The notes below the pieces were generated by a model that did not search any database, had not been told where the DNA came from, and saw only the letters and a program-made list of their open reading frames with translations. This document shows positions 1-64,000 of a stretch of DNA of 64,000 bases, piece by piece. Position 1 is the first letter of the stretch; the number at the start of each line of letters is the position of its first letter. Source of the DNA: Halobacteriovorax sp. GB3 (GTDB lineage Bacteria; Bdellovibrionota; Bacteriovoracia; Bacteriovoracales; Bacteriovoracaceae); NCBI RefSeq assembly GCF_028649655.1, contig NZ_JAQSLN010000001.1, positions 1 through 64,000 on the forward strand, written 5' to 3'. Both the position numbers and the translations under genes were made by a program.

Positions 1-51
1 TTTTTTAGTCGCTTTCTTTGCCGCTTTTTTAGCTACTTTCTTTTTTGCCAC
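1..51 (-). CDS. Lysine/alanine-rich histone H1-like protein (N-terminal fragment)
   Basis: Only the first 17 codons are inside the window; the gene continues past the left edge. It opens with GTG at 49-51, preceded on the minus strand by an AAGGAT ribosome binding site about 8 bases upstream. The visible residues are almost only Lys and Ala in AKK/AAKK units, as in bacterial histone H1-like DNA-binding proteins. That family condenses DNA or binds nucleic acid through its basic tail. A low-complexity N-terminus of a ribosomal or other protein cannot be excluded from so short a piece. Confidence 0.45.
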   Translation of the reverse strand, partial: MAKKKVAKKAAKKATKK

Positions 52-165
52 GATCTTAATCCTTGTTATGAATTATGTTTTTTTGATTATTTTTTTGAAT
101 CCATCCCAATCTACGGCAAGTATAGCGTTTAAGTTTAATAATTTTCAAGATTTTTTGTAGAACTT

Positions 166-2835
166 TTAGAAACTTAATTCACCAAACTCGCTCAATTGGC
201 CAGGTTCTAGCATATTTTGCAGATTAGAAGAAGAATATTCAGGAATTGCTGGAAGGTTAGAGAAACCAGAACCCATCCCTTCAACGTACATATTCTGGTT
301 TCTAAGAGAGAACTTAGAGCCATCGACCATTCCCGTACCTATGAATTTCGTGGAATAGAAGTTTCTTCTTGGTCCCACTGTAAGACTACCTCCGGTTAAG
401 GCCGACTCCATCATTCCTGTGATTGGGGCATCGTTTCCTTGCCTTGGACCGGGATTATAACCTGTGGCAAGCTCTCCTGCACTTAGTCCAGAAGGTTTCT
501 TGTAGCTTGAAACGAAGAAATTTGCCCAATCTGGATTGGCTGCTGCTTCGTCGTTAACCCACGTGGCAATGGAGTCTCTAAGAGCGATAATGTCACATTT
601 TGAACCGACACCGAGAAAGAAATGCTTAAATTTTGCAGCGATACTAATTTTTGGATCTGTTGCAGCACAGCTATTCAGTTCATTGTCTAAATTGCCTGAG
701 TGAATTGTTCCTGCTGCATCATCATAGCGATCAGGGCCTCCGGGACCGGCACTTGAGCCTTGGGACCTAATGCTATCTGCTACTTGTGAAAGTGAATCAA
801 GAAAAGTCTCAATGGCCGTCGAATTATTGAGGATGTAATCATTGAGTGCTTGCGTAATATAGGAAACCTCTGGGTAGAGAGTATCCTGACCATAAAGAGG
901 GCCGTAGAGTCGATAATTAAAGTTTCCAGCAGTGGTTGCTCCAACCGAGTCGACAGCTGGTAGGGAATCCATTGCTTCGGCATTGGATGGCATGTCATCT
1001 TGGTGAGGAACCATATAATTAGCAGCTTCATAACGAGTAGGTGCTCTTACATTTTCAAGGGCCTCATCAATCATTTCAGCTGTAAGAATGAGGCTTCCCG
1101 ATGCCGTCGTTGGGAGATTAGCCAAGAGCGCCTTAAATTGATTACTATCGTAGAGACCTTGCCTTTCACTAGCGTTATTAGCCTGTAAAGAGTTTGCTGC
1201 TCTATTTAAGATTTCAATTGGATTAGTCATTGACGGTGCACCAGAGGCAGATGTCAGATCATAGAGTAGATTTGGAATGGCAAAGAGAGTATTTCCTGCT
1301 CCTGCCAGAGGTGAGCCCCCAATTGGATCTGTGTCATCGTCAACCCAAAATGGCGTAGCGGCCGTACTTCCAAGTGGAATCGGCATACCAGCGGCATAGC
1401 TAAGTCCTGTGGTTCTAAGGGCCGATAGATAGTTATTAGATCTTGCAAATGATGTTGGTTGTCTAGGGGTAACAGTTGTCCCTCCACTTCCTGGAGCAAA
1501 GAGCATTGGTCCAATTCTTCCACCAAATGGCTTTGCTGAAGCGTAGGCCTTGAGATTAATTCCATTTCGATCAGTAAATGGAAAGAACATTCCAATGAAA
1601 TTAGCTTCTCCCTTTACAGAGTAATAAGTCATTACTTCAGGGTTTTTAACAAAACCGAAGAGGTAAGCAGGAACTGGAAGGGCCGTCTTTGTAACACCAC
1701 AAGTCGCTTGAAAAGGTGCACTAATATCAGGGATCGTTTCGTTATCATTATCTGCCGCGATAAAAGCATGGAAGAAAGTAACGAGATTGATTGGAAAGGC
1801 CATAAGGTCTAGATAGTGTTTCGTAATGGCTCCAGAGGTCGGCATGAGAACACCACTTAGAGATGTTGGATTTATGTCGACAGGAGTAGGGCTTAGTTCA
1901 GTTAATTTAAATGAACTAGCAAACTCATCTTGTGAAGTAGGATCAATACTATCTGACTTAAAGGCTCCACCTGAAAGATTTCGATAGGCCGACATAAAGG
2001 CCTTTATAGGTCTTTCATTCATAGGAATATCGCTAGTGAATTCAGACTGTAGGTCTTGAACATTTGTACAGCTTCCAGCACTTCCTCCAAGACAAATTGG
2101 AGCGGGAACTGGTGGTCTGTTAACAATATTTTCAAGATTTCTAATTCGCATTCCTAGCTCAATAGACTGAGGCCATGCTCCAACTCGATGAGTTGCTAAC
2201 ATTGGTGCATCATTGAAAATTTGCCTTTTCGTTCCATAGGCCCAAGTCATTGCGGCGGCAAAATTCATATCTGATCGAGTTGAACAGGCGTTGGCCTTAA
2301 GTCTTACGAACGTGTTGAGGGCCGATTCAAAATACTCGCTGACTTGAGGAAGACCACTTGAAGCAAATCGTGGAAGACCTGGAATCTTATAGATACCGCA
2401 AATATTGTGAGAACTACCAAAGTGCAGACAAATGCTAGGGATATTAAAGGGATCATAACTAGAAGCTGAAGAACCGGTTAAAGTTCCTAGGCGGTAGTTC
2501 ATATTTGAAGCTGAGATATTGCTGAGGTGAGTTTTAGTATTTCCTCTTTGGCCGATCACATAGTACTTAAACATCCACTCTTTATAAGTGTTTCTCATTT
2601 CCCAGTTCAGATAACCAATATTTGAAAGTTGGCGGGCTTGAGTGGCGGCTCCTGACCATGCAGCGGCATCAACAGCATTTTGCAAATTAATCTTGGCCTT
2701 TACAAAAAGTCCAACATTGATGACAAAGGCCATCATCGTAATCAGAACAACAAGAACAATTCCGAGAAAAATACTCAGTTGTCCGCGCTCACTATTTCGA
2801 GCTTTATTGTCTTTTTTGGTCGGGCTTTTGGCCAT
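166..2835 (-). CDS. Large TadG-like pilus-assembly/secreted protein
   Basis: An 889-residue protein with a short basic N-terminus and one hydrophobic segment at about residues 19-45, followed by the polar stretch containing NLQNAVDAAAWSGA. This is the pattern of the TadE/TadG N-terminal domain, where the helix anchors a pseudopilin-like protein in the inner membrane. The remaining 800 or so residues are Ser/Gly/Pro/Asn-rich with scattered cysteines and would lie in the periplasm. The start ATG at 2833-2835 has an AAGGATG site upstream. No other tad/flp gene is in the window, so it looks like an orphan. The N-terminal assignment is good; the role of the long C-terminal part is unknown. Confidence 0.7.
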   Translation of the reverse strand: MAKSPTKKDNKARNSERGQLSIFLGIVLVVLITMMAFVINVGLFVKAKINLQNAVDAAAWSGAATQARQLSNIGYLNWEMRNTYKEWMFKYYVIGQRGNTKTHLSNISASNMNYRLGTLTGSSASSYDPFNIPSICLHFGSSHNICGIYKIPGLPRFASSGLPQVSEYFESALNTFVRLKANACSTRSDMNFAAAMTWAYGTKRQIFNDAPMLATHRVGAWPQSIELGMRIRNLENIVNRPPVPAPICLGGSAGSCTNVQDLQSEFTSDIPMNERPIKAFMSAYRNLSGGAFKSDSIDPTSQDEFASSFKLTELSPTPVDINPTSLSGVLMPTSGAITKHYLDLMAFPINLVTFFHAFIAADNDNETIPDISAPFQATCGVTKTALPVPAYLFGFVKNPEVMTYYSVKGEANFIGMFFPFTDRNGINLKAYASAKPFGGRIGPMLFAPGSGGTTVTPRQPTSFARSNNYLSALRTTGLSYAAGMPIPLGSTAATPFWVDDDTDPIGGSPLAGAGNTLFAIPNLLYDLTSASGAPSMTNPIEILNRAANSLQANNASERQGLYDSNQFKALLANLPTTASGSLILTAEMIDEALENVRAPTRYEAANYMVPHQDDMPSNAEAMDSLPAVDSVGATTAGNFNYRLYGPLYGQDTLYPEVSYITQALNDYILNNSTAIETFLDSLSQVADSIRSQGSSAGPGGPDRYDDAAGTIHSGNLDNELNSCAATDPKISIAAKFKHFFLGVGSKCDIIALRDSIATWVNDEAAANPDWANFFVSSYKKPSGLSAGELATGYNPGPRQGNDAPITGMMESALTGGSLTVGPRRNFYSTKFIGTGMVDGSKFSLRNQNMYVEGMGSGFSNLPAIPEYSSSNLQNMLEPGQLSEFGELSF

Positions 2836-3068
2836 GTTTCATCCTTAAAACTTTAGTGTCTTAATGCTACTGGAGCCAATTTGGAGCGTCAACGAGAAGC
2901 TTTAAATCTTTGTAATGAAAGGGATGTGCTGTGCGTCTATTTGGTATGTTTCTTGAACAATAGGACATAGGCCATGGAAGGTTTATTCGGCGACCATGGA
3001 AAGTAGCACGTTGGCAGAGCCGGAGGTCCCCTCAAAGACTATCACATCTTTTTAATCGCACTCGCTCG

Positions 3069-3115
3069 AGTGCTCCCTCTCCGAGGGGTGAAATAGACCC
3101 TCGGAGCACTTTTTT
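3069..3115 (+). terminator. Strong Rho-independent terminator with no gene directly upstream
   Basis: Arm AGTGCTCC pairs fully with GGAGCACT, with an inner GAGGG/CCCTC stem and a run of six T at the 3' end. There is no plus-strand gene upstream, so it ends a noncoding transcript or acts as an attenuator. Its 5' arm overlaps the palindrome at 3059-3072, so the two folds are mutually exclusive. Confidence 0.75.
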
Positions 3116-3144
3116 ACCTGCTTAAAGAGGGGCTAGCGGCCTGT

Positions 3145-3150
3145 TATAAT
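3145..3150 (+). promoter_or_regulatory. Candidate -10 box
   Basis: A perfect TATAAT lies 33 bases upstream of the ATG at 3183 and after the terminator at 3115, so it could start the zinc-ribbon protein gene on its own. The -35 region (TTAAAG near 3122) is weak. Confidence 0.4.
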
Positions 3151-3182
3151 AGAGTTTAAGGACTGATGGAGGTCGAGTAAAA

Positions 3183-3581
3183 ATGAAGCACAATCCCCTA
3201 GAAAAGAGGACATTTAAGTATAAAAACCCGAGCATGGAGTTTTTTTGTCCCCTATGTGGAACACAAAGGGCCTTTACTTCAACTCCTAGGTTAAGCTTAA
3301 AAAACTACGCACAATGCGCACTGACAAGCATATTTCTAATGGTTTGTTTGTGGCCTTTAATGGGCGTGAAATCTTTTTTTGTTTTCTTTATTGTGTGGGG
3401 GATTTTTGAAGCGGCGCTAAGAGTTGTCTTTAAAAAAGAGATACCTTGTCCGCACTGTGGATTCGATGCAACTTGGTATAAAAAAGATGTTAAGGTTGCA
3501 CGCGATAAGGTTAAAGTTTTTTGGGATTCGAAAAATGTTGCACCAGGTAACAATAATGAGAATGCCCCTCAAGAAGCTTAA
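3183..3581 (+). CDS. Membrane protein with two CxxC zinc-ribbon motifs
   Basis: A 132-residue protein of unknown function. CPLC lies near residue 22 and CPHC near residue 94, on either side of a hydrophobic region (about residues 47-78) that could form two membrane helices. The two CxxC pairs would then both face the cytoplasm and could bind one zinc. The C-terminus is basic, then polar. The start ATG has a GGAGG site 9 bases upstream, and a terminator follows at 3615-3638, so the gene is probably monocistronic. No family name is offered. Confidence 0.65.
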   Translation: MKHNPLEKRTFKYKNPSMEFFCPLCGTQRAFTSTPRLSLKNYAQCALTSIFLMVCLWPLMGVKSFFVFFIVWGIFEAALRVVFKKEIPCPHCGFDATWYKKDVKVARDKVKVFWDSKNVAPGNNNENAPQEA

Positions 3582-3614
3582 TTGAGCTTGTGAAATTTCT
3601 TAAATAATAATATC

Positions 3615-3638
3615 GGGTGCTTAAGAGCACCCTTTTTT
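3615..3638 (+). terminator. Rho-independent terminator
   Basis: GGGTGCT/AGCACCC stem with a TAAG loop followed by six T, ending the zinc-ribbon protein gene. Confidence 0.85.
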
Positions 3639-3769
3639 ATTATCTTCTTGCACCCTTTAAATTAGACTTTTAAATCGATGATCTTCATGTCATAAATTAT
3701 CCAATTAACAACAGTCGTTATGGGATTCTCAAGTTTTGTTCCCGTAACCATTTTCAAGTGAGGACTCAT

Positions 3770-4246
3770 ATGAGTATCAACAAAGTAATCCTTATTGGTC
3801 GTCTAGGGCAAGATCCTGAACTTAAGTACACACCATCTGGAGCAGCAGTATGTAACTTTACTCTTGCTACAAGCGAGTCATGGGCAGACAAGTCAGGTCA
3901 AAAACAAGAAAGAACTGAATGGCACAGAGTTGTTGTTTGGGGAAAACTAGCTGAGCTATGTAACCAATACCTTGCAAAAGGTAGACAGTGTTTCGTTGAA
4001 GGGCAACTTCAAACTCGTTCATGGGACGATAAAGACGGAAACAAAAGATATACAACAGAAATTAACGCTAGAAATATTCAATTTCTAGGTGGAACAGCAA
4101 ATGCTGGACAGTCTCAACAAGGTTCTTACCAAAGAGATAACTCTATGAACCAAGAGCAGCCAAGAGCAATGCAAGATACAGCAATGAATCAAGATTACGA
4201 TATCTCAACTGATTCAAGCTTTACTGCTGACGATATTCCATTCTAG
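3770..4246 (+). CDS. ssb: Single-stranded DNA-binding protein
   Basis: SSB coats single-stranded DNA in replication, recombination and repair. The N-terminal OB fold (about residues 1-105) has the family signature beginning [15 protein letters not shown] and the conserved [13 protein letters not shown] strand. A Gln/Asn-rich linker leads to the acidic tail ending DDIPF, the site that docks partner proteins. At 158 residues it is of normal length. ATG at 3770 is chosen over an in-frame GTG at 3758 because AGTGAGGA sits 5 bases before the ATG and the protein then starts like other SSBs. It has its own terminator and looks monocistronic. Confidence 0.96.
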
Positions 4247-4277
4247 AATTTCATAAGCTCACGATTTAAAAGTCTAC

Positions 4278-4308
4278 AAAAGGAGAGCTTTGGCCCTCCT
4301 TTTTTTTT
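4278..4308 (+). terminator. Rho-independent terminator of ssb
   Basis: AAAAGGAG pairs with CTCCTTTT around a small loop, followed by a long T run. Confidence 0.8.
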
Positions 4309-4319
4309 GGAATTAGTTT

Positions 4320-5162
4320 ATGAAAAAAACAACTTTCACTCTCTTGCTTATTACTTCTCTAACATTTTCAATTCTAGGTTACATGCTGGGAAATTTGAAA
4401 GATCCTCAGGAAGAGCAATTTCGTAATACTGTTGAAGATTTAGAGAGAAAGCTAACCCAAATAGAGAAGACTGACCTAAGGGAGCTTCAGGAGTTAAAGG
4501 ATCAAAGAGAGAAATTTGAAAAGGCCAATGAGATTTATGGAAAGGTGATGCTTGTTCTTTTAGCGAATCTTTCATTAAAACTCGACTCAAATATTTGGGA
4601 CAACCTTTCAAATGTTGAAGCTCCGCCTATGGAGAATAAGAGCAATACAGATGAGAATATTGCTTTAAAAAAGAAAGTTAGAGAATTAGAAGAGAAAGTA
4701 AAAAAGAGAGCTTCTTTAGAATTACAAAAAGAAGTACAGGAGAGTGATGAGGGCTTTGTCGATGATAGTTGGAGAGACGATGTTCCTGAAACATTAGATG
4801 CCAGTGAGAGAAGAAAGATTGCAAAGGAAAACATCATTGATCTTTACCGTGGGTCTTTTCGCTATGAAAAAAAGAGGCATCGAATTGAGTTCATCACAAA
4901 AATTGAACCACAGAAAAAAGATAAAACTTATGAAATTCAGTATCAAATAGGTAAAGAAGTCATCTCAAGTCTTGTTGGGGATGATCCCTTGAAAGCTGTC
5001 AAAGACAAATCGGAGCATTACATAAAAGTCTCAGACCATTCTTTTATTTCTTTAAAAAAGAAAAAGACAGGCAATCATTACACAGCAACTCTCTATGAAA
5101 GAGAGAGTTTAGAATATAAAAAAGTTCGTCGCTTTACTATGAAGAAGGTATTTCAAAGATAA
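4320..5162 (+). CDS. Membrane-anchored coiled-coil protein, unknown function
   Basis: A 280-residue protein that starts with a basic tip and one hydrophobic segment (residues 6-25), probably an uncleaved anchor. A charged Glu/Lys-rich region follows (about residues 30-150) with heptad-like spacing typical of coiled coils. The last 100 residues look globular and mixed alpha/beta. It sits only 12 bases after the ssb terminator and its ribosome binding site (GGAA) is weak. Its 3' end overlaps the convergent kinase gene by 26 bases. I recognise no family. Confidence 0.55.
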   Translation: MKKTTFTLLLITSLTFSILGYMLGNLKDPQEEQFRNTVEDLERKLTQIEKTDLRELQELKDQREKFEKANEIYGKVMLVLLANLSLKLDSNIWDNLSNVEAPPMENKSNTDENIALKKKVRELEEKVKKRASLELQKEVQESDEGFVDDSWRDDVPETLDASERRKIAKENIIDLYRGSFRYEKKRHRIEFITKIEPQKKDKTYEIQYQIGKEVISSLVGDDPLKAVKDKSEHYIKVSDHSFISLKKKKTGNHYTATLYERESLEYKKVRRFTMKKVFQR

Positions 5163-6348
5163 AACCACTCGAATAGAGACCATCTTTTTCTTCTTTCCAA
5201 AGTTTCGCCTTATGGAGCTTTAAAATCTCTCGTACGATTTCAAGACCAAAGCCTATTGATTTATCAATTTGAGAATCATTGGCATCATTATCATCACATT
5301 TAACATTTCTAATGGTGAAGCGTAGACTCTGATCATCTTGTTTTTTAAGAGAAAGCTCTATCGTCGTATCTGGCATAGAATATTTGGTGGCATTAGAAAT
5401 AAGATTAGAGAAAACTTGCTCCATTCTATAGTAATCAATTTCGACTTCTGGAATATCCTCAAAAATTTTTTTAATTTTAAGATTCTTCTTTTCTAGATGG
5501 CGATTAAATTGAGATAGGGAATGCTCTAGGACATTATCTAGACGATTGAGCTCTTTATTGAGTTCGATTTTTCCCGTTCCCATCGCTGCCATATCCAAAA
5601 TTGTATAAATCATCTCAAGTGAATCATCAGCAGATTTTTTAATGAGTTCCAAAAACTCTTCACTGTCAGAATCTACTTCAATAAAATCAGCTAAACTCCT
5701 GATATTTCCAAGTGGAGTTCTTAGATCATGGGCAACGTAACCAACAAGCTTTTTCAATCGATCATTGGACTTAAGGATTTCTTGTTCTTTATCATTGAGA
5801 AAAAGAAAGTTACCTATTGAGTTGGCCATAAGTGAAATAAGGTCTCTCTCATTTTCAGAAAATCCAAAATCTCGAATATCTGTTGATGAGAAATTAAGAG
5901 TTCCATAGAGTTTGCCTCCAACGTATATTGGAGCAGATAAGTATGATTCTAATTTCATATTCTGATAAACGGGATGGTCTTTCATTGATTCTAAAGATCC
6001 AACGTGAGGTAAACCTATTACTTCTTGAGAATGATAAACTTCTCGACAGTAAGTTCCTTCAAGTGGAAAAATGTCGCCTTTACTCAAAGAGTTATCAGGA
6101 GAAATTGCATTACAAACGATATAGTCCTCATCTTCAATACGTGAGACGATTCCAATTCTCATTCCAAAGACTTCTAGTCCAACACTTAAATATTCGAAAA
6201 TCAAATCATCGAAAGAAGAGTAGCTCTTAGTCGTAATAATATGAATACGTTTTAAGTTCTCTGAAAGAGCACTTAGTTGCTCTAGCTCTGAGATTTCATC
6301 GTGTAATTGAGAGTACTTTTTGTTGTCTAGAAATTTAGGATAATTCAT
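5137..6348 (-). CDS. GAF-domain sensor histidine kinase
   Basis: A 403-residue soluble kinase with no membrane segment. Residues about 25-185 form a GAF sensor domain (motifs SYLSAPIYVGGKLYGTLNFSS). The HisKA domain follows with the H-box VAHDLRTPLGNI, phospho-acceptor His207, and then an HATPase domain with the N-box motif NLISNATKYS and the G-box GFGLEIVREI. It autophosphorylates in response to a cytosolic signal. No response regulator lies next to it. It is transcribed divergently from the HD-GYP gene at 6414, which suggests but does not prove a link to cyclic di-GMP control. Its end overlaps the convergent gene by 26 bases. Confidence 0.9.
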   Translation of the reverse strand: MNYPKFLDNKKYSQLHDEISELEQLSALSENLKRIHIITTKSYSSFDDLIFEYLSVGLEVFGMRIGIVSRIEDEDYIVCNAISPDNSLSKGDIFPLEGTYCREVYHSQEVIGLPHVGSLESMKDHPVYQNMKLESYLSAPIYVGGKLYGTLNFSSTDIRDFGFSENERDLISLMANSIGNFLFLNDKEQEILKSNDRLKKLVGYVAHDLRTPLGNIRSLADFIEVDSDSEEFLELIKKSADDSLEMIYTILDMAAMGTGKIELNKELNRLDNVLEHSLSQFNRHLEKKNLKIKKIFEDIPEVEIDYYRMEQVFSNLISNATKYSMPDTTIELSLKKQDDQSLRFTIRNVKCDDNDANDSQIDKSIGFGLEIVREILKLHKAKLWKEEKDGLYSSGFIFEIPSS

Positions 6349-6413
6349 AAAATAAATTTTAAATCAGGAGTAAGATATTTTCGAGAAGAACTGTAAAGAG
6401 GCAACTTAGGCCA

Positions 6414-7727
6414 GTGATAGGTATAAAAATTGGCATATTCAAATCTTTATTTAGACATGATTTCGATGGCTTATATAACTTAAAAAAATTTAGGAATCAA
6501 CTCACAGTTTCCGATAAGATTGAGAGTAGGATAGTGAATAATAGGGATATGGGCCGTTTCATGAATGAACAGACTAAGACAGATAAACACAGCTTTTTTT
6601 CAGTATCATTTGATTTAATTCTATTAAATGACGATCTTCCTTACGATCTCTTTATTAATTCATCTGCTCTTGAAAATAGAGAAAGATTTGTCAAAGTACA
6701 CTCATCTGGTAACCCTGTCTCAAATGATGATCTTACAAAGTTTAAAGGTAAATTTCATCAACTCTATGTCCTTGAGGAACAAAGAGACTTATATCTTAGA
6801 AGTCTAGCAAAACTACATAATGTACCTGATACCAAGAAGACTGAAGTCATTAAAGATTCGGCGATTGGCTATTTGAATAAATTATTTGATCCTTCTAAGG
6901 CCTTTACAACTGAAATTTTAAATGAAGTTGTTGAAGGTTGCAGAGACTCTGTTGAAGGGATGGTTGATGTTATTCAAGATTATGGTGTTGGAGAGGTTCG
7001 AAACCTCATTGCCGATCTTAGTTTTCACGACTTCTATACTTACGATCATTCAATCAACGTTTCGATGTATTGTATTTCTCTTTTAAAGGCACTTAAACCT
7101 AAAGTGACGAGAGAAGAAATGGTTTTAGCAGGTCTTGGTGGACTTTTACATGACCTTGGAAAGGTTCAAATCTCGACGACAATTCTTAACAGTGCAGATG
7201 GACTTACAGACGAAGAGTTTGCCATCATCAAAAGACACCCTGGATTTGGTAAAGACATGATTGAAAAGGGTGATGTAAATGTTGATGGAATAGACTTTAA
7301 TGTTATTAGAAGAGTGGTGTTTGAGCATCACGAAAATTATAATGGTACAGGTTATCCAAATCGTTTAGAGGGTGAGCAGATTCATATTCTTGCTCGTATT
7401 TGTGCCATCGCAGATTTCTTTGATGCCATAACAACGAAGCGCTCTTACCATGAGGCGCTCTCTATGGAAGATGCTCTTGCTGTAATGGAAAGATCGAGTG
7501 GTAGAAAAATAGATCCAAATCTCTTTGAAGCTTTTAAAACGAAAGTGACAAATGTTGTCTATAAAGGAAAGTCTAATCATGAGCTTCCTGATAGTTTTGA
7601 TCCATGCATGCCTCATAAAGTCTTGCCGCTTGAAAAAGTTCAGGCAAAGAAAATGAATCACGATTTATTTAAGAAAGATAAGAATGAATTTGGGGAAGTG
7701 AAAGTAGACAAGAAAGATGCTGCTTAA
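6414..7727 (+). CDS. HD-GYP domain protein (cyclic di-GMP phosphodiesterase family)
   Basis: Up to 437 residues. A DUF3391-like N-terminal domain precedes an HD-GYP domain with LLHDLGK (about residue 246) and HHENYNGTGYP (about 303-313), the metal-binding and GYP signatures of enzymes that cleave cyclic di-GMP. The GYP triad and both metal motifs look intact, so activity is plausible. The interval uses the furthest upstream GTG, but the first 45 residues do not look like the family and the ribosome site is poor. ATG at 6549 or 6561, just before the recognisable domain, may be the true start. It is divergent from the GAF kinase and ends at a bidirectional terminator. Confidence 0.85.
   Translation: MIGIKIGIFKSLFRHDFDGLYNLKKFRNQLTVSDKIESRIVNNRDMGRFMNEQTKTDKHSFFSVSFDLILLNDDLPYDLFINSSALENRERFVKVHSSGNPVSNDDLTKFKGKFHQLYVLEEQRDLYLRSLAKLHNVPDTKKTEVIKDSAIGYLNKLFDPSKAFTTEILNEVVEGCRDSVEGMVDVIQDYGVGEVRNLIADLSFHDFYTYDHSINVSMYCISLLKALKPKVTREEMVLAGLGGLLHDLGKVQISTTILNSADGLTDEEFAIIKRHPGFGKDMIEKGDVNVDGIDFNVIRRVVFEHHENYNGTGYPNRLEGEQIHILARICAIADFFDAITTKRSYHEALSMEDALAVMERSSGRKIDPNLFEAFKTKVTNVVYKGKSNHELPDSFDPCMPHKVLPLEKVQAKKMNHDLFKKDKNEFGEVKVDKKDAA
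6451..6479 (+). promoter_or_regulatory. Candidate sigma-70 promoter near the HD-GYP gene start
   Basis: TTAGAC and TATAAC are separated by 17 bases. The box lies inside the longest open frame of the HD-GYP gene, which would place translation at the ATGs at 6549 or 6561 rather than at the upstream GTG. Confidence 0.3.
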
Positions 7728-7741
7728 AATAAGATAAAAAA

Positions 7742-7765
7742 AATCCTCCTTTCGGAGGATTTTTT
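7742..7765. terminator. Bidirectional terminator between HD-GYP gene and secG
   Basis: AATCCTCC/GGAGGATT with a TTTC loop, T run to the right and A run to the left, so it can serve both convergent genes. Confidence 0.85.
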
Positions 7766-7772
7766 ATTTGAA

Positions 7773-8147
7773 TTATTTTGTCTCTGTTTTTGTTTCTGCT
7801 GGAGCCGCTTCTTTTGTCTCTGTTGCTTTCGCTTCAGGAGCTGCGTTGTTTGTATTCATCGCATCTGAGTTAAGTGGTCTCGCAACTGGAGCTTCATCAT
7901 CAAGAAGAGACTTTTGCTCTTTACCAGTTTGTAGTTTCGTTAGTAGGATACAATTTCCAATGAAAATAATGACAAGAACAGTTGTGATCTTAGTCATGAT
8001 ATTTCCTTTCTGTGAACCACTGAAAACAGCATCACTTGCACCACCAGAAAGAAGACCTGCCTCTGCACCTTTACCAAATTGCATAAGAACAGTAACAATT
8101 AAAATAACTGAAATAAACGCGTGAAAAATCATCAACGAAGTAACCAT
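7773..8147 (-). CDS. secG: Preprotein translocase subunit SecG
   Basis: SecG is the small accessory subunit of the SecYEG inner-membrane channel. The 124-residue sequence shows two membrane helices (about residues 3-22 and 51-72). Between them is the family's cytosolic loop with QFGKGAEAGLLSGG, close to the usual G-rich SecG loop. A variable Ala/Glu/Thr/Lys-rich C-terminal tail follows, as often seen. The gene is transcribed alone here, although tpiA, which is often next to secG in bacteria, lies 1.1 kb away in the same orientation. Confidence 0.92.
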   Translation of the reverse strand: MVTSLMIFHAFISVILIVTVLMQFGKGAEAGLLSGGASDAVFSGSQKGNIMTKITTVLVIIFIGNCILLTKLQTGKEQKSLLDDEAPVARPLNSDAMNTNNAAPEAKATETKEAAPAETKTETK

Positions 8148-8295
8148 TTATAACTTCCTAATCTAAGTTGAGTTATTAATTAATGCTCTAAGTTAGCAAA
8201 AAAATGTAGCCTTTGACAAGCGAGCACAAAGTTTTCTCTTTTGTTTTGTGCGCCGTGGTGTGATTCACATGAGCATTCAGGCGTATAATGCTGGA

Positions 8296-9270
8296 ATGAC
8301 AAAGATTTTAAACATAAAAACACGAGAAGAGCTAAAGTTTTCATCCCTAAAAAGAGGGGAGATACATAAGCTTCATATTCACATTTCTAATTCTGCACTG
8401 GGGACACCTTGGAAGGTTCCAATCATTGTGGCCAGAGGGGAGAAGCCTGGACCAACGCTCGGGATTACTGCAGCGGTTCACGGAAATGAGCTCAATGGTC
8501 TTTCAACCATTTTCAAGCTTTTTGAAGAAGTTAATCTAAAGAAATTAAGCGGTCAGATTGTTGCCGTTCCCGTTTCAAATATTCCTGGATACTTGAATAA
8601 GACGCGATATTTCTCTGATGGGCAAGACCTAAATAGGGTTATGCCTGGTAAAGAGAAGGGGAAACCGGCCGAGATTTACTCTCACTTTTTCACGTCTAAA
8701 ATTGTAAAGCATTTTGATTACCATCTTGATCTACACACTGCTAGTTTTGGAAAGGTGAATAGTCTCTATATTCGTGCAGATCTAGACAATGAAAAAACAC
8801 GCCAAATGGCAATGCTTCAAAATCCTCATATCATTGTCCAAAAATATGATGAAGAAGGTACCTTGAGGTCTTGGGCGAACTCGCAAGGCATTCCAAGTAT
8901 TACAGTTGAGATTGGAAATCCAAATACATTTCAGCACAATTTAATTGATGACACTTTAGAGGGGATCTTCAACACAATGAGATCTTTAAAGATGTATCCT
9001 GGAAAAGTTCGTGACTTAACTGATGATGCAGTTATTTGTGATCGTTCATTTTGGATTTTTTCATATACAGGTGGTGTTGTAGATGTGCTTCCTAACTTAA
9101 CCGATATGATTAAGAAGGGAGATCTTCTGGCCAAGGTTTATAATGTCTTTGGTGAGTTAAAAGAAGAGATTAGATCGACTCATGACGGTGTTGTTATTGG
9201 GAAAAATGTAAGTCCTTGCTGTGAGGCGGGCGATCGAATTGTTCACATTGGAATTGTTGGGGAACCTTGA
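8296..9270 (+). CDS. Succinylglutamate desuccinylase/aspartoacylase family zinc hydrolase
   Basis: This M14-like family removes acyl groups from N-acyl amino acids using one zinc. The sequence has AAVHGNELNG, giving the zinc-binding His and Glu, DLNRVMPG, and DLHTAS with the third ligand. A beta-rich C-terminal lobe ends in an HDGVV segment. The physiological substrate cannot be told from sequence. An open frame extends back to a GTG at 8248, but neither start has a good ribosome site. ATG at 8296 is chosen because the protein then begins like its relatives. A TATAAT at 8284-8289 would place transcription close to that ATG, so a leaderless message is possible. Confidence 0.85.
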   Translation: MTKILNIKTREELKFSSLKRGEIHKLHIHISNSALGTPWKVPIIVARGEKPGPTLGITAAVHGNELNGLSTIFKLFEEVNLKKLSGQIVAVPVSNIPGYLNKTRYFSDGQDLNRVMPGKEKGKPAEIYSHFFTSKIVKHFDYHLDLHTASFGKVNSLYIRADLDNEKTRQMAMLQNPHIIVQKYDEEGTLRSWANSQGIPSITVEIGNPNTFQHNLIDDTLEGIFNTMRSLKMYPGKVRDLTDDAVICDRSFWIFSYTGGVVDVLPNLTDMIKKGDLLAKVYNVFGELKEEIRSTHDGVVIGKNVSPCCEAGDRIVHIGIVGEP

Positions 9271-9293
9271 TTAGGTTCCCTCTGGGATTTTTT
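9260..9293 (+). terminator. Probable terminator overlapping the end of the hydrolase gene
   Basis: GGGAACC/GGTTCCC stem formed partly by the stop-codon region, with a T run 8 bases after the stem, so it is less canonical than others in the window. Confidence 0.5.
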
Positions 9294-10053
9294 AAGATAG
9301 CTTAGAGGCTTCTTCGCATAAAGCGTTGAAGTCTTGCGCCTTGAGGCTTGCCCCTCCGACGAGAGCTCCATCAATATTTTCATTTGAAAGAAGGCCTTCG
9401 ACATTTGATGGCTTAACTGATCCTCCATAGAGAATCGATGTTGTCGAAGCGTTAAATGCTGTATCACTGTCAAGAAATGAGCGAATCATAGCATGAGTTT
9501 CTTCTGCTTGCTCTGGAGTTGCTGTTACTCCTGTACCAATTGCCCATACCGGTTCATAAGCGATGACAACATTTTCTAAGTCTTTTGCTGTAAGTCCTTC
9601 AAGACCTTTTGTAATTTGCTCTTTTAAAACATCTTCAACTTTACCCGCTTCTCTTTGTTCAAGTGTTTCTCCAATACAGAAGACAACTTCAAGTCCAAGA
9701 CTAAGAGCAAGTTTTGTTTTTTCATTGATCACTTCATGGGACTCTTTAAAGAAAGCTCTTCTTTCTGAGTGTCCAATAATAACGAAATCACAACCTAGTT
9801 CTTTGAGTGATACAGGAGAAATATCTCCAGTAAAGGCCCCAGACTCTTTATGAGAACAATTTTGAGCACCAACTTTAACATTCATATTTTGAGTAGAGTT
9901 AAGTACTTTTGAAAGGTGAAGAAATTGAGGCGCAATTCCAAAAACACATTTCCAGTCTTTTTGATTTTCACTTAGTTCTTCAAAGAAAGTTTCAATTTCT
10001 TTGAGACCTTGATTCATTTTCCAGTTTCCATATACATACTTAATTCTACTCAT
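9292..10053 (-). CDS. tpiA: Triosephosphate isomerase
   Basis: Interconverts dihydroxyacetone phosphate and glyceraldehyde 3-phosphate. The 253-residue TIM barrel keeps every catalytic residue at canonical positions: Asn10 and Lys12 in GNWKMN, His95 in IIGHSERR, Glu167 in AYEPVWAIGTG, and the phosphate-binding LYGGSVKP near the C-terminus. It is the last gene of the minus-strand gap-pgk-tpiA operon, 18 bases after pgk. It converges on the hydrolase gene, and a hairpin lies between their ends. Confidence 0.97.
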   Translation of the reverse strand: MSRIKYVYGNWKMNQGLKEIETFFEELSENQKDWKCVFGIAPQFLHLSKVLNSTQNMNVKVGAQNCSHKESGAFTGDISPVSLKELGCDFVIIGHSERRAFFKESHEVINEKTKLALSLGLEVVFCIGETLEQREAGKVEDVLKEQITKGLEGLTAKDLENVVIAYEPVWAIGTGVTATPEQAEETHAMIRSFLDSDTAFNASTTSILYGGSVKPSNVEGLLSNENIDGALVGGASLKAQDFNALCEEASKLS

Positions 10054-10071
10054 AATATTCTTCCTTAATAA

Positions 10072-11265
10072 TTAGAGATCAATTCCAAATTTCAGGGCCT
10101 GAATCCCAGGGAGAGTTCCTTGCTCGATGTACTCGAGAGAAGCTCCACCACCAGTTGAAACGTGAGACATCTTCTCTGATAGTCCCGACTTTTTAACAGC
10201 ACTTACTGAATCTCCACCACCAATAACAGTGAAGGCCTTGGATTCAGCTAAAATCTCAGCAATAGCGAATGTTCCCTTTGAGAAACTCTCGTTCTCAAAT
10301 AGTCCCATTGGTCCATTCCAAAGAATTGTTTTTGCTCCGTGGAGAGTTTCTTTATAAAGTTGAATTGTCTTAGGTCCAATATCAAGTCCCATAAGATTTT
10401 CAGGAATATTTTCCTTTTCAACTTCAACAGCTTCACCATCAAGTGATTCTGCACAAAGGTGATCAATTGGAAGAATTAATTTTCTTCCGTTTGAGCTATT
10501 GAGAATTTTCTTTGCAAGAATGACATCTTCATCAGAACAAAGTGAAGTTCCAACATCATAGCCTTTCGCTTTTAAGAATGGATAGGCCATCGCTCCACCA
10601 ATTAAAAGAGATTGAACACTTGTTAAAAGGCTGTCGATGATTTTGATTTTATCAGAAACTTTCGCTCCTCCAACAATGGCCACAAATGGTTGTGCTGGAG
10701 AGTTAACGACTTTTGAAAGAGCTTCGATTTCTTTCTTTAAAAGAAATCCACCGGCAGCTCTATTCTTAAAAAATGCATTGATTTGATAAGTTGAAGCATG
10801 CTTTCTATGGGCAGTTCCAAAAGCATCGTTTACATAAACATCACCGTAAGCAGCAAGTGCCTTAGCGAATTCATGATCGTTCTCAGTTTCTTCTTTGTGA
10901 AAGCGAACGTTTTGTAAAAGAATAATCTTTGTCTCGTTAAGACTCAAAAGAGTTTTAATTCCCGCATCTGTACAAGACTCAGTCAGGACAACATCTTCAC
11001 CGAGCTTTTGAGCTAGGTAAGTCGCAACTGGCTCAAGTGTCATTTCTTCATTTGGTTTTCCTTTCGGGCGACCAAGGTGACTTATGAGGACAAGTTTCTT
11101 TGCTCCACTTTCAAGAATGTATTGAATTGTCTCAAGAGCGTTATCAATTCTCGTTGTATCAGTGATCTTTGATTTATCAGATTTATCGAGTGGCACGTTG
11201 AAGTCAAAACGCGCCACTACATTCTTATCTTGTAAATCAAGTTCATCTACAAATTTGAGGGCCAT
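10072..11265 (-). CDS. pgk: Phosphoglycerate kinase
   Basis: Transfers phosphate between 1,3-bisphosphoglycerate and ADP. The 397-residue sequence has the N-domain motif VVARFDFNVPLD, ISHLGRPKG, the nucleotide-binding IVGGAKVSDKI and LWNGPMGLFE, and the C-terminal GGGDS loop. ATG at 11265 is chosen: it lies one base after the gap stop codon. A further upstream in-frame start would lie inside gap and would add residues not found in the family. It is the middle gene of gap-pgk-tpiA. Confidence 0.97.
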   Translation of the reverse strand: MALKFVDELDLQDKNVVARFDFNVPLDKSDKSKITDTTRIDNALETIQYILESGAKKLVLISHLGRPKGKPNEEMTLEPVATYLAQKLGEDVVLTESCTDAGIKTLLSLNETKIILLQNVRFHKEETENDHEFAKALAAYGDVYVNDAFGTAHRKHASTYQINAFFKNRAAGGFLLKKEIEALSKVVNSPAQPFVAIVGGAKVSDKIKIIDSLLTSVQSLLIGGAMAYPFLKAKGYDVGTSLCSDEDVILAKKILNSSNGRKLILPIDHLCAESLDGEAVEVEKENIPENLMGLDIGPKTIQLYKETLHGAKTILWNGPMGLFENESFSKGTFAIAEILAESKAFTVIGGGDSVSAVKKSGLSEKMSHVSTGGGASLEYIEQGTLPGIQALKFGIDL

Positions 11266-11266
11266 C

Positions 11267-12283
11267 TTAGAGAGCCTTTGCAATATGAATAGCTAGGTCA
11301 ATAACTCTGTTAGAGAAACCTGCTTCATTGTCATACCATGCAACAACTTTAACGTTGTTTCCGTTCATAACATTTGTAAGGTCAGCATCAAGAGCCGATG
11401 ACTCTCTCATTCCCATGAAGTCACAAGATACAAGTGGCTCATCAACATAAGCAAGAACACCTTCAAGTGAAGTTTCTGATGCTTCTTTAAGAGCAGCATT
11501 AACTTCTTCAATTGTTACTTGCTTCTTTACGATAACGTTAAGGTCAACAAGTGAAACGTTTGGTGTTGGAACTCTTACTGCGAAACCATCAAGTTTTCCT
11601 TGGAGTTCTGGAATAACAAGACCAACGGCCTTTGCTGCACCAGTTGTCGTAGGGATCATAGAAACAGCAGCTGCTCTCGCTCTTCTCATATCTTTGTGAG
11701 AAGAATCAAGGATTCTTTGATCACCAGTATAAGAGTGAACTGTTGTCATATAACCAGACTCAATTCCAAAAACGTCATTTAAAACTTTTGCTACTGGAGC
11801 AAGACAGTTTGTTGTACATGATGCATTTGAAACGATGTGGTGTTTTTCATTGCTGTACTCTTCGTGGTTGATTCCCATAACGAATGTACCGTCAAGGTCA
11901 TTTCCTGGAGCACACATGATAACTTTTTTAACTGAATCTCTTAGGTGTTTTCCGAGACCCTTTTTGTCTTTAAAAATTCCTGTTGCATCGATAACGATAT
12001 CAACTTTGTCATTTCCCCAAGGAATTTCTAGTGGGTCACGATATTTGTGGAAAGTAATTTTTCTGTCATTGATGTTTAGTATATGACCATCTTTGATTGT
12101 GATTTCACCATCAAATTTTCCGTGAACAGAATCATATTTTAGCAGGTGAACATATTGCTCAGGAAGTCCTGGGCTATTAACCGCAACAACTTCAATTTCT
12201 TCAACATTTCTGTTGATGATTTCTCTTAGAACCGTTCTACCGATTCTTCCCATACCATTGATTCCAACTCTAATTTTCGACAT
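11267..12283 (-). CDS. gap: Glyceraldehyde-3-phosphate dehydrogenase, NADP-type residues
   Basis: A 338-residue phosphorylating GAPDH: Rossmann motif GINGMGRIGR, catalytic Cys156 in SNASCTTNC, and the GAAKAVG and WYDNE segments. Start at ATG 12283 with CGGAG upstream; a longer reading frame into the leader is not family-like. Two coenzyme sites are unusual. The Asp after the second beta strand (VAVND in Bacillus) is Ser37 here, and the Leu-Pro of the S-loop is Ser194-Ser195. Those positions are Ala-Ser or similar in NADP-dependent enzymes such as chloroplast GapA and B. subtilis GapB. It heads the operon with pgk and tpiA, so it may serve NADPH production or gluconeogenesis as well as glycolysis. 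Confidence 0.96.
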   Translation of the reverse strand: MSKIRVGINGMGRIGRTVLREIINRNVEEIEVVAVNSPGLPEQYVHLLKYDSVHGKFDGEITIKDGHILNINDRKITFHKYRDPLEIPWGNDKVDIVIDATGIFKDKKGLGKHLRDSVKKVIMCAPGNDLDGTFVMGINHEEYSNEKHHIVSNASCTTNCLAPVAKVLNDVFGIESGYMTTVHSYTGDQRILDSSHKDMRRARAAAVSMIPTTTGAAKAVGLVIPELQGKLDGFAVRVPTPNVSLVDLNVIVKKQVTIEEVNAALKEASETSLEGVLAYVDEPLVSCDFMGMRESSALDADLTNVMNGNNVKVVAWYDNEAGFSNRVIDLAIHIAKAL

Positions 12284-12377
12284 TGAACACTCCGAAATTA
12301 AGGATAATTTTATTAATAAGAACTTGCCCTGAATATTGCCACAGAATGCATGATAATGCCATTGATGAAAACGATGC

Positions 12378-12397
12378 CACTCGAGTGAATTCGAGTG
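12378..12397. promoter_or_regulatory. Palindromic element upstream of gap
   Basis: CACTCGAGTG is followed directly by AATTCGAGTG, giving three CACTCG/CGAGTG half-sites in 20 bp, about 95 bp upstream of gap and 80 bp upstream of the divergent secreted-protein gene. The same half-sites form the palindrome at 3059-3072. It may be an operator; no regulator is known. Confidence 0.3.
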
Positions 12398-12477
12398 TTT
12401 GATTAAGTGCAAAAGATTTACAAGGTTACTGCGAAAATATGGTTTGTTGAGGTAAATAGGTTGCAAAGGGAGATTCT

Positions 12478-12903
12478 ATGAAATTATTTTTTCTTTCAGC
12501 TGCACTATTACTTACTTCAACTGTTTTTTCGTATGACGAGGGGCTTGATGCACCGAAAAAATGTCAACGTGAAGCATGTTTAGTTGTAGGTGATAATGAA
12601 ATTGGTTTCTATAAAAGAGAGCACCAGGAGGGCGGCTATACTTTAGAGCTCAATCAATCGTCACTACTGACATCTCTGAGATCTGGAGAGGTTTGTTATA
12701 GAGGTCAATTCTTTGAATTAGCTTCTATTTTCAAGGCGCTTGCTGGCAATGTAAACTCTGACTATGCTCAAGGTGGACACCTTGAAATCAATGACTTACA
12801 GATTAAATTTTCTGGTTCTGATTACCGAGTGAAATATCTTCTAGACTCTGATTATCAAGATAAAGCGAACTGGGAAGAGCTTGTCGTCAATAAATGTAAT
12901 TAA
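12478..12903 (+). CDS. Small secreted protein, unknown function
   Basis: A 141-residue protein with a signal peptide (residues 1-18, cleavage after TVFS). The mature part has four cysteines (two near residues 29 and 34, one near 76, one near the C-terminus), which could form two disulfides in the periplasm. AAAGGGAG lies just upstream of the ATG. It is divergent from gap and ends at a strong bidirectional terminator. No family was recognised. Confidence 0.6.
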   Translation: MKLFFLSAALLLTSTVFSYDEGLDAPKKCQREACLVVGDNEIGFYKREHQEGGYTLELNQSSLLTSLRSGEVCYRGQFFELASIFKALAGNVNSDYAQGGHLEINDLQIKFSGSDYRVKYLLDSDYQDKANWEELVVNKCN

Positions 12904-12906
12904 ATG

Positions 12907-12937
12907 AAAAAGCGCGGATTGAAACCGCGCTTTTTTT
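12907..12937. terminator. Bidirectional terminator
   Basis: AAAAAGCGCGG/CCGCGCTTTTT stem between two convergent secreted-protein genes, with T runs usable on either strand. Confidence 0.9.
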
Positions 12938-13499
12938 ATCTCGTTTTACAGCTTTCTGCTGCTTTTGCTGAACTTGGATACGGATATTCGCTTCTAGCTG
13001 TCTTTACGCATTTCATATCTACATACTGACATATTTTTGAAGCACTCTCTGTGTTTGGATAAGGGTACTCAGACCTAACTGCTTTTACGCACTCTTGGTT
13101 AATTCTTCCACGACAGCTGTTTGCTGCAGTCGCTGTATTTGGATAAGGATATTCACTTCTAACTGCTTTGACACAGATCATATCTACATTCTTACAGGAC
13201 TTTGAGGCCACGGCTGTGTTTGGATAAGGGTACTCAGACCTAACTGCTTTTACGCACTCTTGGTTAATTCTTCCACGACAGCTGTTTGCTGCTGTTGCTG
13301 TATTAGGATAGGGGTAATCACTTCTTACGTCTTTAACACAATTCATGTCGACATTTCGGCAGGCCTTGGATGCTGTGACGGTGTTGGGATAAGGGTATTC
13401 AGATCTAACTGCTTTTACGCATTCTTGGTTAATTTTTGCCTGAAGCGAAGTTGAGCAAAGTAGAAGAATGAATACTTTTGTAAGTGTTTGTAATTTCAT
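12936..13499 (-). CDS. Secreted cysteine-rich tandem-repeat protein
   Basis: A 187-residue protein with a signal peptide (residues 1-21). Everything after it consists of six repeats of about 27 residues, each of the form CVKxVRSEYPYPNTxxAxxxC. Odd and even copies differ (INQE-type and DMxC-type), so the real unit is a 55-residue pair present three times. Each copy holds two Cys, giving twelve in all, probably disulfide-bonded, and a strictly kept YPYP core. The function is unknown; repeat proteins of this size often bind a surface or polymer. Ribosome site AGGAGA precedes the ATG. The near-identity of the copies at DNA level shows recent expansion. Confidence 0.7.
   Translation of the reverse strand: MKLQTLTKVFILLLCSTSLQAKINQECVKAVRSEYPYPNTVTASKACRNVDMNCVKDVRSDYPYPNTATAANSCRGRINQECVKAVRSEYPYPNTAVASKSCKNVDMICVKAVRSEYPYPNTATAANSCRGRINQECVKAVRSEYPYPNTESASKICQYVDMKCVKTARSEYPYPSSAKAAESCKTR
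12939..13433. repeat. 165-bp tandem repeat, three copies, inside the repeat-protein gene
   Basis: The coding repeat has a 165-bp period. The stretches 13051-13127 and 13216-13292 are identical over 77 bases including third codon positions, which points to recent duplication or gene conversion. The third copy is more diverged. Confidence 0.85.
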
Positions 13500-13625
13500 A
13501 TTTCTCTCCTTGTGTTACTTCTTACCTATCGCAAAAATTACGAGTAAAAAACTCTTACTTTCTTACTTCGAGGACCTTTTTTCCGTTCGACTACTCGTGT
13601 TTACTGAATAAGGTATTCTAGAGAG

Positions 13626-14573
13626 ATGAGAACCTCATCTGATGTCATTCATTATGCGACCAAACAAGACTACCTCAATAAAAGACTCGCCTCAAAGCAA
13701 GCGAGTAAAGTCGTGGCCAAGGAAGTCGCTGGGACAATGGCAGATAAAGTTGAAGTTTCAAAAAAAGCAAAGGGACTCTCTGAGAAAGCAGAGAGTGTAA
13801 AAGAAAATCTCAAACAAAATGGAAAAGAGATTACTCAAGCAGGGGAGCGACTTGTAAAAGACGCTGCAGGTGTTGCTGTAAAAGCACTTACAACCCCAGG
13901 CGTTGGATTAGTTTCAAATCTTGTTCCCAGTATTTCTCTTTCTTCTTCTAGTTCGAATCCAGTTGCAAGCACTGAAGAGACAGCTGAAGCTATCCAGAAA
14001 CTCGATTCTATCGATAAGCCGGCCTTCTTTTTTATTACGGGGCTTCACCTAAATGGAATTAGTGATGATGGTGGACTCGATGAGCTTGCTGGTGCAGTTG
14101 AAGGTGGAACGCATTTCACTTGGAAAGAAGAAGATAAGATCGTTGAGGAAATTCTAAGAAGACCAGAACAAATGCCCGTCGTTCTTGTAGGGCATAGTCT
14201 AGGGGGCGATGCCGCCGTTTCTATTGCTAACCGGTTAAATACAATTAGCAATGGGTTTAGAAATGTCGACCTTCTTGTGACTTTAGATAGTGTTGGTTTT
14301 GATAACGACATCATTCCCTCTAATGTGAAAAAGAATCTTAACTTTATTGGAAATGAAGATGTTTTTTTTAATGACGGACCAAATATCGCAAGAAACTCTT
14401 TGAAGACGATTGTTCTCAATGAACTTCGCTCTGAATCGCATACTCAAATTGATCAATCAAAAGAAATCCACGAAAAGATCTTTAAAGAAATAAATGATAT
14501 TCGAGATATTCATAAGAAAGATCTTCGACTTGATAAGCTTAATAAAATTCTCGCAACGATAACAAATATTTAA
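13626..14573 (+). CDS. Alpha/beta-hydrolase, lipase-like
   Basis: A 315-residue protein. Residues 1-100 are helical, Lys/Ala/Glu-rich and without a signal peptide. From about residue 131 the sequence has an alpha/beta-hydrolase core: FFFITGLHLNG (oxyanion side), the nucleophile elbow VGHSLGGDA with Ser191, Asp221 in VTLDSVG, and a candidate His272 in SESHTQ. This order fits a lipase or esterase of the class 3-like or PGAP1-like type, but the substrate is unknown. AGAGAG precedes the ATG. It overlaps the convergent secreted-protein gene by four bases. Confidence 0.65.
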   Translation: MRTSSDVIHYATKQDYLNKRLASKQASKVVAKEVAGTMADKVEVSKKAKGLSEKAESVKENLKQNGKEITQAGERLVKDAAGVAVKALTTPGVGLVSNLVPSISLSSSSSNPVASTEETAEAIQKLDSIDKPAFFFITGLHLNGISDDGGLDELAGAVEGGTHFTWKEEDKIVEEILRRPEQMPVVLVGHSLGGDAAVSIANRLNTISNGFRNVDLLVTLDSVGFDNDIIPSNVKKNLNFIGNEDVFFNDGPNIARNSLKTIVLNELRSESHTQIDQSKEIHEKIFKEINDIRDIHKKDLRLDKLNKILATITNI

Positions 14574-14938
14574 ATACAGCTCTCATCGCTTTCTTTCACA
14601 TCGTAAAGACGTCTAGAAAAATCGAGGTCAATACAGGCCATCTTATTTTCGCTTTGAATTGATTTGATTCGATGGTGGATATCTTCGCATTCTGCAATGT
14701 CCAGCATGAAAAGAGCGATCTGTTCGTTCTTATCATTTCTAAAGTCGAGGCCATTGATAAAGCTCTGACAATCCAGAGTGACTTTTTCAAAATTCTTATT
14801 TTGAATTTCGAACATATAGTCGAATTCTGTCGGTTGATATTTCTCTACATTAAAGCTCAATTCCTGCCCATATGATGAAATTGAAGCAAATAAGCAGAGT
14901 CCAAGAACAATGTTGGCAATGTTGATTCTTTTTCTCAT
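14570..14938 (-). CDS. Small secreted protein, unknown function
   Basis: A 122-residue protein with a signal peptide (about residues 1-24, cleavage near SSYG-QE). The mature part has four Cys, spaced to allow two disulfides, and no motif I recognise. It is convergent with the lipase-like gene and overlaps it by four bases. Confidence 0.55.
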   Translation of the reverse strand: MRKRINIANIVLGLCLFASISSYGQELSFNVEKYQPTEFDYMFEIQNKNFEKVTLDCQSFINGLDFRNDKNEQIALFMLDIAECEDIHHRIKSIQSENKMACIDLDFSRRLYDVKESDESCI

Positions 14939-15118
14939 GTATTGCTTGTCGGACTTATATAGTCAGGCTTTAGACAAAAGTTAATTTTTTTAGTCAGGAA
15001 TTTTTCAAGTGTCGAATACCACTCTATTAACAAGGAATATTAATGGTTTAGACGAATTTTATTCGTTCTCACAGTGTTAAAATAAAGAAGATAGCAAGAG
15101 AAATCTCTAGGAGGATTT

Positions 15119-15643
15119 ATGGAATCGAAGGATAAAAATAAATTGGCCTTGGTTGTTCAAACTCTATTTGGGGCCATTCTTGCGATAAAAGGTTTTGATG
15201 GTTTCATCAACTTTTTACCACAAGCTGAATCAACTACGGTTGGCGCTGGTTTTATTCAGGCCATGCAAGACACGGGATATTTGTACTTCTTAGTGAAGGG
15301 AACAGAAGTACTTTGTGGTTCACTTCTCGTTATGAATATTTTCGTCCCTCTCACGCTCATTGTACTTGCACCAGTTGTTATTAACATTGTTTTATTCGAA
15401 GTCTTTTTGAATTTTACATTCGCTAGTATGCTTCTCCCTATGTTGGTTGTGGCCTGTGAACTCTATCTCTTTTGGCACTATAAGAATTTATTCACTTGGC
15501 TTTTAAAATATCAAGTTCACATTGATTTGAATTCTTATGAAAGCCCTGATGTGATCATTTTAAACGAGGTAAGAGAGAAAAATCCTGAAACATATGAGAA
15601 GATAAAAAATATTAAAGGCATCAATGAAGTGATTACGCATTAA
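15119..15643 (+). CDS. DoxX-like integral membrane protein
   Basis: A 174-residue protein with four hydrophobic segments in the first 125 residues. The N-terminal layout (ALVVQTLFGAILAIKGFDGF) and the LVKGTEVLCGSLL segment resemble DoxX-like proteins. Residues 126-174 form a soluble tail. DoxX relatives are linked to redox and sulfur metabolism, but family function is poorly defined. A near-perfect AGGAGG lies 7 bases before the ATG, suggesting strong translation. It ends at a bidirectional terminator. Confidence 0.6.
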   Translation: MESKDKNKLALVVQTLFGAILAIKGFDGFINFLPQAESTTVGAGFIQAMQDTGYLYFLVKGTEVLCGSLLVMNIFVPLTLIVLAPVVINIVLFEVFLNFTFASMLLPMLVVACELYLFWHYKNLFTWLLKYQVHIDLNSYESPDVIILNEVREKNPETYEKIKNIKGINEVITH

Positions 15644-15647
15644 AAAG

Positions 15648-15672
15648 AAGCCCCTTTAATAGGGGCTTTTTT
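15648..15672. terminator. Bidirectional terminator
   Basis: AAGCCCC/GGGGCTT stem with a T run on the right and A run on the left, shared by the DoxX-like gene and the convergent membrane-anchored protein gene. Confidence 0.88.
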
Positions 15673-16198
15673 ATAAATCAATATCAACTTCAACTTTTAT
15701 CTTTTTTTGGTTTTCACTTTCAATGACGACAAAGAGATCAGTGACTTCTTTTACTTTACCATTAATTGTATAACTATCATTGCTACTTGTGATGAGTTTA
15801 AGAAGCAATGAATTCGTGTTCTCTTTCATGTATTCTTTAACTTTTTCGGCCTTGAGTATAACTTTGTCATCTTCAACGCTTTCAACCCATGACGCTTCAA
15901 TCATTGTTTCGCCTTCATTGCCATTGATGAGAATGGCACCTCCAGCGACTTTAATGATTTGTGCTTCACCATCGATATCAACAAGATTTCCTAATTTGAC
16001 TTTCTCATTCTTTCCATCAACAACAATCGTATCGCCAAAAATTTGAACCTTATCATTTTTGCCATCAACTTTAACCATTCCACCTAGAATAGATACTTTC
16101 TGACTTTCGGAATCGATATTGATTGCCGATTTGAAAAGGAAATAAAGTGAGACACCACAGATAATAAAAAAGGCCGCAATAATAGCTAGGATCTTCAT
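15671..16198 (-). CDS. Membrane-anchored beta-repeat protein
   Basis: A 175-residue protein with one N-terminal hydrophobic anchor (residues 3-23). Residues 28-95 contain four or five degenerate repeats of about 16 residues around VDGKNDKVQIFG and VDGKNEKVKLG, the pattern of a beta-solenoid or DUF3060-like sheet. The C-terminal part (105-175) is a separate domain. It would face the periplasm. No enzymatic motif is seen and the role is unknown. Confidence 0.5.
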   Translation of the reverse strand: MKILAIIAAFFIICGVSLYFLFKSAINIDSESQKVSILGGMVKVDGKNDKVQIFGDTIVVDGKNEKVKLGNLVDIDGEAQIIKVAGGAILINGNEGETMIEASWVESVEDDKVILKAEKVKEYMKENTNSLLLKLITSSNDSYTINGKVKEVTDLFVVIESENQKKIKVEVDIDL

Positions 16199-16283
16199 TG
16201 AATAACTCCAAAGATATGTTTGAAGTAAATTATCTTCAAATTCTATTTAGGAAAAGCTCTTTGTAACCTTTTTACATCAAAGA

Positions 16284-17624
16284 TCAGCTTTCTCTGTAGT
16301 CGAGAACCATTGAAATTTGTTTCATTCTGTATGTATAGAGATAACTTAGAACCAGAGAAGCAATTGTTAGCCCAATGGCCAGTCCTGCCCATAAACCTGC
16401 CGCTAGCATCCCTTGTTTATAAGCAAGATAGGCTCCAGTTGGAATGGCAATAAGCCAGTATCCAAAAAATGAAAAAATCATTGGAAGTTTACTCATTCCA
16501 AGCCCGCGAAGAACACCCCACATTGTAATTTGTAGTCCATCTGGAATTTGAAAGAGAGCAACATAGAAGAAGAGTCCTGCCCCATAGGCAATAACCTGAG
16601 GGTCTTGCGTGAAAAGAGCGACTAGATGTTCTGGTATTAAAAAATAGACACAGGCCATGAGGATCATATAGGCCTCAGTCATAAAAACACAACCAAGAGT
16701 ATAGCTTCGAATAAGTTCTTTATCTCTTTTTCCAAAGGCGTAACTAACTTTAACTCCTGCCGTTCCATTGATTGCAAGAGGGACCATAAAAGTTAGACCA
16801 GCAATATTTAAAACGATATTGTGAGCAGCTGAAACAGTCACAGGCATCTTTCCAATGAGAACAGTTACCGTTGAGAACATGAGAACTTCAATCAAGGTTC
16901 CAAGACCAATGGGAACACCGAGTTTTAAAAGATCAAAGTAGCTCTCTTTCTTGAGATGGTGTTCAAGAGGGAGAACACGGTATGTGTAAATCATAAGAAC
17001 AATGGCCATGATAAATCTTGTTATGATTGTAGCGATGGCGGCCCCTTTAATTCCTAGTTCTGGGAAAGGACCGATTCCAAACATCAGAACATAGTTCATG
17101 GCGAGGTTAACAATGTTCATGAAAATGATGAGTGCATTAGCAAAAATCGTTTTATCAAAGGCCTGTAGGTATTCCTTAGCAATTTGAAAAAAGTAAACTG
17201 GTATAAGTGAAACGTTCACAAAACGTAAATATGTTTGAACGTTTGCAACAATATTCTCATTGAGTCCAATCATTGGTACGAGTTCTGTGAAAATCGCAAG
17301 AAGTCCGCAAAGAACAACCATGAGAGTGAAACTTAAAAGAAGACTTGAACCCCATACTGGAGTTTCATGAGGGTTAACTCCTTCTCCACGAAGTCTCGCG
17401 GCCGTAGAAGAAACTGAAAAGATTGTCGAAACACCGACCATAACAAAAGGGGCAACCATAGCAGAGGCAACACCAATTGCACTGAGAGCTTCTGTTGAAT
17501 AGCGTCCTGCAACGAAGGTATCTCCGATACTAAAGAGCATCTGACCAACCTGGCCGATAACAAGAGGTAAAGTAAATAAAATCAGTTCTTTAAGACGAGA
17601 GAAAGTAAGTTTAAACATGAGCAC
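16284..17624 (-). CDS. MATE family efflux transporter
   Basis: A 446-residue protein with twelve predicted membrane helices in two homologous halves. The N-terminal signature QMLFSIGDTFVAGRYSTEALSAIGVASA is characteristic of MATE (DinF/NorM-like) exporters, which expel drugs or metabolites using Na+ or H+ gradients. GTG at 17624 is taken as start because TTGGAG lies 7 bases upstream; an in-frame ATG follows two codons later. It is not obviously part of an operon, and the substrate is unknown. Confidence 0.9.
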   Translation of the reverse strand: MLMFKLTFSRLKELILFTLPLVIGQVGQMLFSIGDTFVAGRYSTEALSAIGVASAMVAPFVMVGVSTIFSVSSTAARLRGEGVNPHETPVWGSSLLLSFTLMVVLCGLLAIFTELVPMIGLNENIVANVQTYLRFVNVSLIPVYFFQIAKEYLQAFDKTIFANALIIFMNIVNLAMNYVLMFGIGPFPELGIKGAAIATIITRFIMAIVLMIYTYRVLPLEHHLKKESYFDLLKLGVPIGLGTLIEVLMFSTVTVLIGKMPVTVSAAHNIVLNIAGLTFMVPLAINGTAGVKVSYAFGKRDKELIRSYTLGCVFMTEAYMILMACVYFLIPEHLVALFTQDPQVIAYGAGLFFYVALFQIPDGLQITMWGVLRGLGMSKLPMIFSFFGYWLIAIPTGAYLAYKQGMLAAGLWAGLAIGLTIASLVLSYLYTYRMKQISMVLDYRES

Positions 17625-17753
17625 AGTTATACTCCAAGGAATCCGCTAGCAACAAGCACTCAATTGCCAATTGAATAAAAAAGTTACGTCAGGTTTTTTT
17701 ATTGGGAAGTCTAAACCAATGAATTTACTAGTTTTAGACTGACAAAGAATAAC

Positions 17754-17822
17754 GGCCGTCACAAATTTTGTGAACGATCCTGACATTGTCGGCCTTTTTC
17801 ACATCTTTTGTGTACAACTTTG
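17754..17822. promoter_or_regulatory. Pair of CACA-N5-TGTG palindromes upstream of a secreted protein gene
   Basis: CACAAATTTTGTG (17760-17772) and CACATCTTTTGTG (17810-17822) share the same arms and lie exactly 50 bp apart. A GGCCG/CGGCC inverted repeat also encloses the first. The 288-bp gap upstream of 17913 carries no gene. These could be operators for the HTH protein at 18575 or another dimeric regulator. Confidence 0.35.
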
Positions 17823-17912
17823 GCCATTTAATTTCGTGAAAACTACATTCCACACATCGAAAAAAACAACTGTTCGAAACAATATGAGGCTGAGATCCTC
17901 GGGAGGTATGAA

Positions 17913-18416
17913 ATGAAAAAATTTATCGCACTTGCAGCAGCACTTCTTTCTGTTAGCTCTTTCGCTCTTTCTGAAGCGGATAGCTGGGACACAATTAAAT
18001 CTGAAGTAAAGAACAACTGGAAACTTCAACTAAGCGGTTACGCAGTATTTGTTGGACAAGTTGTACACGCTTTTGATGTTTGTGTTGATGGAGATGAGTT
18101 CAAAACAACAAAGCAATACCCTGTATATGAAACAAAGTATGTTGGTAAGACAAGAGATAACGATGGTGACAATGACGGTTGGACATCAGTAGTTGTTGGT
18201 TACAGAACACTTTCTTTCCCAATTACTTATACAACTAAGCAAAGAGTTTGTAACAACAGAGACAAAAACTGTAAGTATGTTTCTAAAGTTGTAGAGCAAG
18301 AAACAGTTAAGAAAATGACTGTTAAGAAGTTTGTAAGATCTGTTGGAAGAAACAATGACAGAGACGTATACAAAACTCTTTTCACAAAAGAATACGAAAT
18401 TCCAGCTTGTAACTAA
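17913..18416 (+). CDS. Secreted protein, paralogue of the one at 19357
   Basis: A 167-residue protein with a clear signal peptide (residues 1-18, cleavage SSFA-LS). It shares with the gene at 19357 the blocks VFVGQxVxAFDVC, YVGK, DGWTxVxVGxRxLxxPITYT, three matching cysteines and a C-terminal EIPxC. The cysteines probably form disulfides. GGGAGG lies 6 bases before ATG 17913; another ATG sits at 17908. Function is unknown. The two paralogues flank an HTH gene, suggesting one functional unit. Confidence 0.65.
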   Translation: MKKFIALAAALLSVSSFALSEADSWDTIKSEVKNNWKLQLSGYAVFVGQVVHAFDVCVDGDEFKTTKQYPVYETKYVGKTRDNDGDNDGWTSVVVGYRTLSFPITYTTKQRVCNNRDKNCKYVSKVVEQETVKKMTVKKFVRSVGRNNDRDVYKTLFTKEYEIPACN

Positions 18417-18466
18417 TCCATGCTGTAGCAGAGGTTAGATTAATCTCCTGTTGTGTAAAAAGAAAG

Positions 18467-18493
18467 CGGTCACTTGTATAAGTGGCCGTTTTT
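18467..18493 (+). terminator. Rho-independent terminator
   Basis: Nine-pair stem CGGTCACTT/AAGTGGCCG with a GTAT loop followed by T5, after the secreted-protein gene. Confidence 0.85.
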
Positions 18494-18574
18494 GTTTGAG
18501 TGTGTGTAGATCTTTCAGACGTTTGTGACCAACATTTGGTTCCTATGCTATAAGCCAATTTTATTGGGAGATTT

Positions 18575-19360
18575 ATGGAGAAGGGCACTAATGCCAATAC
18601 ATCATTAAAAAATTGGGGTCTTAGGGTACAAGTTGCCATGGATCTCAAAAGAAAGCTCGAAGAGTATCGCGACCCAAAGGTTGGAGTGCGTCTTCTTGCC
18701 CAAAAGATGGAAATTAGTGAAAGAACTCTTCAAAGATTAATCAATCAAGAAAATAGACCTACCTATCAAACACTCTTTAAAATCTATCGGGTACTTTTTA
18801 ATACAACCAATGATGCACTTCTTTTAGAAATCGTTCCTGAAGTTATTCAAGAAGAAATTAAAAAGCATAATCCGAACAAATTAAATAAGTCGGTTCAATA
18901 CTTAACAGATATTGAAAGTGAAATTCTCTATGATCGCTGCTTTTGTGAGATCTACTTTATGGCCGCTTGTTCTCCTTTATCAAAAGAACTTGTTCAATAC
19001 CGCTATGGACTTCATGGTGTTGAAACACTTGAAAAGATGATTGAATTACAGGCCTTAAAGCAAACAAAAGAAGGTCTTTATATTTTGGGTGCTAATCAAA
19101 CAACTCTTAGTGCAAATACATTGAAAAGAGTTGGCCTGTCTTTAACGGAGAAGTTTTCTAAACCAACAAATACAGAAGTTGGAGGGGAGAACCTCATTGC
19201 ATTTTTCGCAGAGGGCTTAAGTGAAGAAGCCTATGATGAATGGCTGCAAGTTGATGAGAGGGCCTTTCGTGAGAAAGTAAAGATAGCACAAAAAAGTAAG
19301 GCTAAAGGCGACATTAGGGCCTTCACTTATATGGTAACTGATACAATGAGCGACAAATGA
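18575..19360 (+). CDS. HTH transcriptional regulator paired with secreted paralogues
   Basis: A 261-residue cytosolic protein. Residues about 23-77 look like an XRE-type helix-turn-helix (VRLLAQKMEISERTLQRLI). The C-terminal 150 residues resemble in layout the DUF4423/TIGR02147 regulators common in Bdellovibrio and Fibrobacter, but the match is weak by eye. GGGAG precedes the ATG. The stop codon overlaps the start of the next gene as ATGA, so the regulator and the secreted protein at 19357 are translationally coupled. Confidence 0.6.
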   Translation: MEKGTNANTSLKNWGLRVQVAMDLKRKLEEYRDPKVGVRLLAQKMEISERTLQRLINQENRPTYQTLFKIYRVLFNTTNDALLLEIVPEVIQEEIKKHNPNKLNKSVQYLTDIESEILYDRCFCEIYFMAACSPLSKELVQYRYGLHGVETLEKMIELQALKQTKEGLYILGANQTTLSANTLKRVGLSLTEKFSKPTNTEVGGENLIAFFAEGLSEEAYDEWLQVDERAFREKVKIAQKSKAKGDIRAFTYMVTDTMSDK

Positions 19361-19932
19361 GAAAAACAATGAAAATCATTTTATTATCAATCTTAACGTT
19401 AAGTTCAATTTCATCAAATGCTGGAATCGGTGGCATTTCTGGTGGAAGTAAGAATGGGAAGATTAGAGATACTATTATCGAAGCAACACAAAACTCTGAC
19501 TGGAAAAAGTTAAGAGCGGTCATTGGGAAATCTTTCAAACATCAAATCAAAGGTGATTCGATTTTTGTAGGACAAAGAGTGTCGGCCTTTGACGTTTGTA
19601 TTCAAGGTGACTCACTAAAGCACTTGAAGAAGACGCCAATTTATGAAAACCGCTATGTTGGAAAAAGTCTTGATAAGGACCATGAAAAAGATGGCTGGAC
19701 TTTTGTAGAAGTTGGAAAGAGAAACTTAGTTTACCCGATTACTTATACTCGTTATCAAAGAGAGTGTAATAATCATGGGAAAAGATGTCGACGAGTTCTT
19801 GTAGAAGAGACTCAAGATCTGATGAAGAAAATCCAAGTTGAAGAGTACGTTAGAACAATTGGAGATCAATCAGAAAGAGATATCTATGAACCAATTGCTG
19901 AACAAGTTTTTGAAGTACCACATTGTAAATAA
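19357..19932 (+). CDS. Secreted protein, paralogue of the one at 17913
   Basis: A 191-residue protein with a signal peptide (hydrophobic residues 6-20; the alternative ATG at 19369 gives a tidier one). The mature part has a Gly-rich stretch absent from its paralogue, then the shared blocks SIFVGQRVSAFDVC, YVGK, DGWTFVEVG and YPITYT, and a C-terminal EVPHC. Its ATG overlaps the HTH stop codon. A bidirectional terminator follows at once. Function unknown. Confidence 0.65.
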   Translation: MRKTMKIILLSILTLSSISSNAGIGGISGGSKNGKIRDTIIEATQNSDWKKLRAVIGKSFKHQIKGDSIFVGQRVSAFDVCIQGDSLKHLKKTPIYENRYVGKSLDKDHEKDGWTFVEVGKRNLVYPITYTRYQRECNNHGKRCRRVLVEETQDLMKKIQVEEYVRTIGDQSERDIYEPIAEQVFEVPHCK

Positions 19933-19934
19933 AG

Positions 19935-19961
19935 AAGGGCCCATTTTGTGGGCCTTTTTTT
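19935..19961. terminator. Bidirectional terminator
   Basis: GGCCCA/TGGGCC stem with a TTTTG loop and T7, between the secreted-protein gene and the convergent MFS gene. Confidence 0.85.
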
Positions 19962-21150
19962 ATGTCTCAGGAATTTGATTTCTAACCATTTTGATAAAAG
20001 GAATAAGAAAAACTAAGAAGCCTAGAATGAAAAAAGCTGCTAGGCTATTCATAGCAAAGCTCATTCCCTGTTTGTCTATGAGATAACCCGTCAGTGGACC
20101 AATTAGGCAAAATCCTAGTCTAAAGAATAAGCTAACAAGAGAGTTGGCGGTGGCCCTAAACTCTGATGGAGTTCTCCAGTTAAGAGCATCTTTTAAAATA
20201 ACTTGAGTTATTCCTCTGCTCACTTGAAAGAGAAAACCTACGGCAACTCCAAACCACCCAGAAAGGGCACCTAGTCCAAAGTATCCACAAATTGGTAGAA
20301 GGCCCATTAGAACAAGTAAAAAGGGTGCCCCAAATCTTTTCTCAAAAAAGTGAACATTCTTACTCACAAGCCCATGTGTTAGATTATATGCGGCCCAAAG
20401 AATCCCGAAGTAGGCGAGGTCGATTGAGTGATCGCTCCAATGTTTTTGGTAAATCCAAACTGCCGTAAACGTTGAAAGTCCCCAAATTATTTGATTGAAA
20501 AAGACGAGGGTCAGAAGTTTGTCTGATTGAAAGATATGGCGAAGAACTTTTAATGTATTTTCTTTATGGCTCTTGTTATCCATCTTTTGATATGGCGGCT
20601 CTTTTAGTGTTAAGGCTATAAAAAAAGGAAAACAAGCAAAGAAAGCATGAGTAGTAATAACAGTAAAAAATGAGATCTTTACTAGTAATCCACCAACGAC
20701 AGAGGCGATAGTTTCAGAAAGAGCTGAAGAAAATTGAAGATTAGATAAGGCGATAGAACTATTTTCTCTAGAGTGTTCATCTTGAATGAGGCTGTCGTAG
20801 AGAAGCGAGACATCTGATCCTGAAATCATACTAAGACCAATACCAATGATGATCTCATGAATTATTAAAAGCTCATATGTCGTGGCAAAAATAAGGTAGA
20901 TAAATCCAATGGCCGTTAATGACGATCCTAGTAGCATCGTTTTCTTTCTTCCCCATAAATCACATAAATAACCTGAGGGGACCTCGAAGACTGCAACGGT
21001 AAAGCCCATAATCGCTTGCAGGATAAAGATTTGAGACATGCTGAGATTAAGTGAGAGATAGAAGGGAATAATCACCGGGATGATGATGAGGAACATAAAG
21101 AAAAAACGGAATGCGTAAATTTTTGGGATATTTCCCTTATAGTTGTGCAT
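19960..21150 (-). CDS. Major facilitator superfamily transporter
   Basis: A 396-residue protein with twelve predicted helices. The MFS loop 2-3 motif is visible as GYLCDLWGRKKTM, with FEVPSG just before it. It most resembles the multidrug/DHA-like branch; the substrate cannot be inferred. It is the last gene of the minus-strand run beginning at 26401, 21 bases after tatD, so it is probably co-transcribed. The ribosome site is weak. Confidence 0.88.
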   Translation of the reverse strand: MHNYKGNIPKIYAFRFFFMFLIIIPVIIPFYLSLNLSMSQIFILQAIMGFTVAVFEVPSGYLCDLWGRKKTMLLGSSLTAIGFIYLIFATTYELLIIHEIIIGIGLSMISGSDVSLLYDSLIQDEHSRENSSIALSNLQFSSALSETIASVVGGLLVKISFFTVITTHAFFACFPFFIALTLKEPPYQKMDNKSHKENTLKVLRHIFQSDKLLTLVFFNQIIWGLSTFTAVWIYQKHWSDHSIDLAYFGILWAAYNLTHGLVSKNVHFFEKRFGAPFLLVLMGLLPICGYFGLGALSGWFGVAVGFLFQVSRGITQVILKDALNWRTPSEFRATANSLVSLFFRLGFCLIGPLTGYLIDKQGMSFAMNSLAAFFILGFLVFLIPFIKMVRNQIPET

Positions 21151-21171
21151 TCCGCTATTATTAACTAGGAA

Positions 21172-21978
21172 TTAGAACTTGAAAACGTCAAAGGCATTTT
21201 TGTAAGTCTTTTTTAAGACTTCTTCGATAGTCTCATTTTTTACTTCTGCAATCTTTTCGATAACAAAAGGTAAATAGTAAGGTGCGTTTTCTCTTCCTCT
21301 ATAGGGAACGGGAGTTAGAAAGGGGGCATCCGTTTCAACGAGTATTCTCTCAAGCGGTGTGATATCGAGAATATTGCGAACATTTTGAGCACTATTAAAA
21401 GTAATGATACCGTTAAAACCTAGATGAAAGCCTTCGTCTAAGCAAAATTTTGCTAAGTCCATTCCCGAAGTAAAACTATGAATAACGCCTTTTCTTTTTA
21501 GTGAAGACGAAAAGTTTTTTAAAATGGCGACAGTATCTTCATCGGCATCACGAGTGTGAATAACTACTGGATAGTCATGATCAACAGCTATCTGGAGTTG
21601 CTTTTCGAAGAACTCTCTCTGTTCTTGTCTAGGAGAGTTATCATAGTGATAGTCAAGGCCAATTTCTCCAACAGCTACGACTTTAGGAAGAGCTAAATTG
21701 GCGACAATCTTATCAAGAACAGTTTGGTCTATTTTCTTGGCCTCGTGGGGATGAATTCCTTGTGTGCAGTAGACATTGTCGAATTGATTGGAAATTGCAA
21801 TGACGGCATCGAGATTGCCCGGCTCGACAGCGATTGTAACAACTTTTTCAATATTTGATTTTTTAGATTTTTCTAGGATCTCTTGCGTTGGAAGATCTTT
21901 TAGATAATCGAGATGGCAATGTGTTTCGATAATAGGGAGATCCCAAGTTGGAATCTCCCTTTTTTTATTTTTTCCCAT
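21172..21978 (-). CDS. tatD: TatD family metal-dependent hydrolase
   Basis: A 268-residue TIM-barrel nuclease. Metal-binding motifs are present in order: ETHCHLD near residue 19, GEIGLDYHYD, PVVIHTRDAD, GVIHSFTSG and LVETDAPFLTP. TatD proteins act as 3'-5' DNA exonucleases in DNA repair and quality control. A short extra N-terminus precedes the barrel. It starts two bases after the VKOR-DsbA gene, within the operon running from 26401. Confidence 0.93.
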   Translation of the reverse strand: MGKNKKREIPTWDLPIIETHCHLDYLKDLPTQEILEKSKKSNIEKVVTIAVEPGNLDAVIAISNQFDNVYCTQGIHPHEAKKIDQTVLDKIVANLALPKVVAVGEIGLDYHYDNSPRQEQREFFEKQLQIAVDHDYPVVIHTRDADEDTVAILKNFSSSLKRKGVIHSFTSGMDLAKFCLDEGFHLGFNGIITFNSAQNVRNILDITPLERILVETDAPFLTPVPYRGRENAPYYLPFVIEKIAEVKNETIEEVLKKTYKNAFDVFKF

Positions 21979-21980
21979 AA

Positions 21981-23132
21981 TTATTTACTATTTTTTACGA
22001 TGTCATCCAAAATTCCGTAAAGTTGATTAAGTGGAAGAACACCTTCAATTTTAACACCATTTATAAGCATCGTCGGTGTAGAACGTACATTAAATGGGTT
22101 TGATTGTGCGATCAAGTCCATAACAGCTTTTTTTGTCTCTTCTTTTTTAAGACAATCGAGAACACCTTCTTTTTTCGCATAGTTATTGATCCAGTCGACG
22201 TCCATTGAAGCTTGATTGTGAAAAATGTCATCGTGTACTTTGACAAATTTTTCTGGTCCAGCACAAACCGTCAGGTAAGCAGCACGACAAGCAAGAGGGT
22301 GCATTGGGCGATTAATAGAAGGGTTACAGTCCATATCGAGTGGATAGAAAACATATTGGATGTTTATCTTTCCTTGGTATTTCTTTGCAATCTTTGGAGC
22401 TTGCTCACTTAGCATCTTGCAAGCAGGACATTGATAGTCTGAAAACATTGTTATTTGAATCGGAGCATCTTCAAACTTCTCTGAAGAACTTGCAATTCTA
22501 AACGGACTTTCTTCTTTAAGTGAACCAAGGTTTGGAAGTGCTTTAAATTGAGAAATAACACTTGCAACAACTTTATCGTTTCTTTCAAGCTTATTAGAAA
22601 TATTGAACCAAAATCCACCAGCGACAACAAGAGTTACTACTGCAAATGAAGATGCTGGGATTGGACCAATAAGTCTTACGTTTGAATATTTAAAAAAGAT
22701 AAAGAAAACTGCTGCTGAAAGAATATAGTACAGTGTACAAAATGGACAAAGACTTCCAAGAGCAATAAGAGAGTAGAGAAAAAGAACAACACAACCTACA
22801 AGGTTTAAAAGAAGAACTTGATAGATTGTTCCTTCCATTTCATCTGTTTTAAAAACAAACCCCATGAATGTGAAAATACCCATTAGCATTCCAAAAACAG
22901 AAATTGGAACACCTGCAATATTCGATAGTGGTGAATTTGTTGCTGTATCACAGTTAAAGAAGCTATTAATGTCACAAAGAGTAGCAGAGCCTGCTAAACC
23001 TGTTGGAAACTTAACTGCAAAATAGTGGTTAGTTAGATAAATCGAAACACCAATCATTGATGCCGCGAGAAGCATTAATAATGCATGGATTGATACAGAG
23101 CTCCCTCTGAAGAGCGACTTTGAAGTAATCAT
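21981..23132 (-). CDS. VKOR-DsbA fusion, disulfide-bond formation enzyme
   Basis: A 383-residue fusion of a four-helix vitamin K epoxide reductase domain (about residues 13-150) to a periplasmic thioredoxin-fold DsbA-like domain (about 220-383). VKOR cysteines are Cys53 and Cys61 in the periplasmic loop and CPFC at 129-132. The DsbA-like domain has CPAC at 235-238, and the cis-Pro loop appears in RSTPTML. VKOR passes electrons from the thiol oxidase to quinone, so one polypeptide carries both steps of disulfide formation. This suits the many Cys-rich secreted proteins nearby. It overlaps pgeF by one base. Confidence 0.92.
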   Translation of the reverse strand: MITSKSLFRGSSVSIHALLMLLAASMIGVSIYLTNHYFAVKFPTGLAGSATLCDINSFFNCDTATNSPLSNIAGVPISVFGMLMGIFTFMGFVFKTDEMEGTIYQVLLLNLVGCVVLFLYSLIALGSLCPFCTLYYILSAAVFFIFFKYSNVRLIGPIPASSFAVVTLVVAGGFWFNISNKLERNDKVVASVISQFKALPNLGSLKEESPFRIASSSEKFEDAPIQITMFSDYQCPACKMLSEQAPKIAKKYQGKINIQYVFYPLDMDCNPSINRPMHPLACRAAYLTVCAGPEKFVKVHDDIFHNQASMDVDWINNYAKKEGVLDCLKKEETKKAVMDLIAQSNPFNVRSTPTMLINGVKIEGVLPLNQLYGILDDIVKNSK

Positions 23133-23728
23133 TACTTTTCTCCCATATTATTTTTTAAAAGAACATTCCAATTTCTTTTTGTTGTTTTGTTGAGTCTATA
23201 GCTATGAAATTTATCGTCTTTGAAAGTACATAAGGCACAATCAAAGATGAATGCATCTGGATAGCTCGTTAGTATTTGTTTGCTTATCTCTTTGAAGAGA
23301 CTGAAGTATATTTTGCCATCTTTTTTTGAGAAACTGTCTGAGTTTTGAAAATTTTCTGTGAATTCTTCAGAAACTTCATATACGTCCTCTTGAATGTGAG
23401 GACCAATAATAAATAATTCTGGTTCAATATCTTTTATTCTTTGATTGAGGATGATTTTGGAGGCGACACCTCTCCATCCTGCATGAACCATCGAAACACC
23501 ATTTTTGCCAAAGATTGCAATGGGGAGACAGTCAGCCGTTTTGATGGCAAGAGGCTTATTGAACTCTAGATTTGCTACGAGTCCGTCTGCGCTTTGAATG
23601 TCATCAGAAGCATCTACGACATCACATCCATGAACTTGATTAACTTCATGAACAGGAAAGTCTGGCCTGTCGTCAAAGACTGTAAAAGTATAGTTTTCAA
23701 ATTGCTTTTCAAAAACTTTATTGGCCAT
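23132..23728 (-). CDS. pgeF: Peptidoglycan editing factor / YfiH-type laccase-domain protein
   Basis: A 198-residue protein with the family motifs NQVHGCDV, IKTADCLPI, VHAGWRG and IGPHI. The Cys and His residues in these motifs bind the catalytic metal. In E. coli this family removes wrongly incorporated residues from peptidoglycan precursors; older annotations call it polyphenol oxidase. It is shorter than the usual 240 or so residues, chiefly at the N-terminus. It is tightly packed behind rluD, the order seen in many bacteria (yfiH next to rluD), and shares one base with each neighbour. Confidence 0.9.
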   Translation of the reverse strand: MANKVFEKQFENYTFTVFDDRPDFPVHEVNQVHGCDVVDASDDIQSADGLVANLEFNKPLAIKTADCLPIAIFGKNGVSMVHAGWRGVASKIILNQRIKDIEPELFIIGPHIQEDVYEVSEEFTENFQNSDSFSKKDGKIYFSLFKEISKQILTSYPDAFIFDCALCTFKDDKFHSYRLNKTTKRNWNVLLKNNMGEK

Positions 23729-24762
23729 TAGTCGTCCTTTAATTCACTCTTTGCATAGTTTAGAACTTTTTGAAAGAGCTCCGGTGGTTCAACTTCATAG
23801 CGAATTTTTTCTTTTGTAATTGGATGAACAAAGCCTAGAACCCTTGCATGCAAGAAGGGGTGAGGATAGTCTTTGATAATCGCTTTATAATCATTTCCAA
23901 GACGATTTAAGTGTTCTTTTGGATTCCCATAGAGAGGATCGCAAAGGATTGGCTTTTTCAAAAGTTCGCTTAAGTGGACTCTAATCTGATGAGTTCGCCC
24001 CGTCTCTAGAGTCATTTGCATATGAGAAAAAGAGTTGAAGTACTCGAGGACTTTATAATGAGTTAAGGCCCTTTTACCACCTTTAACATCACAAGCTTGC
24101 TTAAGCCTATTTTGTGGATGACGCCCAATTGTTGATTCAAGTGTTCCTTCACTTGGGATTTTTACACCCATGACTAAGCATTCATAACGTCTTTCAATAT
24201 CGTGAGAAGAAAAAAGTCTTACGAGTCCTTCGTGAGTTTTTTGGTCCTTAGCTACGACCATGACACCACTTGTGCCTTTGTCTAATCGATGAACGATACC
24301 TGGTCTTTTTTGATCTCCAACCCCTTTAATGTCTTTGCAGTGGTGAAGGATGGCATTGACCAGTGTTCCTGTATAATTTCCTGGAGCTGGATGAACGACC
24401 ATGCCTGCTGGCTTATTAATCAAGACGAGATGCTCGTCTTCGTAAACGATTTCAAGAGGAATGTCCTCTGGTTGCGCATCTGCAGGTCTTGGTGGAGGGA
24501 TGATAATTTGAATTTTACATCCCTTTGGTGGGATCTTTTTTAATTCAAGTTTTTTAGTATGTGAAAAGCCTTCAACATAAGAGATAAGGCCCTTATCAAA
24601 AAGGGCCTTTATAAATGAACGACTTTGGTCTTTTAAATGTTTACTTAAAAATTGATCGAGTCTTTTGAATTCAAAAATATCTTCGTCTTTGATTTCTAAA
24701 ATAATCTCTTGCGCATTTTCTCTTTCTTCACTTTGAAGAAAGTCATCTATTAAATCGGACAT
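23728..24762 (-). CDS. rluD: RluA/RluD family 23S rRNA pseudouridine synthase
   Basis: A 344-residue protein with an N-terminal S4-like RNA-binding domain (about residues 30-85) and the catalytic domain with VHRLDKGTSGVMVVAK, whose Asp is the catalytic base. RTHQIRVH follows downstream. The RluD assignment rests on the S4 domain and the neighbouring pgeF. A 25-residue acidic N-terminal extension precedes the S4 domain. The gene lies five bases after the J-like/HTH gene and overlaps pgeF by one base. Confidence 0.92.
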   Translation of the reverse strand: MSDLIDDFLQSEERENAQEIILEIKDEDIFEFKRLDQFLSKHLKDQSRSFIKALFDKGLISYVEGFSHTKKLELKKIPPKGCKIQIIIPPPRPADAQPEDIPLEIVYEDEHLVLINKPAGMVVHPAPGNYTGTLVNAILHHCKDIKGVGDQKRPGIVHRLDKGTSGVMVVAKDQKTHEGLVRLFSSHDIERRYECLVMGVKIPSEGTLESTIGRHPQNRLKQACDVKGGKRALTHYKVLEYFNSFSHMQMTLETGRTHQIRVHLSELLKKPILCDPLYGNPKEHLNRLGNDYKAIIKDYPHPFLHARVLGFVHPITKEKIRYEVEPPELFQKVLNYAKSELKDD

Positions 24763-24767
24763 ATTGT

Positions 24768-25430
24768 CTAAGATTCCCCTCTGGCTTGCTTTAAAAGATA
24801 GAGGTATGACGTTGCGACGAGTTCTGGATTAAGCTTTAAGCATTTTGCATATTGATAAACGAAACCACGAACATAAACAGTTGCAGGTAGATTATCAAAT
24901 TGCTCTTCTTCAATATTTCTAAGATATGTTTTAGAAACTTTTGTCATTTCAGCAAGGCGATTCATATCAACATTCTTGTATTCACGAATCTCTTTTAAGA
25001 ATTCACCAGGGAACTCATTCGCTTGCTCAATTCTTTCTTCAAAATCAGAATTCTTGTCGTATTCCAGAGAAAACTTTTTCGCTGCAACGATTTTAGTCAT
25101 ACTTGTTTCACGCTTTCTCTCGACAGCTTCGCGCATTTCATTTTCACGTCGCTCGAGTTCACGCTTTCTAATCTCTTCAATTCCAACAGTCTCTATACCA
25201 CGAGCATCATTGTACTGTGAGCGTTTGGCAGGATCGCTGAGAATTGTATAAGCCTCTTCAATTAATCCAAGGATTTTCTCACATTCATCTTTCGACATGA
25301 GAGAATACAAGGCCAAGCTATCTTGCCCATAGGCTGATTTAGCCTGCATGTAACCTTGGTGAATTTCTTCTTGAGTTGCCGTCGTTGGAACCTCAAGAAC
25401 TTCATAGTAGTTTTTGTTAGTACTTTCCAT
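24768..25430 (-). CDS. Degenerate J-domain plus RodZ-type HTH protein
   Basis: A 220-residue protein. Residues about 3-72 follow the J-domain pattern (YYEVLEV...AYTILSDPAKRSQYN), but the loop that should carry His-Pro-Asp has none, so stimulation of DnaK is unlikely. A charged helical linker (80-130) leads to an HTH of the RodZ/HTH_25 type (about 145-205, NRLAEMTKVSKTYLRNIEEEQF). ATG at 25430 is chosen over an upstream TTG; GGGG lies 6 bases before it. Together with the MinD-like gene just upstream this pair recurs, to my recollection, in delta-proteobacterial relatives. It may link an ATPase to polar or division-site organisation. Confidence 0.75.
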   Translation of the reverse strand: MESTNKNYYEVLEVPTTATQEEIHQGYMQAKSAYGQDSLALYSLMSKDECEKILGLIEEAYTILSDPAKRSQYNDARGIETVGIEEIRKRELERRENEMREAVERKRETSMTKIVAAKKFSLEYDKNSDFEERIEQANEFPGEFLKEIREYKNVDMNRLAEMTKVSKTYLRNIEEEQFDNLPATVYVRGFVYQYAKCLKLNPELVATSYLYLLKQARGES

Positions 25431-25450
25431 GTCTAACCCCAATTATATTT

Positions 25451-26401
25451 TTAGTTGTTTAACTTTAAAAGTTTATGAACAATTTGATCAAAGTTGTTCA
25501 CTAGGGCAGAGTTTGGAAATTCCATAAGAAGAGGTCTTCTCTTTTTTACACTTTGCCAAACTGTTGCATCGTAGTTCAGATAACCTGCATAATCGAGATT
25601 GATTCCAAAGTACTTTTTGCAGATGATCTTCATAGAAAAACCAATATCAATATCAGCTTGAGTTCTAACTTGATTGATAATCAATCTCGGTTGTAGTTTT
25701 TGGATTTCCATTTGAAGTCTTCGACCCATATCTGGATTTTGCTCAATAACTCTTTGAATTAGGTCTGCAGGTGTCGCATTTTGCGATATTTTTGCATTCA
25801 TGATTTGATCGATCATTGGACCAATTTCAAGGAGGTCCTCTGCCATGGCCAATTTTCTATGGAAGACAGACTTGATGAAACGATAAGTGTTCTCAATAGA
25901 CGTTGGTTCAGGAAGGGCCACGAGAATTCCCTGATCAGCAGAGATAAAGAAATCAAGTGTGTTAAAAGTCGTTCCTGCTCCTAAATCGAGGAGAATATAA
26001 TCAGCATCAAGTTCAGTTAGCTTAGAGAGGATCTTGTTTTTTTGCATCTGCTTGAGATTGGCAATTCCAACATCGTCTTGCGCTCCACTGATAATGGATA
26101 GGTTTTCAATTGGTGTTTGAGTTAAAAGTTCATTAAGGTTCTTAACTTTTTTAGTAAGATAATCGGACAATGTTTTTTCAGGAATTGGTACACCTAGAGT
26201 TGTATGGAGGTTTGCCCCACCAAGGTCTAGGTCGATCGTAACGACTTTGTAGCCAACGAGAGCCAGACAAATTGAAAGGTTTGCCGTGACTAAACTTTTT
26301 CCTACGCCACCTTTTCCTCCACCGATGGCCCAGATTTTTTGTCTGCGCTGACCATCTAGAAGGTGACTTCCTGATTCATTAAATGGTGATATATGTGTCA
26401 A
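25451..26401 (-). CDS. MinD/ParA-family P-loop ATPase
   Basis: A 316-residue ATPase with the deviant Walker A GGGKGGVGKS near residue 28, the switch motif DLDLGGANLHTTLG and the Walker B-like LLDLGAGT. It resembles the FlhG/FleN/MinD group that positions flagella, pili or division proteins. No flagellar genes or MinC/MinE are adjacent. A clear C-terminal amphipathic targeting helix is not obvious. It heads the seven-gene minus-strand run to 19960. Confidence 0.88.
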   Translation of the reverse strand: MTHISPFNESGSHLLDGQRRQKIWAIGGGKGGVGKSLVTANLSICLALVGYKVVTIDLDLGGANLHTTLGVPIPEKTLSDYLTKKVKNLNELLTQTPIENLSIISGAQDDVGIANLKQMQKNKILSKLTELDADYILLDLGAGTTFNTLDFFISADQGILVALPEPTSIENTYRFIKSVFHRKLAMAEDLLEIGPMIDQIMNAKISQNATPADLIQRVIEQNPDMGRRLQMEIQKLQPRLIINQVRTQADIDIGFSMKIICKKYFGINLDYAGYLNYDATVWQSVKKRRPLLMEFPNSALVNNFDQIVHKLLKLNN

Positions 26402-26596
26402 AACGTTACGCCTTGTGTTGAAGTTCTTCTCAATATTACAGATATTATAGGAACAAAAACACGGAATGTAAGGGGCTTAGAGAGAATTTTTTGAACGACC
26501 TTGCGTGGTGCGCCATCCATCTAGACGACTCGCATCTCTAAGTGTAGACTCGGCCACCGGGAATCTTAAAAAAATCTTGAGACTTGGGAGAGAGAG

Positions 26597-27241
26597 ATGT
26601 TCGCTGAGAGCACGCGTTTACATAAAAGGTCAGATCTTCATATTGTGAGAAAGCTCTGGCACATCACATCGGGACTAGCTGGACTTTATGCTTATTATTC
26701 TGTGGGTCATGAGGCCAAGCAAGTAGGCGTCTTTCTGATGGGATTTGCTATTTTCGCTTTTATTGTCGAATTGATTCGTATTAAGGCCCCTGCTTTAAAC
26801 TCTTCGATTTTAAAAGTGATGGGACCTTTTATGAGAGAGTCCGAAAGAAATAGTCTCAGTGGTCTTCCGTTCTTTGTTTCTGGTGTTGGTCTTTCTCTCT
26901 ATCTCTTTGATGAAGAGATTGCGATCCTTTCAATATTCTTTCTAACTTTTTCAGATCCTCTTTCTTCCCTTGTTGGAATCTTATATGGGAAAGATAAAAT
27001 CTTACCGAACAAGTCATTACAGGGAAGCGTTGCAGGTTTTATCTGTTGCTACTTTTGTACATTGATTTATGGACTTAACTTTTTAGAACCAAATGTTGAT
27101 CTCTTAATCTTTGCAACGTTTGCAGGAGTTATTGGATCTGTCTCTGAATTGTGCTCTGTTTTTATTGATGACAACTTTACCATTCCTGTTATTTCAGGAC
27201 TTGGTTTAACGTTACTTAATAATTTTGTACCTATTTTTTAG
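26597..27241 (+). CDS. CTP-dependent lipid kinase / phosphatidate cytidylyltransferase-like membrane protein
   Basis: A 214-residue protein with six or seven hydrophobic segments. It begins with VRKLWHITSG, the His-bearing motif of the dolichol kinase/DGK1/VTE5 family, and contains LTFSDPLSSLVG. Near the end is DNFTIPVISG, matching the D-N-x-T/x-P signature of that superfamily. Members phosphorylate long-chain alcohols or diacylglycerol using CTP; the exact substrate is unknown. GGGAGAGAGAG precedes the ATG. It is convergent with the Lon-N gene, overlapping by four bases. Confidence 0.75.
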   Translation: MFAESTRLHKRSDLHIVRKLWHITSGLAGLYAYYSVGHEAKQVGVFLMGFAIFAFIVELIRIKAPALNSSILKVMGPFMRESERNSLSGLPFFVSGVGLSLYLFDEEIAILSIFFLTFSDPLSSLVGILYGKDKILPNKSLQGSVAGFICCYFCTLIYGLNFLEPNVDLLIFATFAGVIGSVSELCSVFIDDNFTIPVISGLGLTLLNNFVPIF

Positions 27242-27978
27242 TGGCCGACTTTTTCAAATTTTTCTAATTGCTCAAACTCTTTAATAGCAGAGACGACAAT
27301 AAGGTCTTCATTAAAAGGGTTCTCATCTCTTAGGAGTATGTCGAGCATATAGATTCTTTCATTAAGAGAGTCATTTTCCAAAAGAAGTTGCCTTAGTTCC
27401 TTATCTTGAATGAGAAACATACAAATGTAATCGACGACATGATAAATAGAACTAAGAGTTCTTAGGAATGCCTCGCGCTCAATACTGTCTGGTATATTTT
27501 GGTGGAGCCATTCATCGAGAATCGTTTTGAGTCTTGCTATATGGCGACTTTGAGATGAAGCAACATTACTTCGATCGTAGTATCTTTCAACAGAGTAGAC
27601 CGGATAGGGAAGATGTTGTTCCTGATGCATGAGTTGAACTCTTCCAACTCCTCGAATTAAAATTTTGAGACTACCATCGTCGAGCTCTTCTAGGATAATA
27701 GGTTTACCAATGCCACAAATATTTTTTGGTTTGAGCCTTCCCGTATTATAGAAAGTATCTGTATCGGCCATGGCGATGCCTAGTGGCGTGTTGTTTTCGA
27801 TACAATCATAAATGAGCTGAACATAAAGTGGTTCAACGACAAAAAGTGGCAACGAAGTATTTGGAAAAAATACAACATTTGGGATTGGCAGAATGGGAAT
27901 GTTTTCAAGTGCATCTTCCATATATATGATTGTAAAGGTGATTGATTGCCAGATGGAGAGAATCTTCTCATATTGCAT
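27238..27978 (-). CDS. Lon N-terminal (substrate-binding) domain protein
   Basis: A 246-residue protein containing the PUA-like Lon-N fold without the AAA+ or peptidase parts. IPILPIPNVVFFPNTSLPLFVVEP lies at the start, and GVGRVQL and YPVYSVE follow. Stand-alone Lon-N proteins are widespread and poorly understood. The interval uses the upstream ATG at 27978, but an ATG at 27921, giving a protein that begins MEDALENIPIL, fits the family better; neither has a strong ribosome site. Confidence 0.85.
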   Translation of the reverse strand: MQYEKILSIWQSITFTIIYMEDALENIPILPIPNVVFFPNTSLPLFVVEPLYVQLIYDCIENNTPLGIAMADTDTFYNTGRLKPKNICGIGKPIILEELDDGSLKILIRGVGRVQLMHQEQHLPYPVYSVERYYDRSNVASSQSRHIARLKTILDEWLHQNIPDSIEREAFLRTLSSIYHVVDYICMFLIQDKELRQLLLENDSLNERIYMLDILLRDENPFNEDLIVVSAIKEFEQLEKFEKVGH

Positions 27979-28081
27979 AATAACCGTTATTTAAGAGTCT
28001 AAGCTTGAAAACGAGGTAATTAATTGAGAGAATTCAGCTGGTCGTTAATAAAGAGTTGTTTTTATAATGAGGATTTCTTTT

Positions 28082-29026
28082 ATGTTGCGTAATATTCATA
28101 AGTTGAGACCAACATTCGTCTATAAAATTTGGGGTGGGGTTAAACTTGAGTCAAAACTCAAGGAATCTCAAAGCTTAAGTGCCTCAAATAATCCTCTTGG
28201 GGAGACTTGGGAAGTTTCGATTCACCCTGATGGACCATGTTTTTTAGAAGATGGTTCAATGCTAAGTGAGCATGTGGATCAAAAACAACTACCTTACCTG
28301 ATAAAGTTTATCGATACCTCTGAGAATCTCTCTGTTCAAGTTCACCCTAATGACGACTATGCTAAACGTGTAGAAAAGGGGAGTGGAAAGACTGAGTGTT
28401 GGATTATTACTGAAGCACAGGCGGGGGCAGGGATCTATTTAGGTTTCAAAAAGGGCATTAACCCTAGTGACTTCAAAGATGCAGTTTTAAAAAGTGAAGA
28501 TCTTTCGGCCTTTCTCCAGTTTCACGAAGTCTCCTCTGGTGATTTTTTCTATGTACCGGCTGGCTCTGTACATGCCATTGGTGAAGGCGTTACTTTGTTA
28601 GAAGTTCAACAAAGCTCTGGGATAACTTATCGTGTTTGGGATTGGAATCGTGTTGATAAAGAAGGTAAGGGAAGAGAGCTGCATATTGATAAGGCCATGG
28701 ACGTCTTAAACTTCGATGAAAATGCCAATACTTTAGAATTCTTTAAAACAAAGAAAGAGCTTTTCAAAATGAGCGGATGTGAGTCGATTGTTGAACATAG
28801 AGATTTCAATGTCGATCTTCGCAACATGAACTCAGGTGAAAAGAGTTTCATCAAAAACAGTGGCAAGTATTTAACATCCTTAGTTTGTCTCAAGGGTGAG
28901 CTTACAATTAAGGTTGAGAACGAGGAAAAAACCCTAAAGGCCTATGAATCAATGATTATCAGTGATACAATAAAAGATATCGAGATTCTTGCTTCAGGGA
29001 GTTCTTCTTATGTGGTGGTTAATTAG
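28082..29026 (+). CDS. manA: Mannose-6-phosphate isomerase, class I
   Basis: Interconverts fructose 6-phosphate and mannose 6-phosphate using zinc. The cupin core shows SVQVHPND with a zinc His, KTECW with the zinc Glu, and PAGSVHAIG with the third His. Length is 314 residues, typical of short bacterial forms. ATG at 28082 is chosen because GAGGA lies 8 bases upstream; another ATG lies at 28067. It supplies mannose for surface polysaccharide. The lipoprotein gene at 29010 starts inside its last 17 bases. Confidence 0.93.
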   Translation: MLRNIHKLRPTFVYKIWGGVKLESKLKESQSLSASNNPLGETWEVSIHPDGPCFLEDGSMLSEHVDQKQLPYLIKFIDTSENLSVQVHPNDDYAKRVEKGSGKTECWIITEAQAGAGIYLGFKKGINPSDFKDAVLKSEDLSAFLQFHEVSSGDFFYVPAGSVHAIGEGVTLLEVQQSSGITYRVWDWNRVDKEGKGRELHIDKAMDVLNFDENANTLEFFKTKKELFKMSGCESIVEHRDFNVDLRNMNSGEKSFIKNSGKYLTSLVCLKGELTIKVENEEKTLKAYESMIISDTIKDIEILASGSSSYVVVN

Positions 29027-29813
29027 AACCACATTCATTACCTTAGTTCTATTACTATCTTCGTGTTCAAAGCATTCTGATGTTGAGATTACAAAAGATT
29101 ATATCAGAATTAAGCCAGATAAAGTTGATTTACATAAATTACTTATCGTCCCATGGAATGTTGGTCCAGAAAGAGAACAGCTTGTTTCTAAAGGCGTGAG
29201 AGTCAGCCTTAAATTTCCTGCACTAGATTTAGAATCTATGGAGGCCATCATATCTAGATTTGAGGCCGACTCATGGCTTGTTCGAGTGAGAAGGGCAAGT
29301 TTAGCCAGTTCTGTGGTTGTTGGCCAAGTCTATATTCCAATTGCAATTCCAGGCAGGCATTCTTCAAGCAAGTACAGAAGACTTCAGCTTGAAAATGGTG
29401 TGATATCAATTTATTTTTCTGCATCGGCCATTTCAAAGAGGTTTGCAAACTTCCCATGTCCAGCAATTGATCATAATCGTCTTATTGAGGATGTTGCTAT
29501 TGATCGAATTTATGAACAGGACTCTTTCTTTGTAAGCGTCGCTGAGGTTCAGAGGATACAAGGTAAGGTCATTGATTTTGGTTATGATTCAACTATCTTA
29601 AATGGAGGAAACTCTCTCATCGGTGATTATACTTTTGAGCTCGCTCTCTATAACTCTAGAGATAAGAGAAAAGTAAGTAACTTTGTTAAGGTTCCAGAAG
29701 TTTTAAAAGTAAAGAACGAATCCCAAGTTAATATTCAAGGTTGTGAAGATTTTGAAATTCCTATTCAAAAAAATGAAGGGGATAAGTGGGATAGTTTTAA
29801 ATGGAAGAGATAA
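29010..29813 (+). CDS. Lipoprotein of unknown function
   Basis: A 267-residue protein with a type II signal peptide ending in the lipobox LLLSSC near residue 20. The mature protein appears beta-rich, with two further Cys in its C-terminal half, and has no recognised motif. ATG at 29010 is used because AGGGAG precedes it and the signal peptide then has normal length. It overlaps manA by 17 bases in another frame, so it is likely co-transcribed with it. Confidence 0.6.
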   Translation: MWWLIRTTFITLVLLLSSCSKHSDVEITKDYIRIKPDKVDLHKLLIVPWNVGPEREQLVSKGVRVSLKFPALDLESMEAIISRFEADSWLVRVRRASLASSVVVGQVYIPIAIPGRHSSSKYRRLQLENGVISIYFSASAISKRFANFPCPAIDHNRLIEDVAIDRIYEQDSFFVSVAEVQRIQGKVIDFGYDSTILNGGNSLIGDYTFELALYNSRDKRKVSNFVKVPEVLKVKNESQVNIQGCEDFEIPIQKNEGDKWDSFKWKR

Positions 29814-29816
29814 AAG

Positions 29817-29846
29817 AAGCCTCGCTATTAGCGAGGCTTAATATTT
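29817..29846 (+). terminator. Probable terminator
   Basis: Nine-pair stem AAGCCTCGC/GCGAGGCTT with a TATTA loop; the trailing tract is only AATATTT, so it is weaker than its neighbours. Confidence 0.6.
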
Positions 29847-29870
29847 GAAATCAAAATTTCGCAGTGTTTT

Positions 29871-30212
29871 TTATTTCCATGAACATGTGAGAGGGTAAGT
29901 CATCTCATGTCCTTGTTTAGAGCGCATTTGAATATAATCATCTAACTCTGAAAAAGAATTTGTATTATCAATATGAAGCTTGTGCTTCTTTCCTTGAAAA
30001 CTAAAATAAGTCGTAAATCCCGTCGCAGTCTTTCTCATTCTCTGGGCCACTGTACTAGCAAGGTTTCTACCTTCAAGAACTAATCGATCGTTCTTAATTG
30101 TAAAAATATGATTCTCACGAGGTGTGTGACATTTAATTTGTTTAACACTCGCTTTAGAACCGATGGCCATAAGCATAACTGAAATAACTGCTAAAATTTT
30201 GATGATTTTCAT
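29871..30212 (-). CDS. Small secreted protein, unknown function
   Basis: A 113-residue protein with a signal peptide (hydrophobic residues 4-18, cleavage near GSKA). The mature part has two Cys, one near its start and one four residues from the end, which may pair. It is otherwise basic and Thr-rich. ATG at 30212 has AGGAG 5 bases upstream. Function unknown. Confidence 0.55.
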   Translation of the reverse strand: MKIIKILAVISVMLMAIGSKASVKQIKCHTPRENHIFTIKNDRLVLEGRNLASTVAQRMRKTATGFTTYFSFQGKKHKLHIDNTNSFSELDDYIQMRSKQGHEMTYPLTCSWK

Positions 30213-30343
30213 ATCCACTCCTAAGTTGGTCTCTCGCTATAGTAATAAGCAAGGAAGATGCCAAAATGGGGGATATAAAATTAAGGGGTTGAGGCTTTGC
30301 TAAAGAGAATACTGTTAGAATTATAGGGGCCGTCAAAAAATTA

Positions 30344-30375
30344 GACAAAAAAAAGGCCTACTCTCGTAGGCCTTT
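30344..30375 (-). terminator. Terminator of the chemotaxis receptor gene
   Basis: Stem AAAGGCCTAC/GTAGGCCTTT with a four-base loop; the plus-strand A run is a U run in the minus-strand transcript. Confidence 0.85.
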
Positions 30376-30381
30376 GTGTAT

Positions 30382-32574
30382 TTATCCGACATCTTCGAAT
30401 CGATCATCGTCTCTATCTGGTATAACAGAACTAGCAGAGATATTAATATCATCGTCCTGTTCTATTTTCTTTTTATCTTCCTGCACAACTTCTACTACTG
30501 GTTCACTTTCTTTTGAAACAACTTCTTCAAAGCGTTCTTCATTAGAGGCTACTTCAGTAGCTTCAGACTCAACCTCATCCATAAAGACGACGTTTTCAAA
30601 GTCATTAGAGCTGTCTTGTTCAATCTTTTCTTCTTTCTTTGGAGCTTCGATTTTTGAGAGCTCGATACTTTGAGCGTTAGCACCATGAATGATACCCATG
30701 AGATTATCAACCGTATGGTTGAGCTTCTTGGCCTGCTCATTTAGAGAGCTAGCATTGTCAGAAGTACTATTGGCCATCTCTGTATTTTCTTGAGTGGATT
30801 GATCAATATAACCCATGGCCTTATTGATTTCTGTAATACCCTCTGATTGTTCTCTCGAGGCTACAGCAACTTGAGAAGTCATTTCATTAACAGAAAGTAC
30901 TTTTTCTAGCATTTCCTCAAGTGCTTTTGAACATTGATGTGCACTAGAAATAGAGTGGTCTACTTTCTCTTTTCCCCTTTGGATAAGAGTTTCAATTTGT
31001 TCTTTATTGCCTTCAACCATTGTTTGAACATTCTTAATCGACTCATTAAGCATGTCTGAAATTTCTGTTGCAGCATCACCACTTACTTGAGCAAGATTTC
31101 CAACCTCTTCGGCAACAACGGCAAAGCCTTTTCCATGTTCACCAGCTCTTGCTGCTTCAACTGAGGCGTTAAATGAAAGGAGTTTCGTTTGGAAAACGAT
31201 ATCATTAATGATTTTCGTTTTTTCACCAATCTCAGCGATAACTTTTGAAATGTTCTCCATTTCAGCATTGGTTTTATCCATCTGCTTCATGATATCGTCA
31301 TTACTTTCACTAACATTTTGAATCGAATTAATCATTCCTTCAACAACTCGCTTACTATCTTCAGCAGTTGATTTCAGGTTATTTGTTAAATCTTTTGTTT
31401 TATCTGAAACGTCTACGTTCGAGCGGACCATAGCACTAATTTCATCAAGAGAAGAAACTGTTTCTTGAACGCTAGAGGCTTGTCTATTAGAAGACTCTGA
31501 TAGAGTTTGACTTGCATCCATAAATTCTTCAGAACTTTTAAAGACGAGGTTAGCGAAGTCTCTTAAAGAATTTACAATTGTATTTAATTGTAAGTTCATT
31601 GGCTTAACAATGAGAAAAGAAACGATAGCTAGAATAATAATCATGATCGCAGCAAAGGCCATGGCCATTGTCTTATAAAGTTTTGCTTCTGTTTGAACAA
31701 AGGCCTTAAGAGAATCCTGTGTTGAAACAATCGCTCCATCAACTTCATATGAATGATCTTCAAATTCTTCTTTATAAGACTCATTATCTTGATAGAGATC
31801 AAGTGTTTTAGAAAACTCTGAAATAAGCTCTATATCAACCTTTAAGGCCTTATCAAAGAAATCGGTATACTTCTTCTCATTGATATTATTTACGACGAGG
31901 GAAGTATCTTTATTAAGTTGCTTAATTTCAGAAATAAGTTTGTCTGCACCTTCTTTAAAGCCATCGACTCTATCACCAAGAATAAGCCCATTAAATTTAA
32001 AGAGAATATCTCTTGTTTTGATCACTTTATCTTTTAATTGAAGATTAAGTTCTTCTTTATTGTAGTCGACCTCTCCGTCAAAGAGTCTCTTCTTTTCTTT
32101 ATCTTTTCTAAGCTCAACGGCCATCTCATCAATGAGAGAACTCATCGCATAAACATCTTTAACGATGGCCTGCTCGTTCTTCTTAATTTTTAAAGATTGA
32201 GTTGAAAGGCGGCTAAAAATTTCATTTTTTGTTTTAAGGTGCTTTGCAAGAACTTTCAGGTTCTTATCAATTTCCTCATTCGTTTTAATGTCGACAATTT
32301 CATTTAGAATTTTGTCGGCCCTTTTTTGTTCTTCAGCAATTGATGTTAGGTAACTATCATCGTGATTGAGAAGAAATTGGATTCTCAGAATCTTTTCCTG
32401 GTCTAGCCTAGTGACGAGAGATTTTAACTTTCGATCAATTTCGAAAACTTGATCTGTTTTGTGACCAAGAAGTGTATTGATTCCACCGACTGCTAAAATA
32501 CTAAAGACACCAATTGCTGCAAGGGCATAGACTTTGGCAGAAAGACTAATTTTCCTTGAAGATAAAAATCCCAT
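30382..32574 (-). CDS. Methyl-accepting chemotaxis protein
   Basis: A 730-residue receptor. One membrane helix lies at about residues 14-34 and a second at about 307-330, enclosing a long helical periplasmic sensor of about 270 residues. The cytoplasmic part is a coiled coil with the CheA/CheW-contact hairpin around [31 protein letters not shown]. No clear HAMP domain is seen after the second helix. The last 100 residues are very acidic and Ser/Glu-rich, beyond the normal signalling domain. A FliA-like promoter candidate lies upstream. The ligand is unknown. Confidence 0.92.
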
Positions 32575-32627
32575 CGAACAAATCCTTGTTTAAAAACTTT
32601 TCCCATTATAAGGCCATTTCATAGATC

Positions 32628-32654
32628 TATTCGGATAGTTTGGAGATAAATTTA
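32628..32654 (-). promoter_or_regulatory. Candidate FliA (sigma-28) promoter of the chemotaxis receptor
   Basis: On the minus strand TAAA is followed after 15 bases by TCCGAATA, close to the sigma-28 consensus TAAA-N15-GCCGATAA. A TATAAT at 32605-32610 on the same strand is an alternative -10 without a good -35. Confidence 0.4.
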
Positions 32655-32701
32655 GAGTAATTTCATTGATAAAGAACAAGGAATGTTAATGACTAAGCGG
32701 T

Positions 32702-32944
32702 CTAGAGAAATTCTTTGTCGATTTCCCCGTCATATATCTCGATTTCATCAGGAGCTGATGACCAGCGGTCACTAAGCTCTTGAGGAACCTCTGGGTTAGA
32801 TGATTCGATACCAAAGGGGCAGTGAGTACAGCCACTTTTACAACAAAATCCACGTCTTAGGTGGTATTCTCGTGTAAAAACCATGAGGCCATCGCCATTG
32901 AAATAGTAGTCTTTACCTTCGGTAAGTTTGAGTTCTTTAGTCAT
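32702..32944 (-). CDS. Small DUF5522-type cysteine-motif protein
   Basis: An 80-residue protein with the compact motif YYFNGDGLMVFTREYHLRRG followed by CCKSGCTHCPFG, matching the DUF5522 pattern as I recall it. Four Cys within nine residues suggest metal or Fe-S binding. The C-terminus is acidic. Function is unknown. The ribosome site is weak. A minus-strand terminator lies just upstream, so it is not read through from further right. Confidence 0.65.
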   Translation of the reverse strand: MTKELKLTEGKDYYFNGDGLMVFTREYHLRRGFCCKSGCTHCPFGIESSNPEVPQELSDRWSSAPDEIEIYDGEIDKEFL

Positions 32945-33241
32945 GAATGGATCTTAGCAAAGAAGTTACAAAAAAAAAGGCCTTCAATTCTGAAGGCCCA
33001 TTCTCGCGTGCGTGTATTCAATTTAATATTGAAATAATTCAGTTCCTGTCGAATTCCTATTCGAGAGTCTCAGGAAGTGGAGGGCAAACATACCCAGAGT
33101 GGCATTTACCGTAAAGGGGAAACCACCAAAAATGGTCATTTTTTAGGAATTCTTTAGGAAGGTGGAAATGACTGCGTCTTGTGAACTTAGTGACGCCTTA
33201 GTACAATTAAGGGGTTAACATCAATTCAAAGGAAACTATTT
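32945..33241. other. 297-bp intergenic region with an orphan minus-strand terminator
   Basis: No open reading frame is convincing here. On the minus strand a terminator at 32970-32998 has no gene in front of it, so a short noncoding RNA could run from about 33150 to 32970. The right half holds the leader of the acyl-CoA synthetase gene. Confidence 0.35.
32970..32998 (-). terminator. Orphan minus-strand terminator
   Basis: GGCCTTCA/TGAAGGCC stem with an ATTC loop and nine U in the minus-strand transcript. The nearest minus-strand gene upstream would lie beyond the plus-strand fadD gene, hence the small RNA suggestion. Confidence 0.7.
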
Positions 33242-34900
33242 ATGGAAAGAGTGTGGTTTGAGCACTATCAACAAGGTGTGGCAAAGGAAATTAATCCTGA
33301 TCAGTATCAGTCCATTCCAGAGATTTTAGAGAAATGTTTTACAAAATTTAAAACGAAGCCAGCTTTTCATAATATGGGAAAAACTCTCACTTATGGTGAG
33401 CTCGATCTTTTATCAAAGAAATTTGCTTCATATCTACAAAATGATCTCGGCCTTAAGAAAGGTGATCGAGTGGCCATGATGATGCCAAATATTCTTCAAT
33501 ACCCAATTGCTCTTTTTGGAATTTTAAGAGCTGGTATGGTTGCGGTTAATGTTAACCCTCTCTACACAGCAAGAGAGCTAGAGCACCAACTTAAAGATGC
33601 TGGTGTTGATACAATTGTTATCTTTGAAAACTCTTGTCACACATTACAAGAGATTGTTGCAAATACTCCTGTTAAAAATGTTATTACGACAGGTATTGGC
33701 GACATGCTAGGTTTTCCAAAGTCACTTATTGTTAACTTTGTAATTAAGCATGTTAAAAAAATGGTCCCAAAATGGAATCTTCCTAACTCAACACCATTTT
33801 TACAAACTGTTTCTAAGGGTGATGAAAGTAAATTTACTCAGCATGAAATTAAAGGTGATGATACGGCCTTCCTTCAGTACACAGGTGGAACAACTGGTGT
33901 TGCTAAAGGAGCTGAGCTTATTCATAGAAATATCGTTGCAAATATGTTGCAAGCAAAGTCATGGATTGATCCTGTAACAGAAGAAGGGAAGGAAATTGTT
34001 ATTACTGCTCTTCCGCTCTATCACATCTTCTCACTGACAGCGAATTGCTTCACATTTAGCTACATTGGTGGTCTCAATATTTTAATTACGAATCCAAGAG
34101 ATATTCCTGGTTTTGTTAAAGAGCTTTCTAAGTGGAAATTCACAGCAATGACTGGTGTTAACACGCTTTTCAATGCTCTTTTAAATAATGATGAATTTAA
34201 AGCGCTGGACTTTTCTTCACTCAAATTAACTCTTGGTGGGGGAATGGCCGTACAAAAAGCAGTTGCAACGAAGTGGAAAGAAGTTACGAAAAAGCCTCTT
34301 ATTGAAGCGTATGGACTAACGGAAACTTCCCCAGCTGCCTGTATCAATCCACTAAACCTACCTGAATACAATGGTTGCATTGGACTTCCTGTTCCTTCAA
34401 CAGATGTTTGTGTAAAAGACGATGATGAGAAAACGTTAGGACAAGGAGAGATTGGAGAGATTTGCATTAAAGGTCCTCAAGTTATGCGTGGATACTGGAA
34501 TAGACCAGAGGAAACGGCAAAGGTAATGACAAAAGATGGTTTCTTTAAGACTGGTGACATTGGTCTTATGGATGAGAAGGGATATTTCAAAATTGTCGAT
34601 CGCAAGAAGGATATGATTCTTGTTTCTGGTTTCAATGTTTATCCTAATGAGATTGAAGAAGTCATCGTTGAGCACCCGAAGGTTTTTGAATGTGCCGCCG
34701 TTGGTGTTGCCGATGAAAAGTCTGGAGAAGTTGTAAAAATCTTTGTTGTTAAAAAAGACGAATCACTGACTCAGGAAGAACTCAAGGCCTTCTGCAAAGA
34801 GAACCTAACAGGTTATAAAGTTCCAAAACTTTATGAGTTTAGAGAAGAGCTTCCAAAATCAAATGTCGGAAAAATCCTAAGAAAAGAATTACGTTCATAA
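33242..34900 (+). CDS. fadD: Long-chain acyl-CoA synthetase
   Basis: A 552-residue AMP-forming ligase that activates fatty acids to acyl-CoA. It contains the P-loop-like YTGGTTGVAKGAEL, EAYGLTETSPA, FKTGDIGLMDEKGYFKIVDRKKDMI and the C-terminal catalytic Lys in KSNVGKILRKEL. Length and order match FadD. AAAGGAAA precedes the ATG. It could activate prey-derived fatty acids for use as fuel or for recycling into membranes. It is monocistronic with a terminator after it. Confidence 0.94.
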   Translation: MERVWFEHYQQGVAKEINPDQYQSIPEILEKCFTKFKTKPAFHNMGKTLTYGELDLLSKKFASYLQNDLGLKKGDRVAMMMPNILQYPIALFGILRAGMVAVNVNPLYTARELEHQLKDAGVDTIVIFENSCHTLQEIVANTPVKNVITTGIGDMLGFPKSLIVNFVIKHVKKMVPKWNLPNSTPFLQTVSKGDESKFTQHEIKGDDTAFLQYTGGTTGVAKGAELIHRNIVANMLQAKSWIDPVTEEGKEIVITALPLYHIFSLTANCFTFSYIGGLNILITNPRDIPGFVKELSKWKFTAMTGVNTLFNALLNNDEFKALDFSSLKLTLGGGMAVQKAVATKWKEVTKKPLIEAYGLTETSPAACINPLNLPEYNGCIGLPVPSTDVCVKDDDEKTLGQGEIGEICIKGPQVMRGYWNRPEETAKVMTKDGFFKTGDIGLMDEKGYFKIVDRKKDMILVSGFNVYPNEIEEVIVEHPKVFECAAVGVADEKSGEVVKIFVVKKDESLTQEELKAFCKENLTGYKVPKLYEFREELPKSNVGKILRKELRS

Positions 34901-34905
34901 TAAAG

Positions 34906-34929
34906 AAGCGCCCTTTCTGGGCGCTTTTT
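34906..34929 (+). terminator. Terminator of the acyl-CoA synthetase gene
   Basis: AAGCGCCC/GGGCGCTT stem with a TTTCT loop followed by T5. Confidence 0.88.
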
Positions 34930-35033
34930 CCTCCTATCATTAATATATCTTGCCATTTACTCACGTTATTAAGGCCCTTTTATTAGATAATAGTTAGACG
35001 TCATATAGGACAATAATAAACGGGAAGAAGTTC

Positions 35034-35891
35034 ATGATGAAAGTCTTGCTTCTGGTTCTCATAGTATTATCTCTTTCCTTTTCCTCTTCTTCTGATGAGG
35101 GCAAAAAAGATGTGATCATTTGGTATCAATATCACATGCCTCCATTTATGGTTTTAGAAGGACCTGATCAAAATAGAGGAATCTTTGATGGAGTTGTAAC
35201 GACTCTTCAAAAGAAACTTAAATACTATGAGCATAGAAATTTAAGAATGAGTATCCAACGATTTTTCAGAACAATTTCTAATCACAATAATATTTGCTCG
35301 GCCTTAACTTTAAAAACACCCGATCGTGAGAAGTATATTTACTTTTCAAGGCCCTATTCAATCCTTCTACCAAATCGAATCATCATAAAGAAAAGCACGC
35401 ACAGAATGCTTGGAAACCCAAAATCAATATCAATCAGAAGTCTTCTTCTCGATCCAACATTCTCAACGATTGTACAAGAGGGAAGAACTTATAAAATGCC
35501 TCTCAATAGAATACTGAGAAGACATGAGAGCGGCGGTAATTTCAAAAGAATGAATGTCGAAATGGAAATACTCTTTGATATGTTTGAAAGAGGAAGAATC
35601 AATTATTTAATAGAGTACGCTAGTGTTGCAAAATATTATCTGAAAAAGAAATTTGAAAAAGACTATGTCTTCTTACCAATTGAAGAAATGCCCAAGTATT
35701 ACCAAGCAGTCATTGGATGTTCGAAAACAGAAAAAGGTAAGAGAATCATTGATCAGATCAATACAATTATAGAAAAAACTGAGACAGAGAAGGTTTTCAG
35801 AAACTCGATGAAGCGCTGGCTCAGTGAAAAAGAGAAAAAAGAAATTGAGCGAATAGCTGTTGATATCAAATTAAATAGCCCTTCGAAGTAG
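35034..35891 (+). CDS. Periplasmic solute-binding-like protein (SBP_bac_3 type)
   Basis: A 285-residue protein with a signal peptide (about residues 1-18). The start of the mature part, VIIWYQYHMPPFMV, and GIFDGVVTTLQKKL further on resemble family 3 extracellular solute-binding proteins of the TIGR02285 type. No ABC permease or ATPase is adjacent, so it may be an orphan sensor-like binding protein. GGGAAGAAG precedes two adjacent ATG codons (35034 and 35037). The ligand is unknown. Confidence 0.65.
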   Translation: MMKVLLLVLIVLSLSFSSSSDEGKKDVIIWYQYHMPPFMVLEGPDQNRGIFDGVVTTLQKKLKYYEHRNLRMSIQRFFRTISNHNNICSALTLKTPDREKYIYFSRPYSILLPNRIIIKKSTHRMLGNPKSISIRSLLLDPTFSTIVQEGRTYKMPLNRILRRHESGGNFKRMNVEMEILFDMFERGRINYLIEYASVAKYYLKKKFEKDYVFLPIEEMPKYYQAVIGCSKTEKGKRIIDQINTIIEKTETEKVFRNSMKRWLSEKEKKEIERIAVDIKLNSPSK

Positions 35892-36063
35892 AACCATTTT
35901 TTCACATGTGTCTAAAGTCTAGACACCTCAATCTTTTAGACGATTTTAAAGGCCCACAGAGAATTAAACTCATCAAATTTTGAGGAGTTAACTGTGTAAA
36001 TAACTCCTTTCTATGGCATAAGCTTTGCATTCTTTATAAGTACTTAAGTATTTTGGGGGAAAT

Positions 36064-39000
36064 ATGAAGGAGCTTATGAAAAAAGCAATTTCGGCATTTA
36101 TTATTTATCTTTGTTCTTTTCAACTTGCCTTTGCAAGTGTTGTTGAGAACCAGAATCGTTTTGAAAACGATGCCGAATCTTATTTCGATACTTTCAAGAA
36201 GCAAAGTGAAAATTATAAAAAAGTAGTTAGTGGTTACGATAAAAAAGTTGATGAAAACTGCGAAGATCCTAAACCTGAAAGCAACTTTGATCTTTCATCT
36301 CTTCTTGGTGGACAGGATACCGTTTCATATGAAGGTGTAAATGATGAGTCTTTCTTTAAAGAATTAAAAGATAAGTCAATCCTCTCTTGTGATGAGAAGA
36401 AAGAAGTTAGTGAAGTTGTTCAAGAACAAGCTCTTTGTAAGAGAGAGCACATTCCTGGTTCTATTGGTCATTTTACAAAGAAAATGATGGATAAAAAGGA
36501 CTTTGATCAAATCGATTACAATATCATTCGCTCTCAAACAAATGAGGCGATGAAGTATAAAAAAGATATTCAGAGATTGATGGATAGTGATCTCTCATTT
36601 GATATTAAAAGAGAAGCAGTTCTTCACTATATTCACAATGTACTCCTGCCTTATCGCGATCTCTTTGTTGTAACGAGAAAAGCTACAAATGGTTCAAAAG
36701 TTATTTTTGATTCCCTTTATCCTGTTTTTGATGCTGAACTCTTCGTAACAGAAGAAGAAGTTTCAAAAATTTCACTTGGAATCGACCAATATAATGATCC
36801 TGTTTTCAATAATCTTGTTGAATTAGAAGAGGGGATGTCGATCCGCTTTGATGAAGCAAAAATGGTAAAAAGAGATATTATTACACTTATGAAAGCACCA
36901 AGTGCTGATAACTATTTTCAAGTCTTAAGATGGTTTACTGTAAATATGCTTTTACAGCAAAAACGATATTTCTCATCAGTTCTTAATGCCCAAGACGATC
37001 TCGTTGATGTTCCACTCCAGTGTCAGGAGAAAATGGAGAACGGATCACTTCCTTCAAAAGTAGAATTTACGATTAATAAGAAATTTCAAGGAAAGCATGC
37101 TGAGATTCTCCTTTCTAATCTTGGATATGTTGATGGTGAGTATGGAGCATTTGCAAGAGAGTATTTCCTAGAAAATTCAGACTCTGATGCTCGTATTGAT
37201 AGTTATTCAGGAATAGTTCCTTTTGAAGAATATTCACTAGCTAAAATCGCTCTCTATGAAAAGTCATCGAAATATTTTGAACCATCACTTGATGATACGA
37301 AACATTATGAACTAGTCATGAAGGCAAATAGAGGTGAACTTTACAATGTTTTTGAAAATGATGAAGAGATGAAAACATTTCTTTCCATTATTGATAGAGC
37401 AAAGAAAAATAGAGAGTTTGAAGTTCTTGAAGATGGAGAAGTTAGCTCATTTATTGCTTATGATGATAATCTCTCTCCCTATCTTGCGAATTATCTTCAA
37501 AGAAAAGGACTAAGCTATATTGATAATGCTCTTCCTGAGGGAATTGTAAGAAAGCTAAAAAGAAATAAAATTAAAATTGAATTTCCTAGTTTCAACTCAT
37601 CTTCATTTTGGAGAATGTGGGCCCTGAGGTCACTTTCAAGTGTCTTAAAGGGGATGGATAAGAAGTCAAAAGAATACTCTCGTATCATGAGAATCATTAC
37701 AAATGACTGTGGAACAGGTATGAGAATTAATCTTAGAAATCCTATTTGTTTCAACACAAGTGGTAAGTTCAACGGAGTAGTTAAAGCACTAGATGAATTT
37801 GCCGTTTCTGATTCATATGTACCTGTAAGAAGAATGAAAGAAGCTAAAGTTGATAAGCTATACCCAATGTTAGCAAAAATTTGGAATTATCTTCGCGATA
37901 AAACAGATCTTCTTTCAGATGCAACTATTGATGAATATACATTTATTCTTAATCAGATCTACGCTGGGAATGAGTTTGCAAGAGCGCGTCTTGGGTATGT
38001 TCTTGCTGAATATGAAATGATGAACTTTATCTTTGAAGAGGCTCCAATCCATGGGAGAAAAATTTCATGCGAAGCGAGAGCGTCAAGATTAGATCTTTTT
38101 AAACTCAGAAAAGCTGCCAAGAAATTTGGTTTAAATAAGCCATTAACTCCATTTTATGCTGATTCTATTTTAGATGATTCTAAAAAAGAATATGTTTGGG
38201 GCGAAATCTATAAGAAAAAGAATTCTGAATCAGAGCAACTTCTTACAGCTAAGCTAAGTGGAGGAGACGACGTCTTCAAGATTATGGAGTCATTAAGCTC
38301 TGAGACTATTCTCGATAGAAATGCTATTGAAAAATTTAACTCAAAGAATCTTTCTAATCTTTCTGAAAAAAGATGGGACGATATAAACTACGCATTGTCT
38401 TCAGTTGATGGAGAAAGAATTCAACTTCTTGGAGACCTATATAAAGAGAGAGGGAATCTTGAAAAACAACAAAAGATTCTTGCTCAATATTCTAAGTACT
38501 ACTCTCTTGATGATGATTTTCAAGTTAAGGATGACTTCTTTAGTTTAGAAAATGCACTTAAAAAGCCTGTTTTTTTAGAACTTATTGAAAGAGCTGCTAA
38601 GAGTAAGTTGAAGAGTTTGGACAAGCAACTTGAGAAACTATGTATGACAAATATGGATGATCACGAGCAAATTAAGAAGATCTTCCATGGAACAAGTAAT
38701 GTTCAAAATAATTTAAATCAGATCTTAGGACTTCAATCTGTTCCAGTAGAAGTACAAGAGAAATTAGATGAATGGACGAAAGACGAATACTTAGAAATTG
38801 GTGTTGGTTTTGGTGCACCAATTATTTCTATTGCCGCATATTTTATGGCCGGAACTTGTATAGTCGCAACAGGTGGACTTTGTGGGGCGCTCGTACTAGG
38901 TCTTAGTGGCTTAGGTCTTGCCGGACAATCTTATCTAGCTGTTCATGAATATAATAAGCATGTTCGTTCTAAAGATCACGTTAACTTTGTTAAGGGAATG

Positions 39001-40494
39001 GAAGATCTAGGTGTTGCAAACGCTGGTTCTAATGATGAAATGTCACACTCGCTTGGATGGGCAGCTTTTGAAGCTGCAGGAGCATTTGCACTTCTTTCAG
39101 TGGTTGGAAGATCATATAAGGTTGGAACAAACGTTTGGAAAACTAGTTCAAAGGCCATTGCTAGAAATAGCTCTCTTTCTAAAGAGGCCCAAAAAAGTGC
39201 TCTTCGTGAATCTGGAGAATCAATTGGAGAAGATGCTCAAACAGAATTTGCGAGACACGTACTTGGAATGGATGGAAAACAAATGATTCCCGAGCTCGAA
39301 AGAGTGGCCAAGGAAAGAGACTTAAAAGAGATTCTCGTAAGAATTCAAAGAGTCAAAGACTTACAAGCTCAAGGACTTATGACGAAGTCGGAGCTTAAGG
39401 AATCTGTGAAAAGAATTACAAATGATCTTGCAAAGCATACAGCTAAAGATGATCATGTTTATAAGTTTGTATCTAATGAAGTCGCTTACTACTCTAAAGA
39501 AGCTGTTGATCAAAGAACAGCTGAAGTTGTGTCCGCTTACTTTCATAATAATGATAAAATGATGCTCGATTATCTTAAATCATTGGACTCTCTTCTTTTG
39601 TCTAAGCACTCAAAGCTTGCTAAAGCGAGAAAGATTAATATGAATGTTAAAAACGGAACATATACGAGCAAATTTTTAAACTTCTTTAGAAAGTTACGTT
39701 ACCGTTCGACGGCAGAGAATGCGACTAAGATGAAAAAGATGATCTCTAAACTTGAAAAGGGAGCACCTGATCTGACATTTTTTGTAAAAGAAAATATGGA
39801 AGACTTTACTGACTTCTTCTTTGATGGAGCAGTTAAGAAGAGAGGATTCTTACACGAAGTTTTCACAAAAGGTGGGCCACACATTGGTGGTGCAATGAGT
39901 GGAGGAAGGAGAATTCGCTACGTTCAAACATTTTCTGATGATGTTATTATGAGAAAGTTTTTTAATGCACGTGCTCGTCTTGTTTTAGAAAGCTCTAAAA
40001 GAGAGGCGAGAGAACTACTAGGACTAAGTGAAAATGTTAAGGCCGATAGAGTGGTTGATGCAATTAAAGCATTTAATGATTCGGTAGGTGAGGTTGTTTT
40101 AAAGTCTGAAGCTAAAGAAGCACAGAGTATTGCAAAGATGTATCTCAACTTTCAAGAAAGTGTTGCCAAAGATGTTGTTAAAAAAGTTGGTGCAAAGAAA
40201 ATTGGAAATACCGGAAGTCGTGAATTAACAACTGTCTTTAATCAAGAACTTGGTATTAAGCAGGTGAGAGAATTAATGTTTCACCCTAAGACAATTCAAG
40301 AAAAAGCTGTAGGTGATTCTCTTTGGAGAAAAATTGATATTAATAAATTTCTTGGAGAGCAAACTGATGATTTCGCACACGTTGTTGTGAGAAAGTTATC
40401 GGGATATAGTAAAGTTTCTGAGTTTGAATCTTATTTAAATGCTTTACGTTTATTAGTGATGAAAAATCAAAAAGGTGTCGTTGAGATATTCTAA
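36064..40494 (+). CDS. Very large secreted protein with a glycine-rich hydrophobic core
   Basis: A 1476-residue protein with a signal peptide (about residues 1-25, cleavage AFA-SV). Most of it is charged and helical. Near residues 915-960 there is one striking Gly/Ala-rich hydrophobic stretch (SIAAYFMAGTC, GGLCGALVLGLSGLGLAG) able to form a membrane hairpin. The rest has scattered Cys, mainly in the first two thirds. No domain is recognised. GGGGG precedes the ATG. The next two genes also encode secreted proteins, so this may be a predator-specific secreted set. A toxin, adhesin or outer-membrane role are all possible; none is shown. Confidence 0.6.
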   Translation: MKELMKKAISAFIIYLCSFQLAFASVVENQNRFENDAESYFDTFKKQSENYKKVVSGYDKKVDENCEDPKPESNFDLSSLLGGQDTVSYEGVNDESFFKELKDKSILSCDEKKEVSEVVQEQALCKREHIPGSIGHFTKKMMDKKDFDQIDYNIIRSQTNEAMKYKKDIQRLMDSDLSFDIKREAVLHYIHNVLLPYRDLFVVTRKATNGSKVIFDSLYPVFDAELFVTEEEVSKISLGIDQYNDPVFNNLVELEEGMSIRFDEAKMVKRDIITLMKAPSADNYFQVLRWFTVNMLLQQKRYFSSVLNAQDDLVDVPLQCQEKMENGSLPSKVEFTINKKFQGKHAEILLSNLGYVDGEYGAFAREYFLENSDSDARIDSYSGIVPFEEYSLAKIALYEKSSKYFEPSLDDTKHYELVMKANRGELYNVFENDEEMKTFLSIIDRAKKNREFEVLEDGEVSSFIAYDDNLSPYLANYLQRKGLSYIDNALPEGIVRKLKRNKIKIEFPSFNSSSFWRMWALRSLSSVLKGMDKKSKEYSRIMRIITNDCGTGMRINLRNPICFNTSGKFNGVVKALDEFAVSDSYVPVRRMKEAKVDKLYPMLAKIWNYLRDKTDLLSDATIDEYTFILNQIYAGNEFARARLGYVLAEYEMMNFIFEEAPIHGRKISCEARASRLDLFKLRKAAKKFGLNKPLTPFYADSILDDSKKEYVWGEIYKKKNSESEQLLTAKLSGGDDVFKIMESLSSETILDRNAIEKFNSKNLSNLSEKRWDDINYALSSVDGERIQLLGDLYKERGNLEKQQKILAQYSKYYSLDDDFQVKDDFFSLENALKKPVFLELIERAAKSKLKSLDKQLEKLCMTNMDDHEQIKKIFHGTSNVQNNLNQILGLQSVPVEVQEKLDEWTKDEYLEIGVGFGAPIISIAAYFMAGTCIVATGGLCGALVLGLSGLGLAGQSYLAVHEYNKHVRSKDHVNFVKGMEDLGVANAGSNDEMSHSLGWAAFEAAGAFALLSVVGRSYKVGTNVWKTSSKAIARNSSLSKEAQKSALRESGESIGEDAQTEFARHVLGMDGKQMIPELERVAKERDLKEILVRIQRVKDLQAQGLMTKSELKESVKRITNDLAKHTAKDDHVYKFVSNEVAYYSKEAVDQRTAEVVSAYFHNNDKMMLDYLKSLDSLLLSKHSKLAKARKINMNVKNGTYTSKFLNFFRKLRYRSTAENATKMKKMISKLEKGAPDLTFFVKENMEDFTDFFFDGAVKKRGFLHEVFTKGGPHIGGAMSGGRRIRYVQTFSDDVIMRKFFNARARLVLESSKREARELLGLSENVKADRVVDAIKAFNDSVGEVVLKSEAKEAQSIAKMYLNFQESVAKDVVKKVGAKKIGNTGSRELTTVFNQELGIKQVRELMFHPKTIQEKAVGDSLWRKIDINKFLGEQTDDFAHVVVRKLSGYSKVSEFESYLNALRLLVMKNQKGVVEIF

Positions 40495-40525
40495 AAAAAA
40501 GCCCCGATAAAATCGGGGCCTTTTT
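40493..40525. terminator. Bidirectional terminator
   Basis: GCCCCGAT/ATCGGGGC stem with an A3 loop, A run to the left and T run to the right, between two convergent secreted-protein genes. Confidence 0.9.
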
Positions 40526-40529
40526 ATAT

Positions 40530-41474
40530 CTATTTAAAAAAACAATTTTCTACTTCCATATCATCATAAGCTTTTTGCATGGCCTCTTTTCTACTACCTT
40601 GAGCTTTATCGATATCTTCTCTAAGTGTCTTTTTGAATGCCTCTTCAAAACTTGTGTTATCACTTTTTCTAAGTGCTGTAACTCTGTCGAATCTAGCGGC
40701 CCATTCTAAAAGTTGCTCTGGATTTTGCTCTTCTAAAAGAAGTTTTGTTGCAAAGTTATGTCCTGCTCCTAAAAGGTCTGTTCCATTTTTCGAATAACTT
40801 GCTCTTTTGAGAGATGACATAACTGTTTTCATTTCACTTGATCCATTGGCCATCAGGTCAATGTGCGTTGCTAGAGCGAGAAGATCACCCTTGTCGATCT
40901 CTTTAGAAGAGTATTTTCCAAGCTTCATTTTTCTCATGCTCTTTTTGATATAGCTTTCAAGTTGTTTGTCTGTTTTAAAACGTTTTTTCATTCTATTAAT
41001 TGAGTCGTTAACAGTTTTGTTAGAAACTTCAATGATCGTTGCACCTTCTCCACAAGCAGTACAAGCGATTCTATTAATTGAACGAAGGCTATGTCTGTCT
41101 GCGATATATGTGAATTGTGTGAATGAATCAACGAGTTGATCTTTTGAAACTTTGTCAGCATCTTGATTTAGAACTGCAAGAATCTTCTTCGCTTCAGCTT
41201 TATCTGCAGCATCTGGAATTTGCTCAATGGCAGACTCTAGCTCTTGAAGAGTTGGCAGTCTGTTTTCATCTGGTGAAAGGTTTTTAAGTGAAACCACAAT
41301 ATTCTTTGCTTGCATTTGAGCAGCTTGAGGGTCAAAACCTTTTTTATAAAGTACCTCTTCAACTCCTGAAGCTGAAAGTAGGTAATCAAGAACTTTAGAT
41401 GCAGCTAGCGTCTGAGTTGTCAGCGCAGAGCAAAGGGCCATGGCCAGTAGAGATTTTTTAAATAGATGTCTCAT
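40530..41474 (-). CDS. Secreted helical protein, unknown function
   Basis: A 314-residue protein with a signal peptide (about residues 1-24, cleavage TLA-AS). The mature part is predicted mostly helical and has a CTACG motif near residues 138-142 and one further Cys near the C-terminus. No family was recognised. It converges on the 1476-residue protein gene, and the two share one terminator. Confidence 0.55.
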   Translation of the reverse strand: MRHLFKKSLLAMALCSALTTQTLAASKVLDYLLSASGVEEVLYKKGFDPQAAQMQAKNIVVSLKNLSPDENRLPTLQELESAIEQIPDAADKAEAKKILAVLNQDADKVSKDQLVDSFTQFTYIADRHSLRSINRIACTACGEGATIIEVSNKTVNDSINRMKKRFKTDKQLESYIKKSMRKMKLGKYSSKEIDKGDLLALATHIDLMANGSSEMKTVMSSLKRASYSKNGTDLLGAGHNFATKLLLEEQNPEQLLEWAARFDRVTALRKSDNTSFEEAFKKTLREDIDKAQGSRKEAMQKAYDDMEVENCFFK

Positions 41475-41643
41475 TTCTCACTAATCCTTTTTGGTGGTCT
41501 ATAATTGATCAAAATGCTTATCGTCCAATTGGATGATAACTTTAAATTTGTTTGCATCTCTTTATATGATGGAGCTTTGTCTAAGTACCAGAAATAACAT
41601 TAGACCTTGAAAAAAATAACAGGAAATTAATAAAGGGGAGTAC

Positions 41644-41694
41644 GTGAAATCAAGGGGTTATGTGTTCACAGAATTTGCTAATGAGTTTTTCTAA
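41644..41694 (+). other. Possible 16-codon leader ORF upstream of the nuclease gene
   Basis: A short frame starts with GTG behind AAAGGGGAG and ends at TAA 41694, 39 bases before the likely start of the nuclease. The ribosome site is good, although the spacing is short. It could be a leader peptide or chance. Confidence 0.2.
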
Positions 41695-41732
41695 GGGTAA
41701 ATTGGCCATTCCACGAAACCTTGGGGGAACTT

Positions 41733-43355
41733 ATCAGGTTTTTAATTGGATCGATACTTTTGGTGCTTTCTTATCAATCTTCTTGGGCCATTCCTACAGA
41801 CGATTATATGGAAAGGATTTTGTTTCAAGAAGAATGTGAGAATAATATCTCTTATCTTCCGTCTGTAGACGAATATAGCGTTGACTGTGGAATGGAATTT
41901 CACCATTACAATAGTGAAGCAGCTGAAGATTATTACTCTTCTTTTGATGATGATCCTGTGAAGCTTGGAACTTGGAATGTCTTTCATCCTGGGATTGGAA
42001 AGTCTCAATTTAAAGACTATTCTCTCGTCGCTGAAATCATGAATCGTTGGGATATCGTGACGGCCGTTGAGTTACTTCCTCTCATTGGTGCTGACTCCCG
42101 ACATAATGAATCAGTGATTTCTTATTTACGAGAAACTCCTCGAAAAATTAATGATCTTAAAAAAGAATTAAATGCTACGAATCCTTCCACTAAAGCTTAT
42201 GAAAAATTAAAAGCAGAGCTTAAAGAAGCTCAAGATGGATTAAAAAAGGCGAAAGGCCTCTATCGTAGTCCTGGTTACTTAAAAATACTGAAAGAATTAA
42301 GGAAAATAGATCCTTCATGGGCGCTTATCTTATCTCCAAGAGGTGAGGGAAGTGATGGTTCTTGGATTAACGAGCTTGTTGGTTTCTACTATAGAGGTAG
42401 AAAAGTTAAGCCAATTGAGAATGAGCATTGTGAGGCTTTTCAATCGACGTTAACAGCAAGTGATGCTTATGCATGTTTTCCTGATATCACGGGGAAATTT
42501 CTCTATCGTAATTATGAAGGCCTTTTCTCTAGAAGACCTTTTATGGGAAGTTTTAAAAGTGGTGAATTTGACTTCACTCTTATTGGTAGTCACATCATTC
42601 ATAACTCACCAGATGACAGTGATCTGATGAAGACACTTTTGAATAAAACATTTGGAGTTGATCATTATGATGATTTAGGTGAAGGTGTTGATAGCGGTAA
42701 TTACGCACGTTTTGCCGAAATTAAAATGACATTCGAGATTATTAAAAACTTGAAGCGTAAGTATAAAGAGCAAGATGTCATTTATACAGGAGATTTCAAC
42801 GTCGAAGCAGATGAGCCTCTATTGAAAAAGATGATGAGTGAGTACGAGGGAATGAAGGTACTTGTGAGATCGGAAACAAGTCTTTCAAATCAGCGCTTTG
42901 ACTCAAGTGGGGAAGGAAATGGTTACTCAAATAACTATGATCACTTCTTCGTGGACTCCAATAAACTTGGTGAATGTAAAATGGGAAGTCTTTTCACTTC
43001 GAGGCGAGTAGATTTTTACAAAGGATTTATTAACGATCTTATGCAGAAGTACTTGATTCGTGACATTGACGGTGTTTCTCATTTAAAGACGCTTTATCCA
43101 ATGTCTGACTCTGGAAAAAAGAAAATGAACCGAGAGGTTACTCGTTTTAAGAATTATCTAGATTCTCAATTAACGATTAAGAGAAATAAAATTGTTCCTG
43201 TCTATACTGATTCTGCTACGAGAGTTGATGCCTTTAGAAGGCGCGTTTTTGAAAGCCAATTAGATGATGATTTCTTTTATGGAGTTTATAAAGAGATTTT
43301 AAGTGATCACGCTCCAATTGAAATCACTTGCTCAACTGAAGAAGATGATGATTAA
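41733..43355 (+). CDS. Secreted endonuclease/exonuclease/phosphatase-family enzyme
   Basis: A protein of about 540 residues with a DNase I-like fold and the full catalytic set in order: LGTWNVF (Asn), VTAVELLP (metal-binding Glu), GSHIIH (catalytic His), YTGDFNV (Asp and Asn) and SDHAPIEI (Asp-His). A helical insertion follows the Glu. A signal peptide is present, so it is exported, possibly to digest prey or environmental DNA. No ATG, GTG or TTG stands at the right place. A perfect GGGGGAA lies 5 bases before ATC at 41733, which gives a normal signal peptide beginning (M)RFLIGSILL. The TTG at 41721 lies inside the same stretch without its own ribosome site. Confidence 0.8.
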   Translation: MRFLIGSILLVLSYQSSWAIPTDDYMERILFQEECENNISYLPSVDEYSVDCGMEFHHYNSEAAEDYYSSFDDDPVKLGTWNVFHPGIGKSQFKDYSLVAEIMNRWDIVTAVELLPLIGADSRHNESVISYLRETPRKINDLKKELNATNPSTKAYEKLKAELKEAQDGLKKAKGLYRSPGYLKILKELRKIDPSWALILSPRGEGSDGSWINELVGFYYRGRKVKPIENEHCEAFQSTLTASDAYACFPDITGKFLYRNYEGLFSRRPFMGSFKSGEFDFTLIGSHIIHNSPDDSDLMKTLLNKTFGVDHYDDLGEGVDSGNYARFAEIKMTFEIIKNLKRKYKEQDVIYTGDFNVEADEPLLKKMMSEYEGMKVLVRSETSLSNQRFDSSGEGNGYSNNYDHFFVDSNKLGECKMGSLFTSRRVDFYKGFINDLMQKYLIRDIDGVSHLKTLYPMSDSGKKKMNREVTRFKNYLDSQLTIKRNKIVPVYTDSATRVDAFRRRVFESQLDDDFFYGVYKEILSDHAPIEITCSTEEDDD

Positions 43356-43362
43356 AAAATAA

Positions 43363-43391
43363 AAAAAGCGGGATTTAAATCCCGCTTTTTT
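43363..43391. terminator. Bidirectional terminator
   Basis: GCGGGATTT/AAATCCCGC palindrome flanked by A and T runs, shared by the nuclease gene and metG. Confidence 0.9.
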
Positions 43392-44865
43392 ATTTGTCAA
43401 TTTTTGGAAAGAGTGGCTCTGGCATAAGGAGATTATACTCAACCTCACCAAACTTAATATCTTCAAAGCTTTGAACTTCAACACTTAGAGGAACAAGGGC
43501 ATTCTTAGACGTTTCTGGAAGAAAGGCACTAAGAAGTGAAGATGTCGCATGAATCCCATAAAGACAGTTATAGATCACAGGAGTAAGTGCTACTGGATCT
43601 TCTTTAAGTTTCCATGGTTCTTTGTCATTAACATATTGGTTAATGCTATTAACAGACTCCCAAAGAACATCGAGGGCCTTGTTGTGTTCACAAGCTTCCA
43701 TTAGCTCTTTCATCTTAGAGTAAGTTTCATCAAAGTTGAGTTCTTGAGTAACTCCAGTTCCTGAGATCTTAGGATCGATGGCCTTAAGAGAAAGCTTCAC
43801 TACTCTCATAATAAGGTTACCAAAGTCATTTCCAAGCTCACTATTGTGCTTTTGAATAAGGTCTTTCTCAGAGAAGGCTCCATCTGAGAGAGCAGAAATT
43901 GAGCGAAGAAGATAATAACGGAAGCTATCAACAGGATATTTTGCAATCATATCCATTGGATCAACTCCATTTCCAAGAGACTTTGACATCTTTTTTCCAT
44001 CTTCAGCAAGAATCATTCCGTGAACGTAAACTTTCTTTGGAAGAGGGATATCAAGGGCCTTAAGCATACAAGGCCAGATGACGGCATGAAACCATAAAAT
44101 ATCTTTTCCGATAACATGCATATCGGCAGGCCAAAATTCTTTTTGCTCTGGAGATAGGGCAGAGTAGTAATTGATAAGAGCGTCGAACCATGTGTACATA
44201 ACAAAGTTATTATCACCTGGAACTTCAACTCCCCATCCTTGATTTGGTCTAGAAATAGCGAGATCTCTTAGAGGCTCAGATTCTAAACGGCTAAGGATTT
44301 CATTATACTTTCCTCTTGGAGTAACAAATGTAGGATTTGCTTTAAGGTGCTCAATGATCCAGTCACTATATTCAGAAAGCTTGAAGAAGTACCCTTCCTC
44401 TTCCTTCTTTTGCAGTGGTTTATGGTGTTCTGGACAATTCCCATCTGGAGCTTGAAGCTCAGTGTAGAATGACTCACAACCCATACAGTACATACCAGAG
44501 TACTTCCCAGCATAGACTTGACCTTTATCTTGGAGTCTCGTCCAGAAGTCTTGGCAAACATCTGCGTGTCTCTTTTCTGTTGTTCTAATGAAGTCAGTAT
44601 TACTGATTTCAAGTTTTGAAATCAGTTCCTTAAACTTCAAAACTTGCTCATCAACAAAGGCAGCTGTTTCTTTACCTGCCGCTTGTGCTGATTCAATAAG
44701 TTTTTGTCCATTTTCATCAGTACCTGTTAGGTAGTGCGTTTCATTTTTTAATAAACGATTCCAACGAGCATAGGCATCAGCGACGATCTTTTCGTAGGCG
44801 TGACCCATGTGTGGAGTTCCGTTTGGATAATCAATTGCAGTCGTTACATAAAAGCGATTTGTCAT
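43390..44865 (-). CDS. metG: Methionine-tRNA ligase
   Basis: Charges tRNA-Met. The class I signature HMGH is at residues 19-22 and KMSKS near 293. A zinc knuckle CMGC...CPEH is present. At 491 residues it lacks the C-terminal tRNA-binding/dimerisation domain found in longer MetG proteins, as is common in short forms. It follows leuS with only 12 bases between them, so the two synthetases form an operon. A bidirectional terminator lies at its 3' end. Confidence 0.96.
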   Translation of the reverse strand: MTNRFYVTTAIDYPNGTPHMGHAYEKIVADAYARWNRLLKNETHYLTGTDENGQKLIESAQAAGKETAAFVDEQVLKFKELISKLEISNTDFIRTTEKRHADVCQDFWTRLQDKGQVYAGKYSGMYCMGCESFYTELQAPDGNCPEHHKPLQKKEEEGYFFKLSEYSDWIIEHLKANPTFVTPRGKYNEILSRLESEPLRDLAISRPNQGWGVEVPGDNNFVMYTWFDALINYYSALSPEQKEFWPADMHVIGKDILWFHAVIWPCMLKALDIPLPKKVYVHGMILAEDGKKMSKSLGNGVDPMDMIAKYPVDSFRYYLLRSISALSDGAFSEKDLIQKHNSELGNDFGNLIMRVVKLSLKAIDPKISGTGVTQELNFDETYSKMKELMEACEHNKALDVLWESVNSINQYVNDKEPWKLKEDPVALTPVIYNCLYGIHATSSLLSAFLPETSKNALVPLSVEVQSFEDIKFGEVEYNLLMPEPLFPKIDK

Positions 44866-44877
44866 TTTCTACCTATC

Positions 44878-47286
44878 TTACTTCGCTACGATGTTACAGA
44901 TTTTACCTGGAACGTAGATTTCTTTAACAATATTTTTTCCTTCAAGTTGACGAGCAACTTTCTCATCAGCTTTTGCCTTTGCAAGGAAATCATCTTTTGA
45001 AATATCTGCTGGAACTTCAATCGTCGCTCTTGTCTTACCATTAACCTGGACGGCCATTGTAATAAGATCATCTTTTGCAAGTTCTTCGTTATATGAAGGC
45101 CAAGCTTCGTGAGCTAGCGTTTGAGTGTGACCAAGAGTTGCCCAAATCTCTTCAGCAACGTGAGGCGCCATCGGAGCGAGAAGGAGTGAGAATGCTTCAG
45201 CCGTTTTCTTTGTTACTTTCTTTTTCTTCGTAGAAAGGTTGTTAAAAACCATGAGAGCAGAGATCGCTGTGTTAAATCTCATATTCTCAATATCATCAGT
45301 TACTTTCTTAATTGTCTTATGAAGAAGTTTTGTCACTTCTGTATCTTCTTCGCCTTCTTTTACGATATTTGATTGATCAGCGTAGAATTTATAAGACTTT
45401 TGAAGGAAGTTATAGACACCTTTAACTCCAGTTGTTTGCCATGGCTTAACTTTTTCAAGTGGCCCCATGAACATCTCATATAGTCTAAGAGAGTCAGCTC
45501 CAAAATTATGAACGATATCGTCTGGGTTAATCACGTTTCCACGTGACTTACTCATTTTTTCACCGTCTTCACCAAGAATCATTCCTTGGTTAACAAGTTT
45601 TTGGAATGGCTCTTTTGTTGAAACGTAACCGAGATCAAAAAGAACTTTGTGCCAGAAACGAGCATAGAGAAGGTGTAGAACAGCGTGCTCAACTCCACCT
45701 ACATAAAGATCTACTGGCATCCAATATTTTTCTAGCTCTTCATCCCAAGGTTTATCTTTATTCGTTGGGTCAATGAATCTTAGGTAGTACCAACAAGAAC
45801 CGGCCCATTGAGGCATTGTGTTTGTTTCACGTCTTGCTTTCTTTCCTGTTTTTGGATCTGTAATCCATAGCCATTCATCAATTGTCGCTAAAGGAGATTC
45901 TCCTGTACCAGATGGCTCATATTTCTCAACATCTGGAAGAGCAACTGGAAGTTCATCAGCTTCTAAGCAGCGAACAGTTCCATCTTCAAATTTAAGAATT
46001 GGGAATGGTTCTCCCCAATATCTTTGACGAGAAAAGAGCCAGTCACGAAGTTTGTAATTGATCTTCTTTGTTCCAAGTTTCTTTTCTTCAAGCCATGTGA
46101 TCGCTTTTGTGATCGCTTCTTCTTTGTTAAGTCCATCAAGGAAATCAGAGTTAACGTGAACTCCATCACCTGTATAAGCTGCTTCCTGTACGTCTCCACC
46201 ATTAAGGACTTCAACAATAGGAAGATCATATTTCTTAGCAAATTCCCAATCTCTTTCATCGTGACCTGGTACGGCCATGATTGCACCTGTTCCATATGAA
46301 ATAAGAACATAGTCAGCTACATAAATTGGAACTTCTTTTCCGTTAACTGGATTAAGGGCATAGGCACCTGTAAAGACTCCACTTTTATCTTTGTTAAGGT
46401 CTGTTCTTTCTAGGTCAGATTTAAGGGCGGCCTTTTCAAGGTAAGCTTCTACATCAGCTTTTTGTTCAGCTGTTGTAATTTTAGAAAGAAGTTCGTGCTC
46501 AGGCGCCACAACCATATAGGTTGCACCAAAGAGAGTGTCTGGTCTTGTCGTGAAAACTTCGAGTTCTCCTTGAGCATCTTTAACTTCAAATTTAACCGTT
46601 GCACCTTCTGATTTTCCGATCCAATTTCTTTGAAGTTCTTTAATACTCTCTGGCCAATCAACATCATCAAGATCTTCAAGAAGCCTGTCAGCGTATTCCG
46701 TAATTTTTAAAACCCATTGTTTCATTGGTTTTCTGATTACTGGGTGACCACCAACTTCAGACTTTCCATCAATGACTTCTTCGTTCGCTAGAACCGTTTT
46801 AAGTTCTGGACACCAATTAACAGAGATTTCGTCTTCATAGGCAAGACCTTTGTTGTAGAGCTGAGTGAAGATCCATTGAGTCCACTTATAATAGTCAACA
46901 TTTGACGTAGCAATCTCTCTATCCCAGTCATATGAGAAACCAAGAAATTTAAGCTGACGCTTGAATGTTTGAATATTTTTCGTCGTCGTAATATCTGGGT
47001 GTGTACCCGTTTTAATTGCATAGTTTTCAGCTGGAAGACCAAATGAGTCCCACCCCATAGGGTGAAGTACATTGAAACCTTTCATTCTTTTATAGCGGGC
47101 CATAATATCAGTGGCCGTGTAACCTTCTGGGTGACCTACGTGAAGACCAGCTCCTGAAGGATATGGGAACATGTCGAGCACATAGTACTTTGGTTTCGTT
47201 TTATCTGAGGCATCTGTTTTGAACGTCTTATTTTCGTCCCAATATTGCTGCCATTTCTTTTCAATGTCCTGAAAATTGTAATCCAT
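44878..47286 (-). CDS. leuS: Leucine-tRNA ligase
   Basis: Charges tRNA-Leu and edits mischarged products. HVGH is at residues 49-52 and KMSKSRGN near 576. The CP1 editing domain is present with TTRPDTLFG and [11 protein letters not shown], including the Thr-rich and Asp sites. At 802 residues it matches the shorter Bacillus-type length rather than the longer E. coli-type one. It is the first gene of the leuS-metG operon. Confidence 0.97.
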
Positions 47287-47448
47287 AAAAATCCTCTATT
47301 AATGCATTAAAACTGAATGAAAAGTGCACCTGGAATAGTAGCAAAGTCGGCTCCATTTAAAAAGGTGGAAAGGGGCATAAGATAAAGAAAATACGTATAT
47401 TTTCCGATGAGTTAGACGATTGAAAAGACAAAATCCTATGGAGAAAGA

Positions 47449-49293
47449 ATGACCAAGAGAAATCAATGGCTTAGGGGCTTTTTTACGACTGTTTTTTTAT
47501 TTATTTTCACGAGTATAACGCCCTTTGCTAGCGAGCAAGTTCAACTTCCCATAGTGAAATCGATTGGTGGTCTGATCATCACTAAAATAGAATTGGCCGG
47601 AAAAGATCATTTATTTCTCTTGGATACGGGCTCAAATGCGAACTTTATTAATCCCGCTCTAAAAAGTGAACTCTTAAAATCTGGTCATATCACTACAGAT
47701 ACGAAACTTGATACTGTCGTGAATACTTTCTCTAAAAAAATTGCTCTTAAGGGACATCGTCTGAATTTGAAGTTGAAGAATTTAACATACAATAAAATGC
47801 CAACATACTTTATGGATAACAACCGCTTTACAAAAGCAAAAGATGGGATTGACTGCTGTAGCGGAATTCTTGGAATCGATTTTTTAAAAAAGTATCCAAT
47901 AGAATTTGATCTTAAAAATAAAGTTGTAAAAATTAAGACAAAATTTAATGCTCCAAAACAATGGGAGCGACTATCCTTTGATGTCATTGGAAAAAATGTA
48001 TTAAAGATTTCCTGTATGATTGGAAAGAGAAATGTAGACTTTCGCTTTGACTCAGGTTCTGAAGCGCCTTTAATTTTTCATACAAACTTTTCAAACACAC
48101 ACAGAATAGCGCAAAAAGCCTATTTAGCAGGGCATGAACTAGGTCCTCTCTTTGTTAACCTTGGTGAAATTCGTTGCGGAAATATTAAATTTACAGCAGA
48201 TAGTTATGCTTATCTTGGTTCCTCCGGAGCCTTGAGCCATTCCTTTATTGATGGAAATATGGGACCGTCACTTCTTGGAGAACATTACGTTTTTGATTTT
48301 AATAAAAAAGCGTTCTTTATCGCTAAACCAGTTCTTGAAAATAAAGTACCCTATAAATCGTATGAGATCGATCTTAAAGCAATGCAGAGAAACTCTATTG
48401 GTGAGTTAAAGCAAGCGGAAGCCTTAATTCTCAACTCTTGTATACAGGTTTCAGGAGAAAAAGACTGCATTAATAAGTGGTGTAGAATTTATGGTAAGAA
48501 GTGTTCGTATAACGAAAAGGAAAAGGGGATAGGGCAGATTCTTAAGGCCATGTATCCAAAGACTTCGCTAGATTGTTCTCACTTTAAAATGGGAGCTAAT
48601 TTGATGAAGGCTCCTCTTAAAGAAGATTATTGTTGGTGGAAAGAAACAATGAGACTCAAAGAGAAAGAGGGTGAACAACTTGAGTATTCTGTTGTAACGC
48701 AAAAGAAAGACTACTTTATGAAAGGTGAGTTTCAACTCTATCTTCCTCGGAATCAAGTAGAGCTAACAAAGAAGCTTTATTGTTATGCCATTTACTCGAA
48801 TCTTATTACTACTGAGTCCGTTGAGCCTCTCTTATTTGCCTTATCGATTAAAGGAATGAGTCTTTCAAACAAGAGATTAAAACAATATTACTCGTGGCTA
48901 GCTCAAGGAGAAGGTCAAAAGTGTCAAGCTTGGATGAATGAGCTTTTTCCTTACGAAAAAGACCAGGAGAAATTAGAGTCTCTCTTTTTTGGGCGTGATC
49001 ATTTAGTCATCGTGAATCCATTAACTATTCTAGGGGATGGTGTTACAGGATTTGAGAAGGGGCTAACGACAACTCTATCTCATGAAGCGCTACACGTCTT
49101 ATATGACAAGAATAAGAAAATCAAAAAGTATGTGAAGGATAAGTGGTCAAAGCTTTCTGATAAGAAAAAAGAAGAATTCAAAAAAGCTCATCCTTCTTAT
49201 CAATTCGATAAAGAAGATGTTCTATTAAAAGAGTACTTTTCTTACACTTTTCAAGATAAGGTAGATTTAATAAAAAAAGAGTTTATGGATTAA
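47449..49293 (+). CDS. Secreted protein with two retropepsin-like motifs and a C-terminal HEALH zinc motif
   Basis: A 614-residue protein with a signal peptide (about residues 1-28). Two aspartyl-protease-like units follow. The first has LLDTGSNAN (Asp59) and GILGIDFLKKYPIEFD; the second has FRFDSGSEAP (Asp201) and GPSLLGEHYVFDF. Each is the paired DT/SG and hydrophobic-Gly motif of retropepsins, so the two lobes could form one bilobal active site. A Cys-rich middle region follows. Near the end LSHEALHVLYD (545-549) is an HExxH zinc site with a candidate third ligand in LLKEYF (Glu595). GGAGAAAG precedes the ATG. The combination is unusual; whether both sites work is unknown. Confidence 0.65.
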   Translation: MTKRNQWLRGFFTTVFLFIFTSITPFASEQVQLPIVKSIGGLIITKIELAGKDHLFLLDTGSNANFINPALKSELLKSGHITTDTKLDTVVNTFSKKIALKGHRLNLKLKNLTYNKMPTYFMDNNRFTKAKDGIDCCSGILGIDFLKKYPIEFDLKNKVVKIKTKFNAPKQWERLSFDVIGKNVLKISCMIGKRNVDFRFDSGSEAPLIFHTNFSNTHRIAQKAYLAGHELGPLFVNLGEIRCGNIKFTADSYAYLGSSGALSHSFIDGNMGPSLLGEHYVFDFNKKAFFIAKPVLENKVPYKSYEIDLKAMQRNSIGELKQAEALILNSCIQVSGEKDCINKWCRIYGKKCSYNEKEKGIGQILKAMYPKTSLDCSHFKMGANLMKAPLKEDYCWWKETMRLKEKEGEQLEYSVVTQKKDYFMKGEFQLYLPRNQVELTKKLYCYAIYSNLITTESVEPLLFALSIKGMSLSNKRLKQYYSWLAQGEGQKCQAWMNELFPYEKDQEKLESLFFGRDHLVIVNPLTILGDGVTGFEKGLTTTLSHEALHVLYDKNKKIKKYVKDKWSKLSDKKKEEFKKAHPSYQFDKEDVLLKEYFSYTFQDKVDLIKKEFMD

Positions 49294-49750
49294 TTGCTAG
49301 TATTTGATTCTTTAGTTTTTGATCAACTGGATTGGGACCAATCCAGGGTAAAAGTATAATCTTTGCCAATAAATTGTCTTTTTTTGAAGCAATCATTTTG
49401 TTATTTAAATCTAATGTGACGAGGTCGCCTTTTATTTCAATAGAGAAACGATCTCCCTTTTTTATTGTCGTTGTATGTCGATTGATCCAACTTATTTGAT
49501 CTTGGTATTTCGCTAGATCTTTAATATTGTTCTCTAAACCTACTTTCCATCCTTCTAGAGAATATTCTTTTTTTACATCGATTTTATAATCAAGTGATAG
49601 CTTCGTATGATTATTGGAGTTTTTATAGTAGGACACTTCATAGATATCGATCTTGAATATAGAGTATTCCAAGAGTCCTTTTCCAACCAATTTCAATTCG
49701 GTTGCAAAGATGAAGTTTGTCATCAACAGAAACAAAAAGAAAAACTTCAT
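49283..49750 (-). CDS. Secreted chalcone isomerase-like domain protein
   Basis: A 155-residue protein with a signal peptide (about residues 1-16). The mature sequence follows the CHI-like pattern: KLVGKGLLEYSIFKIDIYEVSYY at the start, a charged middle, KKGDRFSIE, and a C-terminal LPWIGPNPVDQKLK. The fold binds fatty acids in plant relatives; bacterial ones are uncharacterised. ATG at 49750 has GAGG 8 bases upstream and overlaps the desaturase stop as ATGA. Coupling to the desaturase gene and the nearby lipid genes suggests a lipid role. The C-terminal end overlaps the convergent gene by 11 bases. Confidence 0.65.
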   Translation of the reverse strand: MKFFFLFLLMTNFIFATELKLVGKGLLEYSIFKIDIYEVSYYKNSNNHTKLSLDYKIDVKKEYSLEGWKVGLENNIKDLAKYQDQISWINRHTTTIKKGDRFSIEIKGDLVTLDLNNKMIASKKDNLLAKIILLPWIGPNPVDQKLKNQILAINP

Positions 49751-50502
49751 AAGCACGACCTCTTTATTTTTATGACGCGAGTAAATGACATAAATTTGAT
49801 AATTAAATAAGTCGGATCGAATTCGTACCATTTATGAGCAAAGTTAATCTTTTGGCAGCTGTAGTGATGATTATTTTGATAGAGCTCTCCCATAAGAGGA
49901 ATATCCCACAAAAGTGTATTTCTACTTTGATCTTTTATATCGTAATTGCGATGACCATAATTATGCCCACACCAATTCACAATTGCACCTTGTATTGGTC
50001 CAATGAACAGATGAATAGGGATGAGAAGATAGTATAGAGGTTCTACCTGAAACCAAAGATAGAGGAAGATATAAATAGCGGTCCATAGAATAATATTCCA
50101 ATGGCCAGCTGCAAATTTATCTAGCCATGGCCATGTCGGATAGTGATGAATAATGGAATCATCTTTAAACTCTTTTTTAAATTCTTCAAAATCACTTTGA
50201 GCTAATAATTTTTTATACTCGTAATAAGTTGCAATCATCATAGAAACAACATTACCGTGATTGGTTGGGGAGTGTGGGTCTTTATGTGTATCACTATGAG
50301 CGTGATGTCTTTGGTGCATGACTGAATAAGATCTAGGGTTTAAAAAGCTTGCTCCCTGAGCGATGTATGTGAGGAAATAGAAAAATTTTTCCCAGAAAGG
50401 ATTCATTTGAAACATCTTATGGGCACAATATCTATGAAGAAAGAACGACTGTAGAAAGAGCGATAGAAACCAATGAAATATTAAGAAAAGAACTGGCAAC
50501 AT
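49747..50502 (-). CDS. Acyl-CoA/fatty acid desaturase
   Basis: A 251-residue integral membrane di-iron enzyme with the three histidine boxes HRYCAH (about residues 23-28), HQRHH and NNHHYS, typical of delta-9 type desaturases that introduce a double bond into acyl chains. It is shorter than the usual length at the N-terminus. It is transcribed divergently from the DUF1295 gene across a 151-bp region that holds 11-bp-spaced TTGTCTAT repeats. Its products would be substrates for the two Cfa-like enzymes in the neighbouring operon. Confidence 0.9.
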   Translation of the reverse strand: MLPVLFLIFHWFLSLFLQSFFLHRYCAHKMFQMNPFWEKFFYFLTYIAQGASFLNPRSYSVMHQRHHAHSDTHKDPHSPTNHGNVVSMMIATYYEYKKLLAQSDFEEFKKEFKDDSIIHHYPTWPWLDKFAAGHWNIILWTAIYIFLYLWFQVEPLYYLLIPIHLFIGPIQGAIVNWCGHNYGHRNYDIKDQSRNTLLWDIPLMGELYQNNHHYSCQKINFAHKWYEFDPTYLIIKFMSFTRVIKIKRSCL

Positions 50503-50535
50503 AGAAAAACCCCTTTTCCATAATCTAGCACAAAA

Positions 50536-50581
50536 TTAGACAGGCTAACTTAAGAAAACCTTTTGTCTATGCATTGTCTAT
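50536..50581. promoter_or_regulatory. Candidate operator: TTGTCTAT direct repeats in a divergent promoter region
   Basis: TTGTCTAT occurs at 50563-50570 and 50574-50581, exactly 11 bp apart, with an inverted TTAGACAG at 50536-50543. All three share the TAGACA core seen upstream of the MerR-B12 gene at 59829-59856. An 11-bp direct-repeat spacing is the mode of binding known for the Thermus CarH tetramer. The site is placed to control both the desaturase and the DUF1295 operon. Confidence 0.5.
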
Positions 50582-50653
50582 TTATGAGATTCGCTCTAAA
50601 GCGCTTCTTGGTTGTATGATTATAAAAATATTGCTGATAACAAAGGGGCGGCA

Positions 50654-51442
50654 TTGAGTATATACATAATCGATTTCATTACTATGGCATTGATGTTTCA
50701 TCTCTTTTACGCCGTGGCTGTATTTAAAAAAGACTTTGGGGTGATCGATATCGCATGGGGAATAGGACATCTTGTCCCTCTATGTGTTGGACTTGTTTTC
50801 AATCCTGTGTTGAGCTTACGTCAAGTTTTTGTCTCATTAGTTTTACTTCTGTGGGCCTTTCGCTTGTCTGGTTATATTTTTCTTCGATCTCAAAAAAAAC
50901 CTGAAGACTTTCGATATAACGAGATGAGAAAGTCCTATGGCGATCGGGCAAATTTTCTCGCCTATATTAGAATATTTTGGTTTCAAACGATCATTCTTTA
51001 TGTTCTCTCTCTCCCCGTTTTATGGATCGTATCAACTGAACAAAGTGAACTTGTATTAAGTGATTATTTTGCTTTAGGAGTTTGTTTCATCGGTCTATTA
51101 ATAGAGACCATCGCAGATTCTCAAAAAAATCAATTCAAAAAAAATAAGAACAATAATGGCAAATTTATTCAATCAGGCCTTTGGAAATATAGTCGTCATC
51201 CAAATTACTTTGGGGAATCTCTCTATTGGTGGGGGTTCTTCTTTTTTTCATTTAATTTGAGCTTAGGAGCACTTCCTCTTTGGAGCATTGCTTGGTTTGC
51301 ACCATTAGTCCTTACATTATTTCTTCTCTTTTTTAGTGGAATTCCTATGCTAGAGAAAAAACGTGAAAACGATGAAACATTCATTGAGTATAAGAAGAAA
51401 ACATCGGCCTTTATACCCCTTCCTCCAAGGGAGAATATATGA
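50654..51442 (+). CDS. DUF1295 membrane protein (steroid 5-alpha-reductase-like)
   Basis: About 262 residues with six or seven hydrophobic segments. The C-terminal region has GLWKYSRHPNYFGESLYWWGFF, the conserved His/Asn signature of the isoprenylcysteine methyltransferase/steroid reductase-like family. It starts at TTG 50654, chosen because AAGGGG lies 5 bases upstream; another TTG is 42 bases earlier. It heads a seven-gene operon and its stop overlaps the next start as ATGA. Members are often found near Cfa-like enzymes, but the reaction is not established. Confidence 0.85.
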   Translation: MSIYIIDFITMALMFHLFYAVAVFKKDFGVIDIAWGIGHLVPLCVGLVFNPVLSLRQVFVSLVLLLWAFRLSGYIFLRSQKKPEDFRYNEMRKSYGDRANFLAYIRIFWFQTIILYVLSLPVLWIVSTEQSELVLSDYFALGVCFIGLLIETIADSQKNQFKKNKNNNGKFIQSGLWKYSRHPNYFGESLYWWGFFFFSFNLSLGALPLWSIAWFAPLVLTLFLLFFSGIPMLEKKRENDETFIEYKKKTSAFIPLPPRENI

Positions 51443-51753
51443 AAAAAATAATTATCATATTTATCGGTCTCTTTACTTTGATGTTAGGGACAACCGTTTG
51501 GGCATCGTTGCAAGAAAATCTCTTTGATCATTTGTCTCATTATGTAGCAATGCCTTGGTTTAAAGCAACGTTAATTGATTTTTACATAAACCAAATCATT
51601 CTTTGGTTTGGAGTCGTTTTTATTGAAAGAAAAATTATGACAAATCTCATATGGCTCATTCTCTTCATTTGCTTTGGAAGTATGGGGACAACAATCTATC
51701 TAATATATTTTTTAACTTCTAAAAAATATAAACTATTAAAGGAATACGTATGA
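51439..51753 (+). CDS. DUF1475 small membrane protein
   Basis: A 104-residue protein with three hydrophobic segments. TTVWASLQENL near the start and PWFKATLIDFYINQ in the middle are the conserved pattern of DUF1475. Function is unknown; it recurs with DUF1295 and Cfa-like genes. Both ends overlap neighbours by four bases (ATGA), so translation is coupled. Confidence 0.8.
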   Translation: MKKIIIIFIGLFTLMLGTTVWASLQENLFDHLSHYVAMPWFKATLIDFYINQIILWFGVVFIERKIMTNLIWLILFICFGSMGTTIYLIYFLTSKKYKLLKEYV

Positions 51754-52772
51754 TTGATTCAATAGTAGCAAAAGGTTTTTTACCAGACTTCGCTTTAAGG
51801 AGAGGTATTCGCCACCTAATTGATAAACGACTTGATGAAATTCTTTTTGGTAAAGCAGATCAATTGGATCAAAGAAGAAGGGATCTCGTCAATGAACTTA
51901 GTGAATCGCCAATTGCACTTGAGACTGATCTTGCAAACGATCAACACTATCAAGTACCTTCAGCATTCTTTGAAAAGGTCTTAGGAGAAAACTTAAAATA
52001 TAGCTGTGCCTATTGGCCAGAGGGAACGTCTTCTCTTGTAGATGCCGAAAATCGAATGCTCGAACTTACTTGCGAAAGAGCTGAAATTGTTGATGGTATG
52101 TCTATTTTAGAACTAGGATGTGGATGGGGAGCGATTACTCTTTTTATGGCCAAGAAGTATCCAAACTCAAAAATTGTGGCCATTTCTAATAGTAAAACTC
52201 AAAAGATCCATATTGAGTCTCGCTGTGAAAAAGAGGGGGTTACAAATGTTGAAGTTCGAACTTGTAATGTTGCCGAGCTCGAGTTGAGTGAGACATTTGA
52301 TCGTGTCGTATCAGTCGAAATGTTCGAACATATGAGAAATTATAAAAAATTACTGAGTAATATCTCCCGCTGGCTTAATGAAAATGGAAAGCTCTTTGTC
52401 CATGTTTTTGTTCATTCAAAGATGCCCTATAAGTTTGAAGTAAAAGATGAAAGTGACTGGATGTCTAGGTACTTCTTCTCTGGAGGAATTATGCCAAGCG
52501 AACACCTTTTTTACTATTTTCAGGATGACTTAAAGATCTCTAGGCATTGGAGTTTTTCAGGTGAACACTATGCAAAAACGGCGCGTGCTTGGCTTAATAA
52601 AATGGATGAAAATAAAGAAGAGATTTATCAAATCTTTAATGAGCACTACGGAAAGAAAGAAGCTACTAAATGGTTTAATTATTGGAGAGTCTTTTTTATG
52701 TCATGTGAGGAACTCTGGGCCTTTAACCGCGGGCGTGAATGGTTAATCGGTCACTATCTTTTTGAGAAGTAG
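51750..52772 (+). CDS. Cyclopropane synthase-like SAM methyltransferase
   Basis: A 340-residue methyltransferase of the CFA synthase family. The SAM site is LELGCGWGAIT near residue 116. It has DQHYQVPSAFFEKVLG and LKYSCAYW before the Rossmann domain, and VSVEMFEHM after it. It differs from the second Cfa at 54789 in lacking the N-terminal domain and in many core residues. It probably methylates an unsaturated lipid or another acceptor. In Rhodobacter, an enzyme of this type in a similar operon acts on unsaturated fatty acids in furan fatty acid synthesis. The ATG overlaps the DUF1475 stop. Confidence 0.85.
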   Translation: MIDSIVAKGFLPDFALRRGIRHLIDKRLDEILFGKADQLDQRRRDLVNELSESPIALETDLANDQHYQVPSAFFEKVLGENLKYSCAYWPEGTSSLVDAENRMLELTCERAEIVDGMSILELGCGWGAITLFMAKKYPNSKIVAISNSKTQKIHIESRCEKEGVTNVEVRTCNVAELELSETFDRVVSVEMFEHMRNYKKLLSNISRWLNENGKLFVHVFVHSKMPYKFEVKDESDWMSRYFFSGGIMPSEHLFYYFQDDLKISRHWSFSGEHYAKTARAWLNKMDENKEEIYQIFNEHYGKKEATKWFNYWRVFFMSCEELWAFNRGREWLIGHYLFEK

Positions 52773-52780
52773 GGAAGTCT

Positions 52781-54037
52781 ATGAAAAAGAGATTGGCAAT
52801 CGTTGGAACGGGTATTGCTGGCATGGCCAGCGCCTATTTTCTAAAAGACGAATTCGATATTACTGTTTTTGAAAAAGATGCACGAATTGGTGGTCATACC
52901 AATACAGTTAGCTTCGATTATAGAGGTGATGAAATTTCTTTTGATACTGGTTTTATGGTATTCAATGAAGTGACTTACCCTAATCTTATAAAACTCTTTA
53001 AAAAATTAGAGGTAGATTATTATGATACTTCAATGAGCTTTTCTGTCTTTAATGAACCTATGGGTATTGAGTATAATGGTTCTAGCTTGAATGGATTATT
53101 TTCACAACGAAAAAATCTCGTGAGACCTTCACACTACAAAATGATTCTCAATATTAATAAATTTAATCAAAAAGCACCTTCAATCTTAGCAGATAGTAAG
53201 TACGATGGAATGACTGTTGCAGAGTTTGTAGAGGACTGGAAGTTAGGGGAAGAGTTTCTTCATCTTTTTTTGATACCTATGTCTTCTGCTGTTTGGTCAA
53301 CTCCTGCAGAGAAAATGCTAAAATTTCCTATCCAATCGTTGGTTCGATTCTTCTTTAATCATGGCTTCATGGGACTTAATACTCAACATCAATGGAAGAC
53401 AATTACAGGTGGTTCCAAGAGTTATCGAGATAAGTTAATTAATTCTTTTATTGATCAGATTAAAGTCGAAGATGAAGTTCTTGAAGTGCTATTAAAAGAT
53501 GATCAAGTGGAAATCACTTCTCGCTCAGGTCATTCTACATTTGATTATGTGATTATGGCATCCCATGCCGATCAAAGTTTAAAGATGAGAAAGAATCCAA
53601 CAGTCGATGAACTTCGTATTTTATCTGCCTTTAAATATCAAAAAAATATGGCAACAATTCATACTGATCATTCCATCATGCCAAAGTTAAAAGAAAATTG
53701 GTCTTCATGGAATTATGTAACTAAGGAGAAGGGATCTGCTTTTACTGTTTACTATATGAATTCTCTTCAAAAAATAAACCATCCTGATTCGTTCTTTATT
53801 AATATAAATGGTGAGCAGTATGTCGATCCATCGATGATCATTAGTCAGATTGCCTATGAACATCCTGTTTTTGATATCGAAGCCGTTCGTTCGCAAGAAG
53901 ATGTTTTCAAAATTCTCAATCAAGAAAAGAACAGAATAAAATATTGTGGAGCCTGGACTCGCTATGGTTTCCATGAAGATGGGATTTTATCTGCTGTTCG
54001 GTTATGCTCATCAATCCTTGGGCGAGAGGTTCTATGA
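52781..54037 (+). CDS. FAD-dependent amine-oxidase-like oxidoreductase
   Basis: A 418-residue flavoprotein with the dinucleotide-binding motif IVGTGIAGMASAYFL at the N-terminus followed by the FAD-family DARIGGHTNTV. The second FAD segment near the C-terminus is CGAWTRYGFHEDGILSA. It belongs to the COG2907-type oxidoreductases found next to DUF1365 and Cfa. The likely role is oxidation or desaturation of a lipid. It begins 8 bases after the methyltransferase and overlaps the DUF1365 start as ATGA. Confidence 0.85.
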   Translation: MKKRLAIVGTGIAGMASAYFLKDEFDITVFEKDARIGGHTNTVSFDYRGDEISFDTGFMVFNEVTYPNLIKLFKKLEVDYYDTSMSFSVFNEPMGIEYNGSSLNGLFSQRKNLVRPSHYKMILNINKFNQKAPSILADSKYDGMTVAEFVEDWKLGEEFLHLFLIPMSSAVWSTPAEKMLKFPIQSLVRFFFNHGFMGLNTQHQWKTITGGSKSYRDKLINSFIDQIKVEDEVLEVLLKDDQVEITSRSGHSTFDYVIMASHADQSLKMRKNPTVDELRILSAFKYQKNMATIHTDHSIMPKLKENWSSWNYVTKEKGSAFTVYYMNSLQKINHPDSFFININGEQYVDPSMIISQIAYEHPVFDIEAVRSQEDVFKILNQEKNRIKYCGAWTRYGFHEDGILSAVRLCSSILGREVL

Positions 54038-54801
54038 AATCTTGCTTGGTTAGAAGTACAGTTATTCATAAACGTTTTATTCCTAAAAAATATGAATTTA
54101 AGGCATCGTATTTTTGGTTCAAGTTGGACTTGGACGAGTTGGAGTTAATAGAAAAAGAAATTCCATTAATTAGAATCAATCGATTCTCTCTCTATAGCTT
54201 TTTTGAGAGCGAACATCTCAAATTTCACGGCCATACTCTTAAGAACAAAGTAGAAAATTACATAAAAAGTAAGGGGTTTGGTGATGTCTGCTCGATCTCT
54301 CTTATTACGAATCTATCTTTTCTAGGCTACGTATTTAATCCCGTATCTTTTTTTCTGATTGATCTTCAAAGTGGGGAGCAATTGGCCATCATTCAAGTGG
54401 GAAATACATTTAATGAGATTAAGCCTTTTATTGTCCCACCAGAAAACTTTAATGATAAAGGTTTCGATGTCTCAACAAAGAAACTCTTTTATGTGTCTCC
54501 TTTTATACAAATGGATAGTGATTTTGTCTTTTCATATAAAGAAACAGAAGAAGATATTTTAATCAATATTGATGACTTTTGTGAAAAAAAACTTGTTTTA
54601 AAGGCCATGATGAGAGGGCAAAAATTTGAACTAACATTTTTAAATTTGTTGAAATTCACTCTCATTTATCCCTTTAATACGTTGAAAATTATCTTTCTCA
54701 TTCATTTTCATGCTTTAGTCCTTTTTTTAAAGGGCATTAAATATTTTAAAAAGACAGATCATCAGGATCTGCAACAAGGTGCTCAGATATGGAAAAACTG
54801 A
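54034..54801 (+). CDS. DUF1365 family protein
   Basis: About 255 residues. Family features are seen in VRSTVIHKRFIPKKYEFKA at the start, LGYVFNPVSFFL, and FYVSPFIQMDSDF. It is almost always encoded between an FAD oxidoreductase and Cfa, as here. Function is unknown. ATG at 54034 fits the family start and overlaps the previous stop codon; GAGAGG precedes it. It overlaps cfa by 13 bases. Confidence 0.85.
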   Translation: MKSCLVRSTVIHKRFIPKKYEFKASYFWFKLDLDELELIEKEIPLIRINRFSLYSFFESEHLKFHGHTLKNKVENYIKSKGFGDVCSISLITNLSFLGYVFNPVSFFLIDLQSGEQLAIIQVGNTFNEIKPFIVPPENFNDKGFDVSTKKLFYVSPFIQMDSDFVFSYKETEEDILINIDDFCEKKLVLKAMMRGQKFELTFLNLLKFTLIYPFNTLKIIFLIHFHALVLFLKGIKYFKKTDHQDLQQGAQIWKN

Positions 54802-56051
54802 ATCAAAATAAATTAGAAATGATTAAACATAAAAGCTCTTTCTCGAAGAAAATAGTTATTTCTTTATTAGAAAGGCTTGATAAAGGTCAACTAAGACTTA
54901 CATTTTCTAATGGAACAACTCTCTTTATTGGTGATGGCGATGGTGTTCACTGTGATATTACCATTCATAATGACAGCTTCTTTAAAAAGTGTTTTCTTTC
55001 TGGAGATATTGGTTTTGGTGAGTCATATGTCGATGGAGATTGGTCTACGAGTGATCTGACAAAGGTTGTGGAGTGGTTGATTCTCAATATTGAAAAACTA
55101 GGTCTTGCATCTGGTTCGAAAGTTAGTGCAGGAATGATGAACCTTCTCCAAGCAACAAATAAAATAACTCACTTTTTAAATCGTAACTCAAAGAAGGGGA
55201 GTCAGGAGAATATTTCATATCACTATGATCTAAGTAATTCCTTTTACGAATTGATGCTTGATGAAACAATGACATACTCTTGTGGTATATTTGAAGGAGC
55301 ATCATCTCTTAAGGATTCTCAGTTACTTAAGTATGAGAAGCTTTGCCAAGATCTCGATTTAAAGGATGGAGATCATGTTCTTGAAATTGGCTGCGGTTGG
55401 GGCGGGTTTGCAAGCTACGCTGCAAAAAGAAACAATATTACACTTCATGGTGTGACGATTTCAAATGAACAATTGAAGTATGCCCAGGAAAGAATGGTAA
55501 GAGAGGGGCTCGAATCTAGAGTGAAACTAGAGTTCTGTGACTATAGAGATCTGAAGGGAAAGTACGATAAAATTGTATCTATAGAAATGCTAGAAGCCGT
55601 TGGCGATGAGTTTTTACCGGCTTTTTTTGAAAAGTGTGATGATCTACTCGCTCCAGATGGACTTCTGTCTATACAAGTCATCACAAGCCCTGACTCACGT
55701 TATGACTCATTTGTAAAAGGAGTCGACTGGATACAAAAGCATATTTTTCCTGGGTCTTTATTACCTTCAATAGGTGCGATGAATAAAGCATTCTCTAAGA
55801 CGAATTTTCATATGTATTCGCTTCGAGATATTGGCCTCGATTATGGAAAGACTCTTAAGTTATGGAGAGGAGACTTTTTAAAAAATTGGACGCAAATTAA
55901 AGATCTCGGTTTTGATGAGACATTTAAGCGTAAATGGATTTATTATCTTTGTTATTGCGAAGCTGCTTTTAATACTCGAAATATTTCAGATGTCCAGATG
56001 ACATTAATTAAGCCAAACAACTCAAAGGTCTTTAAAGGAAGTGTGAATTAA
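54789..56051 (+). CDS. cfa: Cyclopropane-fatty-acyl-phospholipid synthase
   Basis: A 420-residue enzyme that methylenates unsaturated acyl chains of membrane phospholipids. N-terminal lipid-binding domain (about 1-110), then SYHYDLSNSFYELMLDETMTYSCG, SAM site VLEIGCGWGGFASYAA, and WIQKHIFPG and CEAAF in the C-terminal half, all typical of true Cfa. Cyclopropanation protects membranes against oxidative and acid stress. It is the sixth gene of the operon and overlaps DUF1365. Confidence 0.93.
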   Translation: MEKLNQNKLEMIKHKSSFSKKIVISLLERLDKGQLRLTFSNGTTLFIGDGDGVHCDITIHNDSFFKKCFLSGDIGFGESYVDGDWSTSDLTKVVEWLILNIEKLGLASGSKVSAGMMNLLQATNKITHFLNRNSKKGSQENISYHYDLSNSFYELMLDETMTYSCGIFEGASSLKDSQLLKYEKLCQDLDLKDGDHVLEIGCGWGGFASYAAKRNNITLHGVTISNEQLKYAQERMVREGLESRVKLEFCDYRDLKGKYDKIVSIEMLEAVGDEFLPAFFEKCDDLLAPDGLLSIQVITSPDSRYDSFVKGVDWIQKHIFPGSLLPSIGAMNKAFSKTNFHMYSLRDIGLDYGKTLKLWRGDFLKNWTQIKDLGFDETFKRKWIYYLCYCEAAFNTRNISDVQMTLIKPNNSKVFKGSVN

Positions 56052-56052
56052 A

Positions 56053-57009
56053 ATGAAAGATGTCTTAGATAGGAATAAACCGACAATTTTAGTGAGTTCT
56101 TGCTTGATGGGTGATGCTGTTAGGTGGAATAGTACAGGGGCCAGTTGTAAGTGGCTTGTACATAGCCTCTCCAAGCATGTTAATATCCAAAAAGTTTGCC
56201 CAGAAATGATGATGGGACTTGGCGTACCAAGAAAAACAATTCGATTAGTTCATTCTGGAACTGATGAAATTCGTGTTGTTGAATCTAAAGGGAGCGGCGA
56301 ACATACAAAGTCCGCATTTGATACTATTCCTGAGGTTGTTAAGCACGGAAAATCTGTCGATGGTTTTATTTTGAAATCTAAATCTCCAAGTTGTGGTCTT
56401 GAGAGAGTAAAGGTCTATAATACTAAGACAGGTCATCCAGATAAGTCTTCAGTAGGTCTTTTTGCAAAGGCCCTTAGAGAAGAGTATTCAGATTGTGCTT
56501 TCATTGATGAGGGAAGGTTGAATGATTATCGACTTAGAGAACACTTTGTTACTCATCTCTTTGCTCTTCATCGATTGAAAACGATTGAGCCGAAAATAAG
56601 TGCACTTCAAGAGTTTCATGCAAAAAATAAGTATCTTATTATGTGCTATAAACATTCACGTGTTAGTGAATTAGGTCGAATTTGTTCAAAAGGAGGCAAG
56701 GAAGACTTCTCTAAGCTTTACTTAGAATATTTTGAACTTTTTTCTAGAACTCTTAGTGAACCCGCTCCTCAAGGTCAGATCTATAGTACTCTTCAGCATA
56801 TTTATGGCTATTTTAAGAAAGTCTTAGATCCTAAGGAAAAGAAGCACATTTTAAATGTTGTTGATGACTATAAGAGAGGAAGGGTTCCAATGACGATTCC
56901 TCTTGAGATTCTAAGATTTTTAACGACGAAATATGATATGAGTTATCTCAGCGACCAATGTTTATTTGATCCATATCCTGAGTCATTGTCACTGAGACGC
57001 TTTATTTAA
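56053..57009 (+). CDS. DUF523-DUF1722 fusion (TudS/YbgA-type)
   Basis: A 318-residue protein. The N-terminal DUF523 domain (about 10-155) has SSCLMG, KVCPEMMMGLGVPR and KSPSCG; Cys17, Cys49 and Cys114 are likely [4Fe-4S] ligands, as in TudS thiouracil desulfidases. The C-terminal DUF1722 domain (about 185-315) matches E. coli YbgA, which is encoded beside phrB. Here, too, photolyase is adjacent, though convergent and overlapping by 8 bases. It ends the seven-gene operon, one base after cfa. Confidence 0.9.
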   Translation: MKDVLDRNKPTILVSSCLMGDAVRWNSTGASCKWLVHSLSKHVNIQKVCPEMMMGLGVPRKTIRLVHSGTDEIRVVESKGSGEHTKSAFDTIPEVVKHGKSVDGFILKSKSPSCGLERVKVYNTKTGHPDKSSVGLFAKALREEYSDCAFIDEGRLNDYRLREHFVTHLFALHRLKTIEPKISALQEFHAKNKYLIMCYKHSRVSELGRICSKGGKEDFSKLYLEYFELFSRTLSEPAPQGQIYSTLQHIYGYFKKVLDPKEKKHILNVVDDYKRGRVPMTIPLEILRFLTTKYDMSYLSDQCLFDPYPESLSLRRFI

Positions 57010-58426
57010 TAGACTTATAAAAAATGAGACACTCTTCTCTTTTAGATTTGTAATCAACGATTGGAGAAGGGTAGTCTCTCCCTATTAGGCAGCCTTTCAT
57101 TTCCTGTTCAAGAGCGGGAACTTCATCTGGTCTATGTATTTCTTTCTTTTCGTAGTTCTTAAGCTCTGGACAGAAGCTTTTAATATAAGCTCCATCAGGA
57201 TCAAATTTCTTTGATTGGTTGTATGGATTAAAAATTCTAAAATAAGGTGCGGCATCACAACCTGTAGAGGATGACCACTGCCAACCGCCATTATTTGCAG
57301 CAAGATCGAAGTCCATTAGTTTTTGTGCAAAATACTCTTCTCCAATTCTCCAGTCTTGCATTAAGATTTTACAAAAATAACTCGCGGTAACCATTCTTAG
57401 TCGATTTGGCATTGTTCCAAATTGATTGAGCTCTCTCATCGCTGCATCAACAATAGGGACACCTGTATTTCCTTCTTTCCAACTTTTGATAAGCTTATTA
57501 TCTTTTTTCCAATCGAGCTTTTCATAATCTAACTTGAATGGTCGTTTTTCAACGTGTGGAAAATTGAAGAGAATCATTTGGTAAAACTCTCTCCATATGA
57601 GCTCGTTTTCCCAACTAGCATGACCGGCACTGGATCCCGATCGTGCTTCTTTGAGAGCTTCTCGAATGGATACTTGGCCAAATCGCAGATAAGGAGAGAT
57701 TCCTGATGTTCCCTCTCGCTCAGGATAATCCCTGTCGATATCATATTTTTCAATTTTTTTTCTAAACTGCTTTAGTGTTTTAAGTGCTTCTGCTCTTGTT
57801 CCTGGGAGAAATGGATGTTCCATATAATCGAAAGATATTTCATTCATCCAATCTTTATGCAAAAGTGATTCACTATTCTTATACTGATGGAGATTTTCGA
57901 GATTTATTTTAAATTTCTTTGTTCTTGATGATTCTCTTTCTAGTAATGCTTTCCATGCCCTTGAGTAGGGAGTAAAAACTTTGTAGGGAGTACCATCTGA
58001 TTTCAAGAGATCTCTTCTTTCAAAGATCACATGATCTCTATAGTTTTTTACTTCCTTACCAAGGTCGAGGACTTTCTTTTGAACGGTCGTATCCCTTTTG
58101 AGTGCATAAGGTTCATAGTCTCTATTGAAAAAAAGACTTTTGGTCTCATTTGAGCTCATTATTTTAGGAACGATTGCAACAGGATCACCATAAAAAATTC
58201 TAAGAGAACTTCCATATTCTTGTAATTTCTTTTCTATTTCTTCTAGAGCGTCGTAGATAAAAGATATTCTGCGATCCTCTTTATTTTTAATCTTATCTAA
58301 GATTCTCTTATCAAAAATAAAAATAACTGTCGTCTTCCCTGAAGCAGAAAGAGCTGCACTCAGTGCAGTATTGTCATCAAGTCTTAAGTCTCTTCTAAGC
58401 CATACTATATTATCTGAAAATTTCAT
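57002..58426 (-). CDS. phr: Deoxyribodipyrimidine photolyase
   Basis: Repairs UV-induced cyclobutane pyrimidine dimers using blue light and FADH-. The 474-residue class I sequence has the N-terminal antenna domain starting IVWLRRDLRLDDN and the FAD domain with TGVPIVDAAMREL, MPNRLRMVTASYF and NNGGWQWSSSTGCDAAPYFRIFNP, the last giving the Trp residues of the electron path. ATG at 58426 is chosen because the family starts there and AAGG precedes it; it overlaps the upstream gene by 17 bases. Confidence 0.95.
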   Translation of the reverse strand: MKFSDNIVWLRRDLRLDDNTALSAALSASGKTTVIFIFDKRILDKIKNKEDRRISFIYDALEEIEKKLQEYGSSLRIFYGDPVAIVPKIMSSNETKSLFFNRDYEPYALKRDTTVQKKVLDLGKEVKNYRDHVIFERRDLLKSDGTPYKVFTPYSRAWKALLERESSRTKKFKINLENLHQYKNSESLLHKDWMNEISFDYMEHPFLPGTRAEALKTLKQFRKKIEKYDIDRDYPEREGTSGISPYLRFGQVSIREALKEARSGSSAGHASWENELIWREFYQMILFNFPHVEKRPFKLDYEKLDWKKDNKLIKSWKEGNTGVPIVDAAMRELNQFGTMPNRLRMVTASYFCKILMQDWRIGEEYFAQKLMDFDLAANNGGWQWSSSTGCDAAPYFRIFNPYNQSKKFDPDGAYIKSFCPELKNYEKKEIHRPDEVPALEQEMKGCLIGRDYPSPIVDYKSKREECLIFYKSIK

Positions 58427-59756
58427 TAAGGGCCTTTTTTCTGTATTCAAATATTCTGCTGATATCTTTTTGAACAATCGGGAATGCTAAATTTCCTAGA
58501 ATCCCAAAAGGCATGTTGTATTTAACCTTATCTAAAATAAGTGTTCCATTCTTTGATGAGTGAAATTCATGTGTATGAACCCACTTTTTATAAGGTCCTT
58601 TTGTTTGAATGTCGACAAAAATGGCTTCGTTCTCATCATCCTCGATACGGCTTTGCCATTTCATAGGAAACCCGTATTTACTAAATTGATAGTTAAAGAT
58701 TGCCTTATCTTTTACCTCGCGATCTGAATCTTCTAGCATCTTAAAATTCATCTCTTTTGGTGTGAGTTTAGATAAGTTCTCTGGCGTTCTGAAGAAACTT
58801 ATAATTTCATCGATAGGTCGTGAAATGTATTGAGCCTCTTTCACTGTACCATTACATACATCTTCCATTGCAGATTCAATTGTAGGATAGTTAAATTTGA
58901 AAGACTCTTTTTCAAGGGCGAGTGCTCTTACATGTACACTATCAAGCATAAGTTGTGACATCTCACCAAAGACAAGTTTTAGCATAAAAGGAGGTGCTAT
59001 AAAGTAATTTGGAATTCCAATGGCCTTTGACAACGCTTTAGAGAATTTTGCATTTGTTACGGCCTGTGGAGCAACAGCATTGAATGCGCCTTTAAATTGT
59101 TTATCACTCAAGGCTTGTTTGTATATTTTTACAAGGTCTTCAACATGAATCCAACTCATCATCTGCTTTCCAAGACCTATTGGTCCACCTAATCCCATTC
59201 GAAAAAGAGGAAGGACTTGGGCCATCATGCCATCATTTGGGGCTATGACAACGCCTAGTCTCGGGTTAAAGATTCTTTTTGCATTTACATTTTTAGAAGC
59301 ATTTTCCCAATCGATACAGACCTTTGCTAGAAAATCATCTCCATGAGCGGAGTCTTCATCAAGTGGTTTATTTGTATTGGCCTTATAAATACCAATGGCC
59401 GACGTAGAAATAAAGACTTCAAGTGGAGTGTCTCTATGATCATTGATTGATTGAACGAGATTCTTTGTTCCAATTACTCTGGAATTATATATCTTCTCTT
59501 TTTGCTTGCTCGACCATCTTTTAGCGGAAAGGTTTTCACCCATTAAGTTGATAACACAGTCCGCTTTTAGAACGGCTTCCTTTGGAGCTAATTCGCTCGT
59601 AGGCTCCCAATTGTAATAATCTGCTGGCAAGTTGAGCTTAGCTTTTGCACGCTCTTTATCCCTTGAGAGAATAATTAACTCGTGTCCATCTATTATGAGT
59701 TCAGTTGCTAATTCTTTTCCTACTAATCCCGTTGCACCGGTAATGAGAACTTTCAT
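58410..59756 (-). CDS. TIGR01777 epimerase-SRPBCC fusion protein
   Basis: A 448-residue protein. Residues 1-300 are a TIGR01777/YfcH-type extended SDR with the NAD(P) motif GATGLVGKELA, GENLSAKRW and SAIGIY. Residues about 305-448 look like an SRPBCC (START-like lipid-binding) domain with SRPIDEIISFFRTPENLSKLTP and FQTKGPYKKWVHTHEF-type strands. Both domains usually occur as separate genes in light-regulated clusters. AGGAGG precedes the ATG. It is first in an operon with phr, divergent from the MerR-B12 gene. Confidence 0.85.
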   Translation of the reverse strand: MKVLITGATGLVGKELATELIIDGHELIILSRDKERAKAKLNLPADYYNWEPTSELAPKEAVLKADCVINLMGENLSAKRWSSKQKEKIYNSRVIGTKNLVQSINDHRDTPLEVFISTSAIGIYKANTNKPLDEDSAHGDDFLAKVCIDWENASKNVNAKRIFNPRLGVVIAPNDGMMAQVLPLFRMGLGGPIGLGKQMMSWIHVEDLVKIYKQALSDKQFKGAFNAVAPQAVTNAKFSKALSKAIGIPNYFIAPPFMLKLVFGEMSQLMLDSVHVRALALEKESFKFNYPTIESAMEDVCNGTVKEAQYISRPIDEIISFFRTPENLSKLTPKEMNFKMLEDSDREVKDKAIFNYQFSKYGFPMKWQSRIEDDENEAIFVDIQTKGPYKKWVHTHEFHSSKNGTLILDKVKYNMPFGILGNLAFPIVQKDISRIFEYRKKALNEIFR

Positions 59757-59828
59757 TGCTCCTCCTAATCTTTTCCTTATTATAGGATGAATAGGGCAAT
59801 TTGCAGATGGATTGAGGTTTAATTATAG

Positions 59829-59916
59829 TTAGACAATATTTCGACAAGTTAGACAAGAAGCCATGCTTTAGTGTTTTGTTCTTGTAAAAACAGGTATTTG
59901 TGTGATTCTTGTCTAG
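59829..59916. promoter_or_regulatory. Candidate operator: TTAGACAA repeat cluster
   Basis: TTAGACAA (59829-59836), TTCGACAA (59840-59847) and TTAGACAA (59849-59856) are in tandem with steps of 11 and 9 bp. TTGTCTAG at 59909-59916 is an inverted copy. The cluster lies between the divergent TIGR01777-phr operon and the MerR-B12 gene and uses the same core as 50536-50581. It is the natural place for auto-regulation by the MerR-B12 protein. Confidence 0.5.
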
Positions 59917-59980
59917 TTTGACAGATTTCACTCAGGAAGAGAAGTCGTGTATTCTAGTTAAAAGACGACAAGGAAAAATT

Positions 59981-60910
59981 ATGTCTAAGTATCCAATTCA
60001 AATTGCTTCAAAACTTTCAGGTGTTGGTGTCCATACGCTAAGGGCCTGGGAGAAAAGATATAGTGCTGTTGTTCCTTCGCGAAACGACTCGGGCAGAAGA
60101 CTCTACAGTGATGACGATATTGAAAAGCTCAAGCTGTTAAGTGATCTCTGTTCACTTGGAAATAATATTGGTGCTATTGCTAATAAGAATATAAGTGAGC
60201 TCAAAGAGATACTCAAAAAACTAGGGAAGCAGGATTTCGACGAATCTCCTAAAGTTAACGAAGTTAAGGGGCAAGACATTCAAGATGCTTTGAAAAATCT
60301 TATACTCGCATTGGAGTTTTATAAGCTAGATGTCATTTCTCATGAGATTAAAAAAATCATGATTACGATGAACCCTAAAGATTTTGCACTTAAAATCCTT
60401 ATGCCTTTATTACAGGAAGTGGGAATTCGTGTAGAAAGAGGTACATTTTCTATTGCACAAGAGCATGCATTATCATCAATTCTCAAATTTCATATAGGTC
60501 ACTTAATTTATAAGAGCTATCAAACACGAAGAAAGAAGAATGCTCTTGTACTTTTAACAACTCCCGAAAATGAAATGCATGAGTTTGGTATTATGATGGC
60601 CTCTCTTCTTTGCTGTCATCATGGTGTCAATTTCTATTACCTTGGTCCTAATCTTCCTCCTGAAGCTCTGGGCGATGCTGCTAGTTCTCTTGAAGCTGAT
60701 GCCGTTATTCTTGGAACAACGGTTGTGACAGCAATGAATACTGATCTAAATGATTACCTTGAAAGAACGCTAAGACATATCGGTAAAAAAACTTCTTTAT
60801 GGGTTGGTGGAAACGGTGACTTTGATATTGACTCATTTTTGCGATCTAAAAGATTTCGTTATCTTCCTACGATAAATCAACTCGATAGAATTTTAGCAGA
60901 TCTAATTTAA
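59981..60910 (+). CDS. MerR-family regulator with B12-binding domain (CarH/LitR-like photoreceptor family)
   Basis: A 309-residue regulator. Residues 5-70 are a MerR winged HTH (GVGVHTLRAWEKRY, GRRLYSDDDIEKL). Residues about 100-180 match the CarH four-helix cap and 186-305 the cobalamin-binding Rossmann domain. His200 in EMHEFG is the lower axial ligand and Glu161-His162 match the CarH EH pair, but the Trp of the CarH Wx9EH motif is Val151. In CarH and LitR, adenosylcobalamin holds a DNA-bound tetramer in the dark and light breaks it, releasing photoprotection genes. ATG at 59981 has AAGGA upstream. The surrounding photolyase and lipid genes fit that regulon. Confidence 0.9.
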   Translation: MSKYPIQIASKLSGVGVHTLRAWEKRYSAVVPSRNDSGRRLYSDDDIEKLKLLSDLCSLGNNIGAIANKNISELKEILKKLGKQDFDESPKVNEVKGQDIQDALKNLILALEFYKLDVISHEIKKIMITMNPKDFALKILMPLLQEVGIRVERGTFSIAQEHALSSILKFHIGHLIYKSYQTRRKKNALVLLTTPENEMHEFGIMMASLLCCHHGVNFYYLGPNLPPEALGDAASSLEADAVILGTTVVTAMNTDLNDYLERTLRHIGKKTSLWVGGNGDFDIDSFLRSKRFRYLPTINQLDRILADLI

Positions 60911-60911
60911 T

Positions 60912-60947
60912 AGACGATTCTTCCGATAAGCTATCGGGAGATTGTCT
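60912..60947 (+). promoter_or_regulatory. Hairpin enclosing the ribosome binding site of the M15-like gene
   Basis: A ten-pair stem, 60919-60928 with 60932-60941 (one G-U pair, AGC loop), plus an outer AGAC/GTCT helix ends directly before the ATG at 60948. The GGGAG site at 60936-60940 lies inside the 3' arm. Translation could therefore be gated by temperature, a protein or the upstream ribosome. No U run follows, so it is not an ordinary terminator. Confidence 0.45.
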
Positions 60948-61838
60948 ATGAAAAACTTATTCTTTACTCTTTTACTTGTCTTTTTTTCTTCGTGCTCAAC
61001 GAAAAGAGAATATAACTTTGATTGGGAATCATTGGCCTGGATCAATGGACACCATTACTTCGAAGGAAAAGAGGCACAGCTAAAAAATGTAGAAAATAAA
61101 AGAGAAGTAGCAAGCTCACAGGATTTTCCAAATTGTGAAGATCAAACCGAGCAAGAACGAGAGGAATTAGATCGAATCATTTCTAAAACGAGTGGTGTCG
61201 TAGTTGATGCTAATGACTATAAGTCGAGCATAGAAGGATTTCAGGACTTTTTATCAGATAGTGGCGTTTCGAAGAAATTCAGTGCACGTGAAATGGTTAA
61301 GCCATTCTCTTCTTCTGCTGCAAAATCATGTGGACTAGAAACTCTTCTACCTAATCGATGTCGATGGAAAAGTGCCGCAGCTCAAGCTCTTGTTGCTATG
61401 AAACTTAGAGAGGTCATAAATGATGATCGACCTAATGGTAAAAAAGGAATTTTTCTTCGAAACTGGTGGCGTCCAAATTGTTACAATAAAGCTGTCAGTG
61501 GAGCTAGTACGAGTGACCACCGAAATGCGCGTGGATTTGATCTCGATTTTAAATCAGTAGAAGACCGTATGAAAGCGCAAAAATATCTCTGTGAAATGTA
61601 TAAAGAGATGAGTCCCTTGAGTTTACAAGTCGGAATTGGTTGCCAAACAATTCATCTAGGAATTGGTTCACCAAAAAGACTACCAAATTACCCCGCTGAT
61701 GGTTCAAGGTTTTGGAAATATGGAAGCCTAAATAGATGTGACCAAAAGAGAATTGAAGGCGATGATTGTTGGAGATTTTCTGGTGAAGAAAAGAAACTTT
61801 TCATTCATACAAATAAGTCATCTACTGGGGTTCTTTAG
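60948..61838 (+). CDS. Peptidase M15-like lipoprotein
   Basis: A 296-residue protein with a lipobox signal peptide (VFFSSC near residue 16). The C-terminal half matches the M15/VanY-type zinc peptidase pattern: NWWRPNCYNKAVSGAS, SDHRNARGFDLDF with the His and Asp zinc ligands, and QTIHLGIG with the last His. Such enzymes cut D-Ala-D-Ala or related peptidoglycan peptides. Many cysteines suggest disulfides. ATG at 60948 follows GGGAG by 7 bases; a TTG six bases earlier is in frame. It could remodel the cell wall of self or prey. Confidence 0.75.
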   Translation: MKNLFFTLLLVFFSSCSTKREYNFDWESLAWINGHHYFEGKEAQLKNVENKREVASSQDFPNCEDQTEQEREELDRIISKTSGVVVDANDYKSSIEGFQDFLSDSGVSKKFSAREMVKPFSSSAAKSCGLETLLPNRCRWKSAAAQALVAMKLREVINDDRPNGKKGIFLRNWWRPNCYNKAVSGASTSDHRNARGFDLDFKSVEDRMKAQKYLCEMYKEMSPLSLQVGIGCQTIHLGIGSPKRLPNYPADGSRFWKYGSLNRCDQKRIEGDDCWRFSGEEKKLFIHTNKSSTGVL

Positions 61839-62494
61839 TATTTGGCCTTAATGATACGAAAACGAATCTCTTTTAAAATTTCCAGATCATGTGTTGAAAT
61901 ATCACGATAAAGATTAGAGATAATAAAGTAAGTTTCTTCTGAGTATTTTTTTACAAAGGCTTCCGGTGCAAGATCAAAATCAGATACATTATCTAATCTG
62001 TCGAGTAGCTTAATAAAAAATGCCTCGGGGTCCATTTTACTGAGCTTCTTTGCAAGATAAATTCTTTTGCCAACTCTTTCTAATTCCTTTTCATTGCTCG
62101 TTAATTGATCGACTAGACGGGCAACATGGGCACCAAAGAGTTTTTTTATTTCTGCAATTGTTGCATCAGTATCTTCGACAGTATCGTGTAAAAGAGCTGC
62201 AATAATTTGATCATGAGAACCACCACGCTTATAAACTTGGTAGGCAACCCTAAGAGGATGGTCAAAATATGGCCTTCCATCAAATTTCCTATAAACCCCT
62301 AGATGCTTTTTATAGGCGTACTGAAGGGCCCTTTTTATACGAGGGGACTTCAATGCTGTAAGCTCGCGAATAATTTCTTGTTGAAAGTGTTTACTCGAGA
62401 ATACTTTAACCTTTTGATAGCAAGAAGATGCCCTTACTGACGGTGCAGTTAAAAGTGAGAGAGTGAAAACAACGTTCAAGATTCTAGGATTCAT
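61835..62494 (-). CDS. SpoT/MESH1-like HD hydrolase with a signal peptide
   Basis: A 219-residue protein. The HD fold of (p)ppGpp hydrolases is complete: His79 in YFDHPLRVA, His103-Asp104 in LLHDTVEDT with Glu107-Asp108, and KLLDRLDN (Asp165, Asn169). There is no synthetase domain. The N-terminus (residues 1-22, hydrophobic VVFTLSLLTAPSVRA) looks like a signal peptide, which is unusual because the alarmone is cytoplasmic. It would act in the periplasm or outside the cell, for example in prey, unless the segment is not cleaved. The ribosome site is weak; a TTG start 21 bases upstream is an alternative. Confidence 0.8.
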   Translation of the reverse strand: MNPRILNVVFTLSLLTAPSVRASSCYQKVKVFSSKHFQQEIIRELTALKSPRIKRALQYAYKKHLGVYRKFDGRPYFDHPLRVAYQVYKRGGSHDQIIAALLHDTVEDTDATIAEIKKLFGAHVARLVDQLTSNEKELERVGKRIYLAKKLSKMDPEAFFIKLLDRLDNVSDFDLAPEAFVKKYSEETYFIISNLYRDISTHDLEILKEIRFRIIKAKY

Positions 62495-62577
62495 AGGTGG
62501 TGCATTTTGAACCAATTTTTTTTATCGATCACGCGCTTTGAAAAAATTACAGAAAAAAAAGGTGTCAAAAAGGGACT

Positions 62578-62606
62578 TTGATAACTTAAGTGATCGTTTT
62601 TACAGT
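62578..62606 (+). promoter_or_regulatory. Candidate sigma-70 promoter
   Basis: TTGATA and TACAGT are separated by 17 bases, 105 bases before the coiled-coil protein gene start. The -10 match is moderate. Confidence 0.35.
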
Positions 62607-62711
62607 GTAAGGAAGTAACGGTTTTATCTTCTCGTGAATGTGTATCTTTTTAATTATTCTGGGTGTACCTCTTAAACAACAAATTAGAGGAAGACTAAAA
62701 GGGAGAGACAA

Positions 62712-63509
62712 ATGAAGAGATTAATGGTCGTAGCAACTTTATTAGCACCAATGGTAGTATCAACAGCTCAAGCAAATTCTCTAGAATTAAGAGAATGTAG
62801 AACAAAAGTTCGTACTCAAAATGAGAGAATTGGCCAAATGAGAGGAATGATGAGCACTCTTGAAAGTCAAAACTCTTCATTGAAATCTCAGATGCTTGAT
62901 CTACAAAGTACAAATACAAACCTATCATCTAAAGTTGGAAATCTTCAAACGAGAGTAGGGAACTTACAAGATCAAAAAGACAAACTTCAATCGAAAGTAG
63001 GAAATCTTCAGGATCAAAAAGAGAATTTACAAACCAAAGTGGGGAATCTCCAAGATAAAAATGTTCGATTGATTGAAGAGGTAAAGGATCTTCAAGATGA
63101 GATTGTTGCTTGCGAGAGAAGATCTGATAATAGCGAAGTGAGAGAACTTAAAAGAGAGAATAACCTTCTTAAGGGTCAAGTTATTGCACTTGAGCAGCAG
63201 GTTGCAGAGCTAAAGAAGAAGCTTGAAGACCAAGATAATGGTGGAAATATCGAAAAAGCAATTCAACACTGTGAGAAAAATATTTCTTCTTCATACAATG
63301 TTAATAAGTGTGTTGATATCGTAAAAGAAATGAAAGTAAGCGCTCCAATTGTAAAACAATGTACTGAAGTTATGAGCCACGATTTCTACAAAGTCGATTG
63401 TGTCGAAGCTGCTGGAAAAACAGAAGCGAAACTTAGAGATGTAAAAACTTGTCTACAACAGGGAATGTCAGACTTCTCAAAAATCAGATGTATTGAAAAT
63501 CTTAGATAA
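62712..63509 (+). CDS. Secreted coiled-coil repeat protein
   Basis: A 265-residue protein with a signal peptide (residues 1-21, cleavage AQA-NS). Residues about 25-175 form a long coiled coil. Within it, a 14-residue unit built on KVGNLQDQKxxLQ is repeated about four times; two heptads make the unit. The C-terminal 85 residues are globular with six Cys in CxxxxxSxxYxxxxC-like units. It might form trimeric or dimeric rods on the cell envelope, reminiscent of Lpp-like or adhesin stalks. GGGAGAG precedes the ATG. Confidence 0.6.
   Translation: MKRLMVVATLLAPMVVSTAQANSLELRECRTKVRTQNERIGQMRGMMSTLESQNSSLKSQMLDLQSTNTNLSSKVGNLQTRVGNLQDQKDKLQSKVGNLQDQKENLQTKVGNLQDKNVRLIEEVKDLQDEIVACERRSDNSEVRELKRENNLLKGQVIALEQQVAELKKKLEDQDNGGNIEKAIQHCEKNISSSYNVNKCVDIVKEMKVSAPIVKQCTEVMSHDFYKVDCVEAAGKTEAKLRDVKTCLQQGMSDFSKIRCIENLR
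62931..63066. repeat. 42-bp tandem repeats encoding the 14-residue coiled-coil unit
   Basis: Three to four near-copies of a 42-bp unit of the form GTAGGAAATCTTCAAGATC followed by AAAAAGA, inside the coiled-coil protein gene. Such repeats allow the rod length to change. Confidence 0.7.
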
Positions 63510-63514
63510 TCTTC

Positions 63515-63549
63515 ATTAGCCTCCCAATGGGAGGCTAATTTTTATTTTT
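63515..63549 (+). terminator. Terminator embedded in the end of the convergent kinase gene
   Basis: Eleven-pair stem ATTAGCCTCCC/GGGAGGCTAAT with a three-base loop and a T-rich tail ends the coiled-coil gene. The same bases encode the last six residues (SLPLGG) and stop codon of the minus-strand kinase. Confidence 0.85.
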
Positions 63550-64000
63550 GATCCGACATGAATTTCACTTTCAATTTTTATCTTTCCTTTATGGGCCTTA
63601 ACAATTTTCTTACACATATATAGCCCAAATCCATAGCCTTCAATTTTTTTATTTCTTGATTTATCAATGCGATAAAAAGGCTCAAAGACTCTTTCTAATT
63701 GTTCTTCTTCAAAACCTTGACCATTGTCGTATACAATAATCTCAAGTGATGATTTCTTAATTGAAGCCTCAATACCAACAACTGGGCCAGTACTCTGATT
63801 GTATTTATAGGCATTTTCAATCAAGTTCTTTAAAACGAGAGTGATCTTCTCCTTATCTAGATTCACTTTGGTATCTGTAGATTTGGAAGGGATCTCCAGA
63901 TTAGAGAATTTTTCTTTGAGATCACTAAATAGTTGATCAAGAGAAATGCTCTCTTTTTTAAGAAGATCAGAGTTTGAGAGTCTCTCTGTTTCAAGGATTG
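63516..64000 (-). CDS. Sensor histidine kinase, C-terminal part
   Basis: The frame stays open to the right edge, so only the last 161 or so residues are seen. They include the end of a HisKA helix (SDLLKKESISLDQLF) and a full HATPase domain with N-box NLIENAYKYN, G1 box VYDNGQGF, F-box EPFYRIDKSRN and G2 box GYGFGLYMCKKIVKAHKG. The sensor part and the phospho-accepting His lie outside the window. A response regulator partner might be next to it. Confidence 0.9.
   Translation of the reverse strand, partial: ILETERLSNSDLLKKESISLDQLFSDLKEKFSNLEIPSKSTDTKVNLDKEKITLVLKNLIENAYKYNQSTGPVVGIEASIKKSSLEIIVYDNGQGFEEEQLERVFEPFYRIDKSRNKKIEGYGFGLYMCKKIVKAHKGKIKIESEIHVGSKIKISLPLGG

Follow-up and report, generated by a model that had tools for sequence, protein, structure and literature searches.

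A predicted exported protein of Halobacteriovorax sp. GB3 joins two aspartic protease-like lobes and a zincin-like domain in one chain

The window analyzed here is a stretch of 64,000 nucleotides at the start of contig NZ_JAQSLN010000001.1 of Halobacteriovorax sp. GB3. Within it, an open reading frame of 614 amino acids starts with ATG and follows leuS (44878–47286, minus strand; named from its sequence) on the 5' side, while its 3' end overlaps a chalcone-isomerase-like ORF on the minus strand by 11 bases. The features assigned to this gene, with the basis of each, are the following:

47440..47443, plus strand: GGAG, likely ribosome-binding site, 5 bases before the ATG (sequence read)
47449..49293, plus strand: putative two-protease gene of N-M-A architecture, 614 aa (ORF reading and architecture of relatives)
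47449..47532, plus strand: residues 1–28, predicted signal peptide with the hydrophobic core FFTTVFLFIFTSITPFA (read from the sequence; low pLDDT over 1–28)
47536..47946, plus strand: predicted lobe 1 of the aspartic protease, residues 30–166 (Pfam PF13650; aligned with 9iy9)
47623..47634, plus strand: D59-T-G-S, predicted first catalytic Asp motif (D59, G61 and S62 invariant)
47866..47874, plus strand: I140-L-G, hydrophobic-hydrophobic-Gly partner (psi-loop) of lobe 1 (invariant)
47950..48336, plus strand: predicted lobe 2 of the aspartic protease, residues 168–296 (lobe 1 profile aligns; bilobal proteases align over 27–296)
48049..48060, plus strand: D201-S-G-S, predicted second catalytic Asp motif (D201 and G203 invariant; residue 202 Ser or Thr)
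48271..48279, plus strand: L275-L-G, hydrophobic-hydrophobic-Gly partner (psi-loop) of lobe 2 (L276 and G277 invariant)
48346..48720, plus strand: helical linker domain M, residues 300–424, with six invariant Cys (331, 340, 345, 352, 376, 395) (alignment; model)
48721..49290, plus strand: zincin-like domain A, residues 425–614 (a separate module in other proteins; own model)
48781..48783, plus strand: Cys445, proposed disulfide partner of Cys492 (invariant in domain A)
48922..48924, plus strand: Cys492, proposed disulfide partner of Cys445 (invariant in domain A)
49081..49095, plus strand: H545-E-A-L-H549, predicted zinc motif on a 20-residue helix (conservation; model)
49231..49233, plus strand: E595, proposed third zinc ligand, 46 residues past H549 (33/33; helix 165–177 of the domain model)

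The signal-like N-terminus suggests that the protein is exported, and all 12 of its cysteines are invariant in the family, which fits an oxidizing compartment outside the cytoplasm. The adjoining leuS-metG pair is retained in two genera and missing in others. Downstream, positions 49283–54037 of the window hold a lipid-type cluster (Chalcone_3, fatty acid desaturase, DUF1295, DUF1475, cyclopropane synthase-like and amine oxidase), for which a sister species has genes of identical lengths and order. A functional tie between the 614-aa gene and these neighbors was considered and is unsupported, as that neighborhood was found in the sister species only. Upstream, a 555-aa ORF without any Pfam family (41685–43349, plus strand) has copies, 35–36% identical, near the leuS-metG locus in L036 and L040.

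The initial annotation had placed DTGS at Asp59, DSGS at Asp201, HEALH at 545–549 and Glu595 in one chain; the motifs lie exactly at these positions and are conserved in relatives. It had also given each Asp a retropepsin-type Gly-hydrophobic partner, which corresponds to ILG 140–142 and LLG 275–277, conserved in alignments of 8 sequences whose relatives are 31–43% identical to the window protein. In these alignments D59, G61, S62, I140-L141-G142, D201, G203, L276 and G277 are invariant, and only Thr or Ser occurs at residues 60 and 202. Pfam Asp_protease_2 (PF13650) matched lobe 1 only, scoring 33.4 bits where the cut-off is 24.3, and a hmmscan of Pfam-A to E 10 listed PF13650, PF13975 and DUF2884 with no match to the pepsin A1 profile. 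When profile was compared with profile, lobe 1 aligned on lobe 2, with D59 on D201.

An AlphaFold2 model of the full-length protein had a mean pLDDT of 77.9, and its best structural match was 9iy9 (Z 14.3, rmsd 4.2, 244 residues, over 27–292), with pepsins matching over residues 28–296 at Z 10–11. A sequence search with the lobe profile also found 9iy9 (E 0.00025), the Asp motifs being in register in each of the two lobes. Because a single alignment with bilobal aspartic proteases spans both lobes (residues 27–296), Asp59 and Asp201 probably form one active site; the two motif-bearing lobes thus lie together, not apart, in the predicted structure, in which the lobe 2 loop 203–209 has a pLDDT below 50. 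Free-standing two-lobe relatives occur in the window's own genome, one of 282 aa at C1:678045 and one of 272 aa at C1:582731, where the second lobe was recognized by eye through an IWDTG motif. A bacterial chain with two lobes is therefore not in itself new. Taken as a whole, the aspartic half appears to be a bacterial clan AA protease of the Asp_protease_2 type, which may act in a pepsin-like mode without matching the A1 profile. Weak twin-lobe matches were also seen in the middle or C-terminal part of long proteins, mostly of family f8 (L032–L034, L106–L126); L033 and L034 show a PDZ-like end by eye, and Pfam called no PDZ in L033, the only one of the two scanned.

Among known systems, the closest to this half is 9iy9, a Bacteroides fragilis "putative endopeptidase" or "exported protein" (PDB 2025), which is exported, as the window protein is predicted to be, shares with it two retropepsin-type lobes in one chain and was the sole clear PDB sequence match to the lobes, with Asp motifs aligned in both. 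It differs in that no domain A or M was seen in it, the match spanning chain residues 156–437 of a 420-residue chain; a literature search found no paper on 9iy9. Pepsin family A1 resembles the window protein in fold, at the Z scores given above, and differs in sequence to the extent that its Pfam profile does not match, while bacterial A1 homologues are predicted to be intracellular, in contrast to the window protein with its signal sequence (PMC2761423). RloA and RimB of Pseudomonas are retropepsin-like, bacterial clan AA proteins with DTG, and RloA is also exported and carries a disulfide, as proposed for the window protein; unlike it, both are single-lobe homodimers with no metal domain (PMC12239564).

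Domain A was modeled separately with higher confidence (pLDDT 89.4, pTM 0.84). In the numbering of this model, a strand at 94–98 is accompanied by the HExxH helix at 111–130 and by the downstream Glu on a helix at 165–177, so that the HEALH helix noticed at the outset does not stand without a candidate ligand. Conservation was counted over the 33 matches having letters at these positions: E546, H549 and E595 are present in 33/33 and H545 in 31/33, in copies only 23–44% identical to that of the window. One of the 33 is the domain B, a second HExxH domain, of L065, which was picked up by the A profile and hints at a remote kinship between A and B.

Structural matches to domain A were weak and below the safe level, namely 1oz9 (YbeY-type, Z 5.6), PprI 8sln (Z 5.4) and three entries of domain I of anthrax lethal factor (Z 4.8–5.0), which we take to be a zincin-like fold without the motif. 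The top five matches were zincin-type folds, followed by unrelated folds at 3.3 or less. A Foldseek search of the PDB returned nothing significant for domain A, a PDB sequence search gave no match, and no Pfam family lay above its cut-off; when M78 (PF06114), SprT-like (PF10263), M91 (PF14891) and Tox-MPTase2 (PF15638) were run over 12 domain-A sequences, each matched one or two only, the best E values being 0.04–0.14 and the curated Pfam score not being reached. The HExxH...E zincins (M78 PprI/IrrE, SprT-like, lethal-factor fold) thus share with domain A the HExxH helix and the downstream Glu, and PprI and the lethal-factor zincin-like domain also a weak similarity of fold, but these families differ from it in the Pfam and PDB sequence searches. 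From alignment and model, domain A appears to be a compact, conserved zincin-like family without a Pfam entry, in which zinc binding is predicted. The best viral structural match was BFVD A0A5J6VI82, a 171-aa Megaviridae environmental protein, at a suggestive level (E 0.01, TM 0.49/0.54). A distant paralogue of domain A, 262 aa long and carrying HEFHH and NEFQAY, is also encoded in the window's own genome (G000:C1:271373-271615, L011).

Across the genomes of the phylum, domain A occurs alone in proteins of 215–288 aa with signal-like N-termini, in an A-B architecture in two genomes, and in a B-M-A architecture in three genomes of another family. In domain B, HE..H and a Glu downstream of it are invariant, and no Pfam family scores above its cut-off there. 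A single chain can thus carry two HExxH...E-type domains, with B first (B-M-A) or A first (A-B), as seen in L018, L019 and L022 (547–572 aa) and in L008 and L020 (485–491 aa). A profile from which the B-M-A proteins had been left out still recognized their M domain (E 5.5e-8, 2.7e-9 and 6.6e-4). Since M is found in both N-M-A and B-M-A, M-A is a unit, and its N-terminal partner is either the aspartic lobes or another zincin-like domain. The six cysteines of M probably hold it together through three disulfides.

These features lead us to a reading that we regard as reasonably probable, namely that the 614-aa protein is an exported protease of two chemistries, with an aspartic and a zinc site joined by a disulfide-rich linker, plausibly degrading prey protein. 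Residues 30–296 would form the two lobes of an aspartic endopeptidase, with Asp59 and Asp201 sharing a single water molecule in the manner of pepsin; residues 300–424 would tether the aspartic and zinc halves; and residues 425–614 would act as a metallopeptidase, with zinc coordinated by His545, His549 and Glu595 and the water activated by Glu546. Two cleavage preferences would in this way be tethered to one substrate, and prey or environmental protein may be degraded in the periplasm, in the prey or in the medium.

A different division of labor, in which one site only serves as a general protease and domain A is regulatory, substrate-binding or a cutter of a single partner while the aspartic half degrades (or the reverse), seems unlikely to us, though it is the strongest competitor. 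It draws on the two copies that have lost the first HExxH His in an otherwise preserved protein, with Arg in G022 (L003/L009; RERLH) and Tyr in the B-M-A protein of G290 (L022; YERLH), the downstream Glu being kept in both; the zinc site is therefore not retained in every lineage. The exchange of N-terminal partners of domain A, aspartic lobes or the HExxH domain B, points the same way. Against this, the near-complete retention of the four motif residues extends over several families of the phylum, and a stand-alone domain A behind a signal-like N-terminus has no partner in the same chain to regulate.

It is more doubtful still that the chain is a precursor, in which one domain or another protease cuts the linker after export and frees two enzymes, so that the fusion would only couple their production. 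The stretch 406–423 between M and A has a pLDDT below 50 in the full-length model, and the A and twin-lobe modules are also known as separate proteins, as such a scheme would have it; however, this stretch is short and does not lie at the N-M joint, and the linkage of M to A in both N-M-A and B-M-A suggests that the two remain together. 

The distribution of the architecture was assessed in 369 genomes of the phylum, where the aspartic half gave nine strong matches (E < 1e-90), which fall in four genera of the window's own family. In all nine genomes M and A follow the aspartic half within one gene, two of these genes being incomplete. The copy of Bacteriovorax sp. DB6_IX (G095, L042) has a broken reading frame beside intact leuS and metG, and is either a pseudogene or an assembly error, while the gene of G022 runs off a contig end, its presumed C-terminal part lying, to judge by position and similarity, at the end of another contig. 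Searching all species genomes with the single protein gave no hit; an alignment-based search of them recovered eight loci, seven of which carry a Bacteriovorax, Halobacteriovorax or Bacteriovoracaceae label. The eight are Bacteriovorax sp. BSW11_IV, Bacteriovorax MedPE-SWde, Halobacteriovorax ARS37, Bacteriovorax DB6_IX, two Bacteriovoracaceae MAGs, Bacteriovorax UBA1852 and one MAG labeled Patescibacteria. The last holds a full-length copy (L038) on a 5.4-kb contig, by mislabeling, misbinning or transfer. No match was found in viral contigs, plasmids or phages, nor in NCBIfam. In a tree of domain A, two sides are well supported, an A-only group and a side with all multi-domain forms and two A-only proteins; this topology may reflect a single origin of N-M-A, and several origins are compatible with it as well.

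In 200,000 shuffles of the 614-aa protein, at least two D[ST]G motifs arose in 2.0%, HExxH in 1.6%, and two D[ST]G plus HExxH jointly in 0.03%; given this rate and the conservation of the residues in relatives, the motif set is not due to chance. An artefact, whether of chance motifs or of neighboring genes fused through sequencing error, can draw on the broken frame of the DB6_IX copy and is nevertheless negligible, already refuted by the recurrence of this one-chain architecture across four genera and in named records that come from independent projects, and opposed by the shuffling result. Aspartic and zinc protease signatures thus lie, both conserved, in one chain with a predicted signal sequence; the initial annotation had placed them in one exported protein, and its view of the architecture as unusual agrees with the restriction to nine genomes of one family.

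To our knowledge, few single proteins other than viral polyproteins combine two different protease chemistries, and a literature search found no paper describing a fusion of aspartic and zinc proteases. Both chemistries are known; what appears to be new is the unlisted zincin-like family and the combination, unreported within the scope searched, which for the domain-A profiles was the phylum. We see roughly even chances that these exported proteins, with both sites working, constitute a new family of proteases of two chemistries, in which an unnamed zincin-like family is joined, in Bacteriovorax-type bacteria and relatives, to aspartic lobes or to another zincin-like domain. Predatory relatives of the Bacteriovorax lineage are under study as suppliers of secreted enzymes (PMC7174725). 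Domain A offers a zincin-like family open to direct testing, and, if both sites work, the protein would be a naturally occurring tandem protease whose halves differ in inhibitor profile.
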